NCBI GenBank assembly: GCA_016869515.1
Contig: VGDZ01000014.1
Coordinates: 1 to 53,276, forward strand
Direction: 5' to 3'
Length of the DNA stretch: 53,276 nucleotides
Source of the DNA: Alphaproteobacteria bacterium
GTDB lineage: Bacteria; Pseudomonadota; Alphaproteobacteria; VGDZ01
Shown: positions 1 to 53,276 of the stretch, piece by piece
How positions within the stretch are numbered: the stretch's first letter is position 1
How the letters are laid out: the number at the start of each line of letters is the position of its first letter
Notes under the pieces: generated by a model
Databases searched by the model: none
Told to the model about the DNA's origin: nothing
Seen by the model: only the letters and a program-made list of their open reading frames with translations
Position numbers and translations under genes: made by a program

Positions 1-1878
<1,878 letters not shown>

Positions 1879-1964
1879 CTTACGCTCCATGCTGGCGGGC
1901 CGGACCGGCCCGCAAAGGCGCCGCGCCGACCCCCGGGGGATCCGATGACCCTTAGGCCGTGGGG

Positions 1965-1994
1965 ATATATAGGGGCGATTACGGGCCTTGCAAG
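1965..1994 (-). promoter_or_regulatory. RpoH (sigma32)-type promoter of dnaK
   Basis: Read on the minus strand, CTTG (1994-1991) is followed after 17 bases by CCTATATAT (1973-1965). This fits the alphaproteobacterial RpoH consensus CTTG-N17/18-CYTATNTNNG. The inferred transcript start is near 1957, giving a leader of about 80 nt. That leader contains a G+C palindrome (GCGGGCC...GGCCCGC, about 1894-1912) just before the ribosome binding site. The match is seen directly; heat-shock induction is inferred. Confidence 0.75.
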
Positions 1995-2018
1995 ACGCTT
2001 GGCCGCGATATTTCGCGG

Positions 2019-3326
2019 CTAAAAAGCCACATCCAGGATGAAGGTGACGATCTCGGGATAGGCCGTCAGCAAGGCCAGGGTCAGCAGATCGGCGACGATG
2101 AAGGGAAGAATGCCGCGGAATATGTCGCCGAGCGGAATGTCCGGCCGCACGCCGTTGACCACGAAGCAGCACAAGCCCACCGGCGGGGTCAAGAGCCCGA
2201 TGCCGCACAGCTTGACGACGACGATGCCGAACCAGATGCCGTCATAGCCCAGCGCCGAGATCACCGGATAGACCACCGGCAAGGTCAAGAGCAGCATGCC
2301 GATCGGGTCCATGAACATGCCCAGCACGATGTAGATCAGGTAGATCGACACCAGCACCAGAAGCGGCGGGACATTGGCGCCGACGATCCACGACGCCAGC
2401 GTCTCGGGCAAATTGGCGAAACCGAGGAAGCGGACGAAGATCAGCACGCTCCAGATGATGGTGAAGATCATCACCGACAGCCGGGCCGAATCCTGCAGCG
2501 CCTGCATCAGCTCGCCGCGCTTCATGCCGTGCGCCAGCGCCAGCACGAAGACGCAGAACGCGCCCAGCGCGCCGGCCTCGGTCGGCGTCGCCCAGCCGTA
2601 GAACATGGCGGTGAAGATGATGCCGATGACGAGCAGGATCGGAAACGTGCCCGGGACCGAGCGCCAGCGCTCGCCCCAGCTGTAGCCGGTGATCGGGCGT
2701 CCGAGCTCGGGCCGAAGCCCGCACAACGCGACCACGATCAGGGTGTAGACCGCGGCCGAGACCAGCCCGGGCACGAAGCCCGCGATCAGCAGCTTGCCGA
2801 TCGATTCCTCGACGATGATGCCGTAGACCACCAGCAGCGCCGAGGGCGGGATCAGCGAATCGAGCGTCGATCCGGCCGCGACCACGCCCGCCGCCAGCCT
2901 GCGGTCGTAGCCGGCCTTGAGCATTTCCGGGATCGCCACCTTGGCGAACACCGCCGCCGCCGCGGTCGAGGCGCCCGACACCGCCGAGAACCCGGCCACG
3001 GCGTAGATCGTCGCCACCGCCAAGCCTCCCGGCAGCCAGCCGAACCAGCGCCGGCAGGCCTCAAACGCCGACTGGGTGATGCCGGCATAGAACGCCAGAT
3101 ACCCGATGAGAATGAACATCGGCAGCACCGACAGCGTGTAGTTGATCGACTTGGCGTAGGGGATCACGCCGATGGTCTTGATGCCCGCCTCCCAGCCGGT
3201 CAGCGCGATCAGCCCGAGCGCGCCGACCAGGCCGGCGGCGAAGGCGATGCGCATGCCGATCGCCGCCAGCAGGAACAACGCTCCCGCGCCGATCAGCCCG
3301 ATCTCGACCGGTGTCAGCCCCGCCAT
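2019..3326 (-). CDS. dctM: TRAP transporter large permease (DctM family)
   Basis: Large membrane subunit of a tripartite ATP-independent periplasmic transporter, which carries organic acids using an ion gradient. The 435-residue product is hydrophobic along its whole length, with about a dozen membrane segments. It carries DctM-type stretches such as [16 protein letters not shown] (about residues 110-126) and [17 protein letters not shown]. It follows the small permease gene by 3 bases, and the substrate-binding protein is upstream, so P-Q-M form one operon. It ends 25 bases before the dnaK promoter region. The substrate cannot be read from the sequence. Confidence 0.93.
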
Positions 3327-3329
3327 GTC

Positions 3330-3944
3330 TCAATCCCTGCGGGCATCGGCGCGGCCGAGGGATTCGGCGATCTCCTCGCGCGCCTGCTCGGCCGCGCTGT
3401 GGATCGTCGGTACCCCGAGCGGCGCCAGTTCGGGCCGCCGCACCAGCCGCCCGTAGCCGATCAGCTGCACCAGCAGCCGCAGCCACAACAATCCCAGCGC
3501 GATCGGCACCACCAGCTTGGCCGGCCAGATCGGCAGCCGGATGTCCATGGTCGAATCGCCCAGCTGATAGGCGCGCTGGAAATTGAGGAAGGTCGAATAG
3601 ACCAGCATGCCGACGATGACCAGCGCCAGCAGGATGCCGATCGCCTCCAGCACCCACATCGCCCGGCGCGGCAGGTTCTGCAGCACGACTTCCATCCGCA
3701 CATGCCCGCCCAGGCGCTGGCAATAGGCCACGCCCAGGAAGGCGACCAGCACCGAGGACTGCTCGATCCAGTCGATGTAGCCGTGGATGGCGTAGCCGAA
3801 CAGCGAGCGGCCGACGACCTGGACCACGCCGATGAACATCAGCACGAAAATCGCCGCCGCCGACACTAGGTTGAGGCCGTTCTCGACCTGCGCCAGCGCG
3901 CGGTCGAACGGTCCCAGCGCGCCGGTCTCGACGGCGCCGGCCAT
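3330..3944 (-). CDS. dctQ: TRAP transporter small permease (DctQ family)
   Basis: Small membrane subunit that links the periplasmic binding protein to DctM. It has 204 residues and four predicted membrane segments (roughly residues 27-48, 62-80, 100-120 and 145-165). The pattern NLVSAAAIFVLMFIGVVQVVGR near the N-terminus is typical of DctQ. The C-terminal 35 residues are a hydrophilic tail (REEIAESLGRADARRD) a little longer than usual. It is the middle gene of dctP-dctQ-dctM, 25 bases after the dctP stop. Confidence 0.9.
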   Translation of the reverse strand: MAGAVETGALGPFDRALAQVENGLNLVSAAAIFVLMFIGVVQVVGRSLFGYAIHGYIDWIEQSSVLVAFLGVAYCQRLGGHVRMEVVLQNLPRRAMWVLEAIGILLALVIVGMLVYSTFLNFQRAYQLGDSTMDIRLPIWPAKLVVPIALGLLWLRLLVQLIGYGRLVRRPELAPLGVPTIHSAAEQAREEIAESLGRADARRD

Positions 3945-3969
3945 GCCGGTCCTCGCCCCGCCTAGCTGG

Positions 3970-5016
3970 TCAGGAGCGCGCGCCGCTGCCCTTGGCCTCG
4001 GCCGATTTGAGGATCAGGTCGAGCAACTCCTGAGCGGGAATGCCGCGCGCCGCCATCTGCGCCACCCATTCGTCCCACACCGGCTTGGCGCCGACGCGGC
4101 GGAACTCGGCCAGCTCGGCGTCGCCGAAGCGGACGAAGCTCAGCCGCGCCTTCTTGAACAGCGGGATGAACTTGTCGTCGGCCTCTTTGTAGGCCGCCTT
4201 GAGATTGTCGTAGGCCAGCGGCTTGGCCTCGTCGAACAGCGCCTTGTAGGCGTCGGGCAGGGCCTTGAAGGCGTCGATGTTGAACAGGGTCGGGCAGGCC
4301 TGGGTGCCCGGCGCCATGTTCTCGGTGAACCACTTGCCGACCTCGTAGGTCTTGTAGGAGCCGTGGGCATAGGTCGAGGGGAAGGAGGCGGCGTCGACCG
4401 TGCCGCGTTCCATCGAGGTATAGACTTCGGTCGCATCGACCGAGGTCGGCACCGCGCCCAGCCGCTTCATGGCATCGCCGATGCCGCCGATGGCGCGCAC
4501 CCGCATGCCCTTGAAATCGGCGATGGTCTTGGGCGGATTGCCGCGGCCGATGAACTCGTACTGCGGCAGCAGCCCGCTCATGTAGAACTGGCCGTTCCAG
4601 CCCGCCATCTCCTTCTGGATGAAGGGATGGGCGTGGAAGGCCTCGTGCACGCGCTGCTGGGCGTCGGCGTCGGGCAGCGGCAGGAAGGGCAGATCCAGCG
4701 CGGTATAGGCCGGGTGCTTGTCGGGATGGTACGAGGAGCACATGGTGGTGGCCTGCAGCGCGCCGACCTTGAGCAGGTCGAGCAGTTCCTTCGGCCCGCC
4801 GAAGCTCTCGTAGCCGATGGTGATGGTGAACTTGCCGCCGCTGCGGGTCTCGACGTGCTTCTTGACGGTCTCGATGCCGACCGTGAAGGCGCGCGGCTTG
4901 CCCCAAGTCGCCAACTTCCAGGCGACCTTGGGACCGTCGACCACGCCCTGCGCCACAGCCGGCCCGGCCATCGCCGCGACCGCGATCGCCGCCGCTACGA
5001 ATCCAATCCGGGTCAT
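3970..5016 (-). CDS. dctP: TRAP transporter substrate-binding protein (DctP family)
   Basis: Exported periplasmic protein that captures the substrate for the DctQM permease. The 348-residue product starts with a clear signal peptide (MTRIGFVAAAIAVAAMAGPAVAQG, cleaved near residue 23). Typical DctP features follow: KVAWKLATWGKPR at the mature start, LLKVGALQATTMCSS, and FKGMRVRAIGGIGDAMK with the conserved Arg expected to bind a carboxylate. GGGGAGGGGAGC immediately before ATG 5016 is a strong ribosome binding site. The M81 peptidase gene is 83 bases upstream on the same strand. The true ligand is unknown; an organic acid is the default for this family. Confidence 0.93.
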   Translation of the reverse strand: MTRIGFVAAAIAVAAMAGPAVAQGVVDGPKVAWKLATWGKPRAFTVGIETVKKHVETRSGGKFTITIGYESFGGPKELLDLLKVGALQATTMCSSYHPDKHPAYTALDLPFLPLPDADAQQRVHEAFHAHPFIQKEMAGWNGQFYMSGLLPQYEFIGRGNPPKTIADFKGMRVRAIGGIGDAMKRLGAVPTSVDATEVYTSMERGTVDAASFPSTYAHGSYKTYEVGKWFTENMAPGTQACPTLFNIDAFKALPDAYKALFDEAKPLAYDNLKAAYKEADDKFIPLFKKARLSFVRFGDAELAEFRRVGAKPVWDEWVAQMAARGIPAQELLDLILKSAEAKGSGARS

Positions 5017-5099
5017 GCTCCCCTCCCCTGTTCGATCAACGATTTGAAATTGAGCTTATAGGTGCTCGCCGAGCGGCGCAATCGGGCCCATCCACCGAC

Positions 5100-6581
5100 T
5101 CAGGGCGTGTTGATGCGATCCAGCGGGAAGATCGGCCGGCGGACATGCTTGAAGTCGAGCATGCCGTAATCCGAGGTGCAGACGCCGACCCCGGCGCATT
5201 CGATCTCGGCCTTGGCGATCGGGCGGAAGGCGGCGCGCCAATGCACCCGGCTTTTCAGCATCAGAAAGCGTTTGGCGGTCGGCTCGATGCCCAGCGCGGT
5301 GAAGCAGCCCGGATCGTTGGGCTCGATCTGCCGGCTCAGCACCGCGATCTCGACCTTGCCGGTGTCCAGCACCGCCGAGCGGCCCATGTCCGACAGCGTG
5401 CCCTTGCCCATCGGCCCGCGATTGACGAAACGGCCGTCGCTGATCAGCTTGACCCGGCCGCTGACCTTGCGCGGTTCGCCCTTGCGGCCGATCGAGGGCA
5501 TGTCGACCTTGCCGCCCAGGGGCAGGGCGATCTCGGCGCCGACCCCGGCCTTGACCATCTGTTCGACCGCCCAGGGATCGCAGATGCCGAAGGCGGCGAC
5601 GTTGTCGAGGCCGGCATCCAGGATCGCGCCCAGCACCGCCATGGTGTCCATGGTGCCGCCCGAGGCGGCGTTGTCGTAGTGATCGAGCAGCACCACCGGC
5701 CCCTCGGTCGCCTTGGCGGCGCGGGCCAGCGACTGGGCCAAGGGCTCGATGCGATAGACGAAGGCTTCGCGTTCGCGCCAGGCGAAATCCAGCAACTCGT
5801 CGCGCAAGCGCTCGGCCAGCGCCTGGTCGCCGTCGGTCACCACCACCGCCGACAGCCCGGCCAGCTTTATGTCGGCGTGCGGAAAACCCACGAACAGCGT
5901 CGCCGCCAGCGCGCCCTCGCGCTCCATCGCCCGGCAGCGTTCCTGCAATTCGCGATTGGGGAAGTCGTCGGTGCCCTGGCGCATGACATGGGGCAGCATC
6001 GGCCGATTGCCCCAGGCCATCGTCGGCCGCGCCTTGCCCGCCAGCAAGGCGAAGATCGGCCGCCCCGCGCGCAGGCCGGTCTCGTAGACGTCGACATGGG
6101 GATAGGTCATGTAGCCGGCGACGGCATTGGCGTGCTCGATCATGGCCGGATAGAGATTGGTGTGCATGTCGAGCGCGACGCCGATCGGCGTGCGCGGGGC
6201 GATGGCGCGGATGCGCCGCAAAAGCTCGCCCTCGCCGTCCTCGTGGCGCTGGGTGACCATGGCGCCGTGCAGGTCGAGCAGGATGGCATCGCAGCCCTTG
6301 GCCACGGCCGCGCAGATGCGCTCGGCCATGTACTCGAAGGCGTCGCTCTCGACCGGGCCCGAGGGCCAGGCGTTGGCGGCGATCGGGATCGCGATCTCGG
6401 CCTTGGCGGCCTCGGCCAGCTCGATAAAGGCGCCGATCGCCGAGCCGGTGTTCTTGAAGGCGCGATAGGCCTCGTCGCCGACATAGGGCATGGCCTGGCC
6501 CTGGGCAAAGCGCGCGATCGGCGTCGGCACCGGCGAGAACGTGTTGGTCTCGTGCTTCATCTGGGCGATGACGACGCGCAT
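5100..6581 (-). CDS. M81 family metallopeptidase (MlrC-like)
   Basis: Member of the M81 family, named for MlrC, which opens or degrades linear microcystin; most members have unknown substrates. The 493-residue length is normal for the family. The N-terminus MRVVIAQMKHETNTFSP is the standard start, with the HETN motif. Probable zinc ligands lie in LLDLHGAM (D103, H105) and ALDMHTN (D138, H140), with an MTYPHVD stretch after them. The C-terminal half matches the accompanying DUF1485-type domain. No signal peptide is visible, so it is probably cytoplasmic. It directly precedes the TRAP operon on the same strand, suggesting the transporter imports its substrate; that link is an inference. Confidence 0.9.
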   Translation of the reverse strand: MRVVIAQMKHETNTFSPVPTPIARFAQGQAMPYVGDEAYRAFKNTGSAIGAFIELAEAAKAEIAIPIAANAWPSGPVESDAFEYMAERICAAVAKGCDAILLDLHGAMVTQRHEDGEGELLRRIRAIAPRTPIGVALDMHTNLYPAMIEHANAVAGYMTYPHVDVYETGLRAGRPIFALLAGKARPTMAWGNRPMLPHVMRQGTDDFPNRELQERCRAMEREGALAATLFVGFPHADIKLAGLSAVVVTDGDQALAERLRDELLDFAWREREAFVYRIEPLAQSLARAAKATEGPVVLLDHYDNAASGGTMDTMAVLGAILDAGLDNVAAFGICDPWAVEQMVKAGVGAEIALPLGGKVDMPSIGRKGEPRKVSGRVKLISDGRFVNRGPMGKGTLSDMGRSAVLDTGKVEIAVLSRQIEPNDPGCFTALGIEPTAKRFLMLKSRVHWRAAFRPIAKAEIECAGVGVCTSDYGMLDFKHVRRPIFPLDRINTP

Positions 6582-6616
6582 GCGGATCCGCCTTATTGAT
6601 GAATGGCACGAAAGAG

Positions 6617-6692
6617 TGGCGTCCCCTAGGGGGTTCGAACCCCTGTTCCCGCCGTGAGAGGGCGGTGTCCTAGGCCACTAGACGAAGGGGAC
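6617..6692 (-). tRNA. tRNA-Glu (anticodon CTC)
   Basis: A complete cloverleaf can be folded on the minus strand. The acceptor arm is GTCCCCT/AGGGGAC and the anticodon stem CCGCC/GGCGG encloses loop CTCTCAC with anticodon CTC. The T arm is CAGGGGTTCGAACCCCT. The discriminator is G and the CCA end is encoded (6619-6617). Length is 76 nt including CCA. It reads GAG codons. The 3' end faces the M81 peptidase gene. Confidence 0.96.
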
Positions 6693-6785
6693 GCAGGCGC
6701 CGACTACCTAGGGGTTTTGGAATGCTGGGTCAAGTTGACGCGGGTCTTATCAGGCGACCCGTGAAGTAATATCTTGATAGGTGTC

Positions 6786-7124
6786 ATGAAAGCGCTGATG
6801 TCCGCGATCCTGATAGTGGCGGTGGTGGCACTGGGTTTGCCTCCAACGCAAGCCTTGTCTGTCGGAACCAATCCTGACCTGACTGCGGCCTGCGACGAGA
6901 TCCGGGCCGATTGCTGCGATCCTGGTTCCAATGCGGGCGATTGCGGGCTCGATGTGGCCTGTATGACAGTGTGCGGAGTATCGATCGCGGGATCGATGCC
7001 CGACGCGATCGCGCTTTTGGCACGGCGGGCAAGCGATGTCCGCAATGACCTGACGGCTGCCCGCTTGGCGACGCGGCCGGCGGTACCTCCCTTCCGACCT
7101 CCTCGCGCGACGCTCCTCGGCTGA
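6786..7124 (+). CDS. Small Cys-rich exported protein, leader gene of efflux operon
   Basis: I do not recognise a named family. The 112-residue product starts with a signal peptide (MKALMSAILIVAVVALGLPPTQA). The mature part has six cysteines within about 30 residues (C..., CC, C, C, C between residues 35 and 65), then a basic, Pro-rich tail. ATG 6786 is chosen over an in-frame TTG at 6774 because it begins directly at the signal peptide. The gene lies 84 bases before the CusB-like gene on the same strand, so a periplasmic metal-binding or sensing role is a reasonable guess. An inverted repeat CGGGTC...GACCCG at 6741-6761 lies just upstream and could be regulatory. Confidence 0.6.
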   Translation: MKALMSAILIVAVVALGLPPTQALSVGTNPDLTAACDEIRADCCDPGSNAGDCGLDVACMTVCGVSIAGSMPDAIALLARRASDVRNDLTAARLATRPAVPPFRPPRATLLG

Positions 7125-7208
7125 ATCGCCGCGCCGCCGGCTTGTGCCGGACGGACGCGGATCGGTCCGCTTCGATGCGGACGCATCGCCATTCGAGGAT
7201 CGCGCGTC

Positions 7209-8456
7209 ATGAAAACTCTGCTTGCCCTGATTCTGCTCGGCGTCTTGGCCGCCGCCGGGTGGTATTGGCATTACGGCCTTCCGATCGATCCCCATGCCGG
7301 CCACGACATGTCCGCCACGGCACCCGAGCCGGCCGCCGGCCGCCGCGTGCTCTACTACCGCAACCCGATGGGCCTGCCCGACATCTCGCCGCTGCCGAAA
7401 AAGGACTCGATGGGCATGGACTATATCCCGGTCTATGCCGACGAGGCGGCCGAGGAACCGGGCGTGGTGCGCATCGCCGTCGAGCGCGTCCAGCGCGCCG
7501 GCGTGCGCACCGAAGCGGTCGGGCGCCATGTCCTGTCTCGCGCGGTGTCGGCGGTCGGCATCGTCGCCCTCGACGAGGCGCGTCAGGCCATCGTCACCGC
7601 CAAGTTCGGCGGCTTCATCGAGGAATTGCACGTCCCGGTCAGCGGCGTCGAGGTGCGGGCGGGACAGCCCCTGCTGCGGGTCTGGATCGAAAGCAACGAG
7701 ATCCTGCAGAAGCAGGCCGATTTCCTGACCGCGCTGCGCGGCGGCACCAGCCGCTCGGGCGATCCCGAGCGCACCGAGCGCAATCTGCGGCTGTTCGGCT
7801 TTCCCGATTCGGCGATCGAAAGCTTGCGCCGCACCGGCGAGCCGGTGCGCTCGATCGTCGTCACCGCGCCGCTGGGCGGCACGGTGATCGAGAAGCCGGC
7901 GCTGGTCGGGATGCGTTTCGCCGCCGGCGAATCCCTCTTCCGCATCATCGACCATTCGCGGGTGTGGGTGATCGCCCAGGTGGCCGAGCGCGACCTGGCG
8001 GCGGTGGCGGTCGGTCACAAGGCGCGGGTGACGCTGACGGGCTATCCCGACGAGGCGCAGGAAGGGCGCGTGGCGCTGATCTTCCCCGAACTCGACGCCG
8101 CCACCCGCACCGCACGGCTGCGGATCGAGCTTCCCAACCCGAGCGGGCGCATCCATATCGGCCTCTACGCCGAGGTCGAGATCGAAAGCCCGCAGGCCGC
8201 GCGGCCGGTGCTGGCGGTGCCCGAGGCGGCGGTGCTGGACAGCGGAAGGCGGCGGGTGGCCTTCGTTGCGCTGGGCGAGGGCCGCTTCGAGGCGCGCGAA
8301 TTGATCCTCGGCCGGCGCGGCGGCGGGTTGATCGAGGTGCGCAAGGGCCTGGCCGAGGGCGAGCAAGTCGTGACTCGCGGCAATTTCCTGATCGACGCCG
8401 AAAGCAATCTGCGTTCGGCGTTGGGCGGGCTGACCGATCCCGGGTCGCGGCCATGA
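7209..8456 (+). CDS. cusB: Heavy-metal RND efflux periplasmic adaptor (CusB-like)
   Basis: Membrane-fusion subunit linking an inner-membrane RND pump to an outer-membrane channel, known in Cu/Ag and related metal export. The 415-residue product has an N-terminal membrane anchor (residues 3-20) and then His/Met-rich HYGLPIDPHAGHDM. The heavy-metal-binding motif of the adaptor is present as YYRNPMGLPDISP and SMGMDYIPVY (about residues 49-76), in the Cys-free CusB form. Barrel-sandwich and beta-barrel domains follow (GGFIEELHVPVSGVEVRAGQ near residue 138). Its stop overlaps the cusA-like start (ATGA at 8453-8456), so the two are translationally coupled. Confidence 0.92.
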   Translation: MKTLLALILLGVLAAAGWYWHYGLPIDPHAGHDMSATAPEPAAGRRVLYYRNPMGLPDISPLPKKDSMGMDYIPVYADEAAEEPGVVRIAVERVQRAGVRTEAVGRHVLSRAVSAVGIVALDEARQAIVTAKFGGFIEELHVPVSGVEVRAGQPLLRVWIESNEILQKQADFLTALRGGTSRSGDPERTERNLRLFGFPDSAIESLRRTGEPVRSIVVTAPLGGTVIEKPALVGMRFAAGESLFRIIDHSRVWVIAQVAERDLAAVAVGHKARVTLTGYPDEAQEGRVALIFPELDAATRTARLRIELPNPSGRIHIGLYAEVEIESPQAARPVLAVPEAAVLDSGRRRVAFVALGEGRFEARELILGRRGGGLIEVRKGLAEGEQVVTRGNFLIDAESNLRSALGGLTDPGSRP

Positions 8457-11400
8457 TCGCGCGCCTGATCCGCTGGTCGGCGACTCATGTCGTCTTGACC
8501 CTGATCGGCGCGGCGATCGCCGTGCTGATCGGACTCTACGCGCTCATGCGCCTGCCGCTCGACGCCATTCCCGATCTGTCGGATACCCAGGTCATCGTCT
8601 ACACCGACTATCCCGGCCAGGCGCCGCAAGTGGTCGAGGACCAGGTCACCTTTCCGCTGACCACGGCGATGCTGAGCGTGCCGCGTTCGCGGGTGGTGCG
8701 CGGGTTCTCGTTCTTCGGCGTGTCGTTCGTCTACGTCATCTTCGAGGACGGCACCGATCTCTATTGGGCGCGCAGCCGGGTGCTGGAATATCTCAGCGTC
8801 GCCGCCCAGCGCCTGCCGCGCGGGGTGCAGCCCAATCTCGGTCCCGACGCCTCGGGCGTGGGCTGGGTCTACCAATACGCGCTGACCAGCCAGCGCCACG
8901 ACCTGGCCGAGCTGCGTTCGATGCAGGATTGGCAGGTGCGTTTCGCCGTCGCCCGGGCCGAAGGCGTGGCCGAGGCCGCCTCGGTCGGCGGCTACGTCAA
9001 GCAATACGCGGTGACGGTCGATCCGCGCCGGCTGCGGGCCTATGGCCTGACGCTGGCGGCGGTGCGCGAGGCGGTGCGGGCGGGCAATCTCGACGTCGGC
9101 GGCCGCACCGTCGAGCTGGCCGAGACCGAGTTCATGATCCGCGGCCGCGGCTATTTCGCCGGTCCGGCCGACATCGAGAACGCGGTGCTGCGCGCCGCCG
9201 GCGGCGCGCCGGTGTTGGTCAAGGACGTGGCGCGGGTCGAGCTGGTGGCCGACGAACGCCGCGGCGTGGCCGAACTGAACGGCGAGGGCGAGGTCGCCAG
9301 CGGCATCGCCGTGCAGCGCCAGGGCGCCAACGCGCTCGACGTCATCGCCGCGGTCAAGAAGCGCCTGGCGACCGCGGCTTCGGCGCTGCCTGAGGGGGTC
9401 TCGATCCTGCCGGTCTACGATCGCTCGGCCTTGATCCACCGTGCCATCGAAACCCTGACCACGACCCTGCTCGAGGAAAGCCTGATCGTGGCGCTGGTGT
9501 GCTTCGTGTTCCTGTTGCATGCGCGCAGCGCGCTGGTGGCGATCGTCACCCTGCCGATCGGCGTGCTGGTGGCGCTGGCGGCGATGCAGGCACTGGGTAT
9601 CGGCTCCAACATCATGAGCCTGGGCGGCATCGCCATCGCCATCGGCGCCATGGTCGACGCCGGCATCGTCATGATCGAGAACGCGCACAAGCGGCTGGAA
9701 CACGCCCCGGCCGACGCGCCGCGCGCCGAGGTGCTGATCCGCGCCGCGCAGGAGGTCGGCCCGGCGCTGTTCTTCAGCCTGCTGGTGATCACCGTCTCCT
9801 TCCTGCCGATCTTCGCGCTCGAGGCCCAGGAAGGGCGGCTGTTCAAGCCGCTGGCCTACACCAAGACCTTCGCCATGGCGGCGGCGGCGGCGCTGTCGGT
9901 GACGCTGGTGCCGGCGCTGATGATGCTGTTCATCCGCGGCCGCATCGTCGCCGAGACCAGGAACCCGATCAACCGGCTGCTGATCTGGCTCTATCGCCCG
10001 GCGATCCGGCTGGTGCTGGCGGCCAAGACCCCGACCATCCTGCTGGCGCTGGCGGCGCTGGCCTATTCGGCGGTGCCGGCCAAGCGGCTGGGGCTCGAAT
10101 TCATGCCGACGCTCAACGAGGGCACGCTGTTCTACATGCCGACCACCTTGCCCGGCCTGTCGGTGCACAAGGCAGGCGAGCTGCTGCAGACCCAGAACAA
10201 GATCATCAAGTCCTTTCCCGAGGTCGAATCGGTCTGGGGCAAGGCCGGCCGCGCCCAGACCGCGACCGACCCGGCCCCGGTCGAGATGTTCGAGACCGTG
10301 ATCAATCTCAAGCCCGAGCGCGATTGGCGGCCGGGGATGACGGTCGATTTGCTGGTCGCCGAGATGGACCGGGCGCTGCAATTCCCCGGCGTCAGCAACG
10401 CCTGGACCATGCCGATCAAGGCGCGCATCGACATGCTGGCGACCGGCATCCGCACCCCGGTCGGGGTCAAGCTGTTCGGCCGCGATCTGGCCGAGCTGGA
10501 GGAGGTCGCGCGCGAGGTCGAGATCGCGTTGCGCGCCGTGCCCGGCACCACCAGCGCCTATGCCGAGCGCGTCATGGGCGGCTATTTCCTCGAAATCCTG
10601 CCCGACCGGCGCCGCATCGCCCGCTACGGCCTGTCGGTCGAGGACGTGCTGCGGGTGGTGTCCTCGGCGCTGGGCGCCGAGCCGATCACCACCACGGTCG
10701 AGGGCCGCGAGCGCTATGCCGTCACCTTGCGCTATCCGCGCGAAATCCGCTCCGATCCCGATGCCATCGCCGCCGAGGCGCTGGTGCCGTTGGCGAACGG
10801 CGGCTCGGTGCCGCTGGGCGAGGTGGCCGAGATCCGCCGCACCCAGGGCCCGACCGGAATCCGCACCGAGGACGGACAGTTGGCGGTCTACGTCTTCGTC
10901 GATTTCCGCGGCCGCGATCTCGGCGGCTATGTCCGCGACGCCAAGCTGGCGGTGGCCGAAGGCGTGGTCTTCCCGGTCGGCATGTCGATCGCCTGGAGCG
11001 GCCAGTTCGAATATCTCCAGCGCGCCGAGGCGCGGCTGCGCTATGTCGTCCCGGCGACGCTGTTGGCGATCCTGCTGCTGCTCTACCTCAATTTCCAACG
11101 GCTGTCGGACACGCTGATCGTGATGCTGTCGCTGCCCTTCGCCCTGGTCGGCGGGCTGTGGATGATGGATGCGATGGGCTTCAATCTCAGCGTCGCCGCC
11201 GCGGTCGGCTTCATCGCCCTGGCCGGGGTCGCGGCCGAGACCGGCGTCGTCATGCTGATCTATCTCGACCACGCCTGGCAGGAGACGCTGGCGAGATGCC
11301 GCGACCAAGGCCGAGCGCCCGGGCCGGCCGATCTTCACGCCGCCATCATGACCGGCGCGGTCGAGCGGGTGCGGCCCAAGATGATGACGGTGGTGACGAT

Positions 11401-11566
11401 CATGGCCGGGCTGCTGCCGATCCTGTGGAGCACCGGCACCGGCTCCGAGATCATGCAGCGCATCGCCGTGCCGATGATCGGCGGCATGGTCTCATCGACC
11501 GTGCTGACGCTGCTGGTGATCCCGGCCCTGTTTGCGCTGGTGCGCGGCCGCGAGTTGAAAACCTAA
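8453..11566 (+). CDS. cusA: Heavy-metal RND efflux pump (CusA/CzcA family)
   Basis: Proton-driven inner-membrane exporter of the HME-RND class, 1037 residues, the normal length. ATG 8453 overlaps the adaptor stop; an upstream extension of the open frame is not credible. Hallmarks include TM1 then RLPLDAIPDLSDTQVIVYT, the TM4 proton-relay stretch GAMVDAGIVMIENAHKRLE, and KARIDMLATGIRTPVG in the periplasmic cleft. The cleft keeps that Met but has Leu in RYGL and LPGL, where I recall Met in E. coli CusA, so the metal may not be Cu/Ag. No TolC-like gene or CusF accompanies the pair. It ends convergent with ltaE (4-bp overlap). Confidence 0.93.
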   Translation: MIARLIRWSATHVVLTLIGAAIAVLIGLYALMRLPLDAIPDLSDTQVIVYTDYPGQAPQVVEDQVTFPLTTAMLSVPRSRVVRGFSFFGVSFVYVIFEDGTDLYWARSRVLEYLSVAAQRLPRGVQPNLGPDASGVGWVYQYALTSQRHDLAELRSMQDWQVRFAVARAEGVAEAASVGGYVKQYAVTVDPRRLRAYGLTLAAVREAVRAGNLDVGGRTVELAETEFMIRGRGYFAGPADIENAVLRAAGGAPVLVKDVARVELVADERRGVAELNGEGEVASGIAVQRQGANALDVIAAVKKRLATAASALPEGVSILPVYDRSALIHRAIETLTTTLLEESLIVALVCFVFLLHARSALVAIVTLPIGVLVALAAMQALGIGSNIMSLGGIAIAIGAMVDAGIVMIENAHKRLEHAPADAPRAEVLIRAAQEVGPALFFSLLVITVSFLPIFALEAQEGRLFKPLAYTKTFAMAAAAALSVTLVPALMMLFIRGRIVAETRNPINRLLIWLYRPAIRLVLAAKTPTILLALAALAYSAVPAKRLGLEFMPTLNEGTLFYMPTTLPGLSVHKAGELLQTQNKIIKSFPEVESVWGKAGRAQTATDPAPVEMFETVINLKPERDWRPGMTVDLLVAEMDRALQFPGVSNAWTMPIKARIDMLATGIRTPVGVKLFGRDLAELEEVAREVEIALRAVPGTTSAYAERVMGGYFLEILPDRRRIARYGLSVEDVLRVVSSALGAEPITTTVEGRERYAVTLRYPREIRSDPDAIAAEALVPLANGGSVPLGEVAEIRRTQGPTGIRTEDGQLAVYVFVDFRGRDLGGYVRDAKLAVAEGVVFPVGMSIAWSGQFEYLQRAEARLRYVVPATLLAILLLLYLNFQRLSDTLIVMLSLPFALVGGLWMMDAMGFNLSVAAAVGFIALAGVAAETGVVMLIYLDHAWQETLARCRDQGRAPGPADLHAAIMTGAVERVRPKMMTVVTIMAGLLPILWSTGTGSEIMQRIAVPMIGGMVSSTVLTLLVIPALFALVRGRELKT

Positions 11567-12588
11567 CCCGTCAAGCGCGCGAGGAAGGCATCGACGTCGG
11601 CCTCGCTGTCGACGCCCGAGGCCACCAGCCGGATCATGCTGGCGGGATAGCCCGGCCAGGGCCGCTTCGGCCAGCCGGCGGCGTAGAGCCGGTCGAGCAT
11701 CGGCGCCGGCAGGTCGACGAACACCTCATTGGCCTCGACCGGGAACATCAGCTTGACCCCGGGCAGGCGTTCGAGTCCGGTCTTGAGCCGCTGGGCGAGG
11801 CGATTGGCGTGGCGCGCCGCCTCCAGCCAAAGCCCGTCGGTCAGGTAGGCTTCGAGCTGCGCCGAAAGGAACCGCATCTTCGAGAACAGATGCCCGCCGC
11901 GCTTGCGGCGATAGATCAGCGATTGCGCCGCCTCGGGGGTGAAGGCGATCGCCGCCTCGGCCGCCATGGCGCCGCCCTTGGTGGCGCCGAAGGACAGCAG
12001 ATCGACTCCCGCCTTCCAGGTCAGATCGGCCGGCCGGCAGTTGAGCGCGGCGACGGCGTTGGCGAAGCGCGCGCCGTCGACATGCAGGCCGAGGCGGTAT
12101 TTCTTCGCCACCGCGCCGATCGCCGCTGTCTCGTCGGGACGATAGAGCGTGCCGGCCTCGGTGGCGTTGGTCAGACTGATCGCCGCCGGCTGGACGTGGT
12201 GCTGCACGCCGATGCCGGCATTGGAGATTGCAGCGTCGAGCGTCTTGGCATCCAGCTTGCCGGCGGCGCCGTCCAACGCCACCAGCTTGGCGCCGCCGGT
12301 ATAGAACTCGGGCGCGCCGCATTCGTCGACCTCGACATGCGCCTCGCGATGGCAGAACACCGCGCCGTAGGACGGGCACAGCGCCGCCAGCGAAATCGAG
12401 TTGGCGGCAGTGCCGGTCGCCACCGGCAGCACCGTCACGTCCTTTTCGAACAGCTCCGAGAACCGCCGGGTCAGGCGCTTGGTGAGGTCGTCGCCGCCAT
12501 AGGCCGGCGCCGGATCGCGATTGGCGGCGGCGATCGCCGCCATGATCTTGGGATGGACCGCGGCGGTGTTGTCGGAAACGAACCTCAT
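11563..12588 (-). CDS. ltaE: Low-specificity L-threonine aldolase
   Basis: PLP enzyme that splits threonine or allo-threonine to glycine and acetaldehyde in the cytoplasm. The 341-residue product begins MRFVSDNTAAVHPKIM, the family start. Key elements are TGTAANSISL (residues 58-67, phosphate binding), HVDGARFANA (D171 pairs with the PLP ring) and SFGATKGG with the Schiff-base lysine K204. Length fits the low-specificity group. It shares a 4-bp overlap with the upstream JAMM peptidase gene (12585-12588), making them a likely operon. Confidence 0.93.
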   Translation of the reverse strand: MRFVSDNTAAVHPKIMAAIAAANRDPAPAYGGDDLTKRLTRRFSELFEKDVTVLPVATGTAANSISLAALCPSYGAVFCHREAHVEVDECGAPEFYTGGAKLVALDGAAGKLDAKTLDAAISNAGIGVQHHVQPAAISLTNATEAGTLYRPDETAAIGAVAKKYRLGLHVDGARFANAVAALNCRPADLTWKAGVDLLSFGATKGGAMAAEAAIAFTPEAAQSLIYRRKRGGHLFSKMRFLSAQLEAYLTDGLWLEAARHANRLAQRLKTGLERLPGVKLMFPVEANEVFVDLPAPMLDRLYAAGWPKRPWPGYPASMIRLVASGVDSEADVDAFLARLTG

Positions 12589-13007
12589 GCGTGCTCCTCG
12601 GCGGACAAAACGTCGGCGACGAAGTCGCCGCCATCGTAGCGAAAGGCGCGGGTGGCGCAGGCGCCGCCGGCATCGGCCGCGATCACCAGCCAGGCCAGCT
12701 CGGGATCGTTGGCCTGGGCGCGGTCGGCGGCCGAGGGCGCGGGCGCGCCGTCGGGATGGGAATGATAGACCCCGATCACGCTTTGCTCGACGCCGCTGGC
12801 CGAAAGCAGCGCCAGGTGCAGCGAGGGATCGATCGCGAAGGCGCGCGCCGGGTCGGGGGCGCGGTTCGGGCTGGCCTTGACCGCGTGCACGCGCAGGCCG
12901 CCCTCGGCCTCGCGCCTTCCCAGCAGAAGGCCGCAGGCCTCGTTCGGATATGCCGTGCGGGCATGGTCCTCGATCGCCCGCAGCAGAACGGGGGCGATGC
13001 CGATCAC
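12585..13007 (-). CDS. JAMM/MPN metallopeptidase (M67 family)
   Basis: Small Mov34/JAB-type zinc isopeptidase of 140 residues. The complete JAMM motif is visible: E23 in NEACGLLLG, then YHSHPDGAPAPSAAD, giving H82-x-H84-x7-S92-x2-D95. Bacterial stand-alone members are linked to trimming ubiquitin-like sulphur carriers, but no ThiS/MoaD or ThiF partner is nearby, so the substrate is open. GTG 13007 is chosen because it begins just before the family's first helix (VIGIAPVLLRAIEDHA) and overlaps the upstream stop (GTGA). Confidence 0.85.
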   Translation of the reverse strand: MIGIAPVLLRAIEDHARTAYPNEACGLLLGRREAEGGLRVHAVKASPNRAPDPARAFAIDPSLHLALLSASGVEQSVIGVYHSHPDGAPAPSAADRAQANDPELAWLVIAADAGGACATRAFRYDGGDFVADVLSAEEHA

Positions 13008-13303
13008 GGCAGGCACTCGACGATCAGGGTGGCGACCGGCTGGGCGCCCTTGGCCGGATCGACGATCAGAAGTCGCTGCGTGCCCGAGGCCTCGACCACG
13101 CGCAGCACCACGCGCTCGCCCACCGCCAGCGTCTCGGCCAGCCGCGCCCCCGGCGGCAGCACGACGGTGTGCTCGCCCGGCTTGGTCGCCTCGCGCCCGG
13201 CCAGCGTTGCCGGCGCCCGGGCGCCGATCTTGACCGCGATCAGCGTCGCCATGGCGACGATCGCCACGCCCAGCACGACGACGATAAGCTTGAGCGCCGG
13301 CAT
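13004..13303 (-). CDS. Small membrane-anchored protein (DUF6476-like)
   Basis: A 99-residue product with one N-terminal membrane segment (MPALKLIVVVLGVAIVAMATL) followed by a small, probably periplasmic, beta-rich domain containing PPGARLAETLAVGERVVLRVVE. It resembles the short DUF6476-type proteins found divergent from RluD-like genes in alphaproteobacteria; that match is from memory and moderate. ATG 13303 is preferred to an upstream extension that would overlap the divergent gene. Its stop overlaps the start of the JAMM gene by 4 bp. Function unknown. Confidence 0.65.
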   Translation of the reverse strand: MPALKLIVVVLGVAIVAMATLIAVKIGARAPATLAGREATKPGEHTVVLPPGARLAETLAVGERVVLRVVEASGTQRLLIVDPAKGAQPVATLIVECLP

Positions 13304-13325
13304 GGTTCCGATACTGTCCCCGAAA

Positions 13326-14312
13326 ATGAGCCAAGCCCGGACCGAGACCCGCCGCCTGACCGTGTCCGAAGCGGATTCCGGCCAGCGGCTCGACAAGCTG
13401 CTGGCCGCGCGCTGGCCCGATCTGTCGCGCGCGCGATTGCAGGCGCTGATCAAGGCGGGCCAAGTGTCGGGCGGCGGGCGGACCTTATCCGAGGCCTCGA
13501 TGCGGGTCAAACCGGGGTTGGCGGTGGCGGTGGAGTTGCCGCCGGCGGCGCCGGCGCGGCCCGAAGCGCAGGCGATTCCCTTGAGCGTGCTCTACGAGGA
13601 CGCCGATCTGATCGTGATCGACAAGCCGGCCGGGCTGGTGGTGCATCCGGCGCCGGGCAATCCCGATCGCACGCTGGTCAACGCGCTGCTGGCGCATTGC
13701 GGGCCGAGCCTGGCCGGGATCGGCGGCGAGCGCCGGCCGGGCATCGTGCACCGGCTCGACAAGGACACCTCGGGCGTGATGGTGATCGCCAAGACCCAGG
13801 CGGCGCATGCCGATCTCGCCCGGCAATTCGCCGCCCACAGCGTCGAGCGCAGCTATCGCGCCTTGGTCTGGGGTGTGCCCAGTCCCGCGCGCGGGCGGAT
13901 CGAGGGCGCCATCGGCCGCGATCCCCGCAACCGCAAGCGCATGGCGGTGGTCGGCCGCGGCGGCAAGCCGGCCGTGACCCATTATCGGCTGCTGGCGGCA
14001 AGGCCGCCCGCGCTGGCGCTGATCGAATGCCGGCTGGAAACCGGCCGCACCCATCAGATCCGAGTCCATTTGGCGGCCAAGGGCCATCCGCTGGTCGGCG
14101 ATCCGCTTTATGGCCGGGCGCGCAAATCCTTGCTCAAGACCCTTGCCCCGGCCGAAAGCGAGGCCATAACCGAGTTCCCCCATCAGGCTTTACATGCGGG
14201 TTTGCTCGGATTTAGGCATCCCAAGACGAGGCGGGAAATGCGATTTAATTCTATGATTAACAATAGATTAACGACACTCCTCGAAAATCTCCACCTGGCG
14301 CACACGGAATAA
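13326..14312 (+). CDS. rluD: RluA/RluD-family pseudouridine synthase
   Basis: Converts uridine to pseudouridine, in RluD's case in 23S rRNA. The 328-residue product has an N-terminal S4 RNA-binding domain (RLDKLLAARWPDLSRARLQALIKAGQV) and the catalytic motif GIVHRLDKDTSGVMV, with the aspartate in HRLDKDTSG. It also has IECRLETGRTHQIRVHLAAKGHPLVGDPLYG. The last 25 codons are noticeably AT-richer than the rest (MRFNSMINNRLTTLLENLH) and differ from a standard RluD end. ATG 13326 lies 22 bases from the divergent small protein. Which RNA position it modifies cannot be told. Confidence 0.88.
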   Translation: MSQARTETRRLTVSEADSGQRLDKLLAARWPDLSRARLQALIKAGQVSGGGRTLSEASMRVKPGLAVAVELPPAAPARPEAQAIPLSVLYEDADLIVIDKPAGLVVHPAPGNPDRTLVNALLAHCGPSLAGIGGERRPGIVHRLDKDTSGVMVIAKTQAAHADLARQFAAHSVERSYRALVWGVPSPARGRIEGAIGRDPRNRKRMAVVGRGGKPAVTHYRLLAARPPALALIECRLETGRTHQIRVHLAAKGHPLVGDPLYGRARKSLLKTLAPAESEAITEFPHQALHAGLLGFRHPKTRREMRFNSMINNRLTTLLENLHLAHTE

Positions 14313-14336
14313 AGCCAAGTACGGTTATCGGATATT

Positions 14337-14366
14337 CTTGACATCTGCGCCCGCCATCCTTAAATA
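14337..14366 (+). promoter_or_regulatory. rpoH promoter: sigma70-type with overlapping RpoH-like boxes
   Basis: TTGACA (14338-14343), a 17-base spacer and TAAATA (14361-14366) form a near-consensus housekeeping promoter. The same bases also read CTTG (14337-14340), 18 bases, CTTAAATAG, which matches the RpoH consensus CYTATNT at six of seven positions. The leader to the rpoH start would be about 90-120 nt. The boxes are seen; use by both sigma factors is inferred. Confidence 0.65.
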
Positions 14367-14438
14367 GCCCGATCACTGTGCGCCTTGGGGTGCGATCGAC
14401 CTGACTGGAATCGCGCGCGATCCATTCAGGCCGTAAAT

Positions 14439-14491
14439 CGCACTCCAGAGGAGAAGGGGGGATGCTCCCCCGGCGGCGGAAGGGGAGTGCG
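14439..14491 (+). promoter_or_regulatory. Foldable rpoH leader covering both candidate start sites
   Basis: An 8-bp perfect inverted repeat, CGCACTCC (14439-14446) and GGAGTGCG (14484-14491), encloses an inner hairpin GGGGGA (14457-14462)/TCCCCC (14466-14471) with a 3-nt loop. The inner hairpin contains ATG 14462. The outer right arm contains the GGGGAG ribosome binding site for ATG 14495. This could hold translation off at low temperature; no measurement supports that here. Confidence 0.45.
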
Positions 14492-15418
14492 GGAATGGCG
14501 GCTGCGGCCTTGCCGATTTTGGCTTCGGATGCGGGTCTGTCGCGGTACTTGGCCGAGATCCGCAATTTCCCGATGCTGACCGCGGACGAGGAGTTCATGC
14601 TGGCCAAGCGCTGGCAGGAACACCAGGACGCGGACGCGGCGCATCGCCTGGTGACCTCGCATCTGCGCCTGGTGGCCAAGATCGCCATGGGCTATCGCGG
14701 CTATGGCCTGCCGGTCTCCGACCTGATCGCCGAGGGCAATGTCGGCATGATGCAGGCGGTCAAGCGCTTCGATCCCGATCGCGGCTTTCGCCTCGCCACC
14801 TATGCCATGTGGTGGATCCGGGCCTCGATCCAGGAATACATCCTGCATTCCTGGTCGCTGGTGAAGCTCGGCACCACCGCCGCGCAGAAGAAGCTGTTCT
14901 TCAACCTGCGCCGGCTCAAGGGAAAGCTGAAGGCGATCGACGACGGCGATCTCAAGCCCGACCAAGTCAAGCAGATCGCGCGCACGCTGCATGTCACCGA
15001 GGACGAAGTGGTCAGCATGAACCGCCGGCTGGCGGGGCCCGATCACTCCTTGAATGCGCCGGTGCGCGAGGAGGGCGAGGGCGAGTGGCAGGACTGGCTG
15101 GTCGACGACGCCCAAAGCCAGGAAACCCGTCTCGGCGAGGACCAGGAATTCGCCGGCCGCCAGGCGCTGCTGCAGCGCGCGCTGGCGACGCTGGAGGTGC
15201 GCGAGCGCGAGATCCTGATCGAACGCCGCCTCAAGGAAGACCCGGCGACGCTGGAAGACCTTTCGGCCAAGTACAAGGTCAGCCGCGAACGCGTGCGCCA
15301 GATCGAGGTCCGCGCCTACGAAAAGCTGCGCCACGCCGTGCGCCGCGCCGCCAGCCAAGGGCATGATCGATCGGCCATGAACCTCGCGGCCCAGGACCGA
15401 TCGCGAATCATGCCCTGA
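14462..15418 (+). CDS. rpoH: RNA polymerase heat-shock sigma factor RpoH
   Basis: Directs RNA polymerase to heat-shock promoters such as the one before dnaK here. The product is 318 residues from ATG 14462 or 307 from ATG 14495; the second begins MAAAALPILASDAGLSRYL, closer to family N-termini. Region 2 contains VTSHLRLVAKIAMGYRGYGLPVSD and FATYAMWWIRA-like FRLATYAMWWIRASIQEYIL. Region 4 contains VSRERVRQIEVRAYEKLRHAV. The final 20 codons (GHDRSAMNLAAQDRSRIMP and stop) fall inside a palindromic repeat element, so the native end was probably replaced. It is convergent with the MOSC gene. Confidence 0.95.
   Translation: MLPRRRKGSAGMAAAALPILASDAGLSRYLAEIRNFPMLTADEEFMLAKRWQEHQDADAAHRLVTSHLRLVAKIAMGYRGYGLPVSDLIAEGNVGMMQAVKRFDPDRGFRLATYAMWWIRASIQEYILHSWSLVKLGTTAAQKKLFFNLRRLKGKLKAIDDGDLKPDQVKQIARTLHVTEDEVVSMNRRLAGPDHSLNAPVREEGEGEWQDWLVDDAQSQETRLGEDQEFAGRQALLQRALATLEVREREILIERRLKEDPATLEDLSAKYKVSRERVRQIEVRAYEKLRHAVRRAASQGHDRSAMNLAAQDRSRIMP
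15358..15416. repeat. Palindromic element, copy 1, forming the 3' end of rpoH
   Basis: Left arm AGGGCATGATCGATCGG (15358-15374) pairs with right arm 15397-15416, which ends ATCATGCCCT; there is a 3-base bulge. The outer 10 bases of each arm pair perfectly. The same outer sequence and layout recur at 22804-22859. Both copies lie between convergent genes. Confidence 0.75.
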
Positions 15419-15439
15419 GGGCGCGTCGGCCGGTAACGG

Positions 15440-16210
15440 TCAGCGCGGATCGGTATCGACCGGCCTGATTTCGTCGCCGACGGCGATGCGGCCGGGGGCG
15501 ATCACCTCGAGATAGATTCCCATGTCGGTGTGGCCGTAGCCGGTCATCAGCGACTTGAGCAGGTTGAGATCGCGCTTGGCGCTGACCGGATCGACATTGA
15601 CCGCGGCGCAGCGGTTGATGCGCTCGGGCACCCGAAAGCGCGCCTGGCCGATGGCCAGTTCGCGGCCGACCCAGCCGAACTCGGCCCAGGGCTCGGCGCC
15701 CTCGATCAGGAGATTGCCGCGAAAGCGCAAGGGATCGACCGGCGCGGCGGCGACGCGCTCGAGGTCCTTGACCGAGGCGCGGTTGATCAGCGACAGCGTC
15801 TTGCCGGGAACGTCCATGAAAACGTGGCCTTCGGCCGCCACCAGCCGCGGCGCGCCGCGCGCCTCGTCCGCCAGATAGGCGCCGAAGAACTGCTCGATCA
15901 CGGCGCGGCCGACCGGGGTCGAGACCTCGCCGCGCGCCACCGCCCGGCCGTCGCGCGACACGGTCAGCACGCGGCTGTGCGGATCGAAGCGCACGCCCAG
16001 CGCCGCCAGCCGCTCGTTCCGTTGCAGCATGAAGAAATTGGTCTTGCTCATCCATTCCGGCGCCTCGGGATCGAAGCGGGTCGAGCCGTGCGCCAGCGCC
16101 AGCACGCGGTCGTGCGGAATCGCCCCGCCGATTTCCAGATCGGCGGTTTCGACGGCTTCGGCGCTCATGCCCTTGACGGGATAGCGATAGAGGGCGGCAA
16201 GACGGGCCAT
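15440..16210 (-). CDS. MOSC domain protein (YcbX/mARC-like)
   Basis: A 256-residue protein with an N-terminal MOSC_N beta-barrel (LAALYRYPVKGMSAEAVE) and a C-terminal MOSC domain. The conserved cysteine is in ERINRCAAVNVDP, where this family coordinates the molybdenum cofactor. RFRGNLLIEGAEPWAEFGWVG and YLEVIAPGRIAVGDEI are typical. Members reduce N-hydroxylated compounds or handle sulphur; the exact substrate is unknown. ATG 16210 (MARLAALYRYP) fits the family start better than upstream in-frame codons, which would run into a direct repeat. Convergent with rpoH. Confidence 0.88.
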   Translation of the reverse strand: MARLAALYRYPVKGMSAEAVETADLEIGGAIPHDRVLALAHGSTRFDPEAPEWMSKTNFFMLQRNERLAALGVRFDPHSRVLTVSRDGRAVARGEVSTPVGRAVIEQFFGAYLADEARGAPRLVAAEGHVFMDVPGKTLSLINRASVKDLERVAAAPVDPLRFRGNLLIEGAEPWAEFGWVGRELAIGQARFRVPERINRCAAVNVDPVSAKRDLNLLKSLMTGYGHTDMGIYLEVIAPGRIAVGDEIRPVDTDPR

Positions 16211-16226
16211 GCCCCGGGGCATACAC

Positions 16227-16249
16227 GCCCCCCTTGCCGCCGGCAAGCC
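16227..16249. repeat. 23-bp direct repeat, left copy
   Basis: Identical over 23 bp to 16838-16860. It starts with G plus six C and contains the perfect palindrome CTTGCCG-C-CGGCAAG (16233-16247). It lies in the leader of the MOSC gene. The two copies are 611 bp apart and enclose the toxin-antitoxin module. Confidence 0.85.
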
Positions 16250-16267
16250 TGCACCGGGCGGCGCGGC

Positions 16268-16320
16268 TTGACCCTCGGATGCGGTATATTTATGAAATTG
16301 TAGGAACAAGTAGGAATTTC
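16268..16320 (+). promoter_or_regulatory. Promoter and candidate operator of the toxin-antitoxin operon
   Basis: TTGACC (16268-16273) and TATGAA (16291-16296) are 17 bases apart. Directly downstream is an AT-rich patch with TAGGAA repeated at 16301-16306 and 16311-16316, set inside an inverted repeat GAAATT (16294-16299)/AATTTC (16315-16320). Helically phased repeats fit binding by the ribbon-helix-helix antitoxin. The start codon ATG 16324 is 3 bases on, so transcription from here would give a very short leader. Confidence 0.55.
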
Positions 16321-16323
16321 GAA

Positions 16324-16605
16324 ATGCCCCGCGCCACCACCGTCCTGTCGATTTCGCTGCCGCGCGCCATGGCCGCCCAGCTCGACCGCGTGCGCAAGGC
16401 CGAACACCGCACGCGATCCGAACTGGTGCGCGAGGCGCTGCGGCATTATGTCAGCGCGGCCTCCACCCGAGCCGTGCGGGCGCGCGCGGCCGCCTTGCCC
16501 GAGGTCGAACCCGAAGCCGACGAAATCGCCGCGGTGGCGGCGGGCCGGGCGCGGGTCCTTCGGCGCGGCGCGGGCGATGATCTGGCGCGTCGAGCCAAGC
16601 CGTAA
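16324..16605 (+). CDS. CopG-type ribbon-helix-helix antitoxin
   Basis: A 93-residue protein that probably neutralises the downstream RelE/ParE toxin and represses their shared promoter. The N-terminal 45 residues (TTVLSISLPRAMAAQLDRVRKAE, then RTRSELVREALRHYV) match a CopG/MetJ-like ribbon-helix-helix: one beta strand followed by two helices. The C-terminal part is acidic (LPEVEPEADEIAAVAAG) and would bind the toxin. ATG 16324 begins MPRATTVLSIS directly. It overlaps the toxin gene by 29 bp. The operon is enclosed by 23-bp direct repeats. Confidence 0.85.
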   Translation: MPRATTVLSISLPRAMAAQLDRVRKAEHRTRSELVREALRHYVSAASTRAVRARAAALPEVEPEADEIAAVAAGRARVLRRGAGDDLARRAKP

Positions 16606-16834
16606 CGCACGCAAGAGCCTCGATCGTCTGCCGCCGGCGGATCGGCGTCGGATCGAGGCCGCTCTCGCAACTCTGTCGACCGATCCACTGGCCGGCGATG
16701 TGGTCAAGCTCAAGGGCCTGGACGCGTTCCGCCGCCGGGTCGGCGATTATCGCGTAATCTTTGGTATCGATTTTCCGGCCCGCAAGGTGCTGGTTTTCGA
16801 CATCCTGCGCCGGACCACCACGACGTATCGCTGA
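16577..16834 (+). CDS. RelE/ParE-family toxin
   Basis: An 85-residue basic protein of the RelE/ParE fold. Family marks are VEPSRNARKSLDRLPPADRRRI at the N-terminus, DVVKLKGLDAFRRRVGDYRVIF in the middle (the KLKG...RxRxGDYRVIF core), and KVLVFDILRRTTTTYR at the end. RelE-type members cut mRNA on the ribosome and ParE-type members attack gyrase; the sequence alone does not decide. ATG 16577 lies inside the antitoxin gene, a common arrangement that couples their translation. Its stop is 3 bases before the right direct repeat. Confidence 0.87.
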   Translation: MIWRVEPSRNARKSLDRLPPADRRRIEAALATLSTDPLAGDVVKLKGLDAFRRRVGDYRVIFGIDFPARKVLVFDILRRTTTTYR

Positions 16835-16837
16835 AAT

Positions 16838-16860
16838 GCCCCCCTTGCCGCCGGCAAGCC
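16838..16860. repeat. 23-bp direct repeat, right copy
   Basis: Exact second copy of 16227-16249, including the CTTGCCG-C-CGGCAAG palindrome (16844-16858). Its CTTG (16844-16847) is also the best candidate for the -35 box of the clpB promoter. Confidence 0.85.
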
Positions 16861-16874
16861 GCTGACCCACATAA
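16844..16874 (+). promoter_or_regulatory. Possible RpoH-type promoter of clpB
   Basis: CTTG (16844-16847), 18 bases, then CCCACATAA (16866-16874). The -35 box fits the RpoH consensus but the -10 box matches only in part, so this is weak. clpB is a usual RpoH target, which adds some prior support. The predicted leader is about 85 nt. Confidence 0.35.
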
Positions 16875-16969
16875 GGAGCGGGGACAAGCGCCGTGCCTGC
16901 GGGGCGGCGGCTTGTGCCCGGCAGTCCACCGCATCCGCCCATCCGGGGGATGTGCCGAAAGGAACGGTC

Positions 16970-19606
<2,637 letters not shown>

Positions 19607-19633
19607 CCGCCCGCCTGGCTTGACTGCCGCCCG

Positions 19634-19658
19634 GTCCGGCGCAACATGGCCGCCGGAC
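19634..19658 (+). terminator. GC hairpin between clpB and the amidohydrolase
   Basis: GTCCGGCG (19634-19641) and CGCCGGAC (19651-19658) form a perfect 8-bp stem with a 9-nt loop, 27 bases after the clpB stop. No T-run follows, so it may be a weak terminator or an RNA processing or stability hairpin. Confidence 0.35.
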
Positions 19659-19673
19659 CTTGGGGGGATCGTC

Positions 19674-21344
19674 ATGCGCCATGCCATTCTGGGCTTCGCC
19701 CTGCTGGCCGGAACCGCCGCCTGGGCGCAGCCGGCCGATCTGGTCTTGCGCAATGGGCGCATCGTCACGCTCGACGCCGGCGATCGCGTCGTCCAGGCCG
19801 TCGCCGTCAGGGGCGAGCGCATCGCCGCCGTCGGCAGCGAGGCCGAGATCGCGCCCCTGGTCGGGCCGGCGACCGCCAGCCTCGATCTCGGCGGCCGCAC
19901 GGTGGTTCCCGGGCTGATCGACAGCCATCTGCACCAGCTTTTCGCCGCCCTCAACGGGCCGCAAGTGCAGCTTCTCGATGCGCGCTCGATCGCCGACGTG
20001 CAAAAGGCGATCGCGGCGCGGGTCGCGACCACGCCGCCGGGCAATTGGGTGGTGGCGTCCTCGGGCTGGCACGAAAGCCTGCTGGCCGAGGGCCGCATGC
20101 CGACGCGGCACGAACTCGATGCGGTCTCGCCCGAGCATCCGGTGATCATCCCGCGCGGCGGACATGTCGTCACCGTCAATTCCAAGGCGCTGGAACGCGC
20201 CGGAATAACCAAGGACACGCCCAGCCCGCTGGGCGGCGTGATCGTGCGCGACGCCAATGGCGAAGCCACCGGCGTGCTTTTGCAGAACGCCGCCAACCTG
20301 GCCCGCCGCGTGCAGCCTTCGCCGCCGCCGCCGCCGCGGCAGATCGAACTGCTCAAGGCGGCGATGGCCGAGCTCAACCGCCACGGCCTCACCGGCGTGG
20401 TCGAGCCCGGGCTCGATGCCCGTGCGGTCGCGGTCTACAACCAGCTGCGCGCCGAGGGCGGCATGACGGTGCGCACCGACGTGCTGCTGCGCGGAGCATC
20501 CAAGGCCGATGTCGAGGCCGCGATCAAGCTGGCCGCAGAACAAAGCAACGATCTCTGGCTGCGCTTCATCGGCGTCAAGTTTCCGATCGACGGCGGGGTC
20601 GAGGGTGCGCGCATGTACCGGCCCTACCGGATCGTGCCCGGCGAGCAGACCAATCCCGATTATCGCGGCGTGCTGCTGATGCCGCCGGGCGGCGAGGACG
20701 AATATGTGGAAAGCCTCAAGCTGGTGGCGCGCGCCGGGCTGGTGGCGCAGACCCATGCCGTCGGCGACGAGACCATCGACGCCGTCACCCGCGCCTACAA
20801 GCGGGTCGATGCCGAATTTCCGCTCAAGGGCCGGCGCTGGGCGGTGATGCACATCTTCCTGCCGACGCCCGATGCCATCCGCGAGCTGGCGCGCATGGGG
20901 GTGATGGCGACGGCGCAGGACCATCCCGTGCTGCTGGGCCACAACCAGCGCCGCTGGTGGGGCGAGGAGCGCGCCGCCTACGCCATCCCGATCCGCGCCC
21001 TGATCGATGCCGGCATCCATGTCGGCGGCGGCACCGACGGCCCGGTGCTGCCGGTCGATCCCTTCCTGTCGATGGGCTGGATGACGACGCGGCGCGTGCT
21101 GGCGGGCTATGTGCTGGGGCCCGAGCAGGCGATCGCGCCGCGCGAGGCGCTGCGGCTCTATACCGTCAACAACGCCGTGCTGCTGGGCACCGAACGCGAG
21201 CGCGGCACGCTCGAGACCGGCAAGCTGGCCGATCTGGCGGTGCTGTCGCAGGACATCCTCTCGGTGCCGCGCGAATCGATCCGCGACACCAAGGCGGTGC
21301 TGACCGTGGTCGGCGGCAAGATCGTCCACCGCGCCGGGCTGTGA
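19674..21344 (+). CDS. Exported YtcJ-like metal-dependent amidohydrolase
   Basis: A 556-residue amidohydrolase-superfamily protein of the YtcJ/Amidohydro_3 type. A signal peptide (MRHAILGFALLAGTAAWAQ) predicts export. The small beta domain (ADLVLRNGRIVTLDAGD) is followed by the first metal motif GLIDSHLH (about residues 80-87). Later parts include THAVGDETIDAV, WAVMHIFLP and GGGTDGPVLPVDPF with the expected Asp. Substrates in this group vary widely (amides, cyclic ureas). ATG 19674 is used because the signal peptide starts there. Its stop overlaps the GTG of the next gene (GTGA, 21341-21344). Confidence 0.85.
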   Translation: MRHAILGFALLAGTAAWAQPADLVLRNGRIVTLDAGDRVVQAVAVRGERIAAVGSEAEIAPLVGPATASLDLGGRTVVPGLIDSHLHQLFAALNGPQVQLLDARSIADVQKAIAARVATTPPGNWVVASSGWHESLLAEGRMPTRHELDAVSPEHPVIIPRGGHVVTVNSKALERAGITKDTPSPLGGVIVRDANGEATGVLLQNAANLARRVQPSPPPPPRQIELLKAAMAELNRHGLTGVVEPGLDARAVAVYNQLRAEGGMTVRTDVLLRGASKADVEAAIKLAAEQSNDLWLRFIGVKFPIDGGVEGARMYRPYRIVPGEQTNPDYRGVLLMPPGGEDEYVESLKLVARAGLVAQTHAVGDETIDAVTRAYKRVDAEFPLKGRRWAVMHIFLPTPDAIRELARMGVMATAQDHPVLLGHNQRRWWGEERAAYAIPIRALIDAGIHVGGGTDGPVLPVDPFLSMGWMTTRRVLAGYVLGPEQAIAPREALRLYTVNNAVLLGTERERGTLETGKLADLAVLSQDILSVPRESIRDTKAVLTVVGGKIVHRAGL

Positions 21345-22783
21345 CGGTGACCGAAGGCAAGATAACGCGCCGGCTGGCGGCGATCCTCGCCGCCGACGTG
21401 GTCGGCTACAGCCGGCTGATCGGAACCGACGAGTTGGGCACCATCCGCGCCTTGCGGGCGCTGCGCGGCGAATGCGTCGATCCGGCGGTGGCGCGCCATC
21501 GCGGGCGGGTGTTCAAGGCGACCGGCGACGGCGTGCTGGTCGAATTCGCCAGCGTGGTCGATGCCGTCGCCTGCGGCATCGAGATCCAGCGCGCCATGCC
21601 GGGGCGCAACGCCGCTCTGCCCGAGCAGCGGCGGCTGGTGTTGCGCATCGGCATCAACGTCGGCGACATCGTCATCGACGGCGAGGACGTGCTGGGCGAC
21701 GGCGTCAATGTCGCGGCCCGGCTGGAATCGCTGTGCGAGCCGGGCGGGCTGTGCATATCGCGCAGCGCCAACGAGCAGATCCGCGACAAGCTCAACCTGT
21801 CCTTCGCCGATCTGGGCGAGCACGCGGTCAAGAACATCGCCCGCGCCGTCGGCGTGTTCGGCCTGCGTGCGGAGGACATCGCCGGCCTGCCCGAGGTCGC
21901 GCTGGAGGGGGCGGTCGCGGCGGGCTCCGGTGCGCCGGGTCCGAGCCGCCCGGAGATCCGCTACTGCCGGTCGGGCGACGGGACGGAACTGGCCTTTGCC
22001 GCTTTGGGCCAGGGGTCGCCGGTGGTCAAGGTCGGCAACTGGATGACCCATCTCGAAATGGACTTCGACAACCCGGTCTGGGGCCGGCTCTACGGCGAGT
22101 TGGCGCGGCGGCATCGGTTCGTGCGCTACGACACCCGCGGCAACGGCTTGTCGGACCGCGAGGTCGAGGACATTTCGTTCGATCGTTTTGTCGATGATCT
22201 GGCGGCGGTGATCGACGCCGCCGGGATCGAGCGCTGCGCGCTGGTCGGCATCTCGCAGGGTTGCGCCATCGCCGTGGCCTATGCCGCGCGACATCCCGAG
22301 CGCGTCAGCCGCATGGTGCTCTACGGCGGCTACGTGCTGGGCGCCAACAAGCGCAGCCGGACGGCCGCGCAAATCGAGGAATTCGAGGCGACGCTGACCT
22401 TGATGCGCCTGGGATGGGGCCAGAACAATCCCGCCTTCCGCCAGATGTTCACCACCCAATTCATTCCCGAAGCCACGCGCCAGCAGGCCGACTATTTCAA
22501 CGAGCTGCAGCGCGCCTCGACTTCGCCCGAAACCGCGGTGCGCATCATGCGGGCGATCGCCGAAACCGATGTCGGCGATCTGCTGGCAAAGCTGCGCGCG
22601 CCGACCCTGGTGCTGCATGCGCGCGAGGATGCGCGCGTGCCGTTCGAGATGGGCCGGCGCATGGCGGCCGGCATTCCCGGGGCAAGATTTCAGCCGCTGC
22701 AAAGCCGCAATCATCTGATCCTGGAGACCGAGCCGGCCTTCGCGCAGTTGCTCGACGCGGTGACCGGCTTCCTGGCCGAGTGA
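21341..22783 (+). CDS. Class III nucleotide cyclase fused to an alpha/beta hydrolase
   Basis: A 480-residue two-domain cytoplasmic protein. Residues 10-175 form a class III adenylate/guanylate cyclase domain with metal-binding D19 (ILAADVVGYS) and D63 (KATGDGVLVEF), plus N123 and R127 in VNVAARLE, so it looks active. Residues 205-480 form an alpha/beta hydrolase with nucleophile S305 in GISQG, D430 in HARED and H458 in SRNHLI. Such fusions exist in proteobacteria but their signal is not defined. GTG 21341 overlaps the preceding stop; GTG 21347 is an alternative. It ends just before a 56-bp palindrome. Confidence 0.88.
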   Translation: MTVTEGKITRRLAAILAADVVGYSRLIGTDELGTIRALRALRGECVDPAVARHRGRVFKATGDGVLVEFASVVDAVACGIEIQRAMPGRNAALPEQRRLVLRIGINVGDIVIDGEDVLGDGVNVAARLESLCEPGGLCISRSANEQIRDKLNLSFADLGEHAVKNIARAVGVFGLRAEDIAGLPEVALEGAVAAGSGAPGPSRPEIRYCRSGDGTELAFAALGQGSPVVKVGNWMTHLEMDFDNPVWGRLYGELARRHRFVRYDTRGNGLSDREVEDISFDRFVDDLAAVIDAAGIERCALVGISQGCAIAVAYAARHPERVSRMVLYGGYVLGANKRSRTAAQIEEFEATLTLMRLGWGQNNPAFRQMFTTQFIPEATRQQADYFNELQRASTSPETAVRIMRAIAETDVGDLLAKLRAPTLVLHAREDARVPFEMGRRMAAGIPGARFQPLQSRNHLILETEPAFAQLLDAVTGFLAE

Positions 22784-22803
22784 TCGGAAGCCGGCGCCGG
22801 GTT

Positions 22804-22859
22804 AGGGCATGATCGATCTGTCTTGAACCGTGTGGTTCAAGACAAATCGATCATGCCCT
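22804..22859. repeat. Palindromic element, copy 2 (26-bp arms)
   Basis: Arms 22804-22829 and 22834-22859 pair at 25 of 26 positions around a 4-nt GTGT loop. The outer end AGGGCATGATCGAT is shared with the element at 15358-15416. It fills most of the gap between a plus-strand and a minus-strand gene and ends 2 bases from the nucleotidyltransferase stop. It may act as a two-way terminator, but no T-run is present. Confidence 0.85.
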
Positions 22860-22861
22860 CG

Positions 22862-23179
22862 TCACGCATCGAACAGCGGCTTGGCCGAATCCAGGATGGA
22901 TCGTTTGCGGATTGCGTTGTTCGACTCGACCACCGCCTCGCGTTCCACCAGATCGACTTGTCGGCCCGCCAGATCGGCCAATTCGCGCTCCATGCGCACG
23001 AACTTCAGCAGGCTCCACCGCGCTTCGGGGCGAAACGTCACCAGGATATCGAGGTCGGAATCGGGACCGGCCTCGCCGCGTGCCGCCGAGCCGAACAGTT
23101 CCAGCCGCGCGATCTTCCAACGTGCGCAAAACGCCGAAAGGCGTGCTGGATCGAGGGAGTTTGCCACGACCGCGTTCAT
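22862..23179 (-). CDS. Minimal nucleotidyltransferase (MNT/MntA type)
   Basis: A 105-residue stand-alone polymerase-beta-fold nucleotidyltransferase. The signature is complete: FGSAARGEAGPDSDLDILV, with G30-S31 and metal-binding D42 and D44. In many genomes such proteins are MntA antitoxins that AMPylate a HEPN toxin, yet no HEPN gene is next to it. It lies 27 bases downstream of a cyclase-domain gene on the same strand, so the two may be co-transcribed. The C-terminal VESNNAIRKRSILDSAK is typical of the subfamily. It may be an orphan or act with the cyclase protein. Confidence 0.82.
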   Translation of the reverse strand: MNAVVANSLDPARLSAFCARWKIARLELFGSAARGEAGPDSDLDILVTFRPEARWSLLKFVRMERELADLAGRQVDLVEREAVVESNNAIRKRSILDSAKPLFDA

Positions 23180-23206
23180 GATCTCGTTATAGCACGTCCC
23201 ATCCGC

Positions 23207-23806
23207 TCAACCCTTGACGCGGTAGGCTTCGAGCGGCAGGCCGGAGACGGTGAAGCGCGCCGGTTCGAGCGCGAAGCCGGGATCGGCGCCGAGCTGTTCA
23301 TGGGCGCGGGCGTCGATCAGGATCTCGGATTTCTCGGCCAGGTCCTCGCCCATCTTGCAGGCCAGGTTGACGCAATCGCCGAACAGGTCATGCCCCGGCA
23401 CCAGCAGGTACTCGCCATAGGCGATGCCGCTCGAGACATGGATGTCGCGCGCGTCCTCGGTCGCCAGGTTGAGGCGGCCGAATTCGAGGTTGATCCGCCG
23501 CGCCGCCTCGATCGCCGGCGCCACGCTCTTGAACACCGCGAACAGGTTGTCGGCCTCGAACTTGACCAGCTCGCCGCCCTGGCGCTCGACGATCGGCTGC
23601 GTCGTCGCCTGCATCCGCCGCACCATCGCCAGGTAATGGACGATACCAAAGCGGCGGGTGAACAGGGAAAAGCCGCTCATGTCCTGGATCAGCACCGCGC
23701 CCTGGCGGCCGAATTGCTGCCAAAGCTGTTTTTCCAGCGCGGCGCGGTCGGCCGGGGCGGCCTCGGCGGCGTTGTAGCGATCCAGCAATCGGACGAACCG
23801 GTCCAT
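23207..23806 (-). CDS. Class III nucleotide cyclase-like protein, possibly degenerate
   Basis: A 199-residue protein consisting almost only of a class III cyclase homology domain. Metal positions are kept (D42 in IQDMSGFS, D86 in KFEADNLFAVF). The catalytic region reads GDCVNLACKMGED, giving N147 but K151 where active enzymes have Arg, so activity is doubtful. The N-terminal 30 residues form a helix (DRAALEKQLWQQFG) that may pair with a partner. It is the first gene of a likely pair with the nucleotidyltransferase. It could be a nucleotide-binding sensor rather than an enzyme. Confidence 0.78.
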   Translation of the reverse strand: MDRFVRLLDRYNAAEAAPADRAALEKQLWQQFGRQGAVLIQDMSGFSLFTRRFGIVHYLAMVRRMQATTQPIVERQGGELVKFEADNLFAVFKSVAPAIEAARRINLEFGRLNLATEDARDIHVSSGIAYGEYLLVPGHDLFGDCVNLACKMGEDLAEKSEILIDARAHEQLGADPGFALEPARFTVSGLPLEAYRVKG

Positions 23807-23864
23807 GGCCGCCTCCGTCCCGCGGGCCGCGGGCGCGGCCCGAGTCTAGACCTTGGGACGCGGT

Positions 23865-24293
23865 CTAGGCAGCCTCTTCCTTGACGTTGGCCGGGCGGTA
23901 GGCGATCGAGGCATGGGCCGGGCAATAGGGCCGGCCCTGGGCCGAGGGCGCGCCGCAGAAGCGGAAACCCGGCTCGCGCGGATGGCCGATCGGCCATTGG
24001 CATTTCGGGCCGACGAAATTGGGCGGCGCCGGCATCGGCGTCATGGCGATCTGGGGCTGGGGCGGCTGCGGCGCCATGATGCGCGGCTCCGAGCGCCGCT
24101 TGACCGGCGAGGGCCGCGCCGGAAGGTTCATGCGGTGCGCCTTGCCGACCACCGCGTTCTTGGTGATGCCGAGGCGCCGGCCGATCTCAGCCGTGCTCAG
24201 CCCTTCCTGCCAAAGGCCCTTGAGCTGATCGACCTTTTCGGTCGTCCAGATCGAGGGCGGCTGGCCGCCAGCGACTTGCGAAATATCTTCCAT
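23865..24293 (-). CDS. gcrA: Cell-cycle regulator GcrA
   Basis: Alphaproteobacterial transcription co-factor that works with sigma70 at GANTC-methylated promoters. Its 142 residues hold the N-terminal helix-turn-helix (IWTTEKVDQLKGLWQEGLS, then EIGRRLGITKNAVVGKAHRM; about residues 15-56). A Pro-rich linker follows, then the C-terminal sigma-contact domain with PKCQWPIG and FRFCGAP...GRPYCPAH. The N-terminal MEDISQVAGGQPPS extension is longer than in Caulobacter, and the start could lie further in. It sits alone, 72 bases after the methyltransferase-like gene. Confidence 0.93.
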   Translation of the reverse strand: MEDISQVAGGQPPSIWTTEKVDQLKGLWQEGLSTAEIGRRLGITKNAVVGKAHRMNLPARPSPVKRRSEPRIMAPQPPQPQIAMTPMPAPPNFVGPKCQWPIGHPREPGFRFCGAPSAQGRPYCPAHASIAYRPANVKEEAA

Positions 24294-24365
24294 CGACGCC
24301 TCCCCAAACCGCGAGGTACCACTAGATATGGTAGCAGAACGTCCGTTTCCCGCAAGACCTGGGTA

Positions 24366-24986
24366 TCAAGGTAGGACGAAATAGATGGGGATAAATCCTC
24401 CGTCCTGAGCTGCGCGCAAGGCCGCGAACAATGGCCCCGCGGCCAGGAACCAAAGCCCGTCGCGCAGCGTGCGCAAGGGAAAGACCGGATTCATCGGCAC
24501 GCTCTCGGGTAGGTTCCAGCGCGACCAATCCGGCCACCAGCGCGGCACCTGGCGGCGATAGTCGTCGTAGGCTTGGCCGAAGCTTGCCGCCAGGAAGGCC
24601 TCCTCGCGCGCCACCACCGCCGGATAATAAAGCGCGAAGGCCAGCGCCAGCCCCGCCGCCACGCTGGCCATGCCCGAACTCAGGCCGACGCCGATCAGGC
24701 CCATGAACGAGGCGACGTAAAGCGGATTGCGCACCACGCCGAAGGGGCCGTCGCGGACGATCTCCTGGTTCTTGCGGCCGCCGACGAAGCAGGAGGCATA
24801 GATCCGCCCGCACACCCCCAGCACGATCAGGAATTGGCCCAGCCAGAACAGCGCCTGGAAGGCGAGACCGTCCGCGGCCCATTGCGGCCGGCTGACCGCA
24901 AGCAGCGGCAAGGCCAAGATCGCCGCCAGCACGGTATGCCGGCGGCGGGCCTTGAGCAGCAGGGCGCTGTCGACGGGCGGGGTCAT
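24366..24986 (-). CDS. Isoprenylcysteine-carboxylmethyltransferase-like membrane protein
   Basis: A 206-residue integral membrane protein with about five hydrophobic segments. The ICMT/PEMT-type S-adenosylmethionine-binding pattern is visible as DGPFGVVRNPLYVASF (about residues 97-112) and VVAREEAFLAASFGQAYDDYRRQVPRWWP. Bacterial members methylate lipids or small molecules, and their substrates are mostly unknown. ATG 24986 overlaps the stop of the upstream HigA-like gene (ATGA), so the two are coupled. Confidence 0.8.
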   Translation of the reverse strand: MTPPVDSALLLKARRRHTVLAAILALPLLAVSRPQWAADGLAFQALFWLGQFLIVLGVCGRIYASCFVGGRKNQEIVRDGPFGVVRNPLYVASFMGLIGVGLSSGMASVAAGLALAFALYYPAVVAREEAFLAASFGQAYDDYRRQVPRWWPDWSRWNLPESVPMNPVFPLRTLRDGLWFLAAGPLFAALRAAQDGGFIPIYFVLP

Positions 24987-25360
24987 GCCGCGCGGGGCCG
25001 GACCTCGCGGGCGATGCGGGGCGACAGCGCGATCCGCGCCGATTCGAGATCGAACCGCGCCTGAAGATTGATCCAAAACTCGGCGGTGGTGTCGAAATAC
25101 CGCGCCAGCCGCAAGGCCGTGTCGGTCGAGATGCCGCGCCGCCCGAGGACGATGTCGTTGGCGCGCGAGCGCGGCACGCGGATCGCCCGCGCCAGGGCGT
25201 AGACGCTGATGCCCATCGGTTCCAGGAAATCCTCGCGCAGGATTTCGCCGGGGTGAATCGGTGCCAGCCGCCGTCCGGCCGCGACCGACGACAGATCGAC
25301 CCGTCCGGCATCGAGATCCTCGCGCCGTATCGAGCCTGGCCTTAGCCTAATGGTAGTCAA
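24983..25360 (-). CDS. higA: Orphan HigA-type antitoxin (XRE family)
   Basis: A DNA-binding protein of the HigA/VapI family: PIHPGEILREDFLEPMGISV is followed by a helix-turn-helix (YALARAIRVPRSRANDIVLGRRG) and LRLARYFDTTAEFWINLQARFDLE. From TTG 25360 it has 125 residues. The first 33 are an unusual extension before the family start; GGAGG lies upstream of this TTG, and no ATG begins the gene. No HigB toxin lies next to it: the permease gene ends only 68 bases upstream. Its stop overlaps the methyltransferase-like gene. It may regulate the neighbouring genes. Confidence 0.75.
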   Translation of the reverse strand: MTTIRLRPGSIRREDLDAGRVDLSSVAAGRRLAPIHPGEILREDFLEPMGISVYALARAIRVPRSRANDIVLGRRGISTDTALRLARYFDTTAEFWINLQARFDLESARIALSPRIAREVRPRAA

Positions 25361-25427
25361 CGACCTCGACCTCCCATGCCGCGCAAGATCGCTGGTACCG
25401 AAATCCGGTACGTTCGGCAAGCGGCGA

Positions 25428-26168
25428 TCAGTCGCCGCGGTGGTGCAGGTGGCGATCCAGCGCCAGCAGCGCGGCGTTGGCCAGGGCGGCGAAGGCGAAC
25501 AGCAGCGTCGCCACGGTCATGATGGTGCCCGAGTCGTTGAGGCCGATGGCGTTCATGATCAGGAAACCGAGGCCGCGCTTGGCGGCGAACATCTCGCCGA
25601 TCAACACGCCCAGCAGCGTCAGCGAAAAGCCGATGCGCAGGCCCGAGACGATCTCGGGCAGCGCCGCCGGCAGCAGCACGGTCAGCGCGGTGGTGCGCGC
25701 ATCCAGCCGCAGCACGCGCGCGGTGCGGGTCAGCACCGGCGCCAGGTTGCGCACCGCCGCCATGCTGAACAGCACCACCGGCACGATGCCGTGGATCGCG
25801 CCGAAGGCGACCTTGGCCGGCAGGCCGAGGCCGAACACCAGCAGCATGATCGGATAGAGCGTCACCTTGGGCAGCGAGGCGAAGGCGGTCAGCACCGGCT
25901 CGGCCACCTCGCCGGCCAGGCGCCGGAAGCCGAACCACAGCCCCAGCACCAGCCCGCCGCCGGCCGAATACAGCAACGCCCAGCCGAAGGCGATCGCGGT
26001 CTCGGCGACATGGCGCCAGAAGCGCGGGCTTTCCAGCTCCTCGCCGATCTGGCGCAAGGTGGCGGCGGGCGAGGCCAGGCCCTCCTCGCCGACGCGCCAA
26101 TGCAGCGCCTGCCACAGCACCACCAGGGCGACCGAGACCAACAGCATGTCGAGCGCCCGGCGCTTCAT
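25428..26168 (-). CDS. ABC transporter permease (SsuC/TauC/ThiX type)
   Basis: A 246-residue inner-membrane permease with six predicted segments and the binding-protein-dependent permease loop LLPAALPEIVSGLRIGFSLTLLGVLIGE (about residues 165-192), which contacts the ATPase. ATG 26168 overlaps the stop of the upstream permease (ATGA). It is the last gene of the four-gene importer SBP-ATPase-permease-permease. Having two separate permeases suggests a heterodimeric channel. Confidence 0.9.
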   Translation of the reverse strand: MKRRALDMLLVSVALVVLWQALHWRVGEEGLASPAATLRQIGEELESPRFWRHVAETAIAFGWALLYSAGGGLVLGLWFGFRRLAGEVAEPVLTAFASLPKVTLYPIMLLVFGLGLPAKVAFGAIHGIVPVVLFSMAAVRNLAPVLTRTARVLRLDARTTALTVLLPAALPEIVSGLRIGFSLTLLGVLIGEMFAAKRGLGFLIMNAIGLNDSGTIMTVATLLFAFAALANAALLALDRHLHHRGD

Positions 26169-26914
26169 CGGCCGCGGCGCCGCAATTCGCGCCGTTCGAT
26201 CCGCTGCACCACCAAATTGATCAGCACCACCGCGGTCAGCAGGAACAGCATCAGCCCGTACATGGTGCGGTTGTCGAAGTTGTTGTAGGCGAAGGAGATC
26301 TCGTGGCCGAGGCCGAAGCCCGAAAGGATGAACTCGCTGGCGATGACGCCGATGAAAGCGTAGGCCAGCGCCAGCTTCACCCCGGTCAGCAGATAGGGAA
26401 AGGCCGAGGGCAGGTCGATGCGCAGCGCGCGCTCGATCGGCGTGAGCCGATGCACGCGCGCGGTCTTGCGCAGGACGCGCGGAATCCGTCCCAGCCCGTC
26501 CAGCGTCGCGATCGTCATCGCCGCCACCGAGAACAGGAAGGCGATGGCGATTATCGGCGCATCGCCCATGCCGAACAGCACGATGAACAGCGGGTAGAAC
26601 ACGAACACCGGCACCGCGTACCAGGTCGCCAGCCAGGGATCGAGCGCGCGCCGCAAGCCCGGCAGCGCGTGCAGCACCACGCCGATCGTCGCCCCGGCCA
26701 GCACCGCGATCAGGAAGGCCCAGGCGACGTTGCCGAAGGTCTTGGCGGCATGCGGCCACATCGCCGGTCCCGCCATCAGCCGGCCCAGCGCCAGCGCCAT
26801 CTCGCTGGGCGGGATCATGGTGATCTTCTTGATCGCGCCCAGGCGGCAAAGCAGTTCCAGCAACGCCACCGCCCCGCCGAGAATGCCCAGCCGCCAGGCG
26901 CCGGCGCGGCTCAT
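26165..26914 (-). CDS. ABC transporter permease (SsuC/TauC/ThiX type)
   Basis: A 249-residue permease, partner of the next gene. The EAA-like loop appears as RIDLPSAFPYLLTGVKLALAYAFIGVIASEF (about residues 162-192), ahead of GLGHEISFAYNNFDNRTMYG. ATG 26914 overlaps the ATPase stop (26911-26914), so the genes are tightly coupled. It is only distantly similar to the second permease by eye, which argues against recent duplication. Confidence 0.9.
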   Translation of the reverse strand: MSRAGAWRLGILGGAVALLELLCRLGAIKKITMIPPSEMALALGRLMAGPAMWPHAAKTFGNVAWAFLIAVLAGATIGVVLHALPGLRRALDPWLATWYAVPVFVFYPLFIVLFGMGDAPIIAIAFLFSVAAMTIATLDGLGRIPRVLRKTARVHRLTPIERALRIDLPSAFPYLLTGVKLALAYAFIGVIASEFILSGFGLGHEISFAYNNFDNRTMYGLMLFLLTAVVLINLVVQRIERRELRRRGR

Positions 26915-27711
26915 GGCCGCTGGTGCCCCAGCGCCTTCAGCGACTCGTCGCGCAACAGCGACCACAGCCGCGCCGTCAGCGCGCCGAAACTGGGCTCGGC
27001 GGCGATGCGCGAATCGCGCTCCCGCGCCCAGCCGGTGTCGATGATGTCGATGAAGCGGCCGGGCCGCGCCGACATCACGCCCACCCGGTCCGACAGCATC
27101 GCCGCCTCGTCCAGCGCGTGGGTGATCAGCATGACGGTGGCGCCGCTCGCCCGCCACAACCGCAACAGCTCGTCGCCCATCAGCAGCCGGGTCTGCGCGT
27201 CCAGCGCCCCGAACGGCTCGTCGAGCAGGATCAGCCGCGGCTCCATCACCAGCGTGCGGGCGATGCACACCCGCTGGCGCATGCCGCCCGAAAGCTGCGC
27301 CGGATAGGCGCGGGCGAAATCGACCAGCCCCATGAAGCGCAGCGCCTCGTCGACCCGGCGCTGGACCTCGGCCGCCTCGCGCCCGGCGCGGCGCAGGCCG
27401 AAGGCGACGTTGTCCCACACCGTCAGCCAGCCGAAGCTGGCGTCTTCCTGGAACACCACGCCGATGCCGTCGGGCACTTCCCCCGCGACGTCGCGTTGCT
27501 CGAAGGTGACCCGGCCCTCGCTGGGCGCGGCCAGGCCGGCGACGACGTCCAGCAAAGTCGACTTGCCGCAGCCCGAAGGCCCGACCACGCCGAAGAACTC
27601 GCCCCGCCGCAGATCGAGATCGAGCGGCCCCAGCGCGTGCACCGCCGCCTGGCCGGCGGCCGCGGGATAGACCCGGCTGACGCCCATCAGCCGGGCATGG
27701 ACTTGGCTCAC
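26911..27711 (-). CDS. ABC transporter ATPase (SsuB/TauB type)
   Basis: The 266-residue ATP-hydrolysing subunit that drives the importer from the cytoplasmic face. Walker A is GPSGCGKST (residues 44-52), the Q-loop is VVFQED, the signature is LSGGMRQR (140-147), Walker B is LILLDEP (160-166), and the switch His is in LITHALDEA. This set and the GVGVVFQED-like loop are typical of nitrate, sulphonate and taurine importers. It follows the binding-protein gene by 7 bases. Confidence 0.93.
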   Translation of the reverse strand: MSQVHARLMGVSRVYPAAAGQAAVHALGPLDLDLRRGEFFGVVGPSGCGKSTLLDVVAGLAAPSEGRVTFEQRDVAGEVPDGIGVVFQEDASFGWLTVWDNVAFGLRRAGREAAEVQRRVDEALRFMGLVDFARAYPAQLSGGMRQRVCIARTLVMEPRLILLDEPFGALDAQTRLLMGDELLRLWRASGATVMLITHALDEAAMLSDRVGVMSARPGRFIDIIDTGWARERDSRIAAEPSFGALTARLWSLLRDESLKALGHQRP

Positions 27712-27718
27712 GCGCGAA

Positions 27719-28684
27719 CTAGCTGCGCAGGTCGGTCGGCAGGAAGGAGCGGTCGATCAGCTTCGACCAGTCGACCGGGCCGGGCGGCAGGCCGCCGACC
27801 AACTGCAGCCCGCGCACCATCTGGTTCATGCCTTCGATGTCGAGCTGGCCGCGCGACCAGTAGTCGATCGCGATCATGTTGCGGATCGAGGTCTCGGCCA
27901 CCTTGGGGTCCAGCTTGTAGGCCTTGGCGAAGATCGCGCCGGCCTCGGCCGGGTTCCGGTGGATGAAGTCGACGCCGCGGCGGCGGCCGTCGATGATGGC
28001 GCGCAGCGTGCCGGCGCTCTTCTGCGCGAATTCGGGCGTGGTGATGCCGACGGTCTGCATGATCGGCGGCAGGATGTCCTTGTTGTAGACATAGGGCCGG
28101 TACTTGTCCTGGGTGCGGGCCCAGATCGGATCCATGTTGGGGGCGATGTCGACCCCGCCGTTCGCCAGCGCGGTCAGGCCGGCGCCGATGCCGCCGGTCG
28201 AGACCAGCGTGACGTCGGCGGGCTTGAGCCCGGCCTTGTCCAGCATCAGCACCGCCAGCATCTCGGTGACCGATTTCGGGCTGGTGAAGGCGATGCGCTT
28301 GCCCTTGAGATCGGCCAGGGTCTTGATCGGCGAATTGGGATTGACCACCCACAGGATGTCGTCGACCGTGCGCGCGCCGCCGCTGACGATCTTGATGTCG
28401 ATGCCTTCGCGCGTCGCCGCCACCGCCGCCGACAGCGCCACTTCGCCGAACGGCAGCCCGCCGGCCAGCACGTTGCGCACCGTGGTGCCGCCGCCTTGGC
28501 TGGAAAGAATGCCGGTGACGTCGACCCCGGCCTGCTTGAACAGGCCTTTTTCCATGGCGACGGCATAGGGCGCGCCGTACATCAGCACGCCCCAATGGGT
28601 GACGCTGATGTCCTCGGCCTGGGCGGCGCCGGTCAGACCGGCGACCAGGCCGGCGGCCAGCAGGCGCGTGCGCAGCGATGTCAT
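27719..28684 (-). CDS. ABC transporter substrate-binding protein (NMT1/THI5-like)
   Basis: A 321-residue exported protein of the NMT1/SsuA-like class. The signal peptide is MTSLRTRLLAAGLVAGLTGAAQA with cleavage near residue 23. The mature part begins EDISVTHWGVLMYGAPYAVAM, a typical first strand-helix, and contains LADLKGKRIAFTSPKSVTEML and GGVDIAPNMDPIWA. ATG 28684 is chosen because it begins the signal peptide; a longer reading would run into the divergent gene. Known relatives bind sulphonates, nitrate or pyrimidine precursors; this ligand is unknown. The divergent lyase and amidase genes may act on what it imports. Confidence 0.9.
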   Translation of the reverse strand: MTSLRTRLLAAGLVAGLTGAAQAEDISVTHWGVLMYGAPYAVAMEKGLFKQAGVDVTGILSSQGGGTTVRNVLAGGLPFGEVALSAAVAATREGIDIKIVSGGARTVDDILWVVNPNSPIKTLADLKGKRIAFTSPKSVTEMLAVLMLDKAGLKPADVTLVSTGGIGAGLTALANGGVDIAPNMDPIWARTQDKYRPYVYNKDILPPIMQTVGITTPEFAQKSAGTLRAIIDGRRRGVDFIHRNPAEAGAIFAKAYKLDPKVAETSIRNMIAIDYWSRGQLDIEGMNQMVRGLQLVGGLPPGPVDWSKLIDRSFLPTDLRS

Positions 28685-28754
28685 GGCGATTGCCTCCCCT
28701 CGGGCGATGGTGTTTGCTTTGCGCCAGTCTAGCTTTCCGGAGGCGGGTGGGGAA

Positions 28755-29636
28755 ATGAGCAAACCGAGCCTGAAAGCGCGCCTGGCGGACAAGCGGCTGA
28801 TCGCCGCCCCCGGCATCTACGACATGATCTCGGCGCGCATCGCCGACGGCATGGGTTTCGAGGCGCTCTACATGACCGGCTACGGCACGGTTGCCTCGCA
28901 TCTAGGCCTGCCCGATGCCGGACTGGCCAGCTACACCGACATGGTCTCGCGCGTGACGCAGTTCTGCCAGGGCACGCGCACGCCGGTGATCTGCGACGGC
29001 GACACCGGCTATGGCGGGCTGCTCAACATCCGCCACACCGTGCGCGGCTACGAGGCGGCGGGCGCCGCCGGCATCCAGATCGAGGACCAGGAAGCGCCCA
29101 AGAAATGCGGCCACACGCCGATGAAGCGGGTGGTGCCGCTGGCGGAGGCGGTGCGGCGGATCGAGGTGGCGGCGGATGCGCGCGCCTCGGCCGAATTCCT
29201 GGTCGTCGCCCGCACCGATGCCCGCGCCATGCTGGGGCTCGACGAGGCGCTGCGCCGCGGCGAGGCCTTCCGCAAGGCCGGCGCCGACATCGTCTTCGTC
29301 GAGGCGCCGGAAAGCGAGGCCGAGTTCGCCGCCATCGGCCGCGCCTTCGACTGTCCCCTGCTGGCCAACATGGTCGAAGGCGGCAAGAGTCCGATGCTGA
29401 CCCCGGCGCGGCTGCAGGAACTGGGCTTCCGCATGGCGATCTATCCCGGCTCGGGCTTCACCGCGGCGGCGGCGGCGCTGCAGGCGGTCTATCGCCGCAT
29501 CCGCGACACCGGCTCCTCGCTCGGCGCCGGCGTGCCGCTTTATCCTTTCCCCGAGATGAACAAGCTGATGGGCTTCGAAGACGTGTGGGCGTTCGAGCGG
29601 CGCTGGGCCGAGGGCGAAAAGGGCCGCGCATCATGA
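28755..29636 (+). CDS. Isocitrate lyase/PEP mutase family enzyme
   Basis: A 293-residue cytoplasmic TIM-barrel enzyme that breaks or forms C-C or C-P bonds in 2-oxo or 2-hydroxy acids. Metal ligands are seen in ICDGDTGYGG (D81, D83) and GIQIEDQ (E110, D111). The mobile loop reads KKCGHTPMK (116-124), the KKCGH form found in lyases and oxaloacetate decarboxylases rather than true PEP mutases. ATG 28755 follows GGTGGGGAA. It overlaps the amidase gene by 4 bp (ATGA) and is divergent from the ABC importer, so they may form one pathway. Confidence 0.88.
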   Translation: MSKPSLKARLADKRLIAAPGIYDMISARIADGMGFEALYMTGYGTVASHLGLPDAGLASYTDMVSRVTQFCQGTRTPVICDGDTGYGGLLNIRHTVRGYEAAGAAGIQIEDQEAPKKCGHTPMKRVVPLAEAVRRIEVAADARASAEFLVVARTDARAMLGLDEALRRGEAFRKAGADIVFVEAPESEAEFAAIGRAFDCPLLANMVEGGKSPMLTPARLQELGFRMAIYPGSGFTAAAAALQAVYRRIRDTGSSLGAGVPLYPFPEMNKLMGFEDVWAFERRWAEGEKGRAS

Positions 29637-31060
29637 CCGGCATCGCCGACTACGACCGCTACGACGCGCTGGGCCTCGCCCGGCTGGTGCGCGAGCGCCA
29701 GGTGACGGCGGGCGAGCTGCTCGACACCGCGCTCGAACGCGCCGCCAAGATCAACCCCGCCATCAACGCCATCGTCTACCCCATGGCCGAGGAGGCGCGG
29801 CGCGCGATCGCCGCCGGGGTCCCGCAAGGCCCCTTCGCCGGCGTGCCCTATCTGATCAAGGATTTCCAGGCGCTCTATCGCGGCACCCCGACCAGCTTCG
29901 GCTCGTCCTTCCTCAAATACCTGGTGGCCGAGACCGACAGCGAGATGGTGGCGCGCGCCCGCCGCGCCGGGTTGGTGACCTTCGGCAAGACCAACACGCC
30001 CGAATTCGCCATGGCCTCGACCACCGAGCCGCGGCTGTTCGGGCCGACCCGCAATCCCTGGAACCTCGGCCGCTCGGCCGGCGGTTCCTCGGGCGGGGCG
30101 GCGGCGGCGGTGGCGGCCGGGATCCTGCCCTTGGCGCACGCCACCGACGGCGGCGGCTCGATCCGGATTCCGGCCTCGGCCTGCGGGTTGTTCGGGCTCA
30201 AGCCCAGCCGCGGCCGCAACTCGATGGGGCCGCTGGTGGGCGAGGGCCTGGCCGGCGCCGCGGTCGAGCATTGCGTCTCGCGCAGCGTGCGCGATTCGGC
30301 GGCGCTGCTGGACGCGACGCGCGGCTACGCGGCGGGCGATCCCTATACCGCGCCGCCGCCCTTGCATCCCTATCTGTCCGAAGTCGGCGCGCCGCCCGGC
30401 CGGCTGCGCATCGCGGTCTCGACCGAGCCTTTCTTCCCGGCCGAGGTCCATGCCGATTGCAAGGCGGCGGTGGCGGACGCCGCCAAGCTTTGCCGCGATC
30501 TCGGCCACGACGTCGAGGAAGCCGCGCCCGCGGTCGAGCGCGCGGCGCTGGCCGAGGGCTATCGCGTCATTTCCTCGACCCAGATCGCCTCGGTGATCGA
30601 GGCCCGCGCCGGCGGCCGGCCGATCGGCCCGGCCGATTTCGAGCCCGCCACCTGGCAGCTCTATCTCGAAGGCAAGCGCCGCGGCGGGATCGAGTTCCTG
30701 CGCGCGGTGCAGGGCTTCCACCGCCTCGGCCGGCAGGTGGCGCCGTTCTTCGAGCGCTACGATCTGCTGCTGACCCCGACCCTGGGCGCGCCGCCGGTGC
30801 CGATCGGCCAGATCTCGACCGACACCGATTCGCTCGACCGTTTCTGGGCGGCGGTGTGGGCCTTCGCGCCCTTCACCGCGCTGTTCAACGCTTCGGGCCT
30901 GCCGGCGATGAGCGTGCCGCTGTGGTGGAACGCCGACGGCCTGCCGGTCGGGGTGCAGTTCGCCGCGCGCTACGGCGCCGAGGGGGTGCTGTTCCGCATG
31001 GCCGCGCAACTGGAGCAGGCGCGGCCCTGGTTCGAGCGCCGGCCGCCGGCGACGGCATGA
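29633..31060 (+). CDS. Amidase (amidase-signature family)
   Basis: A 475-residue amide hydrolase with the Ser-cisSer-Lys triad: K76 in YLIKDF, the cis-Ser in [16 protein letters not shown] (about residue 152) and nucleophile S176 in DGGGSIRIP. The rest follows the family, for example [13 protein letters not shown] and [25 protein letters not shown]. No signal peptide is seen. Its start overlaps the lyase stop, so it is in the same operon. It probably frees ammonia from an imported amide before or after the lyase step; this is inferred from position. Confidence 0.9.
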
Positions 31061-31130
31061 GTCGGCCGCGATTGTAAAGAATCTGGCTCGTGTGTAAAAA
31101 AGCGCGTGAGGGGAGTGTATTCGGTTTGTC

Positions 31131-33767
31131 ATGAACGGCGTTGTCGACCAGCGGCCCGGTGCGGGGCCGGGCGGAATGACGAATCGGTTCGACCGGCTGT
31201 CGGTCGCCATCGTCGGCTTTGCGCTGGCGGTGCTGGCGGTGCTGTGGGTATCGATCGAAGGCTTCGTCGCCGCGGAAATCGAGTCCAAGGTCGAGGACGC
31301 CAAGCGGGTCAACGCCAATCTGGCGCGGGTGTTCGAAGAACACACCGCGCGCACCTTCGAGTACCTCGAGGAGCTGCTGACGATCATGGTGCGGCGCTTC
31401 GAGAGCGAGGGGCGGGAACTCGATCTTGCAGCGCGGTTTCGAGAGTTGCGGCCCAATCAGCAAATCGTCATCAACTCCCTGATCACCGACGCCGCCGGGA
31501 ACGTCATCCTCGGATCGCATGGTGCGCCCGCGATTTCGCTGGCCGATCGCGAACACGTCGCCGTCCATTTCGGACGCGACCTCGGCCATACCTTCATCGG
31601 TAAGCCGGTGCAGGCGCGGGTCAATCGGCAATGGTCGTTGATCCTTTCGCGCCGCGCCAACAATCCCGACGGCAGCCTGCGCGGCGTGGTCATGATCGCG
31701 GTCAACCCGTTCTATTTCTCGGGCCTGTATAGCGAACTCGATCTTGGGCCTTCGGCTACCGTCAGCCTGATCGGCGCCGACGGCGTCATCCGTGCCTCTC
31801 GCGAGCAAGAGGGCGCCAGCATCGGCCGCGACCTATCGGCCAGCGAGTCCTTCCGTCAGACATATCAGTCCAGTGTCGCATCTTTCGTCCGCGTTTCGCC
31901 GATCGACGGCATGCGCAGGATCTTCGCCTCGCGGCGGATGGCGCAATACCCAATGCTGGTCGTGGTCGGCACGACCTATGATTGGGAGCTGAAGGACGTC
32001 CACGGCCGCGCCCGCACCTATCGCATCGCTGCCGGCCTGGTCAGCCTGTTGATCGTCGTCATTCCGGCCGGCTTCATCGCCTTCAACGCCTGGCGTCAAG
32101 CGGCACAGCGGCGCTGGCTGGAAAGGCTGCGCGAAGCCATCGAAAACCTCGATTCCGGCTTCTGCCTCTACGACCGCTTCGGTCGGGTCGAGATGCACAA
32201 CGCCAAGTTCGTGGAACCCTATGTCGGCCTGCGCGGGCGCGAGATATTGGGCTGGACCATGGCCGATCTGGCGCGCGAGGTGCGCGCCCATGGCGGCTTC
32301 CCCGACGTCGAGAGCGAAGCCGAATTCGATGCCTTCGTCGACCGCTCGCGCCGCCTGCTGGACAATCCGCCGGCCACCGGCCGGCTGGTGCAGACCTTGC
32401 CCGGTCTTTGGACCCAGACCCAATACCGCCGCACCGCCGACGGCGGCCTGGTCAGCATCCGCAGCGATGTGACGCAATTGAAGGAACAGGCGGACTCGCT
32501 GCGCAAGCTGGCCGACGACTACGCCCGCGCCCGCCTGATTGCCGAATCGGCCGATCATGCCAAGACCGAGTTCCTCGCCAATATGAGCCATGAGATTCGC
32601 ACCCCGCTGAATGGCGTGTTGGGACTTGCCCAGGTACTGGCGCGCGGCCGGTTGGATCCCGAGCAGCGCCGTCACCTCGACGGCATCCTGACCTCGGGCG
32701 AGACGCTGCTGGCGGTGGTCAACGACATCCTCGATATCTCCAAATTCGAAGCCGGCAAGGTCCGGCTGGAGGCGATCGCCTTTCGGCCCAGCGTGCTGGC
32801 CGGGCAGGTGCGCGATCTGTTGGCCGAGGCGGCGCGGGCCAAGGGGCTGGAGCTTCGGCTCGAGGTCGACGAACGGGCGCCGGCCGTGATCGGCGATCCT
32901 TCGCGGCTGCGCCAGGTGATCCAGAACCTGGTCGGCAACGCCATCAAGTTCACCCAGCGCGGCACGGTGACGCTGCGCCTGGCGGTGACGCCCGACGGCG
33001 GCCTGCAGCTTCTGCGCTGCGAAGTGGTCGATACCGGCATCGGCATCGATCCGGATAAGCGGCGGCGGTTGTTCGAGCGCTTTACCCAGGCCGATTCCTC
33101 GACCACGCGGCGCTTCGGCGGCACCGGGCTCGGGCTCGCCATCGTCAAGCAGGTGATCGACCTGATGGGCGGACGCATCGGCGTCGACGGCGCGCCCGGC
33201 CGCGGTTCGACCTTCTGGTTCGAAGTGGCGCTGCCCGCCGCCGGCGAAGCCCCGGTCGCAGGCAAGCTGCAGCCGGCGGCTGCGGCGTCGGCGCTCCGCC
33301 GACTGCGGGTGCTGGCGGCCGAGGACAATGCCATCAACCGGACAGTGCTGAGCGGGCTGCTGGTCGAACATCACGACCTGACCTTGGTCGAGAACGGGCT
33401 CGAGGCGTTGAACGCGGTCCGGGCGGCGCCGCCCGACGTGGTGCTGATGGACGTGCAGATGCCGGTGATGGACGGGCCGGCGGCGCTGGCGGCGATCCGG
33501 GCGCAGGAGAGCGGCAAGCGCCGAGTGCCGGTCGTGGCGCTGACCGCCAACTCGATGCCGGGCGATCGCGAGCGCTATCTGGCTGCCGGATTCGACGACT
33601 ATCTCGCCAAGCCGATCGTGGCCGAGGAATTGGCGGCGGCGCTGGGTCGGATTGCGGGCCAGGGGGTGGTGCTGGCCGAGACCGCGGCACCCCTTGCCGG
33701 CGCTTCGCCTGACGCCGCCCAGGACGCGGCGCTGGCCGACCTGCTATCCGACATCGGCAAGATCTAA
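31131..33767 (+). CDS. Membrane hybrid sensor histidine kinase
   Basis: An 878-residue sensor: TM1 (about 23-45), a periplasmic Cache-like domain (46-290, with LILSRRANNPDGSLRGVVMIAV), TM2 (about 300-318) and a PAS-like segment (LREAIENLDSGFCLYDRFGRVEMHN). A HisKA domain with NMSHEIRTPLNG (His near 487) follows. The ATPase domain has NLVGNAIKFT, DTGIGIDPD and GTGLGLAIVKQ. A receiver domain with phospho-acceptor Asp in VLMDVQMPVMDG (near 774) ends the protein. ATG 31131 or 31176 could be the start. No response-regulator gene sits beside it, so the target is unknown. Confidence 0.92.
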   Translation: MNGVVDQRPGAGPGGMTNRFDRLSVAIVGFALAVLAVLWVSIEGFVAAEIESKVEDAKRVNANLARVFEEHTARTFEYLEELLTIMVRRFESEGRELDLAARFRELRPNQQIVINSLITDAAGNVILGSHGAPAISLADREHVAVHFGRDLGHTFIGKPVQARVNRQWSLILSRRANNPDGSLRGVVMIAVNPFYFSGLYSELDLGPSATVSLIGADGVIRASREQEGASIGRDLSASESFRQTYQSSVASFVRVSPIDGMRRIFASRRMAQYPMLVVVGTTYDWELKDVHGRARTYRIAAGLVSLLIVVIPAGFIAFNAWRQAAQRRWLERLREAIENLDSGFCLYDRFGRVEMHNAKFVEPYVGLRGREILGWTMADLAREVRAHGGFPDVESEAEFDAFVDRSRRLLDNPPATGRLVQTLPGLWTQTQYRRTADGGLVSIRSDVTQLKEQADSLRKLADDYARARLIAESADHAKTEFLANMSHEIRTPLNGVLGLAQVLARGRLDPEQRRHLDGILTSGETLLAVVNDILDISKFEAGKVRLEAIAFRPSVLAGQVRDLLAEAARAKGLELRLEVDERAPAVIGDPSRLRQVIQNLVGNAIKFTQRGTVTLRLAVTPDGGLQLLRCEVVDTGIGIDPDKRRRLFERFTQADSSTTRRFGGTGLGLAIVKQVIDLMGGRIGVDGAPGRGSTFWFEVALPAAGEAPVAGKLQPAAAASALRRLRVLAAEDNAINRTVLSGLLVEHHDLTLVENGLEALNAVRAAPPDVVLMDVQMPVMDGPAALAAIRAQESGKRRVPVVALTANSMPGDRERYLAAGFDDYLAKPIVAEELAAALGRIAGQGVVLAETAAPLAGASPDAAQDAALADLLSDIGKI

Positions 33768-33827
33768 GCCGCGTATCGCGGTCCGGGGCGGCATACAAGG
33801 GCGTGACCGATCGATCAGGCTCTAGTT

Positions 33828-34631
33828 TCAACCGCCCGCGGCCGGGTTCGACCACTTGTCGCGGGCGACGCGGAAGCCGGTGAAGTCGTAGCGGTTGGTG
33901 ACGATCGAGCCGAAGCGCGCCGCCGGACGCGCCGTGCCCGCGGCATGGGCCCAGGAGCCGCCGCGGGTGACGCGCCGGCCGCAATCGCCGGCCAGCCTCG
34001 GCGCGCCGTCGCCGGGCCCGCGGGCGTGATCGCCGTTCCAGCAATCCTCGGTCCACTCCCAGACATTGCCCAGCATGTCGTGCAGGCCGAAGGCGTTGGC
34101 GGCAAGGCGCCCGACCGGCTGCGCGCGGCCCTCGGCGTTGGTCTTGTGCCAGGCGATGCGATCGAGACAGGTCGCCTCGGCACCGCAGCCGAAGCCGAGG
34201 CCGCTGCCGGCGCGGGCGGCATATTCCCACTCCGCCTCGCTCGGCAGGCGGTAGGGCTGGCCGGTTCGGCGCGCCAGCCAGACCGCATACTGCTTGGCAT
34301 CGCGCCAAGAAACGTCGATCACCGGCCGCTGGCCGCGGCCATGGCCGTAGTCGTCCGGGCGGTGCGCGCAGCCGCCGGCGGCGTGGCAGGCATCCCATTC
34401 GGCGAAGGTCACCTCGGTGCGGCCGAGGGCGAATGCGGTGACGAACACCTCGCGCCGCGGCCCTTCCCAGGCCTTATGTTCGGGCTCGCTCTCGGCCGAG
34501 CCCATGGCGAAGCGCCCGCCCGGCAGCATGACCATTTCGGGACATTCGGGGCAATCGCGGAACGCCATCGGCTGGGCCAGGGCCGAGGCGGCGATCGCCG
34601 CCAGCAGCGCGGCGACGACGATGCGGATCAT
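33828..34631 (-). CDS. Exported SUMF1/formylglycine-enzyme-like protein, no active Cys
   Basis: A 267-residue protein with a signal peptide (MIRIVVAALLAAIAASALAQ) and a SUMF1 fold: MVMLPGGRFAMGS, ALGRTEVTFAEWDAC, YRLPSEAEWEYAARAG, NVWEWTEDCW and RVTRGGSWAHAAG...GFRVAR. In true formylglycine-generating enzymes the GGSW segment is followed by the catalytic cysteines; here it reads AHAAGTARPAAR, so this is unlikely to be one. It may be a binding domain, as in caspase-SUMF1 proteins. A caspase-like remnant lies 29 bases upstream on the same strand, suggesting a split ancestor. Confidence 0.85.
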   Translation of the reverse strand: MIRIVVAALLAAIAASALAQPMAFRDCPECPEMVMLPGGRFAMGSAESEPEHKAWEGPRREVFVTAFALGRTEVTFAEWDACHAAGGCAHRPDDYGHGRGQRPVIDVSWRDAKQYAVWLARRTGQPYRLPSEAEWEYAARAGSGLGFGCGAEATCLDRIAWHKTNAEGRAQPVGRLAANAFGLHDMLGNVWEWTEDCWNGDHARGPGDGAPRLAGDCGRRVTRGGSWAHAAGTARPAARFGSIVTNRYDFTGFRVARDKWSNPAAGG

Positions 34632-34660
34632 GGCGCCATCGGAGCCGCGGTCGAATGCCT

Positions 34661-34942
34661 TCAAACCGAACTGTCGGGCCGCGGCCGGCGCTTGAAGGTC
34701 AGCGGATCGCCGCAGGAAATCCCGGAATAGGTCAGGTTGGGCAGCGTGCCGCCGAGCGTGGTGCGGCCCCGGCTGGGCACGAACAGGGACGCGGCGACCT
34801 CGCCCGCGGCATCGGCAAGCCTGGGCAGGGTGCGATAGGCGTCGTCGCCGACGATCAGCGCCAGCCGCCGCTCCTGCGCCGCGGCCATCCCCGCGACCGG
34901 CATCGGCACCACACCGAGCAGCGCGCGAATCGACAACCTCAT
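34661..34942 (-). pseudogene. Remnant of a caspase-like (C14) exported protein
   Basis: The 93 codons begin with a signal peptide (MRLSIRALLGVVPMPVAGMAAAQ) and then RRLALIVGDDAYRTLPRLADA, the first strand and helix of caspase-family proteins. The rest of the peptidase (catalytic His and Cys) is missing. It is replaced by an unrelated tail with LGGTLPNLTYSGISCGDPLTF. I read this as an internal deletion leaving the two ends. It could still make a small secreted peptide. The SUMF1-like gene follows at once. Confidence 0.6.
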
Positions 34943-35100
34943 CGCCGACGCTTTCCCTCCCTGCTGCAAGGCCAATTCTAAACCGGCGCGAAGGCAATGT
35001 GTATCGCCTGCGGGGAGCAGAGGCTTGGGTCGTGTTCCGCCATGTCGCGGTCGGTGCCGCCAACCCGCGGCGCGTGCATTGACGCGCGACTCTCCTCCGC

Positions 35101-35175
35101 GCCTCAACGCACGATCGCTTCTCTGCGCGCGCCTCAACGCGCGATCGCTTCTCTGCGCGCGCCTCAACGCGCGAC
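35101..35175. repeat. 30-bp tandem repeat at the 3' end of the M24 gene
   Basis: Two full 30-bp units (35101-35130 and 35131-35160) differ by one base, A or G at position 11. A third copy begins at 35161 and matches for about 14 bases (GCCTCAACGCGCGA) before running into the coding end of the M24 gene, whose stop is at 35164-35166. Each unit therefore carries a copy of the gene's last codons. Nothing else is seen in the rest of the 34943-35163 gap. Confidence 0.8.
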
Positions 35176-36315
35176 CAGATCGAGGCTCATGCCGGAGAGC
35201 AGCTCGGGCGCGCCGTCGGCGACCCGCACCGTAAAGCCCGGGCACATCGCCGTGCCGCTGTCGCTGTCCATCAGGATCATGTGCAGGAAGAACACCATGT
35301 CGGGCTCGGCCAAAACCGGATTGCCGGCATAGAACATCGGCCAGTCCATCCAGTTGGGCGCGAAGGTCGTGCCCAGGCTGTAGCCGCAGGCGTTGAGCCG
35401 ATGCGCCTGCATGCCGGCGCGATCGCAGATGCGGGTATAAGCGTCGAACACCGCGCCGATCGGCCGGCCAGGGCGCAGTTCGGCCAGCGCCGCCGCCATC
35501 GCCTCGAGGCAGACCGCGTGCATGCGGCGCTGGCGGTCGTCGGTGCGTCCGACCGGGACCGTGCGCATCAGGCAGGCGTGGTAGTGGCGATAGACTCCGG
35601 CGAATTCGAGCGTGATCTGGTCGACCGGCGCCAGGTGCTTGCGGCCGCTGAAATAGCGGCACAGCAGCGCATCGCGCCCGGCGCCGATGATGAACTCGTT
35701 GGCCGGATCGTCGCCGCCCCCGCGCAATATCGCGCCCTGCATCGCCGCCAGGATGTCGCCCTCGAAGGCGCCCGGCCGGATGGCGTCGTGCGCCGCGCGC
35801 AAGGCCGCATCCGCCAGCCGCGCCGCGCGCCGGACATAGACCAGCTCGGCCGGGCTCTTGACCGCGCGCAGGCGGCTGATGAGTTCCGAGGCGTCTTCGA
35901 TCGGCGCAAATCCTGCCATCGCCGCCTGCAGCCTGAGGCCATTGGCGTGGGTCAGGCCGTAGGCGTCGTATTCCGCCCCCAGGCGCTTCCCGGCCAGGCC
36001 GAAGCCCCGCAGGATTTCGCGCAGCTCGACCGCCGGATCGGCGCCGGCGCGATCGGTCCAGATGCGGATGTCGGCGATCAGCGAGGTATGGCGGGCCTGG
36101 CGCAGATCGGGCGCCCGGGTCAGCAGCATCAGCCGCCCGTCGGCGCCGAGATAGAGGCACTGGAAGAAGACGTAGCCGAAACTGTCGTAGCCGGTCAGCC
36201 AGTACATGCTTTCCTGGCGGAAGATCAGCAGCCCGTCCAGCCCGCGCGCCGTCAGCGCCGCCTGCACCCGCAGCCGGCGGGAATCGAATTCTTCCGTCGT
36301 GAAATGAAATGTCAT
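35164..36315 (-). CDS. M24 (pita-bread) family protein lacking metal ligands
   Basis: A 383-residue two-domain protein of the M24 family (Xaa-Pro peptidase, creatinase, ectoine hydrolase DoeA). The N-terminal creatinase-type domain (GLDGLLIFRQESMYWLTGYDSFGY) is clear. In the catalytic domain the usual Asp pair is replaced: ITLEFAGVYRHYHACLMRT. The GHGIG motif reads GYSLGTTFAPNW, and the Glu ligands are not evident. It is therefore probably a metal-free hydrolase like creatinase or DoeA, not an aminopeptidase. Its final codons (LDLVAR) lie in a tandem repeat. Confidence 0.85.
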   Translation of the reverse strand: MTFHFTTEEFDSRRLRVQAALTARGLDGLLIFRQESMYWLTGYDSFGYVFFQCLYLGADGRLMLLTRAPDLRQARHTSLIADIRIWTDRAGADPAVELREILRGFGLAGKRLGAEYDAYGLTHANGLRLQAAMAGFAPIEDASELISRLRAVKSPAELVYVRRAARLADAALRAAHDAIRPGAFEGDILAAMQGAILRGGGDDPANEFIIGAGRDALLCRYFSGRKHLAPVDQITLEFAGVYRHYHACLMRTVPVGRTDDRQRRMHAVCLEAMAAALAELRPGRPIGAVFDAYTRICDRAGMQAHRLNACGYSLGTTFAPNWMDWPMFYAGNPVLAEPDMVFFLHMILMDSDSGTAMCPGFTVRVADGAPELLSGMSLDLVAR

Positions 36316-36387
36316 CTCGGTTCCGCCCCGTCCGCAAACCTGTTAGGGTCCGGCCTCCTGAATTGCGAGCCCCCGCAACGCCTTGCC

Positions 36388-37884
36388 ATGTCCGCGCCCG
36401 CCCAACCGACCGCCGATCTCAACCATCCGCGCCGCATCCTGGCGGTCGAGGACATCGCCGTCCATGCCGACACCATCCGCGGCGTGTTCGCCGGCGTGTC
36501 CGAGGTCGTGGTCGCGCCCACGCTACGCGAGGCGATCGACCGGGTCACGCTCGATTCGACCGGGTTCGATCTGGCGGTGCTGGATCTGGGATTGCCGGAT
36601 TCGGCCGGTCTCGACACCGTGATCCGCTTCCGCGCCGCGGCGCCGCGGCTGCCGGTGGTGGTGCTGACCGCGACCGACGACGACGAGATGGGCCAGCGCG
36701 CGCTGGCTTGCGGAGTGCAGAACTACCTGGTCAAGGACGACGCCTATCCGCGCTTTCTCCGCCGCGAGGCGGTCTACGCCATGATGCGCTGGCGCCACGA
36801 GGCCTCGCTGGTCCAGGCGCTGGCCCAGGCCGAGGACGCCAACCGGCTCAAGGACAGGTTCGTCTCGCTGTTGGCGCACGATCTGCGCGGACCGATGGGC
36901 GCGATCTTCAACATGCTCGAGGTGCTGCTGCGCCACCGCCAGGAACCGCTGGCCGAGAACGTGCGGCTGCCGCTCGACTACATCGTTCACGAGGGCCGCG
37001 GCCTGCTCAAGGTGATCGACGACGTGCTCGATCTCAGCCGCCTGCAGACCGGGCGCATCCGGCCGGCGCCGGCCTTTCGCGACGGCCGCTTCGTCGCCGA
37101 GGCGGTGATCGGGCGGATGCGGCTGCTGGCGGCCGAGAAGCAGGTCCAGCTCGAGAACGCGGTGGCCGAGGGCACGCGGCTCTACGTCGATCCGGCGCTG
37201 TTCCGCCAGGTGCTGCAGAACCTGATCGGCAACGCCATCAAGTTCAGCCGCCGCGGCGGGGCGGTGCGGATCGAGACCAGCGGCGAGGGCATGGTCGGCA
37301 TCGCCGTGCGCGATTCCGGCGTCGGCATCGCCCCCGATCGCCTCGGCCGGTTGTTCGAGATCGAATCCAAGACCTCGACCCCCGGCACCGAGGGCGAGCG
37401 CGGCACCGGCTTCGGCCTGCCGCTGAGCCAGAAGATCATGGAAGCCCATGGCGGCCGCATCCGGGTCAAGTCCGAACTCGGCAAGGGCAGCGTTTTCGTC
37501 GCCGAATTGCCGGCGGTGGTGCCGCTGGTGCTGGCGATCGACGACGAGCGCACCGTGCGCGACACGCTGACGCTCTACCTGCAGTCGATCGGCGCCGAGG
37601 CGGTGCTGGTGGCCGACGGCCAAGAGGCGCTGGACGCGATCAAGCGCGGGCCGCTGCCGCATCTGGTGCTGGCCGACATCTACATGCCGAACATGGACGG
37701 CTTCGAGCTGCTGCGCGTGCTCAAGGCCGACACCGCCACCCGCGACATCCCGGTGATCGTCATCACCAGCGACGACAGCATCGAGACCCGGCGGCGGGCG
37801 ATCAACCTGGGTGCGCTCGACTTCACCGTCAAGCCGCTGGTGCTGCACGACTTCATGCCGCGCGTGCGGCGGGTCATCGGCTGA
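36388..37884 (+). CDS. Soluble hybrid histidine kinase (REC-HisKA-HATPase-REC)
   Basis: A 498-residue cytoplasmic signalling protein with no membrane segment. It starts with a receiver domain ([11 protein letters not shown], phospho-acceptor D66 in [10 protein letters not shown]). A HisKA domain follows with [12 protein letters not shown] (H164), then an ATPase domain ([29 protein letters not shown]). A second receiver ([11 protein letters not shown], acceptor near 430 in [12 protein letters not shown]) ends it. The two receivers suggest a relay in which input phosphate on the first controls the kinase. ATG 36388 begins just before the first receiver. It is convergent with and overlaps trmH by 11 bp. 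Confidence 0.92.
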
Positions 37885-38632
37885 CGGCCAGGGCGTGCAG
37901 CAGGATCGCCGCGGCGGCGGCGACGTTGAGCGATTCGACCGCGCCCTTGCCGCGCAGCGTCACCCGCGCCGCGCAGGCCGCCAGCGCCGCCTCGGAAGGC
38001 CCGCGCTCCTCGTTGCCCAGCACCAGCGCCACCGGCCGGCCGGATCGGGGCGCCGGGATCGGGCCGCCGCCATGGGCCGATGCCGCCAGGGTCAGCACCC
38101 CGCCCTCGGCCAGGCGCTTGAGGGCGAAGGGCAGGCGCTTGACCCGCGCCAGCGCCAGCGCCTCGAGCCCACCCTCGGCGACGCGATAGGCCGCGGCCGA
38201 AGGCTGGGCCTGGGCGGGATGGTCGGACAGCACCAGCCGATCGAGTCCAAAGAAGGCGGCGCTGCGGGCGATGGCGCCGAGGTTGTGCGGATTGGCGACG
38301 CCGTCGAGGATCAGCAAGAGCGGCGGGGCGTCGCGCGCCGCCAGCACCGGATCGAACGCGGCGATCGGCCGCGGCCGGGCCAGTGCTACCGCCCCGCCAT
38401 GCATCGGCGTGCCGGCGAGGCGGGACAGCTCCTCGGCCGGCGCGTGGCGGAAGGGCTTGTGCGCCCGCGCCATCGCCCGGCAGGCGGCCTCCAGCGCCTC
38501 GATCCGCTCGGGCAGGAACAACAGCCGCTCGACCCGCTCGGGGGCGAGGCGGAACAGGGCGGCGATGGCGGCGGCGCCCGCGATCGGCTCCAGCCGGTCG
38601 GGGGCGGCGCGCGCGGCGCGGTGGCGTCGCAT
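37874..38632 (-). CDS. TrmH-family (SPOUT) RNA 2'-O-methyltransferase
   Basis: A 252-residue RNA methyltransferase using S-adenosylmethionine. The N-terminal substrate-binding domain (about residues 15-90) is followed by the knotted SPOUT domain with LILDGVANPHNLGAIARSA (motif 1, catalytic Arg), LVLGNEERGPSE (motif 2) and RGKGAVESLNVAAAAAI (motif 3). RlmB, which methylates 23S rRNA, is the closest named relative; the exact target is not certain. It is divergent from the amidohydrolase operon. Confidence 0.88.
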   Translation of the reverse strand: MRRHRAARAAPDRLEPIAGAAAIAALFRLAPERVERLLFLPERIEALEAACRAMARAHKPFRHAPAEELSRLAGTPMHGGAVALARPRPIAAFDPVLAARDAPPLLLILDGVANPHNLGAIARSAAFFGLDRLVLSDHPAQAQPSAAAYRVAEGGLEALALARVKRLPFALKRLAEGGVLTLAASAHGGGPIPAPRSGRPVALVLGNEERGPSEAALAACAARVTLRGKGAVESLNVAAAAAILLHALAVSR

Positions 38633-38676
38633 GGCCGGGCATTGTAGCCTTTCGCCGCCTGACGAAGGAGACGCCG

Positions 38677-39492
38677 ATGCGGTTTTCGATCCTGGCCGGC
38701 CTCGGGCTGATGCTGTGGACGGCGCCGGCGCCGGCGGCCGACTTGCCGCTGTTCGACGCCCATCTGCATTACAGCCACGACGCCTGGGAGCGCTTCCCGC
38801 CCGAGCGCATCGTCGCCATGCTGCGCCAGGCCGGGCTGCGCCGCGCGCTGGTGTCGAGTTCGAACGACGAAGGCACGCAGATGCTGGCGCGGCTGGCGCC
38901 CGACCTGATCCTGCCCTCGCTGCGGCCCTATCGCAGTCGCGGCGACGTCTCGGGTTGGACCCGCGAGCCGGCGATCGTCGAATACCTCGAGGCGCGGCTG
39001 GCGCGCCATCGCTATGTGGCGATGGGCGAGTTCCATCTCTACGGCGCCGACGCCGACCTGCCGGTGCCCCGCCGCATGGTCGAACTGGCCAAGCGCCACA
39101 ATCTGATCCTGCACGCCCATTCCGACGCCGAAGCGGTCGAGCGGCTGTTCGCGCAGTGGCCGGAAGCGCGCATCCTCTGGGCCCATTCCGGCTTCGCGCG
39201 CCCGGCGGCGGTGGCCGAGATGCTGCGCCGCCATAAGACCCTGTGGTGCGATCTGGCGTTTCGCGACGATCACGGCGCGGGCGGAAAGGTGGCGGCGGAG
39301 TGGCGGCCGGTGTTCGCCGAATTTCCGGACCGCTTCACGATCGGCACCGACACCTTCACCCCCGAGCGCTGGCCCTATGTGATCGAACATGCCGCCTGGT
39401 CGCGCGCCTGGTTGAACGACCTGCCGAAGGAGATCGCCGAGCGCATCGGCTGGCGCAATGGCGAGGCACTGTTCGGAACGGGCGATCGGTGA
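38677..39492 (+). CDS. Exported amidohydrolase-2-type TIM-barrel protein
   Basis: A 271-residue exported protein with a signal peptide (MRFSILAGLGLMLWTAPAPA) and an amidohydrolase barrel. Metal ligands are visible in LFDAHLHYS (H29, H31), HAHSDAEAV, ILWAHSGFARP and IGTDTF. It resembles the amidohydrolase-2/TatD-like group, but the substrate is unknown. GAAGGAG stands 8 bases before ATG 38677. Its stop overlaps the GTG of the next gene (GTGA, 39489-39492). The three genes up to 41029 form one operon. Confidence 0.85.
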   Translation: MRFSILAGLGLMLWTAPAPAADLPLFDAHLHYSHDAWERFPPERIVAMLRQAGLRRALVSSSNDEGTQMLARLAPDLILPSLRPYRSRGDVSGWTREPAIVEYLEARLARHRYVAMGEFHLYGADADLPVPRRMVELAKRHNLILHAHSDAEAVERLFAQWPEARILWAHSGFARPAAVAEMLRRHKTLWCDLAFRDDHGAGGKVAAEWRPVFAEFPDRFTIGTDTFTPERWPYVIEHAAWSRAWLNDLPKEIAERIGWRNGEALFGTGDR

Positions 39493-39866
39493 GACGCCGG
39501 CTGGCGGCGGTTCTGGTCCTGGCGACGGGTCCGGCGCTGGCCTGCGACGCCGATTTTGGCCGTGCGATCGCGGCCGAGGGCGTGACGCTGGCTTGGCGCG
39601 CGCGGCCCGAACCGCCGCCCTTGGCCGAGCCCTTTGCGATCGAGTTCGCGATCTGCGGCGGCCGTCCGGACCGCATAACGGTCGACGCCGTGATGCCGGC
39701 CCACAATCACGGCATGAACTACGCCCCGCGCCTGCAAGAGACCGCCGCGGGACGCTATCGCGCCGAGGGCCTGGTGCTGCACATGCCTGGCCAGTGGCGA
39801 ATGGTATTCGATCTGATGCTGGGGGGACGCGCGCTGCGGTTGAGCAGCGATTTCGAGGTGGAATGA
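39489..39866 (+). CDS. YtkA/FixH-like small periplasmic protein
   Basis: A 125-residue product with a short signal peptide (MRRRLAAVLVLATGPALA) followed by C19 and a small beta-sandwich. The stretch VDAVMPAHNHGMNYAPR contains the HNHGM cluster seen in YtkA-like domains, which can bind copper, and the end reads LVLHMPGQWRMVFDLML. GTG 39489 overlaps the upstream stop and its own stop overlaps the peroxidase start (ATGA). The tight coupling suggests it helps load or protect the di-heme enzyme, which is inference. Confidence 0.72.
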   Translation: MRRRLAAVLVLATGPALACDADFGRAIAAEGVTLAWRARPEPPPLAEPFAIEFAICGGRPDRITVDAVMPAHNHGMNYAPRLQETAAGRYRAEGLVLHMPGQWRMVFDLMLGGRALRLSSDFEVE

Positions 39867-41029
39867 GGCGCTGGCTGGTATTGGCGCTGGCGCTGTGGTC
39901 GCTGGCGGCGACGGCGCAGCCGCTCGATCCCGGCACCATCGCCAAGCTCTTACGCCACGGGCCGTGGCCGCAGGCCGCGATCGCCGATCCCAGCAATCGC
40001 GTCTCCGGCCGGCCCGAAGCCGTCGCCTTCGGTCGCGCGCTGTTTGTCGATGCGCGGCTGTCGGCCGACGGGCGCGTCGCCTGCGTCACCTGCCACAAGC
40101 CCGAACACGGCTTCGGCGACGGACTCAAGCTCGGCCGCGGCTTGGCCGAGGCGACGCGCAACACCCAAGGCTTGTTCGACGTGCGGCTCAATCGCTGGTT
40201 CGGCTGGGACGGCGGCAACGACACGCTGTGGGGACAAAGCATCAGGCCGATCCTGCTCCCCGCCGAGATGGGTCTAACCGTGGCCCAGGCAGCGGCCATT
40301 CTTCGCCGCGAGCCGGATTTGGCCTGCGGCTATCGCCGGGCGTTCGCGCGCTCGCCCGAGTCGGTCGCCGACGAAGCCCTGCTGGTCGATCTCGGCAAGG
40401 CGCTGGCGGCATTCCAGGAAACCCTCGGCGGCGGAAGATCGCCGTTCGACGATTTCCGCGATGCACTGGCGGCGGGCGACCGGATCGCCGCGGCGCGCTA
40501 TCCGGCGGCGGCCGCGCGCGGCGCCGCGCTGTTCGTCGGTCGCGCCCAATGCGCGGTCTGCCATCTCGGCCCCGCCTTCACCAACCGCGAATTTCACGAC
40601 ATCGGCGTTCCGTTCTTCACTGCCGGCGACCAGGTCGATCCCGGGCGCCACCAGGGTCTGCGGCGCCTAGCCGAGAACCGCTACGGCCTGCTCGGGCCCT
40701 ACAACGACGATCCGGCGCGAGCCACGGGACTGCTGTCGCGCCAAGTCGCGGCGCGGCATCGCAACTGGGGCGAGTTCCGGGTGCCGAGCTTGCGCAACGT
40801 CGCGCTGACCGCGCCCTATATGCACAACGGCTCGGTGGCCAGTCTGCGCGACGCGGTCCGGCACTATTCCGAACTCGACGAAAGCCGGCTTCACGCCGAC
40901 GGCGACAGGCTGTTGCGGGCGCTGCATCTGAGCGAGGCCGAAATCGACGATCTGGTGGCGTTTCTCGACAGTCTGACCGGGGCCGAGGCGCGCGCCGTCA
41001 AGCTCGCGCCGCCGGAGCCGTGTCGTTGA
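39863..41029 (+). CDS. Di-heme cytochrome c peroxidase (CcpA/MauG family)
   Basis: A 388-residue periplasmic enzyme with a signal peptide (MRRWLVLALALWSLAATAQ) and two heme-c sites, CVTCH (C74-H78) and CAVCH (C230-H234). Conserved parts include FGRALFVDARLSADGRVACVTCH, LGPAFTNREFHDIGVP and FRVPSLRNVALTAPYMHNGS. Relatives reduce hydrogen peroxide or, as MauG, oxidise a partner protein. The spacing of the two sites is normal. It overlaps the YtkA-like gene (4 bp) and runs 32 bp into the convergent MFS gene. Confidence 0.93.
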   Translation: MRRWLVLALALWSLAATAQPLDPGTIAKLLRHGPWPQAAIADPSNRVSGRPEAVAFGRALFVDARLSADGRVACVTCHKPEHGFGDGLKLGRGLAEATRNTQGLFDVRLNRWFGWDGGNDTLWGQSIRPILLPAEMGLTVAQAAAILRREPDLACGYRRAFARSPESVADEALLVDLGKALAAFQETLGGGRSPFDDFRDALAAGDRIAAARYPAAAARGAALFVGRAQCAVCHLGPAFTNREFHDIGVPFFTAGDQVDPGRHQGLRRLAENRYGLLGPYNDDPARATGLLSRQVAARHRNWGEFRVPSLRNVALTAPYMHNGSVASLRDAVRHYSELDESRLHADGDRLLRALHLSEAEIDDLVAFLDSLTGAEARAVKLAPPEPCR

Positions 41030-42245
41030 TTCCGGGCGGGATGCGGGCCATCGCCACGCTTGCCGCAAAGCTGGTCGCGGCGCAGGCGCCGAAGGCAAGC
41101 GCATAGCCGCCGCCCAGATCGACGATGATCGAAAAGCCCATCGGCCCCAGCACATAGCCGATGAACACCAGCACCGTGCCGCCGGCCGAGCACTCGACCA
41201 GCTCGCCGCGCGGGGCGCGACGCGCGACCTCGGCCAATTGCACGCCATTCCAGCTCGACACGGCGATGCCGGCGAAGATCGCCAGCGCCAGCACCCAGGC
41301 CAGCGGCCAAGCCGGCCCGGTCAGCGCCAGCGCCGCCGAAGCCAGGCCGCCGGCCAGGGCGGCGTGGCGCAAGGTGACCAGCCCCGAACCGACGCGGTCG
41401 GAGACGAAACCCAAGAAGACGCGGCCGAAGATGCTGACCGCCTGCATGGCGGCGAATACCAGCCCGGCCAATGCCAGCGAATAGTCCATGGCATCGACCA
41501 GGAAGGTCACCAGGAAGGCGAACCAGCAGCCCTGGGTGGCGGCCAGACCCGATCCGGCCAGGCCGATGCGTGCCAGATCGGGGCGCCGCCATACCGCCCG
41601 CAGGGGCGTCACCAGATTGCCGGGCGAGACCAGCGTCGTCAGCCCCATGACCTGGCCACGGTCGCGGCCGGCATCGACCGATTTGCGCAGCGGCTGAATC
41701 GCGAACAGGATCGCCGCCGACAGCAGCACCGCCGCCGCCATGGTGCCGTTCCAGCCGATGGCGTCGTGCAAGGCGGGCAGGGTCAGGCCGGCGACGACGC
41801 CGCCGACCGGCACGCCGGCCTGCTTGATCGAAAACATCAGATTGCGGTGCGAGGGCGGGGCGAAGCGTTGCAGGATGGCGCTCGATGCCGGGGCGGTGAC
41901 GCCGTAGCCGAAACCCAGCAAGCCCGCGCCCAGCGCCGCCGCCAGCCAGATCGGCACCATCAGCGCCGCGATCCCGACGGCGCCGACCGCGACGCCGATT
42001 TGCAGGCTGCGGATCGAGCCCTGACGGCGTATCAGCGGCGTTCCCGCCAGCATGAACAGTATCGAGCCGACCGTGGCGACGGCGGCGAAATAGCCCACCG
42101 CCGAAACCGGCAGAGACAATGCGGCGGTGAAGACCGGACCCAGCGTCGGGATCAGCCGCGACAGCAGCGCGCTGCCGATCTGCACCGTCAGCGTCGCCGC
42201 CAGCGGTCCTCGCCAATCGGGCGGCGTCGCGGCGTTCACCGGCAA
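40998..42245 (-). CDS. Major facilitator superfamily transporter
   Basis: A 415-residue secondary transporter with about 12 membrane segments in two six-helix halves. Typical pieces are LFMLAGTPLIRRQGSIRSLQIG (the loop 2-3 region) and IFGRVFLGFVSDRVGSG (its repeat in the second half). No substrate signature is recognisable. It follows hisE by 24 bases on the same strand and its end overlaps the peroxidase gene on the other strand. Confidence 0.88.
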   Translation of the reverse strand: MPVNAATPPDWRGPLAATLTVQIGSALLSRLIPTLGPVFTAALSLPVSAVGYFAAVATVGSILFMLAGTPLIRRQGSIRSLQIGVAVGAVGIAALMVPIWLAAALGAGLLGFGYGVTAPASSAILQRFAPPSHRNLMFSIKQAGVPVGGVVAGLTLPALHDAIGWNGTMAAAVLLSAAILFAIQPLRKSVDAGRDRGQVMGLTTLVSPGNLVTPLRAVWRRPDLARIGLAGSGLAATQGCWFAFLVTFLVDAMDYSLALAGLVFAAMQAVSIFGRVFLGFVSDRVGSGLVTLRHAALAGGLASAALALTGPAWPLAWVLALAIFAGIAVSSWNGVQLAEVARRAPRGELVECSAGGTVLVFIGYVLGPMGFSIIVDLGGGYALAFGACAATSFAASVAMARIPPGINDTAPAARA

Positions 42246-42269
42246 CGACCCGCGGACCCGCGCCGCGGT

Positions 42270-42608
42270 TCAATCCTTCTTGCGCAGCTTCTTCTCATCG
42301 ACGCCCGAGGTGCCCTCGCGCCGCGCCAGCTCGGCGAACACCTCGCCCGGAACGATGCCGGCATCGGCCCACAGCACCAAGAGGTGATAGATCAGGTCGG
42401 CGCTTTCCGCGACCAGGTCCTGGCGGCCCTCGACCAGCGCCGCGATCACGGTCTCGGCGGCCTCCTCGGCCATCTTCTTGGCGATGCGACGGCGGCCCTT
42501 GTCGAACAGCTTGGCGGTATAGCTGCCCGACGGGTCCATGCCGCGACGGCTGAGGATCAGGGTGTAAAGACGCTCGATGACGTCGATGTCGCGGACCACG
42601 CTGTCCAC
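42270..42608 (-). CDS. hisE: Phosphoribosyl-ATP pyrophosphatase
   Basis: Second step of histidine synthesis: hydrolyses phosphoribosyl-ATP to phosphoribosyl-AMP. The 112-residue product has the MazG-like helical fold with KMAEEAAETVIAAL (the EExxE metal site) and ESADLIYHLLVLWADAGI. It begins at GTG 42608 (VDSVVRDIDVIERLYTLI), with AAAGG upstream. No other his gene is in the window; in most alphaproteobacteria hisE sits by hisF, so this copy has moved. It follows phoB by 59 bases. Confidence 0.93.
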   Translation of the reverse strand: MDSVVRDIDVIERLYTLILSRRGMDPSGSYTAKLFDKGRRRIAKKMAEEAAETVIAALVEGRQDLVAESADLIYHLLVLWADAGIVPGEVFAELARREGTSGVDEKKLRKKD

Positions 42609-42667
42609 GGGGCAACCTTTCGAAACGAGACCGACGCGACCTTGTGTAGCCCAAGGCCGCGGCGCTG

Positions 42668-43363
42668 TCACGTCGCAGCCGGCTTGGACGAAAAGGCATA
42701 GCCGACCGCGCGCACGGTGCGGATCGGATCCGGCTCGCCGGCGGCGTTGATCGCCGCGCGCAGGCGCTTGATCTGGACATCGACGCTGCGCGGCTCCAGC
42801 GCGGCCTCGCGCCCCCACACCGCGTCCAGCAACTGGCCGCGCGAAAACACCCGCTCGGGGCGGGCGAGGAAATGCCGCAGCAGCCGGAACTCGACCGCGC
42901 CCAGGGACAGTTCGCGCCCGCCGCGCCAGGCGCGGTGGCCGGCGGGATCGAGCCGGAACTCGCCCAGCCGCAGCTCGCCGTCCCCGGCCGGGACGGCGCG
43001 GCGCAGCACGGCGCGAATGCGCGCCACCAGCTCGGCCGGCGAGAACGGCTTGACCATGTAGTCGTCGGCGCCGCCGTCCAGGCCGCGCAAGCGGTCGTCC
43101 TCCTCGCCGCGCGCGGTCAGCATGACGATCGGCAGCGCCTTGGTCTCCGGCCGCCGGCGCAAACGGCGGCAGATTTCCAGCCCCGACACGCCCGGCAGCA
43201 TCCAGTCCAGCACCACCAGATCGGGCGGGCGTTCGACGATGCGCTCCAGCGCCGCCGCGCCGTCGCCGATCGCCTCGACCGCGAAACCGGCGCGTTCGAG
43301 GTTGTAGCGCAGCATCTCGGCCAGCGCCGCCTCGTCCTCGACCAGCAGCAGGCGCGGGATCAT
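42668..43363 (-). CDS. phoB: Phosphate regulon response regulator PhoB
   Basis: A 231-residue OmpR-family regulator that binds Pho boxes when phosphorylated by PhoR. The receiver has acidic pocket E9-D10, acceptor D53 in VVLDWMLPG and K in YMVKPFSP. The winged-helix DNA-binding domain includes LSLGAVEFRLLRHFLARPERVFSRGQLLDAVWG and the recognition helix RSVDVQIKRLRAAI. ATG 43363 overlaps the phoU stop (ATGA). It is the last gene of the phosphate cluster. Confidence 0.95.
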   Translation of the reverse strand: MIPRLLLVEDEAALAEMLRYNLERAGFAVEAIGDGAAALERIVERPPDLVVLDWMLPGVSGLEICRRLRRRPETKALPIVMLTARGEEDDRLRGLDGGADDYMVKPFSPAELVARIRAVLRRAVPAGDGELRLGEFRLDPAGHRAWRGGRELSLGAVEFRLLRHFLARPERVFSRGQLLDAVWGREAALEPRSVDVQIKRLRAAINAAGEPDPIRTVRAVGYAFSSKPAAT

Positions 43364-44085
43364 TGCCCGGAGCCGCCGGCCGAGGGCGGCTCGACCGCAG
43401 CAGTGAAATCGCCCTTGGGCCGCTCGCCGCCCGGCATCTGGCCCTCGATCAGGTAGATCACGGTCTCGGCCATGTTGGTGGCGTGATCGCCGATGCGCTC
43501 CAGGTTCTTGGCGATGAACAGAAGATGGGTGCAGGGCGTGATGCTGCGCGCGTCCTCCATCATGTAGGTGAGAAGCTCGCGAAAGACGCTGTTGTAGAGC
43601 GCGTCGACCTCCTCGTCGCGCCGCCAGACGTCGCGGGCGCGGGCGGCGTCGCGGGCGACGAAGGCATCCAGCACGTCGCGCAGCATGCGCGCCACCAGTT
43701 GGCCCATGCGCGGCACCGCCTGGGCGGCGCGCAGCGGCTCGCCCTGGTTCAGCACCAGCGCGCGCTTGGCGATGTTGCGGGCGTAGTCGCCGATGCGCTC
43801 GATCTCGGAAGACAGCTTGAAGCTGGCGACGATCAAGCGCAGGTCGACCGCCACCGGCTGGCGCAGCGCCAGCACTTGGGTGGCGAGATGCAGCGCCTCG
43901 GCCTCGAGCGCGTCGATCGCGGCGTCGCCCGCCACCACCCGCTCGGCCAGGACGCTGTCGCGCGAGCCGACCGCGGTCACCGCCGAGGCCAGTTGCGCCT
44001 CGGCCAGGCCGCCCATGGTGGTGATGGCGTCGCCCAGCCGCCTGAGCTGCTCGTCGTAGGAGCGGACGATATGCGTGCCCGGCAT
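43360..44085 (-). CDS. phoU: Phosphate signalling protein PhoU
   Basis: A 241-residue all-helical cytoplasmic protein that tells PhoR whether the Pst transporter is busy, holding the regulon off when phosphate is ample. Two three-helix bundles each carry metal-binding patterns: EIERIGDYARNIAKRAL and LERIGDHATNMAETVIYLIEG. The N-terminus (HIVRSYDEQLRRLGDAITTMGGLAE) is standard. It lies 18 bases after pstB and overlaps phoB by 4 bp. Confidence 0.95.
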   Translation of the reverse strand: MPGTHIVRSYDEQLRRLGDAITTMGGLAEAQLASAVTAVGSRDSVLAERVVAGDAAIDALEAEALHLATQVLALRQPVAVDLRLIVASFKLSSEIERIGDYARNIAKRALVLNQGEPLRAAQAVPRMGQLVARMLRDVLDAFVARDAARARDVWRRDEEVDALYNSVFRELLTYMMEDARSITPCTHLLFIAKNLERIGDHATNMAETVIYLIEGQMPGGERPKGDFTAAVEPPSAGGSGQ

Positions 44086-44103
44086 GGCCGTTTCTCCCTC
44101 CGC

Positions 44104-44916
44104 TCAGCCGAAGCGCCCGGTGATGTAGTCGGTGGTGCGCGGGCGCTTGGGGTTGGTGAACACGGTCTCGGTGTCGCCGTATTCGATCAGGCGGCCGAGA
44201 TACATGAAGGCGGTGTTGTCCGAGACCCGCGCCGCCTGCTGCATGTTGTGGGTCACCATGACGATGGTGTAGCGCCCGCGCAGGCCGTCGATCAGCTCCT
44301 CGATGCGCGCGGTGGCGATCGGATCCAGCGCCGAGCAGGGCTCGTCCATCAGCAGCACGTCGGGCTCGGCGGCGATGGCGCGGGCGATGCAAAGCCGCTG
44401 CTGCTGCCCGCCCGACAGCCCGAGCGCGCTGTCCTCGAGGCGGTCCTTGACCTCGTCCCACAATGCGGCGCCGCTCAGCGCGCGCTCGGCGGTCTCGGCC
44501 AGCCGGCCCTTGTCGCGCACGCCGTCGATGCGCAAGGGATAGACCACGTTCTCGAAGATCGACATCGGGAACGGATTGGGCTTCTGGAACACCATGCCCA
44601 TGCGCTTGCGCAGCGCGATGACGTCGGTGTCGGGATGGTAGATGTCCTGGTCCTGGAAGCGGATCCGGCCCTCGGTGCGCAGCCCGTCGATCAGGTCGTT
44701 CATGCGGTTGAGCGAGCGCAGCAGGGTCGACTTGCCGCAGCCCGAGGGGCCGATCAGCGCCGTCACCAGCCCGGCCTCGACCGCCAGCGCGACGTCGTGC
44801 AGCGCCCGCGCCGCCGGCCCGTACCACAGGCTGAAGCCGGCGATGTCGAGCGCCGTGCCCTGCTCGCCGCGCTTGACGTGATAGAGCGTGGGTTCGAAGG
44901 TCGGGATCGCGGTCAT
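44104..44916 (-). CDS. pstB: Phosphate ABC transporter ATPase PstB
   Basis: A 270-residue ATPase powering PstSCA phosphate uptake. Walker A is GPSGCGKST (residues 56-64), the PstB-specific segment is [23 protein letters not shown], the signature is LSGGQQQR, and Walker B is [25 protein letters not shown] 44916 is chosen over longer in-frame readings because residues 1-30 already match the family. It follows pstA by 14 bases. Confidence 0.96.
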
Positions 44917-44930
44917 GGCGGGATACTCCC

Positions 44931-46574
44931 TCAAAACTGGCCGCCGCGGAACCGGGCGGCAAGGCGGGCGCGGATCAGGATCGCCAGCGCGTTCAAGGCC
45001 GCCACCAGCAGGATCAGCACCAGCGCGGCGACGAACACCATCGGCTTGGCGGCCTCGGAATTGCGCGACTGGAAGCCGACGTCGAAGATGTGGAATCCGA
45101 GATGCATGAAGCTGCGCTCGAGATGCAGATAGGGGAAGCTGGCGTCGATCGGCAGCTCGGGCGCCAGCTTGACCACCCCGGTCAGCATCAAGGGCGCGAC
45201 CTCGCCCGCGCCGCGCGCCATGGCCAGGATCAGCCCGGTGAGGATGCCGGGCATGGCCCGCGGCAGGACGATGCGGCGGATGGTCTGCCATTGCGAGGCG
45301 CCGCAGGCCAGCGAGCCCTCGCGCATCGAGCGGGGCACCGAAGCCAAGGCCTCCTCGGTGGCGACGATCACCACCGGCACCGTCAGCATCGCCAGCGTCA
45401 GCGAGGCCCATAGCAGCCCGCCGGTGCCGAAGGTCGGGTTGGGCAGGCTCTCGGCGAAGCCCAGCGCATCGATCGTGCCGCCGGCCAGATAGGCGAAAAA
45501 GCCGAGGCCGAACACGCCGTAGACGATCGAAGGCACGCCGGCCAGGTTGTTGACCGCGATCCGCACCGCGGCCACGGCCCGGCCCTGGCGGGCGTATTCG
45601 CGCAGGTAAAGCGCCGTCATCACGCCCAGCGGCGCCACCAGCAGGGACAGCAGCACCGTCATCGCCAGCGTGCCGAAGATCGCCGGCCAGACGCCGCCTT
45701 CGGTGTTGGCCTCGCGCGGTTCCTCGCTCAGGAACTCGGCCCAGCGCGAGAGATAGACCCGGATCGCGCCCAGCGGACCGAGCGCGTTGGCGGGATAGAA
45801 CCGGACGATCGCCGACAGCTTCAGCGCGACTTCGCGCCCGCCGCTCTCGACCACGCGGGCGGTGTCGCGCGCGTCTTCGCTCCGCAGGCGCTCGAGCCGC
45901 TCCGACAGACGGCCGTGCTCGGCCCGCCAATGGACCAGGCGGGACTCGGCGGCGTCGGCGGCGGCGCGGACGATCGCGCTGCCCGCGCCGTGCCGCAGTT
46001 CGAGACGGCGGAGGTCGAGCCGCTCGCGCTCGATGCGGCGGTTGACCTCGGCGATCGCGTCGCGCTCGAGGGCGCGCATCCCCCGCCAGCGCCGGCGCGC
46101 TTCGGCATGGACGGCGGCGAAGGCCTCGGCGTCGGCCGGATCGAGCGCACGCCCGGCCGTCTCCGCCCCGACCAGCCGGCCGATGAATACGCCCCATTCC
46201 AGCCGCTCGATCAGGACCAGATCGCCGGGCCGATCGCGTCGTCCGATCTCGGCCTCGTCGACCCAGCGGAACTCGTCGCCATAGAGATCGTAATTGCCGA
46301 CGCGATAGAGCGTGCGGCGGCTTTCGGCCGCGCTTCCGGCCGGCCGAAAACGCTCGCTGCGGATCGGCTCGCCCGCCAGCGTGTGGCCCGAGCGCAGCTC
46401 GACCCGCTCGATCGGCCGCGGCCAGAAGGTCGCGGCGCCGTTCCAGAGGATCAGCGCCAGCACGCCCAGGATCATGAACAGCCCGGCCAGCAGCGCGCCG
46501 CCGAGCCCGAACAGGAACGGCTCGCCGCCGGCGGCGAGATCGGGCGGGCGGGCGCGGGTCGCGCTCGCGCTCAC
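44931..46574 (-). CDS. pstA: Phosphate ABC transporter permease PstA, long form
   Basis: A 547-residue permease, about twice the classic 280-300. After TM1 (about 24-46) comes a non-membrane insert of roughly 200 residues: first a DUF3333-type beta segment ([31 protein letters not shown]), then a charged, probably coiled-coil, stretch ([18 protein letters not shown] to [14 protein letters not shown]). The permease core follows, with [16 protein letters not shown] and the EAA loop [29 protein letters not shown] 46574 overlaps the pstC stop (GTGA). Confidence 0.93.
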
Positions 46575-49156
46575 AGGCTCGCCGCGCGCTTGCGAAAGCG
46601 CAGGCGCACGATCTCGGCCAGGGTGTTGACGGCGAAGGTGATCGCGAACAGCACCAGCGCCGACAGGAACAGCAGGCGATAGAGCGTCGAATCGCGCACC
46701 GCCTCGGGCAGCTCGACGGCGATGTTGGCCGAGAGCGTGCGCAGGCCGCCGAACGGGTTCCACTCCATCACCGGCGTGTTGCCGGCCGCCATCACCACGA
46801 TCATGGTCTCGCCGACGGCGCGGCCGAGCCCGATCATGACCGCGGCGAACACGCCGCTGAGCGCGGTCGGCAGCACGATGCGGATCGCGGTCTGCCAGGG
46901 CGTGGCGCCGCAGCCCAGCGAGGCGGCGCGCAAATGCTCGGGCACGGCGGCAAGCGCGTCCTCGGCGATGGTGTAGACGATCGGAATCACGGCGAAGCCC
47001 ATGGCGAAGCCGACCACCAGCGCGTTGCGCTGGGCGTAGCCCTCGACCAGCGAGCCGCGGGCATCGAAGCCCAGCGCCGCCAGGGCCGCCGCCATCAGCC
47101 AAGCCAGCAGCAGGGCCGCGGCCAACTCGGCCAGCCAGCGCGCGAGGTCGATCGCCGCCAGGCCGGCGCGGCCGAGAGGCCGGGTCATGGCGGCGAGCGC
47201 GTCGCCGGCCGCTCGCCGCGTGCCCAGCGCGATCGCCAGGTAGCTGGGCACGAACAGCAGCAGGACGAGGAACGGCACCGCCGAGCCGATGTCGCCTTCG
47301 AGCCAGGCCTTGACGTCGCCGGCGAACACCAGGCGCTCGAACCAGGGACCCAGCGCCGCCGCCAGCCACAGGCCGAGGCCGACCACGCCGCCGATCAGCA
47401 CGAATTTGGGTACGCCGCCGAGCCGGCGCGCGCGCGCCGCCGGCAGCAACTGCCAAAGGAACGCCGCCGCCGCCAGCGACAGGGGCAGGGCGACGAAGGC
47501 CAGGATCACCGCCGCCACCCAGCTTTCGACCAGCGGCGCCAGCACCAGGGCGGCGATGAAGCCCAGCACCACCGAGGGCAGCGAGGCCATCATCTCGATC
47601 GCCGGCTTGACCGCGGCGCGGATGCGGCGATGCAGGAACTCGGCGGTGTAGATCGCGGCGCCCAGCGCGATCGGCAGCGCGAAGGCCATGGCATAGAGCG
47701 TCGCCTTGAGCGTGCCGAAAATCAGCGGCACGAGCGAAAGCTTGGGCTCGAAACCGTCGCCGCCCGAGGACGACTGCCAGGTGAATCCGGGCGCGGCATA
47801 GCCCTCGTACCAGACCGGGCCGAACACCGTCCGCAGCGTGGTCTCGGCATGGGGCTGGTCGACCGTCCAGGACAGGATGCGCAGGCTCTCTTGGCGGCGG
47901 GAAAACGCCAGCACGCCGTCATCGCGCGGCGCCAGCGCCAGGGCCTCGACCGCGCCTTGCGGCGCCGCCAGCTTGGCCAGGGTGCGTTCGCTGGTGGCAT
48001 GACGCAGCCAGACTCGGCCCGCGACATCGGCGCTGAGCAGCAGCTTGCCGCGTTCGGAGGCGGCAAGCCCGGACACCGCGCCGGCATGGGGTTCCAGCGC
48101 ATGCGCCTTGACCAAAGCGAAACCGTCGCCGCCGGTTTCGCTCGGCAGCCGGAACCAGACATCGACCGCGCCGTCGCTTCCCGCCAGCACCAAGGACTGC
48201 TCGCCGATGAGGAAGGTCATGGCGGATATGGTCGCCCCGGCCGGCAGCGGACGCAGGGTCTCGACCAGCGCCGGTCGCGCCGGATCGCGCAGGTCGTAGC
48301 GGAACAGCCGCCCATCGGCGGCGGCGACATAGGCCTGATCGGCGGCCGAGGTCAGCAGCGCGCGCGTCGCCTGCGCGCCGTCGGGCAGGGCCGGCAGGTC
48401 GAAGGCGACGGTCCGCGTGGTGGCGCGGCGGGTCAGCAGATGCAGGCGGGTCTCGGCGCGCAGCAGCCGCGGCAGGCCCGCCGCATCGACCGCCAGCAGC
48501 GTGCGGCTTGGCCGCTCGGCGGTGCCGCCGCGGCGATAGTCCAGCGCCAGGATCGGACCATCCGACAGCTTGAGCGGCGCTTCCAGCGCGCTTTCGAGCC
48601 ACAGCCGGCGCCATTGCCCGTCGGGCAGCGGCGAATAAAGCGCCCGGCCATCGCCGCGGTCCCGGCCGAGGGCGCGAAGGCCTGTCGGGATTTCGGCCAC
48701 GACCTCGCTGCGGAACTCGATCCGCGCCAGGCGCACGCTGCCATCGTTGAACCCAAAAGCGAGGTCGCGGCCTTCGAGCGCGCGGGCGAAGGCGGCGGCG
48801 CGCGCGCCGCCGAAATCGAAATCGGCCGCCGCCATCCCGGCGCCGGTCTCGACATGGAACAGCCGCACGCGTCCGTGCCGGTCGACCGCCGCCGCCAGCC
48901 GGCGATGCTCGTCGACCAGCGTCGACAGCGGCCGCAAATCGCTTTCGGCGACTTCGCTCTCGATGCGCTGGCCGCCGCTGCCGGCAAGGAACAGTGGCCA
49001 CACCGTCTCGATCAGGAAGGCCATGATGGCGAAGACCGCAACGATGACGCCGACGCCGCCGGTGCGGATGACCAGGTCGGCGGCGCGGTCGGCGATTAGC
49101 ACCGCGCGCCGCGTGCGGCGCTGGCGATGGATCGGGGCCGAAGAAGGCGCGGTCAC
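46571..49156 (-). CDS. pstC: Phosphate ABC transporter permease PstC with large propeller-like insert
   Basis: An 861-residue permease. TM1 is at about 34-57; residues about 65-460 form a non-membrane region with repeated beta-strand blocks such as [38 protein letters not shown] and [15 protein letters not shown]. This looks like a WD40-type propeller on the periplasmic side. The permease core follows: [20 protein letters not shown] and [34 protein letters not shown]. The GTG start at 49156 overlaps the pstS stop. Such inserts occur in some proteobacterial PstC; their role is unknown. Confidence 0.92.
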
Positions 49157-50136
49157 GGTTCCCGCCTAATGCCGAACGCGGCCAGGTCCTCGGCCGCGAC
49201 CTCGGCGGTGATCGGGTAATAGCCGTCCTTGAGCACCGCCTCTTGGCCTTGGCGCGAATAGACATAGGCGACGAACGCCGCCCGCGCCGGATCGAGCGGG
49301 CGGTTGGGCACCAGGTTGAAATAGACGTAAAGCAGGCGGGCAAGCGGATAGTCGCCTTCATAGGCGGTTTGCGGGGTGGGTTCGAAACAGGGCTCGCCGG
49401 CGCGCGCCGCCAGCGGCACGATGCGCACATCGGCGGTGCGATAGCCGACGCCGGAATAGCCGATGGCGTAGCGGTCGGAGGCCACCGCCTGGACCACGGT
49501 CGAGGAGCCCGGCTGCTCCTTGACCGAATCCTTGAAATCGCCGCCGGCCAAGGCCGTCTCCTTGAAATAGCCGTAGGTGCCCGACGCCGAATTGCGGCCG
49601 TAGAGCGACACCGGCTTGGCGGCGAAATCGCCGCCGAGGCCGAGATCGGACCAGCGCGCGATGGCGCGCGCCGCGCCGCCGCGCCGGGTCTTCGAGAACA
49701 GCGCATCGACCTGCCCCAGCGTCAGGCAGGCCAGCGGATTGTCCTTGTGCACGAACAGCGCCAGCGCATCGACCGCCACCCGCATCGTCGCCGGCCGATA
49801 GCCGTAGCGCTTCTCGAACAGGTCGAGCTCGGCGCCCTTCATCGGCCGCGACATCGGCCCGAAATGCGCCGTGCCCGCGATCAACGCCGGCGGCGCGGTC
49901 GAGGAGCCCTTGCCCTCGATCTCGACGCGCAAGCCCGGATGCAGCCGGCCGAAGCCCTCGGCCCACAGCGCCATCAGATTGTTGAGCGAGTCCGAGCCGA
50001 TCGACTTGACGGTGCCGGCGATGCCGGGTTCGGGCCGGTAGATCGCCAGCGCCGGATCGAGCGCCTCGGCCCGCGCCCCGGCCGTGGCCAGGATCGCTCC
50101 CGCCGCCAGCACGGCTGCTGTCTTTTCGAACGCCAT
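49153..50136 (-). CDS. pstS: Phosphate-binding periplasmic protein PstS
   Basis: The 327-residue exported protein that binds phosphate for the Pst transporter. The signal peptide is MAFEKTAAVLAAGAILATAGARA. Phosphate-site pieces are GSDSLNNLM, IEGKGSSTAPPALIAGTAHFGPMSR and YGRNSASGTYGYFKE. It is the first gene of pstS-pstC-pstA-pstB-phoU-phoB, all on the minus strand, with a Pho box 61 bases upstream of ATG 50136. Confidence 0.95.
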   Translation of the reverse strand: MAFEKTAAVLAAGAILATAGARAEALDPALAIYRPEPGIAGTVKSIGSDSLNNLMALWAEGFGRLHPGLRVEIEGKGSSTAPPALIAGTAHFGPMSRPMKGAELDLFEKRYGYRPATMRVAVDALALFVHKDNPLACLTLGQVDALFSKTRRGGAARAIARWSDLGLGGDFAAKPVSLYGRNSASGTYGYFKETALAGGDFKDSVKEQPGSSTVVQAVASDRYAIGYSGVGYRTADVRIVPLAARAGEPCFEPTPQTAYEGDYPLARLLYVYFNLVPNRPLDPARAAFVAYVYSRQGQEAVLKDGYYPITAEVAAEDLAAFGIRREP

Positions 50137-50180
50137 GGCGCGACTCGCGACCGCGATTCCCTATGAACCGATCGCGGTCC

Positions 50181-50214
50181 AGGCTAGCGCGCGATCGTGA
50201 CAGGACGATGACAG
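50181..50214 (-). promoter_or_regulatory. Pho box and promoter of pstS
   Basis: Read on the minus strand, CTGTCAT (50214-50208), CGTC, CTGTCAC (50203-50197) is a near-perfect 7-4-7 PhoB site. A possible -10 hexamer TAGCCT (50186-50181) follows 10 bases later, the expected layout for PhoB-activated promoters, where the box replaces the -35. It lies in the 91-bp gap between phoR and pstS. Confidence 0.85.
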
Positions 50215-50227
50215 CCCGAAAGCGATC

Positions 50228-51442
50228 CTACTCGGCCGTCGGCAGGGCGACGGTGAAGCGGCTGCCGCGGCCGGGTTCGCTGTCGATCGTCAGCCGGCCC
50301 TTGTGGCGGTTGACGATGTGCTTGACGATGGCGAGCCCGAGCCCGGTGCCCCCGGCCTGGCGCGAGCGCGCGGCGTCGATGCGATAGAAGCGCTCGGTCA
50401 GGCGCGGCAGATGCTCGCGGGCGATGCCGGAACCCTGATCCTCGACCGTCACCGCGACGCCGGCGTCGGCCCGCCGGGCGAGAACGCGCACCGTCTTGCC
50501 GTCGCCGCCGTAGACCACGGCGTTGTCGATCAGGTTATGGAACACCTGCTCGAGCTGGCCGGCATCGGCCCGCACCGGCGGCAGGTCGGGGGCGATGTCG
50601 GGCTGCAGGGTGACGCTGCGCGCCTCGGCGGCGTGCCGCGACAGGGCGACGGCGCGTTCCAGCAGCGGACCGAGATCGACCCGAGCCGTCGGCGGCTGGT
50701 TCTCGTCGACCTCGATCCGCGACAGCGACAGCAGGTCCTGCACCAGGCGGGTGATGCGCCCGGCTTGTTCGCCGGCCAAGGCAAGAAAGCGCTCGCGCGC
50801 CGGGGCGTCGTCCTTGGCCGGACCGCGCAGGGTTTCGATCAGGCCGCTGAGCGTGGCCAAGGGGGTGCGGATCTCGTGGCTGGCATTGGCGACGAAATCG
50901 GCCCGCACCTGCTCGGCGCGCTTGAGCGCGGTCTGGTCGGCCAGCACCACCAGCGCCCCGCCCGGCAGCGGCCGAAGCCGAGCCAGGATCGACTGGGCGA
51001 CGCGATCGGCCAGTCGCAGCTCGGCCTCGGCCGAGGCTCCGGCCAGGGCCGCGCGCACCGCCGCCTGCAGTCCGGGATCGCGCAGCACCGCTGCGATCGG
51101 TTGCCCGGCCGGATCGAATCCCAGCACCTCGCGCGCCGGCGCATTGGCCAGCCGTACCGTGCCCTCGGCCGCCAGCAGCAGCGCCGGATCGGGCAGGGCG
51201 GCGATCAGCCGGGCCTCGCCGGCGGCGATGGCGGTCTCGCGTCCGGCGCGTTCTTCGGCCAGGCGGCGCTCGGCCGAGGCGCGCGCGGCATCGTTGTCGT
51301 TGGCGCGCTTGTGTTCGCGCCGGGCCAGGGCGCCGGCCAGCGCGCCCAGGCCCGCCATGATCCCGGTCAGCGACGGCGAGGCGCCGCCCCAGAATCCGAT
51401 CGCCGTCATGAACACGGCGCCGACCGCCGCACCTTTGAGCAT
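50228..51442 (-). CDS. phoR: Phosphate regulon sensor kinase PhoR
   Basis: A 404-residue histidine kinase that phosphorylates PhoB. Two short N-terminal hydrophobic segments (about 5-18 and 26-41) anchor it with almost no periplasmic part, as usual for PhoR. A PAS-like domain (LIAALPDPALLLAAEGTVRLANAPA) is followed by HisKA with NASHEIRTPLATLSG (H189). The ATPase domain has NLIDNAVVYG, DQGSGIARE and GGTGLGLAIVKHIV. It is separated from pstS by a Pho box, so pstS can be induced apart from phoR. chrA lies 42 bases upstream. Confidence 0.94.
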   Translation of the reverse strand: MLKGAAVGAVFMTAIGFWGGASPSLTGIMAGLGALAGALARREHKRANDNDAARASAERRLAEERAGRETAIAAGEARLIAALPDPALLLAAEGTVRLANAPAREVLGFDPAGQPIAAVLRDPGLQAAVRAALAGASAEAELRLADRVAQSILARLRPLPGGALVVLADQTALKRAEQVRADFVANASHEIRTPLATLSGLIETLRGPAKDDAPARERFLALAGEQAGRITRLVQDLLSLSRIEVDENQPPTARVDLGPLLERAVALSRHAAEARSVTLQPDIAPDLPPVRADAGQLEQVFHNLIDNAVVYGGDGKTVRVLARRADAGVAVTVEDQGSGIAREHLPRLTERFYRIDAARSRQAGGTGLGLAIVKHIVNRHKGRLTIDSEPGRGSRFTVALPTAE

Positions 51443-51484
51443 CGCCTCGCCTCTATGGGCCGACGGATCGGCCGCGCCGCGATA

Positions 51485-52849
51485 TTAGAGCACCAGAGTC
51501 CGCAGCGCGATACCGGCCAGCGCCGCGCCGAGCAGCAGCTTGGTGGTGCCGAGCTTGAAGCGGAATCCGGCCAGCAGCGCGATCGCGGTCAATCCCGCCA
51601 GCCAGGGATCGAGGGTCGACCATTCCGGCCGTTCGAACGACAGGCCGTAGCCGCCGACTTTCACTTGGCGGGCGAAAAGACTGTGCTGGGCGAACCACAG
51701 CGCCAGGTTCAGCACCACCCCCACCACCGCGGCGGTGATCGCCGACAGCGCCGCGGCCAGCGCGCGATTGCGCCGCAGCTCCTCGACATAGGGCGCGCCG
51801 ACGAAGATCCAAAGGAAGCTCGGCACGAACGTCACCCAGATCGTCAACGCCGCGCCCAGCGTCCCCGCCCAGAGCGGATCGAGTCCGCCGGCCTTGTAGT
51901 AGGCGGCCAGGAAGCCGACGAACTCCAGCACCAGGATCAGCGGCCCGGGCGTGGTCTCGGCCAGGCCGAGCCCGTGCAGCATCTGCTCGGCGCTGAGCCA
52001 GGCCTGGGCCTCGACCGCCTCCTGGGCGACATAGGCCAGCACGGCATAGGCGCCGCCGAAGGTCACCACCGCCATCTTGGCGAAGAACAGGCCGATGCGG
52101 GTGAAGACATCGTCCGCGCCGCGCAAGATATAAAGCGCCGCCACCGGGGCCAGCCACAGCCCGACCCAAAGTACGGCTGTGGTCAGGGCGCGGCCGGCAT
52201 TGGCACGGACGTGATCGGGCGGGCCGTTGGCGAACATGGCGTCGATCGCCGCCGGCCGGTCGTCTTTGGCGCTGCCATGCCCGCCGCCGGCGAAGGCCTC
52301 GGGCGCGAAGCGGACGCCGATCGCGCCGGTCAATGCCGCGGCGGCGACGATGGCCGGAAACGGCAGGCCGAGGAAATAGATGCCCAGAAAGGCCAGCCCG
52401 GCGATGCTCCAGGCGACGCCGCCCTTGAGCGCGCGCTTGGCGATGCGCGACAGCGCCTCCAGCACCAGCGTCAGCACGGCGGCCGACAGGCCCCAGAACA
52501 GCCCGGCCAGCCAGGCGATCTGGCCGAAGCTGGCATAGATCATGGCCAAGGCCAGCATCAGCACCGCGCCCGGCAGCACGAACAACCCGCCCGCCACCAA
52601 CCCGCCCGGCCAGCGATGCAAAAGCCAGCCGACATAGGTCGCCAATTGCTGGGCCTCGGGGCCGGGCAGCAGCATGCAGTAGTTGAGGGCGTGCAGGAAC
52701 CGCGCCTCGCCGATCCAGTGGCGCTCCTCGACCAGCATGCGGTGCATGACCGCGATCTGTCCGGCCGGACCGCCGAAACTGTTGAGGCCGATCGCCCACC
52801 AGGCGCGCAGCGCGGTGGCGAAGGAGATGCCGTGGGCGGGCGTGGTCAT
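51485..52849 (-). CDS. chrA: Chromate transporter ChrA (two-domain CHR family)
   Basis: A 454-residue inner-membrane protein that exports chromate. It has two homologous CHR halves: the first with GLNSFGGPAGQIAVMH and LNYCMLLPGPEAQQLATYVGWL, the second with KMAVVTFGGAYAVLAYVAQEAV and GLAETTPGPLILVLEFVGFLAAY. The FGGP and PGP motifs are those of the family. A soluble loop near residues 190-215 joins the halves. ATG 52849 overlaps the chrB stop (ATGA), making a chrB-chrA operon. Confidence 0.94.
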   Translation of the reverse strand: MTTPAHGISFATALRAWWAIGLNSFGGPAGQIAVMHRMLVEERHWIGEARFLHALNYCMLLPGPEAQQLATYVGWLLHRWPGGLVAGGLFVLPGAVLMLALAMIYASFGQIAWLAGLFWGLSAAVLTLVLEALSRIAKRALKGGVAWSIAGLAFLGIYFLGLPFPAIVAAAALTGAIGVRFAPEAFAGGGHGSAKDDRPAAIDAMFANGPPDHVRANAGRALTTAVLWVGLWLAPVAALYILRGADDVFTRIGLFFAKMAVVTFGGAYAVLAYVAQEAVEAQAWLSAEQMLHGLGLAETTPGPLILVLEFVGFLAAYYKAGGLDPLWAGTLGAALTIWVTFVPSFLWIFVGAPYVEELRRNRALAAALSAITAAVVGVVLNLALWFAQHSLFARQVKVGGYGLSFERPEWSTLDPWLAGLTAIALLAGFRFKLGTTKLLLGAALAGIALRTLVL

Positions 52850-53276
52850 GGGCGCCGCGCCGGCCCGAACGAGGCGTAGAGGTCGTCGAACACCGCGGCG
52901 GCGCGGGCGAGACGGTCTTCGTCGCCGCGGTGCTGGCGCACCACGCCGTCGAGCACCAGCTTGAGGCCGGCCGCCTCGGCGCGCCCGAACTTGCCGTCCT
53001 TCATGTCGAGATCGTGCACGATTTCCCCGATCGCGGCCAGGGCGCGGTCGGCCAGGCCCGCCCGCCGCAGCAGGGTCTCGAAGGTGCAGTCCTCGCCCTC
53101 GTGGGTGAACTCGGCCTCGGCCATGTCGAAGCGCAGTTCGTCGGCGCGCGGGCGATAGCCGCGCGAGGCCACGAACTTGAAGCGCGCCTCGGGATCGATG
53201 AAGCGCCGGATCAGCCAGGCCGAGGCCAGCCGATCGACATAGAGCTCGGCTCGCGTCACCCAGGTCCGGCCGCGCA
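52846..53276 (-). CDS. chrB: Chromate resistance protein ChrB, 5' end cut by window
   Basis: The last 142 or so codons of a ChrB-type protein, which regulates chrA or helps reduce chromate. The frame is open to the window edge: codons above 53259 read RTWVTRAELYVDRLASAW, and LIRRFIDPEARFKFVAS follows, the classic ChrB C-terminal domain. GEIVHDLDMKDGKFGRAEAAGLKLVLDG is also typical. A GTG at 53259 is not the start. The N-terminal domain lies beyond the window. Confidence 0.9.
   Translation of the reverse strand, partial: RGRTWVTRAELYVDRLASAWLIRRFIDPEARFKFVASRGYRPRADELRFDMAEAEFTHEGEDCTFETLLRRAGLADRALAAIGEIVHDLDMKDGKFGRAEAAGLKLVLDGVVRQHRGDEDRLARAAAVFDDLYASFGPARRP

Follow-up and report, generated by a model that had tools for sequence, protein, structure and literature searches.

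The stretch of DNA analysed here (the window; 53,276 nucleotides of an alphaproteobacterial contig) carries, between a gene for a MOSC-domain protein and the clpB chaperone gene, a putative two-gene toxin-antitoxin (TA) operon, which is bounded on each side by a copy of the same 23-bp sequence (Table 1). The antitoxin and toxin genes overlap by 29 nt, and this arrangement, an RHH_1 antitoxin followed by a toxin of the ParE_toxin family encoded in overlapping genes, is that of the RHH/ParE-RelE type II TA systems, of which the pair is, judged by its sequence, an ordinary member with putative toxin-antitoxin activity. In addition to its family match, the toxin matches the structures 1wmi_A (E 1.8e-6) and 3g5o_B (E 0.0039); NCBIfam gave no match for the five proteins searched. 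The name CopG-RelE operon used in the initial annotation holds at the family level through PF01402 for the antitoxin and PF05016 for the toxin, the latter family covering ParE and RelE types alike.

Table 1. Features at the MOSC-clpB junction of the window
Feature	Position	Strand	Matches and remarks
MOSC-domain protein, left neighbour	15440..16210	-	PF03473 and PF03476
Left copy of the 23-bp repeat	16227..16249	+	has CTTG (-35); the -10 box would have been lost through insertion
Insert between the repeats, 588 bp	16250..16837	+	TA operon and promoter region, without terminal inverted repeats
RHH (CopG-like) antitoxin, 93 aa	16324..16605	+	RHH_1 PF01402, E 4e-11; antitoxin EndoAI chain 4me7_E, E 1.7e-6
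ParE/RelE-superfamily toxin, 85 aa	16577..16834	+	ParE_toxin PF05016, E 5.9e-6, 27.2 bits (cut-off 23)
Right copy of the 23-bp repeat	16838..16860	+	would provide the -35 of the sigma-32-type clpB promoter
Predicted sigma-32 (RpoH)-type clpB promoter, CTTG-N18-CCCACAT	16844..16872	+	would have been rebuilt by the duplication
clpB chaperone gene, right neighbour	16970..19606	+	ClpB_D2-small, AAA_2, Clp_N

The TA operon together with its leader occupies all of the DNA between the two repeat copies, with 74 nt from the left copy to the antitoxin start and 3 nt from the toxin to the right copy. This DNA contains no transposase or integrase, as the initial annotation had it, and is slightly richer in AT than its surroundings (GC 0.67, against 0.70 in the flanks), and the best match between its two termini, 6 of 8 positions, gives no terminal inverted repeats. 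Just before the antitoxin start, at 16300-16316, lies a short direct repeat, GTAGGAA-CAA-GTAGGAA, which could be a TA operator.

The bounding sequence, GCCCCCCTTGCCGCCGGCAAGCC, is an exact direct repeat with a spacing of 611 bp, and its core is the 15-bp palindrome CTTGCCG-C-CGGCAAG. Direct comparison upheld the remaining positional claims of the initial annotation as well: the repeat with its coordinates and spacing, the palindrome in each copy, the start of the right copy 3 bases past the toxin stop (TGA at 16832-16834) and the position of the left copy in the MOSC leader, where it begins at a distance of 17 nt upstream from the probable MOSC start codon (ATG at 16210, minus strand). Among the exact direct repeats lying up to 2 kb apart in the window, the 23-bp repeat ranks second, surpassed by a tandem repeat of 33 bp; in 40 order-1 Markov copies of the window, exact repeats within the same distance reached at most 17 bp. 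The top-ranking one, at 35112-35174, is a short tandem repeat with a period of 30, seen as a 33-bp exact direct repeat. In the 3.69-Mb genome the 15-bp core has just two sites, which are the two repeat copies, and a search for the whole 23-mer with up to three mismatches gave one further match, with three mismatches. The 15-mer is thus not scattered through the genome in the way that a common terminator would be, which the initial annotation had named as an observation that would speak against insertion. A terminator can also be ruled out on structural grounds, the palindrome folding into a 6-bp hairpin that has no T-run and no signal in the fold z-scores (0.08 to -1.1), and a dispersed palindromic repeat of the REP type can be ruled out by the two genomic copies of the core. 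Rfam gave no match on 16000-17200 up to an E-value of 1, and a sigma-70 promoter scan found no promoter.

What the repeat contains becomes apparent from the clpB side. The pattern CTTG-N17-19-CCYAYAT, with at least six of seven positions matching in the second box, occurs upstream of clpB in 12 of 17 alphaproteobacterial relatives, against 0.06 expected from shuffles, although the -10 pattern CCYAYAT was composed after inspecting these relatives; the published consensus agrees with it, the RpoH consensus sequences in the available text of PMC4843759 being CTTGAA-N15-16-CCTATAT and CTTGCC-N15-16-CCTATCT. In the window, the right repeat copy opens a CTTG-N18-CCCACAT element that matches the second box in 7/7 positions, and this, together with the relatives, bears out the suggestion that the right copy would supply the CTTG of a possible clpB promoter. 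The sequence at the -10 spacing to the right of the left copy, CGGGCGGC, is no -10 box, and because the left copy lacks a -10 box at promoter spacing, the insertion point would lie between the -35 and the -10 of clpB. In three of the relatives (L006, L038 and L040), short inverted arms (e.g. GTGTC..GACAC) lie between the -35 and -10 of the clpB promoter; the window has comparable arms, CTTGCC..GGCAAG, in its clpB promoter, for which chance and a shared operator are both possible.

The same relatives show the junction itself. The comparison first covered 57 other genomes of the same class as the window, none closer than class, and the junction sample comprises the 17 MOSC-matched loci at which clpB is divergent from and adjacent to the MOSC gene within about 1 kb. 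Aligning the MOSC-clpB junction of related genomes, as the initial annotation had proposed, found the module absent in all of these class-level relatives: neither antitoxin nor toxin was detected at the junction in 17/17 (tblastn, E 1e-3), and in 13 of them the gap between the two genes is a bare 117-321 nt. The corresponding gap in the window measures 760 nt and falls to 149 nt once one 611-bp unit is removed. The palindrome is absent from all 17 junctions, so that module-free relatives with two repeat copies, the second observation named beforehand as speaking against insertion, did not occur. A candidate for the empty allele of the window thus comes from distant relatives of the same class, whose junctions lack the TA pair and mostly share the promoter element; the putative homology of the window's site to these junctions rests on a short promoter motif. 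At L020, L034, L035 and L039 the two genes are about 640-940 nt apart, and longer reading frames of other kinds seem to lie between them; the MOSC-clpB interval may be a possible landing place for small genes (4/17 relatives). Contigs titled Mycobacterium, Thiomargarita and Frankia (L025, L037 and L044) bear an alphaproteobacterial-type MOSC gene, and their titles may be wrong; at the clpB junction, L025 closely resembles L028, a contig of Inquilinus.

A homologous TA pair occupies an unrelated site in another genome of the class. The best toxin match outside the window's own genome, with 48% identity among 385 genomes searched, is at locus L055, where the pair lies between direct repeats of its own, the 17-bp sequence GCCTGACCGCCTGCGCT at 1174-1190 and 1791-1807 (spacing 617), with 54 nt from repeat to antitoxin and 17 nt from toxin to repeat. 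The left copy includes the last codon and the stop of a ridA-type gene (PF01042/PF14588). In relatives, the junction between ridA-type and FemAB-like genes occurs without a TA pair and with short gaps in L090-L095, L099, L103, L106, L108, L111, L113, L115 and L116, and with another gene between the two in L107, L109, L112 and L114. The repeats of the window and of L055 are unrelated in sequence and are therefore not a common recombination site.

A clear empty site is found for locus L208 (genome G161), at which a ParD/ParE pair lies between 137-bp repeats of 95% identity. A genome of the same genus (G259; 94% nucleotide identity here) has a single 137-bp copy and no TA pair; positions 1-1460 of L208 align to 1501-2945 of G259 and positions 2191-3261 to 2809-3878. 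The sequence outside each copy, to the left of the left one and to the right of the right one, matches G259. The picture in G259 would be equally expected from a deletion between the repeats; even in that case, the origin of the repeats at L208 would still need an insertion of such a kind.

The frequency of this architecture was assessed in 192 distinct ParE/RelE loci, the window's included, which were taken roughly in order of E-value from a longer list and without regard to repeats; identical sequences were counted once, a few of the loci overlap one another, L151 was excluded (no TA match) and L022, L023, L087 and L088 were left out. A locus was scored as repeat-bounded when self-blastn found imperfect direct repeats around the toxin region at E <=1e-3, with a length of at most 260 nt and within 750 nt on each side. 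By this rule 19/192 ParE/RelE loci are repeat-bounded, as compared with 8/597 intervals obtained by an 800-nt shift across all locus sets and 0/90 control genes (FemAB 0/30, GNAT 0/30 and ABM 0/30), which were not matched for accessory status (P 3.5e-7). Removal of the window leaves 18/191 (P 1e-6), and a strict count by hand gives 12/191 (P 6e-4). A second TA family, HicA, is repeat-bounded at 2/30 loci (P 0.06). An initial count of exact repeats of at least 14 bp had given 22/192 loci, two of which (L075 and L150) are a tandem TA duplication and were left out under the self-blastn rule; at these two loci, which represent the same place, a whole ParE/RelE-type TA unit is tandemly duplicated with a period of 676. 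Three of the positives are weak (L121, L178 and L206), L060 adjoins an IS110-family transposase and the repeat of L156 has a third copy. CRISPR-array-like repeats lie beside the TA locus L231, at 2145-2960. The feature may not be specific to TA modules as compared with other small transferred genes, because direct repeats at small variable segments are reported generally in the available text of PMC2884548.

The repeats of the various loci are between 17 and 222 bp long (between 21 and 222 nt when measured by self-blastn), differ in sequence from locus to locus and, where this can be identified, contain host gene or promoter sequence: the repeat of L265 corresponds to about the last 140 bp of ychF plus a few bases past the gene, and that of the HicA locus L299 to the end of a UDP-glucose dehydrogenase-type (ugd-type) gene. 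The long imperfect repeats of L265, L208 and L174 are 86-97% identical. At L174, the full-length 222-bp repeat is present in its own genome at its two flanking places only, and a search of 41 genomes for an empty site found no close relative. The inserts were measured at 11 loci and are 554-735 bp long in ten of them (887 in L069); their GC content is below that of the flanks in nine (the exceptions being L074 and L199), and none of the 11 has convincing terminal inverted repeats. A classical DNA transposon or a MITE can be ruled out, since there are no terminal inverted repeats and the length of the duplication is not fixed across loci. Direct duplications of varied sequence thus edge bare TA operons at other loci as well, with one clear empty site.

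Insertion with site duplication, as the initial annotation had proposed for the window, is supported by the 17/17 TA-free junctions, the promoter element within the repeat, the separate repeat of L055 and the empty site of L208. We consider it probable, at roughly 0.7, that a bare 588-bp RHH/ParE-RelE TA operon was inserted in the clpB promoter by a route of a transposase-free kind, duplicating 23 bp of its target. In the proposed model, the TA operon would land between the -35 and -10 of clpB and split the promoter, with the 23 bp of target being duplicated during insertion; the right copy would restore a complete CTTG-N18-CCCACAT promoter and the left copy would be left as a relic in the MOSC leader. 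In this way clpB would have kept its heat-shock control, and the insertion would therefore have been tolerated. As the molecular step, a break with staggered ends or some reaction of copying is most probable, and in either case the overlap would be filled in at the two edges of the TA DNA that was captured. Two filters may then determine which insertions are seen: the duplication would have to make the adjacent gene or promoter whole again, and the toxin would presumably penalise any loss of the module by way of its repeats, so that addiction would shield the repeats from deletion. Tests of stabilisation by TA systems have been mixed; according to the available text of PMC2654758, superintegron TA systems stabilise DNA and dinJ-yafQ and ccdO157 did not. 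More tentatively, and with less than even confidence, we suggest that bare type II TA operons could be minimal selfish units that move without a transposase and duplicate 17 to more than 200 bp of target, a route that restriction-modification (RM) genes would share; such insertions would survive because the gene or promoter next to them is restored by the duplication, and addiction to the TA pair would afterwards prevent the collapse of the repeats.

Other origins of the repeats have to be weighed against insertion with target duplication. A TA circle carrying a match to the target could have been integrated by a Campbell-type single crossover, through RecA, or by site-specific integration with an integrase acting in trans, leaving repeats like attL and attR. 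Direct repeats on both sides of the module are what such integration would leave, the repeats may include the 3' end of a host gene, as many att sites do (ridA at L055, ychF at L265 and the ugd-type gene at L299), and the long imperfect repeats of L265, L208 and L174 would suit homologous donors. We nevertheless regard integration as unlikely: the repeat sequence varies by locus and so offers no att core in common, repeats of 17-23 bp are short for RecA, and the insert, with little sequence to spare, could not accommodate an integrase. It is more improbable still that the module is what remains of a larger mobile element after the loss of its mobility genes, with the TA pair left between terminal duplications. 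Mobile elements commonly carry TA pairs, as stated in the available text of PMC3874152, but the repeats sit tightly on the operon (74 nt ahead of the antitoxin and 3 nt behind the toxin in the window, 54 and 17 nt in L055), the insert sizes cluster, decay would seldom leave just the TA pair so often, and the 11 measured loci already point to a bare operon at many different sites. Less credible again is a reading of both copies as working regulatory sites, i.e. RHH operators or paired promoters, rather than insertion scars; the palindromic core would fit a dimeric RHH repressor and the right copy does lie within the clpB promoter, but the repeat of L055 is a different sequence that overlaps a host gene, the left copy in the window ends well before the antitoxin start and off the AT-rich leader, and the -35 function is present in TA-free relatives. 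A chance repeat, for which the GC-rich region could be cited, is refuted by the 17-bp maximum in the 40 Markov windows.

Insertion of RM genes with long target duplication has reportedly been treated by Furuta et al. (2010). It is described for Helicobacter pylori (Nobusato et al. 2000, via PMC1643837), and the target duplications are given as long and variable, of the order of 100 bp, by Mruk and Kobayashi (PMC3874152; also PMC1643837 and PMC3031569), as far as these texts are available. As in the RM insertions, an addiction module is found here without a transposase and with a direct duplication of variable length, recognised by comparing related genomes; in contrast to them, the cargo, about 0.6 kb long, is a type II TA operon. 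At 23 bp, the duplication in the window is short beside those of RM genes, which are of the order of 100 bp, and the window is therefore best said to work like RM insertion with long target duplication, not to be a member of that class. Long target duplication is assigned to RM systems in the 2013 review that covers both kinds of module, and the available text makes no such claim for TA systems (PMC3874152). The small variable segments described in 2010 (PMC2884548), which are common in other species, are likewise polymorphic inserts of small size that have direct repeats at the base, mostly below 30 bp and found at 10-18% of segments in four genome sets; in the text available, TA modules are not singled out and the stress is on deletion between repeats. 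The TA pairs of Tn3-family transposons likewise move between sites but, in the available account (PMC7157771), ride with a transposase, whereas the insert in the window is too small for any transposase gene. In the open-licence PMC literature, as far as its text was accessible to searching, no report was found of TA modules inserted with such target duplications. As far as searched in that literature, a known kind of TA operon is thus combined with a mode of insertion that is known for RM modules and apparently unreported for TA modules.

Chromosomal TA operons are highly mobile, and to our knowledge there is little to explain how a bare two-gene operon enters a chromosome. Scoring a duplication scar from sequence makes this entry testable, by asking which repair or copying reaction generates the scar, and also lets one ask whether addiction modules are over-represented through blocking the loss of their repeats. 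The window suggests that insertion into a promoter can be harmless, the duplicated -35 rebuilding the predicted heat-shock promoter of clpB, and copied landing sites at about one in ten of the related TA pairs checked hint at a transposase-free spread of these operons.
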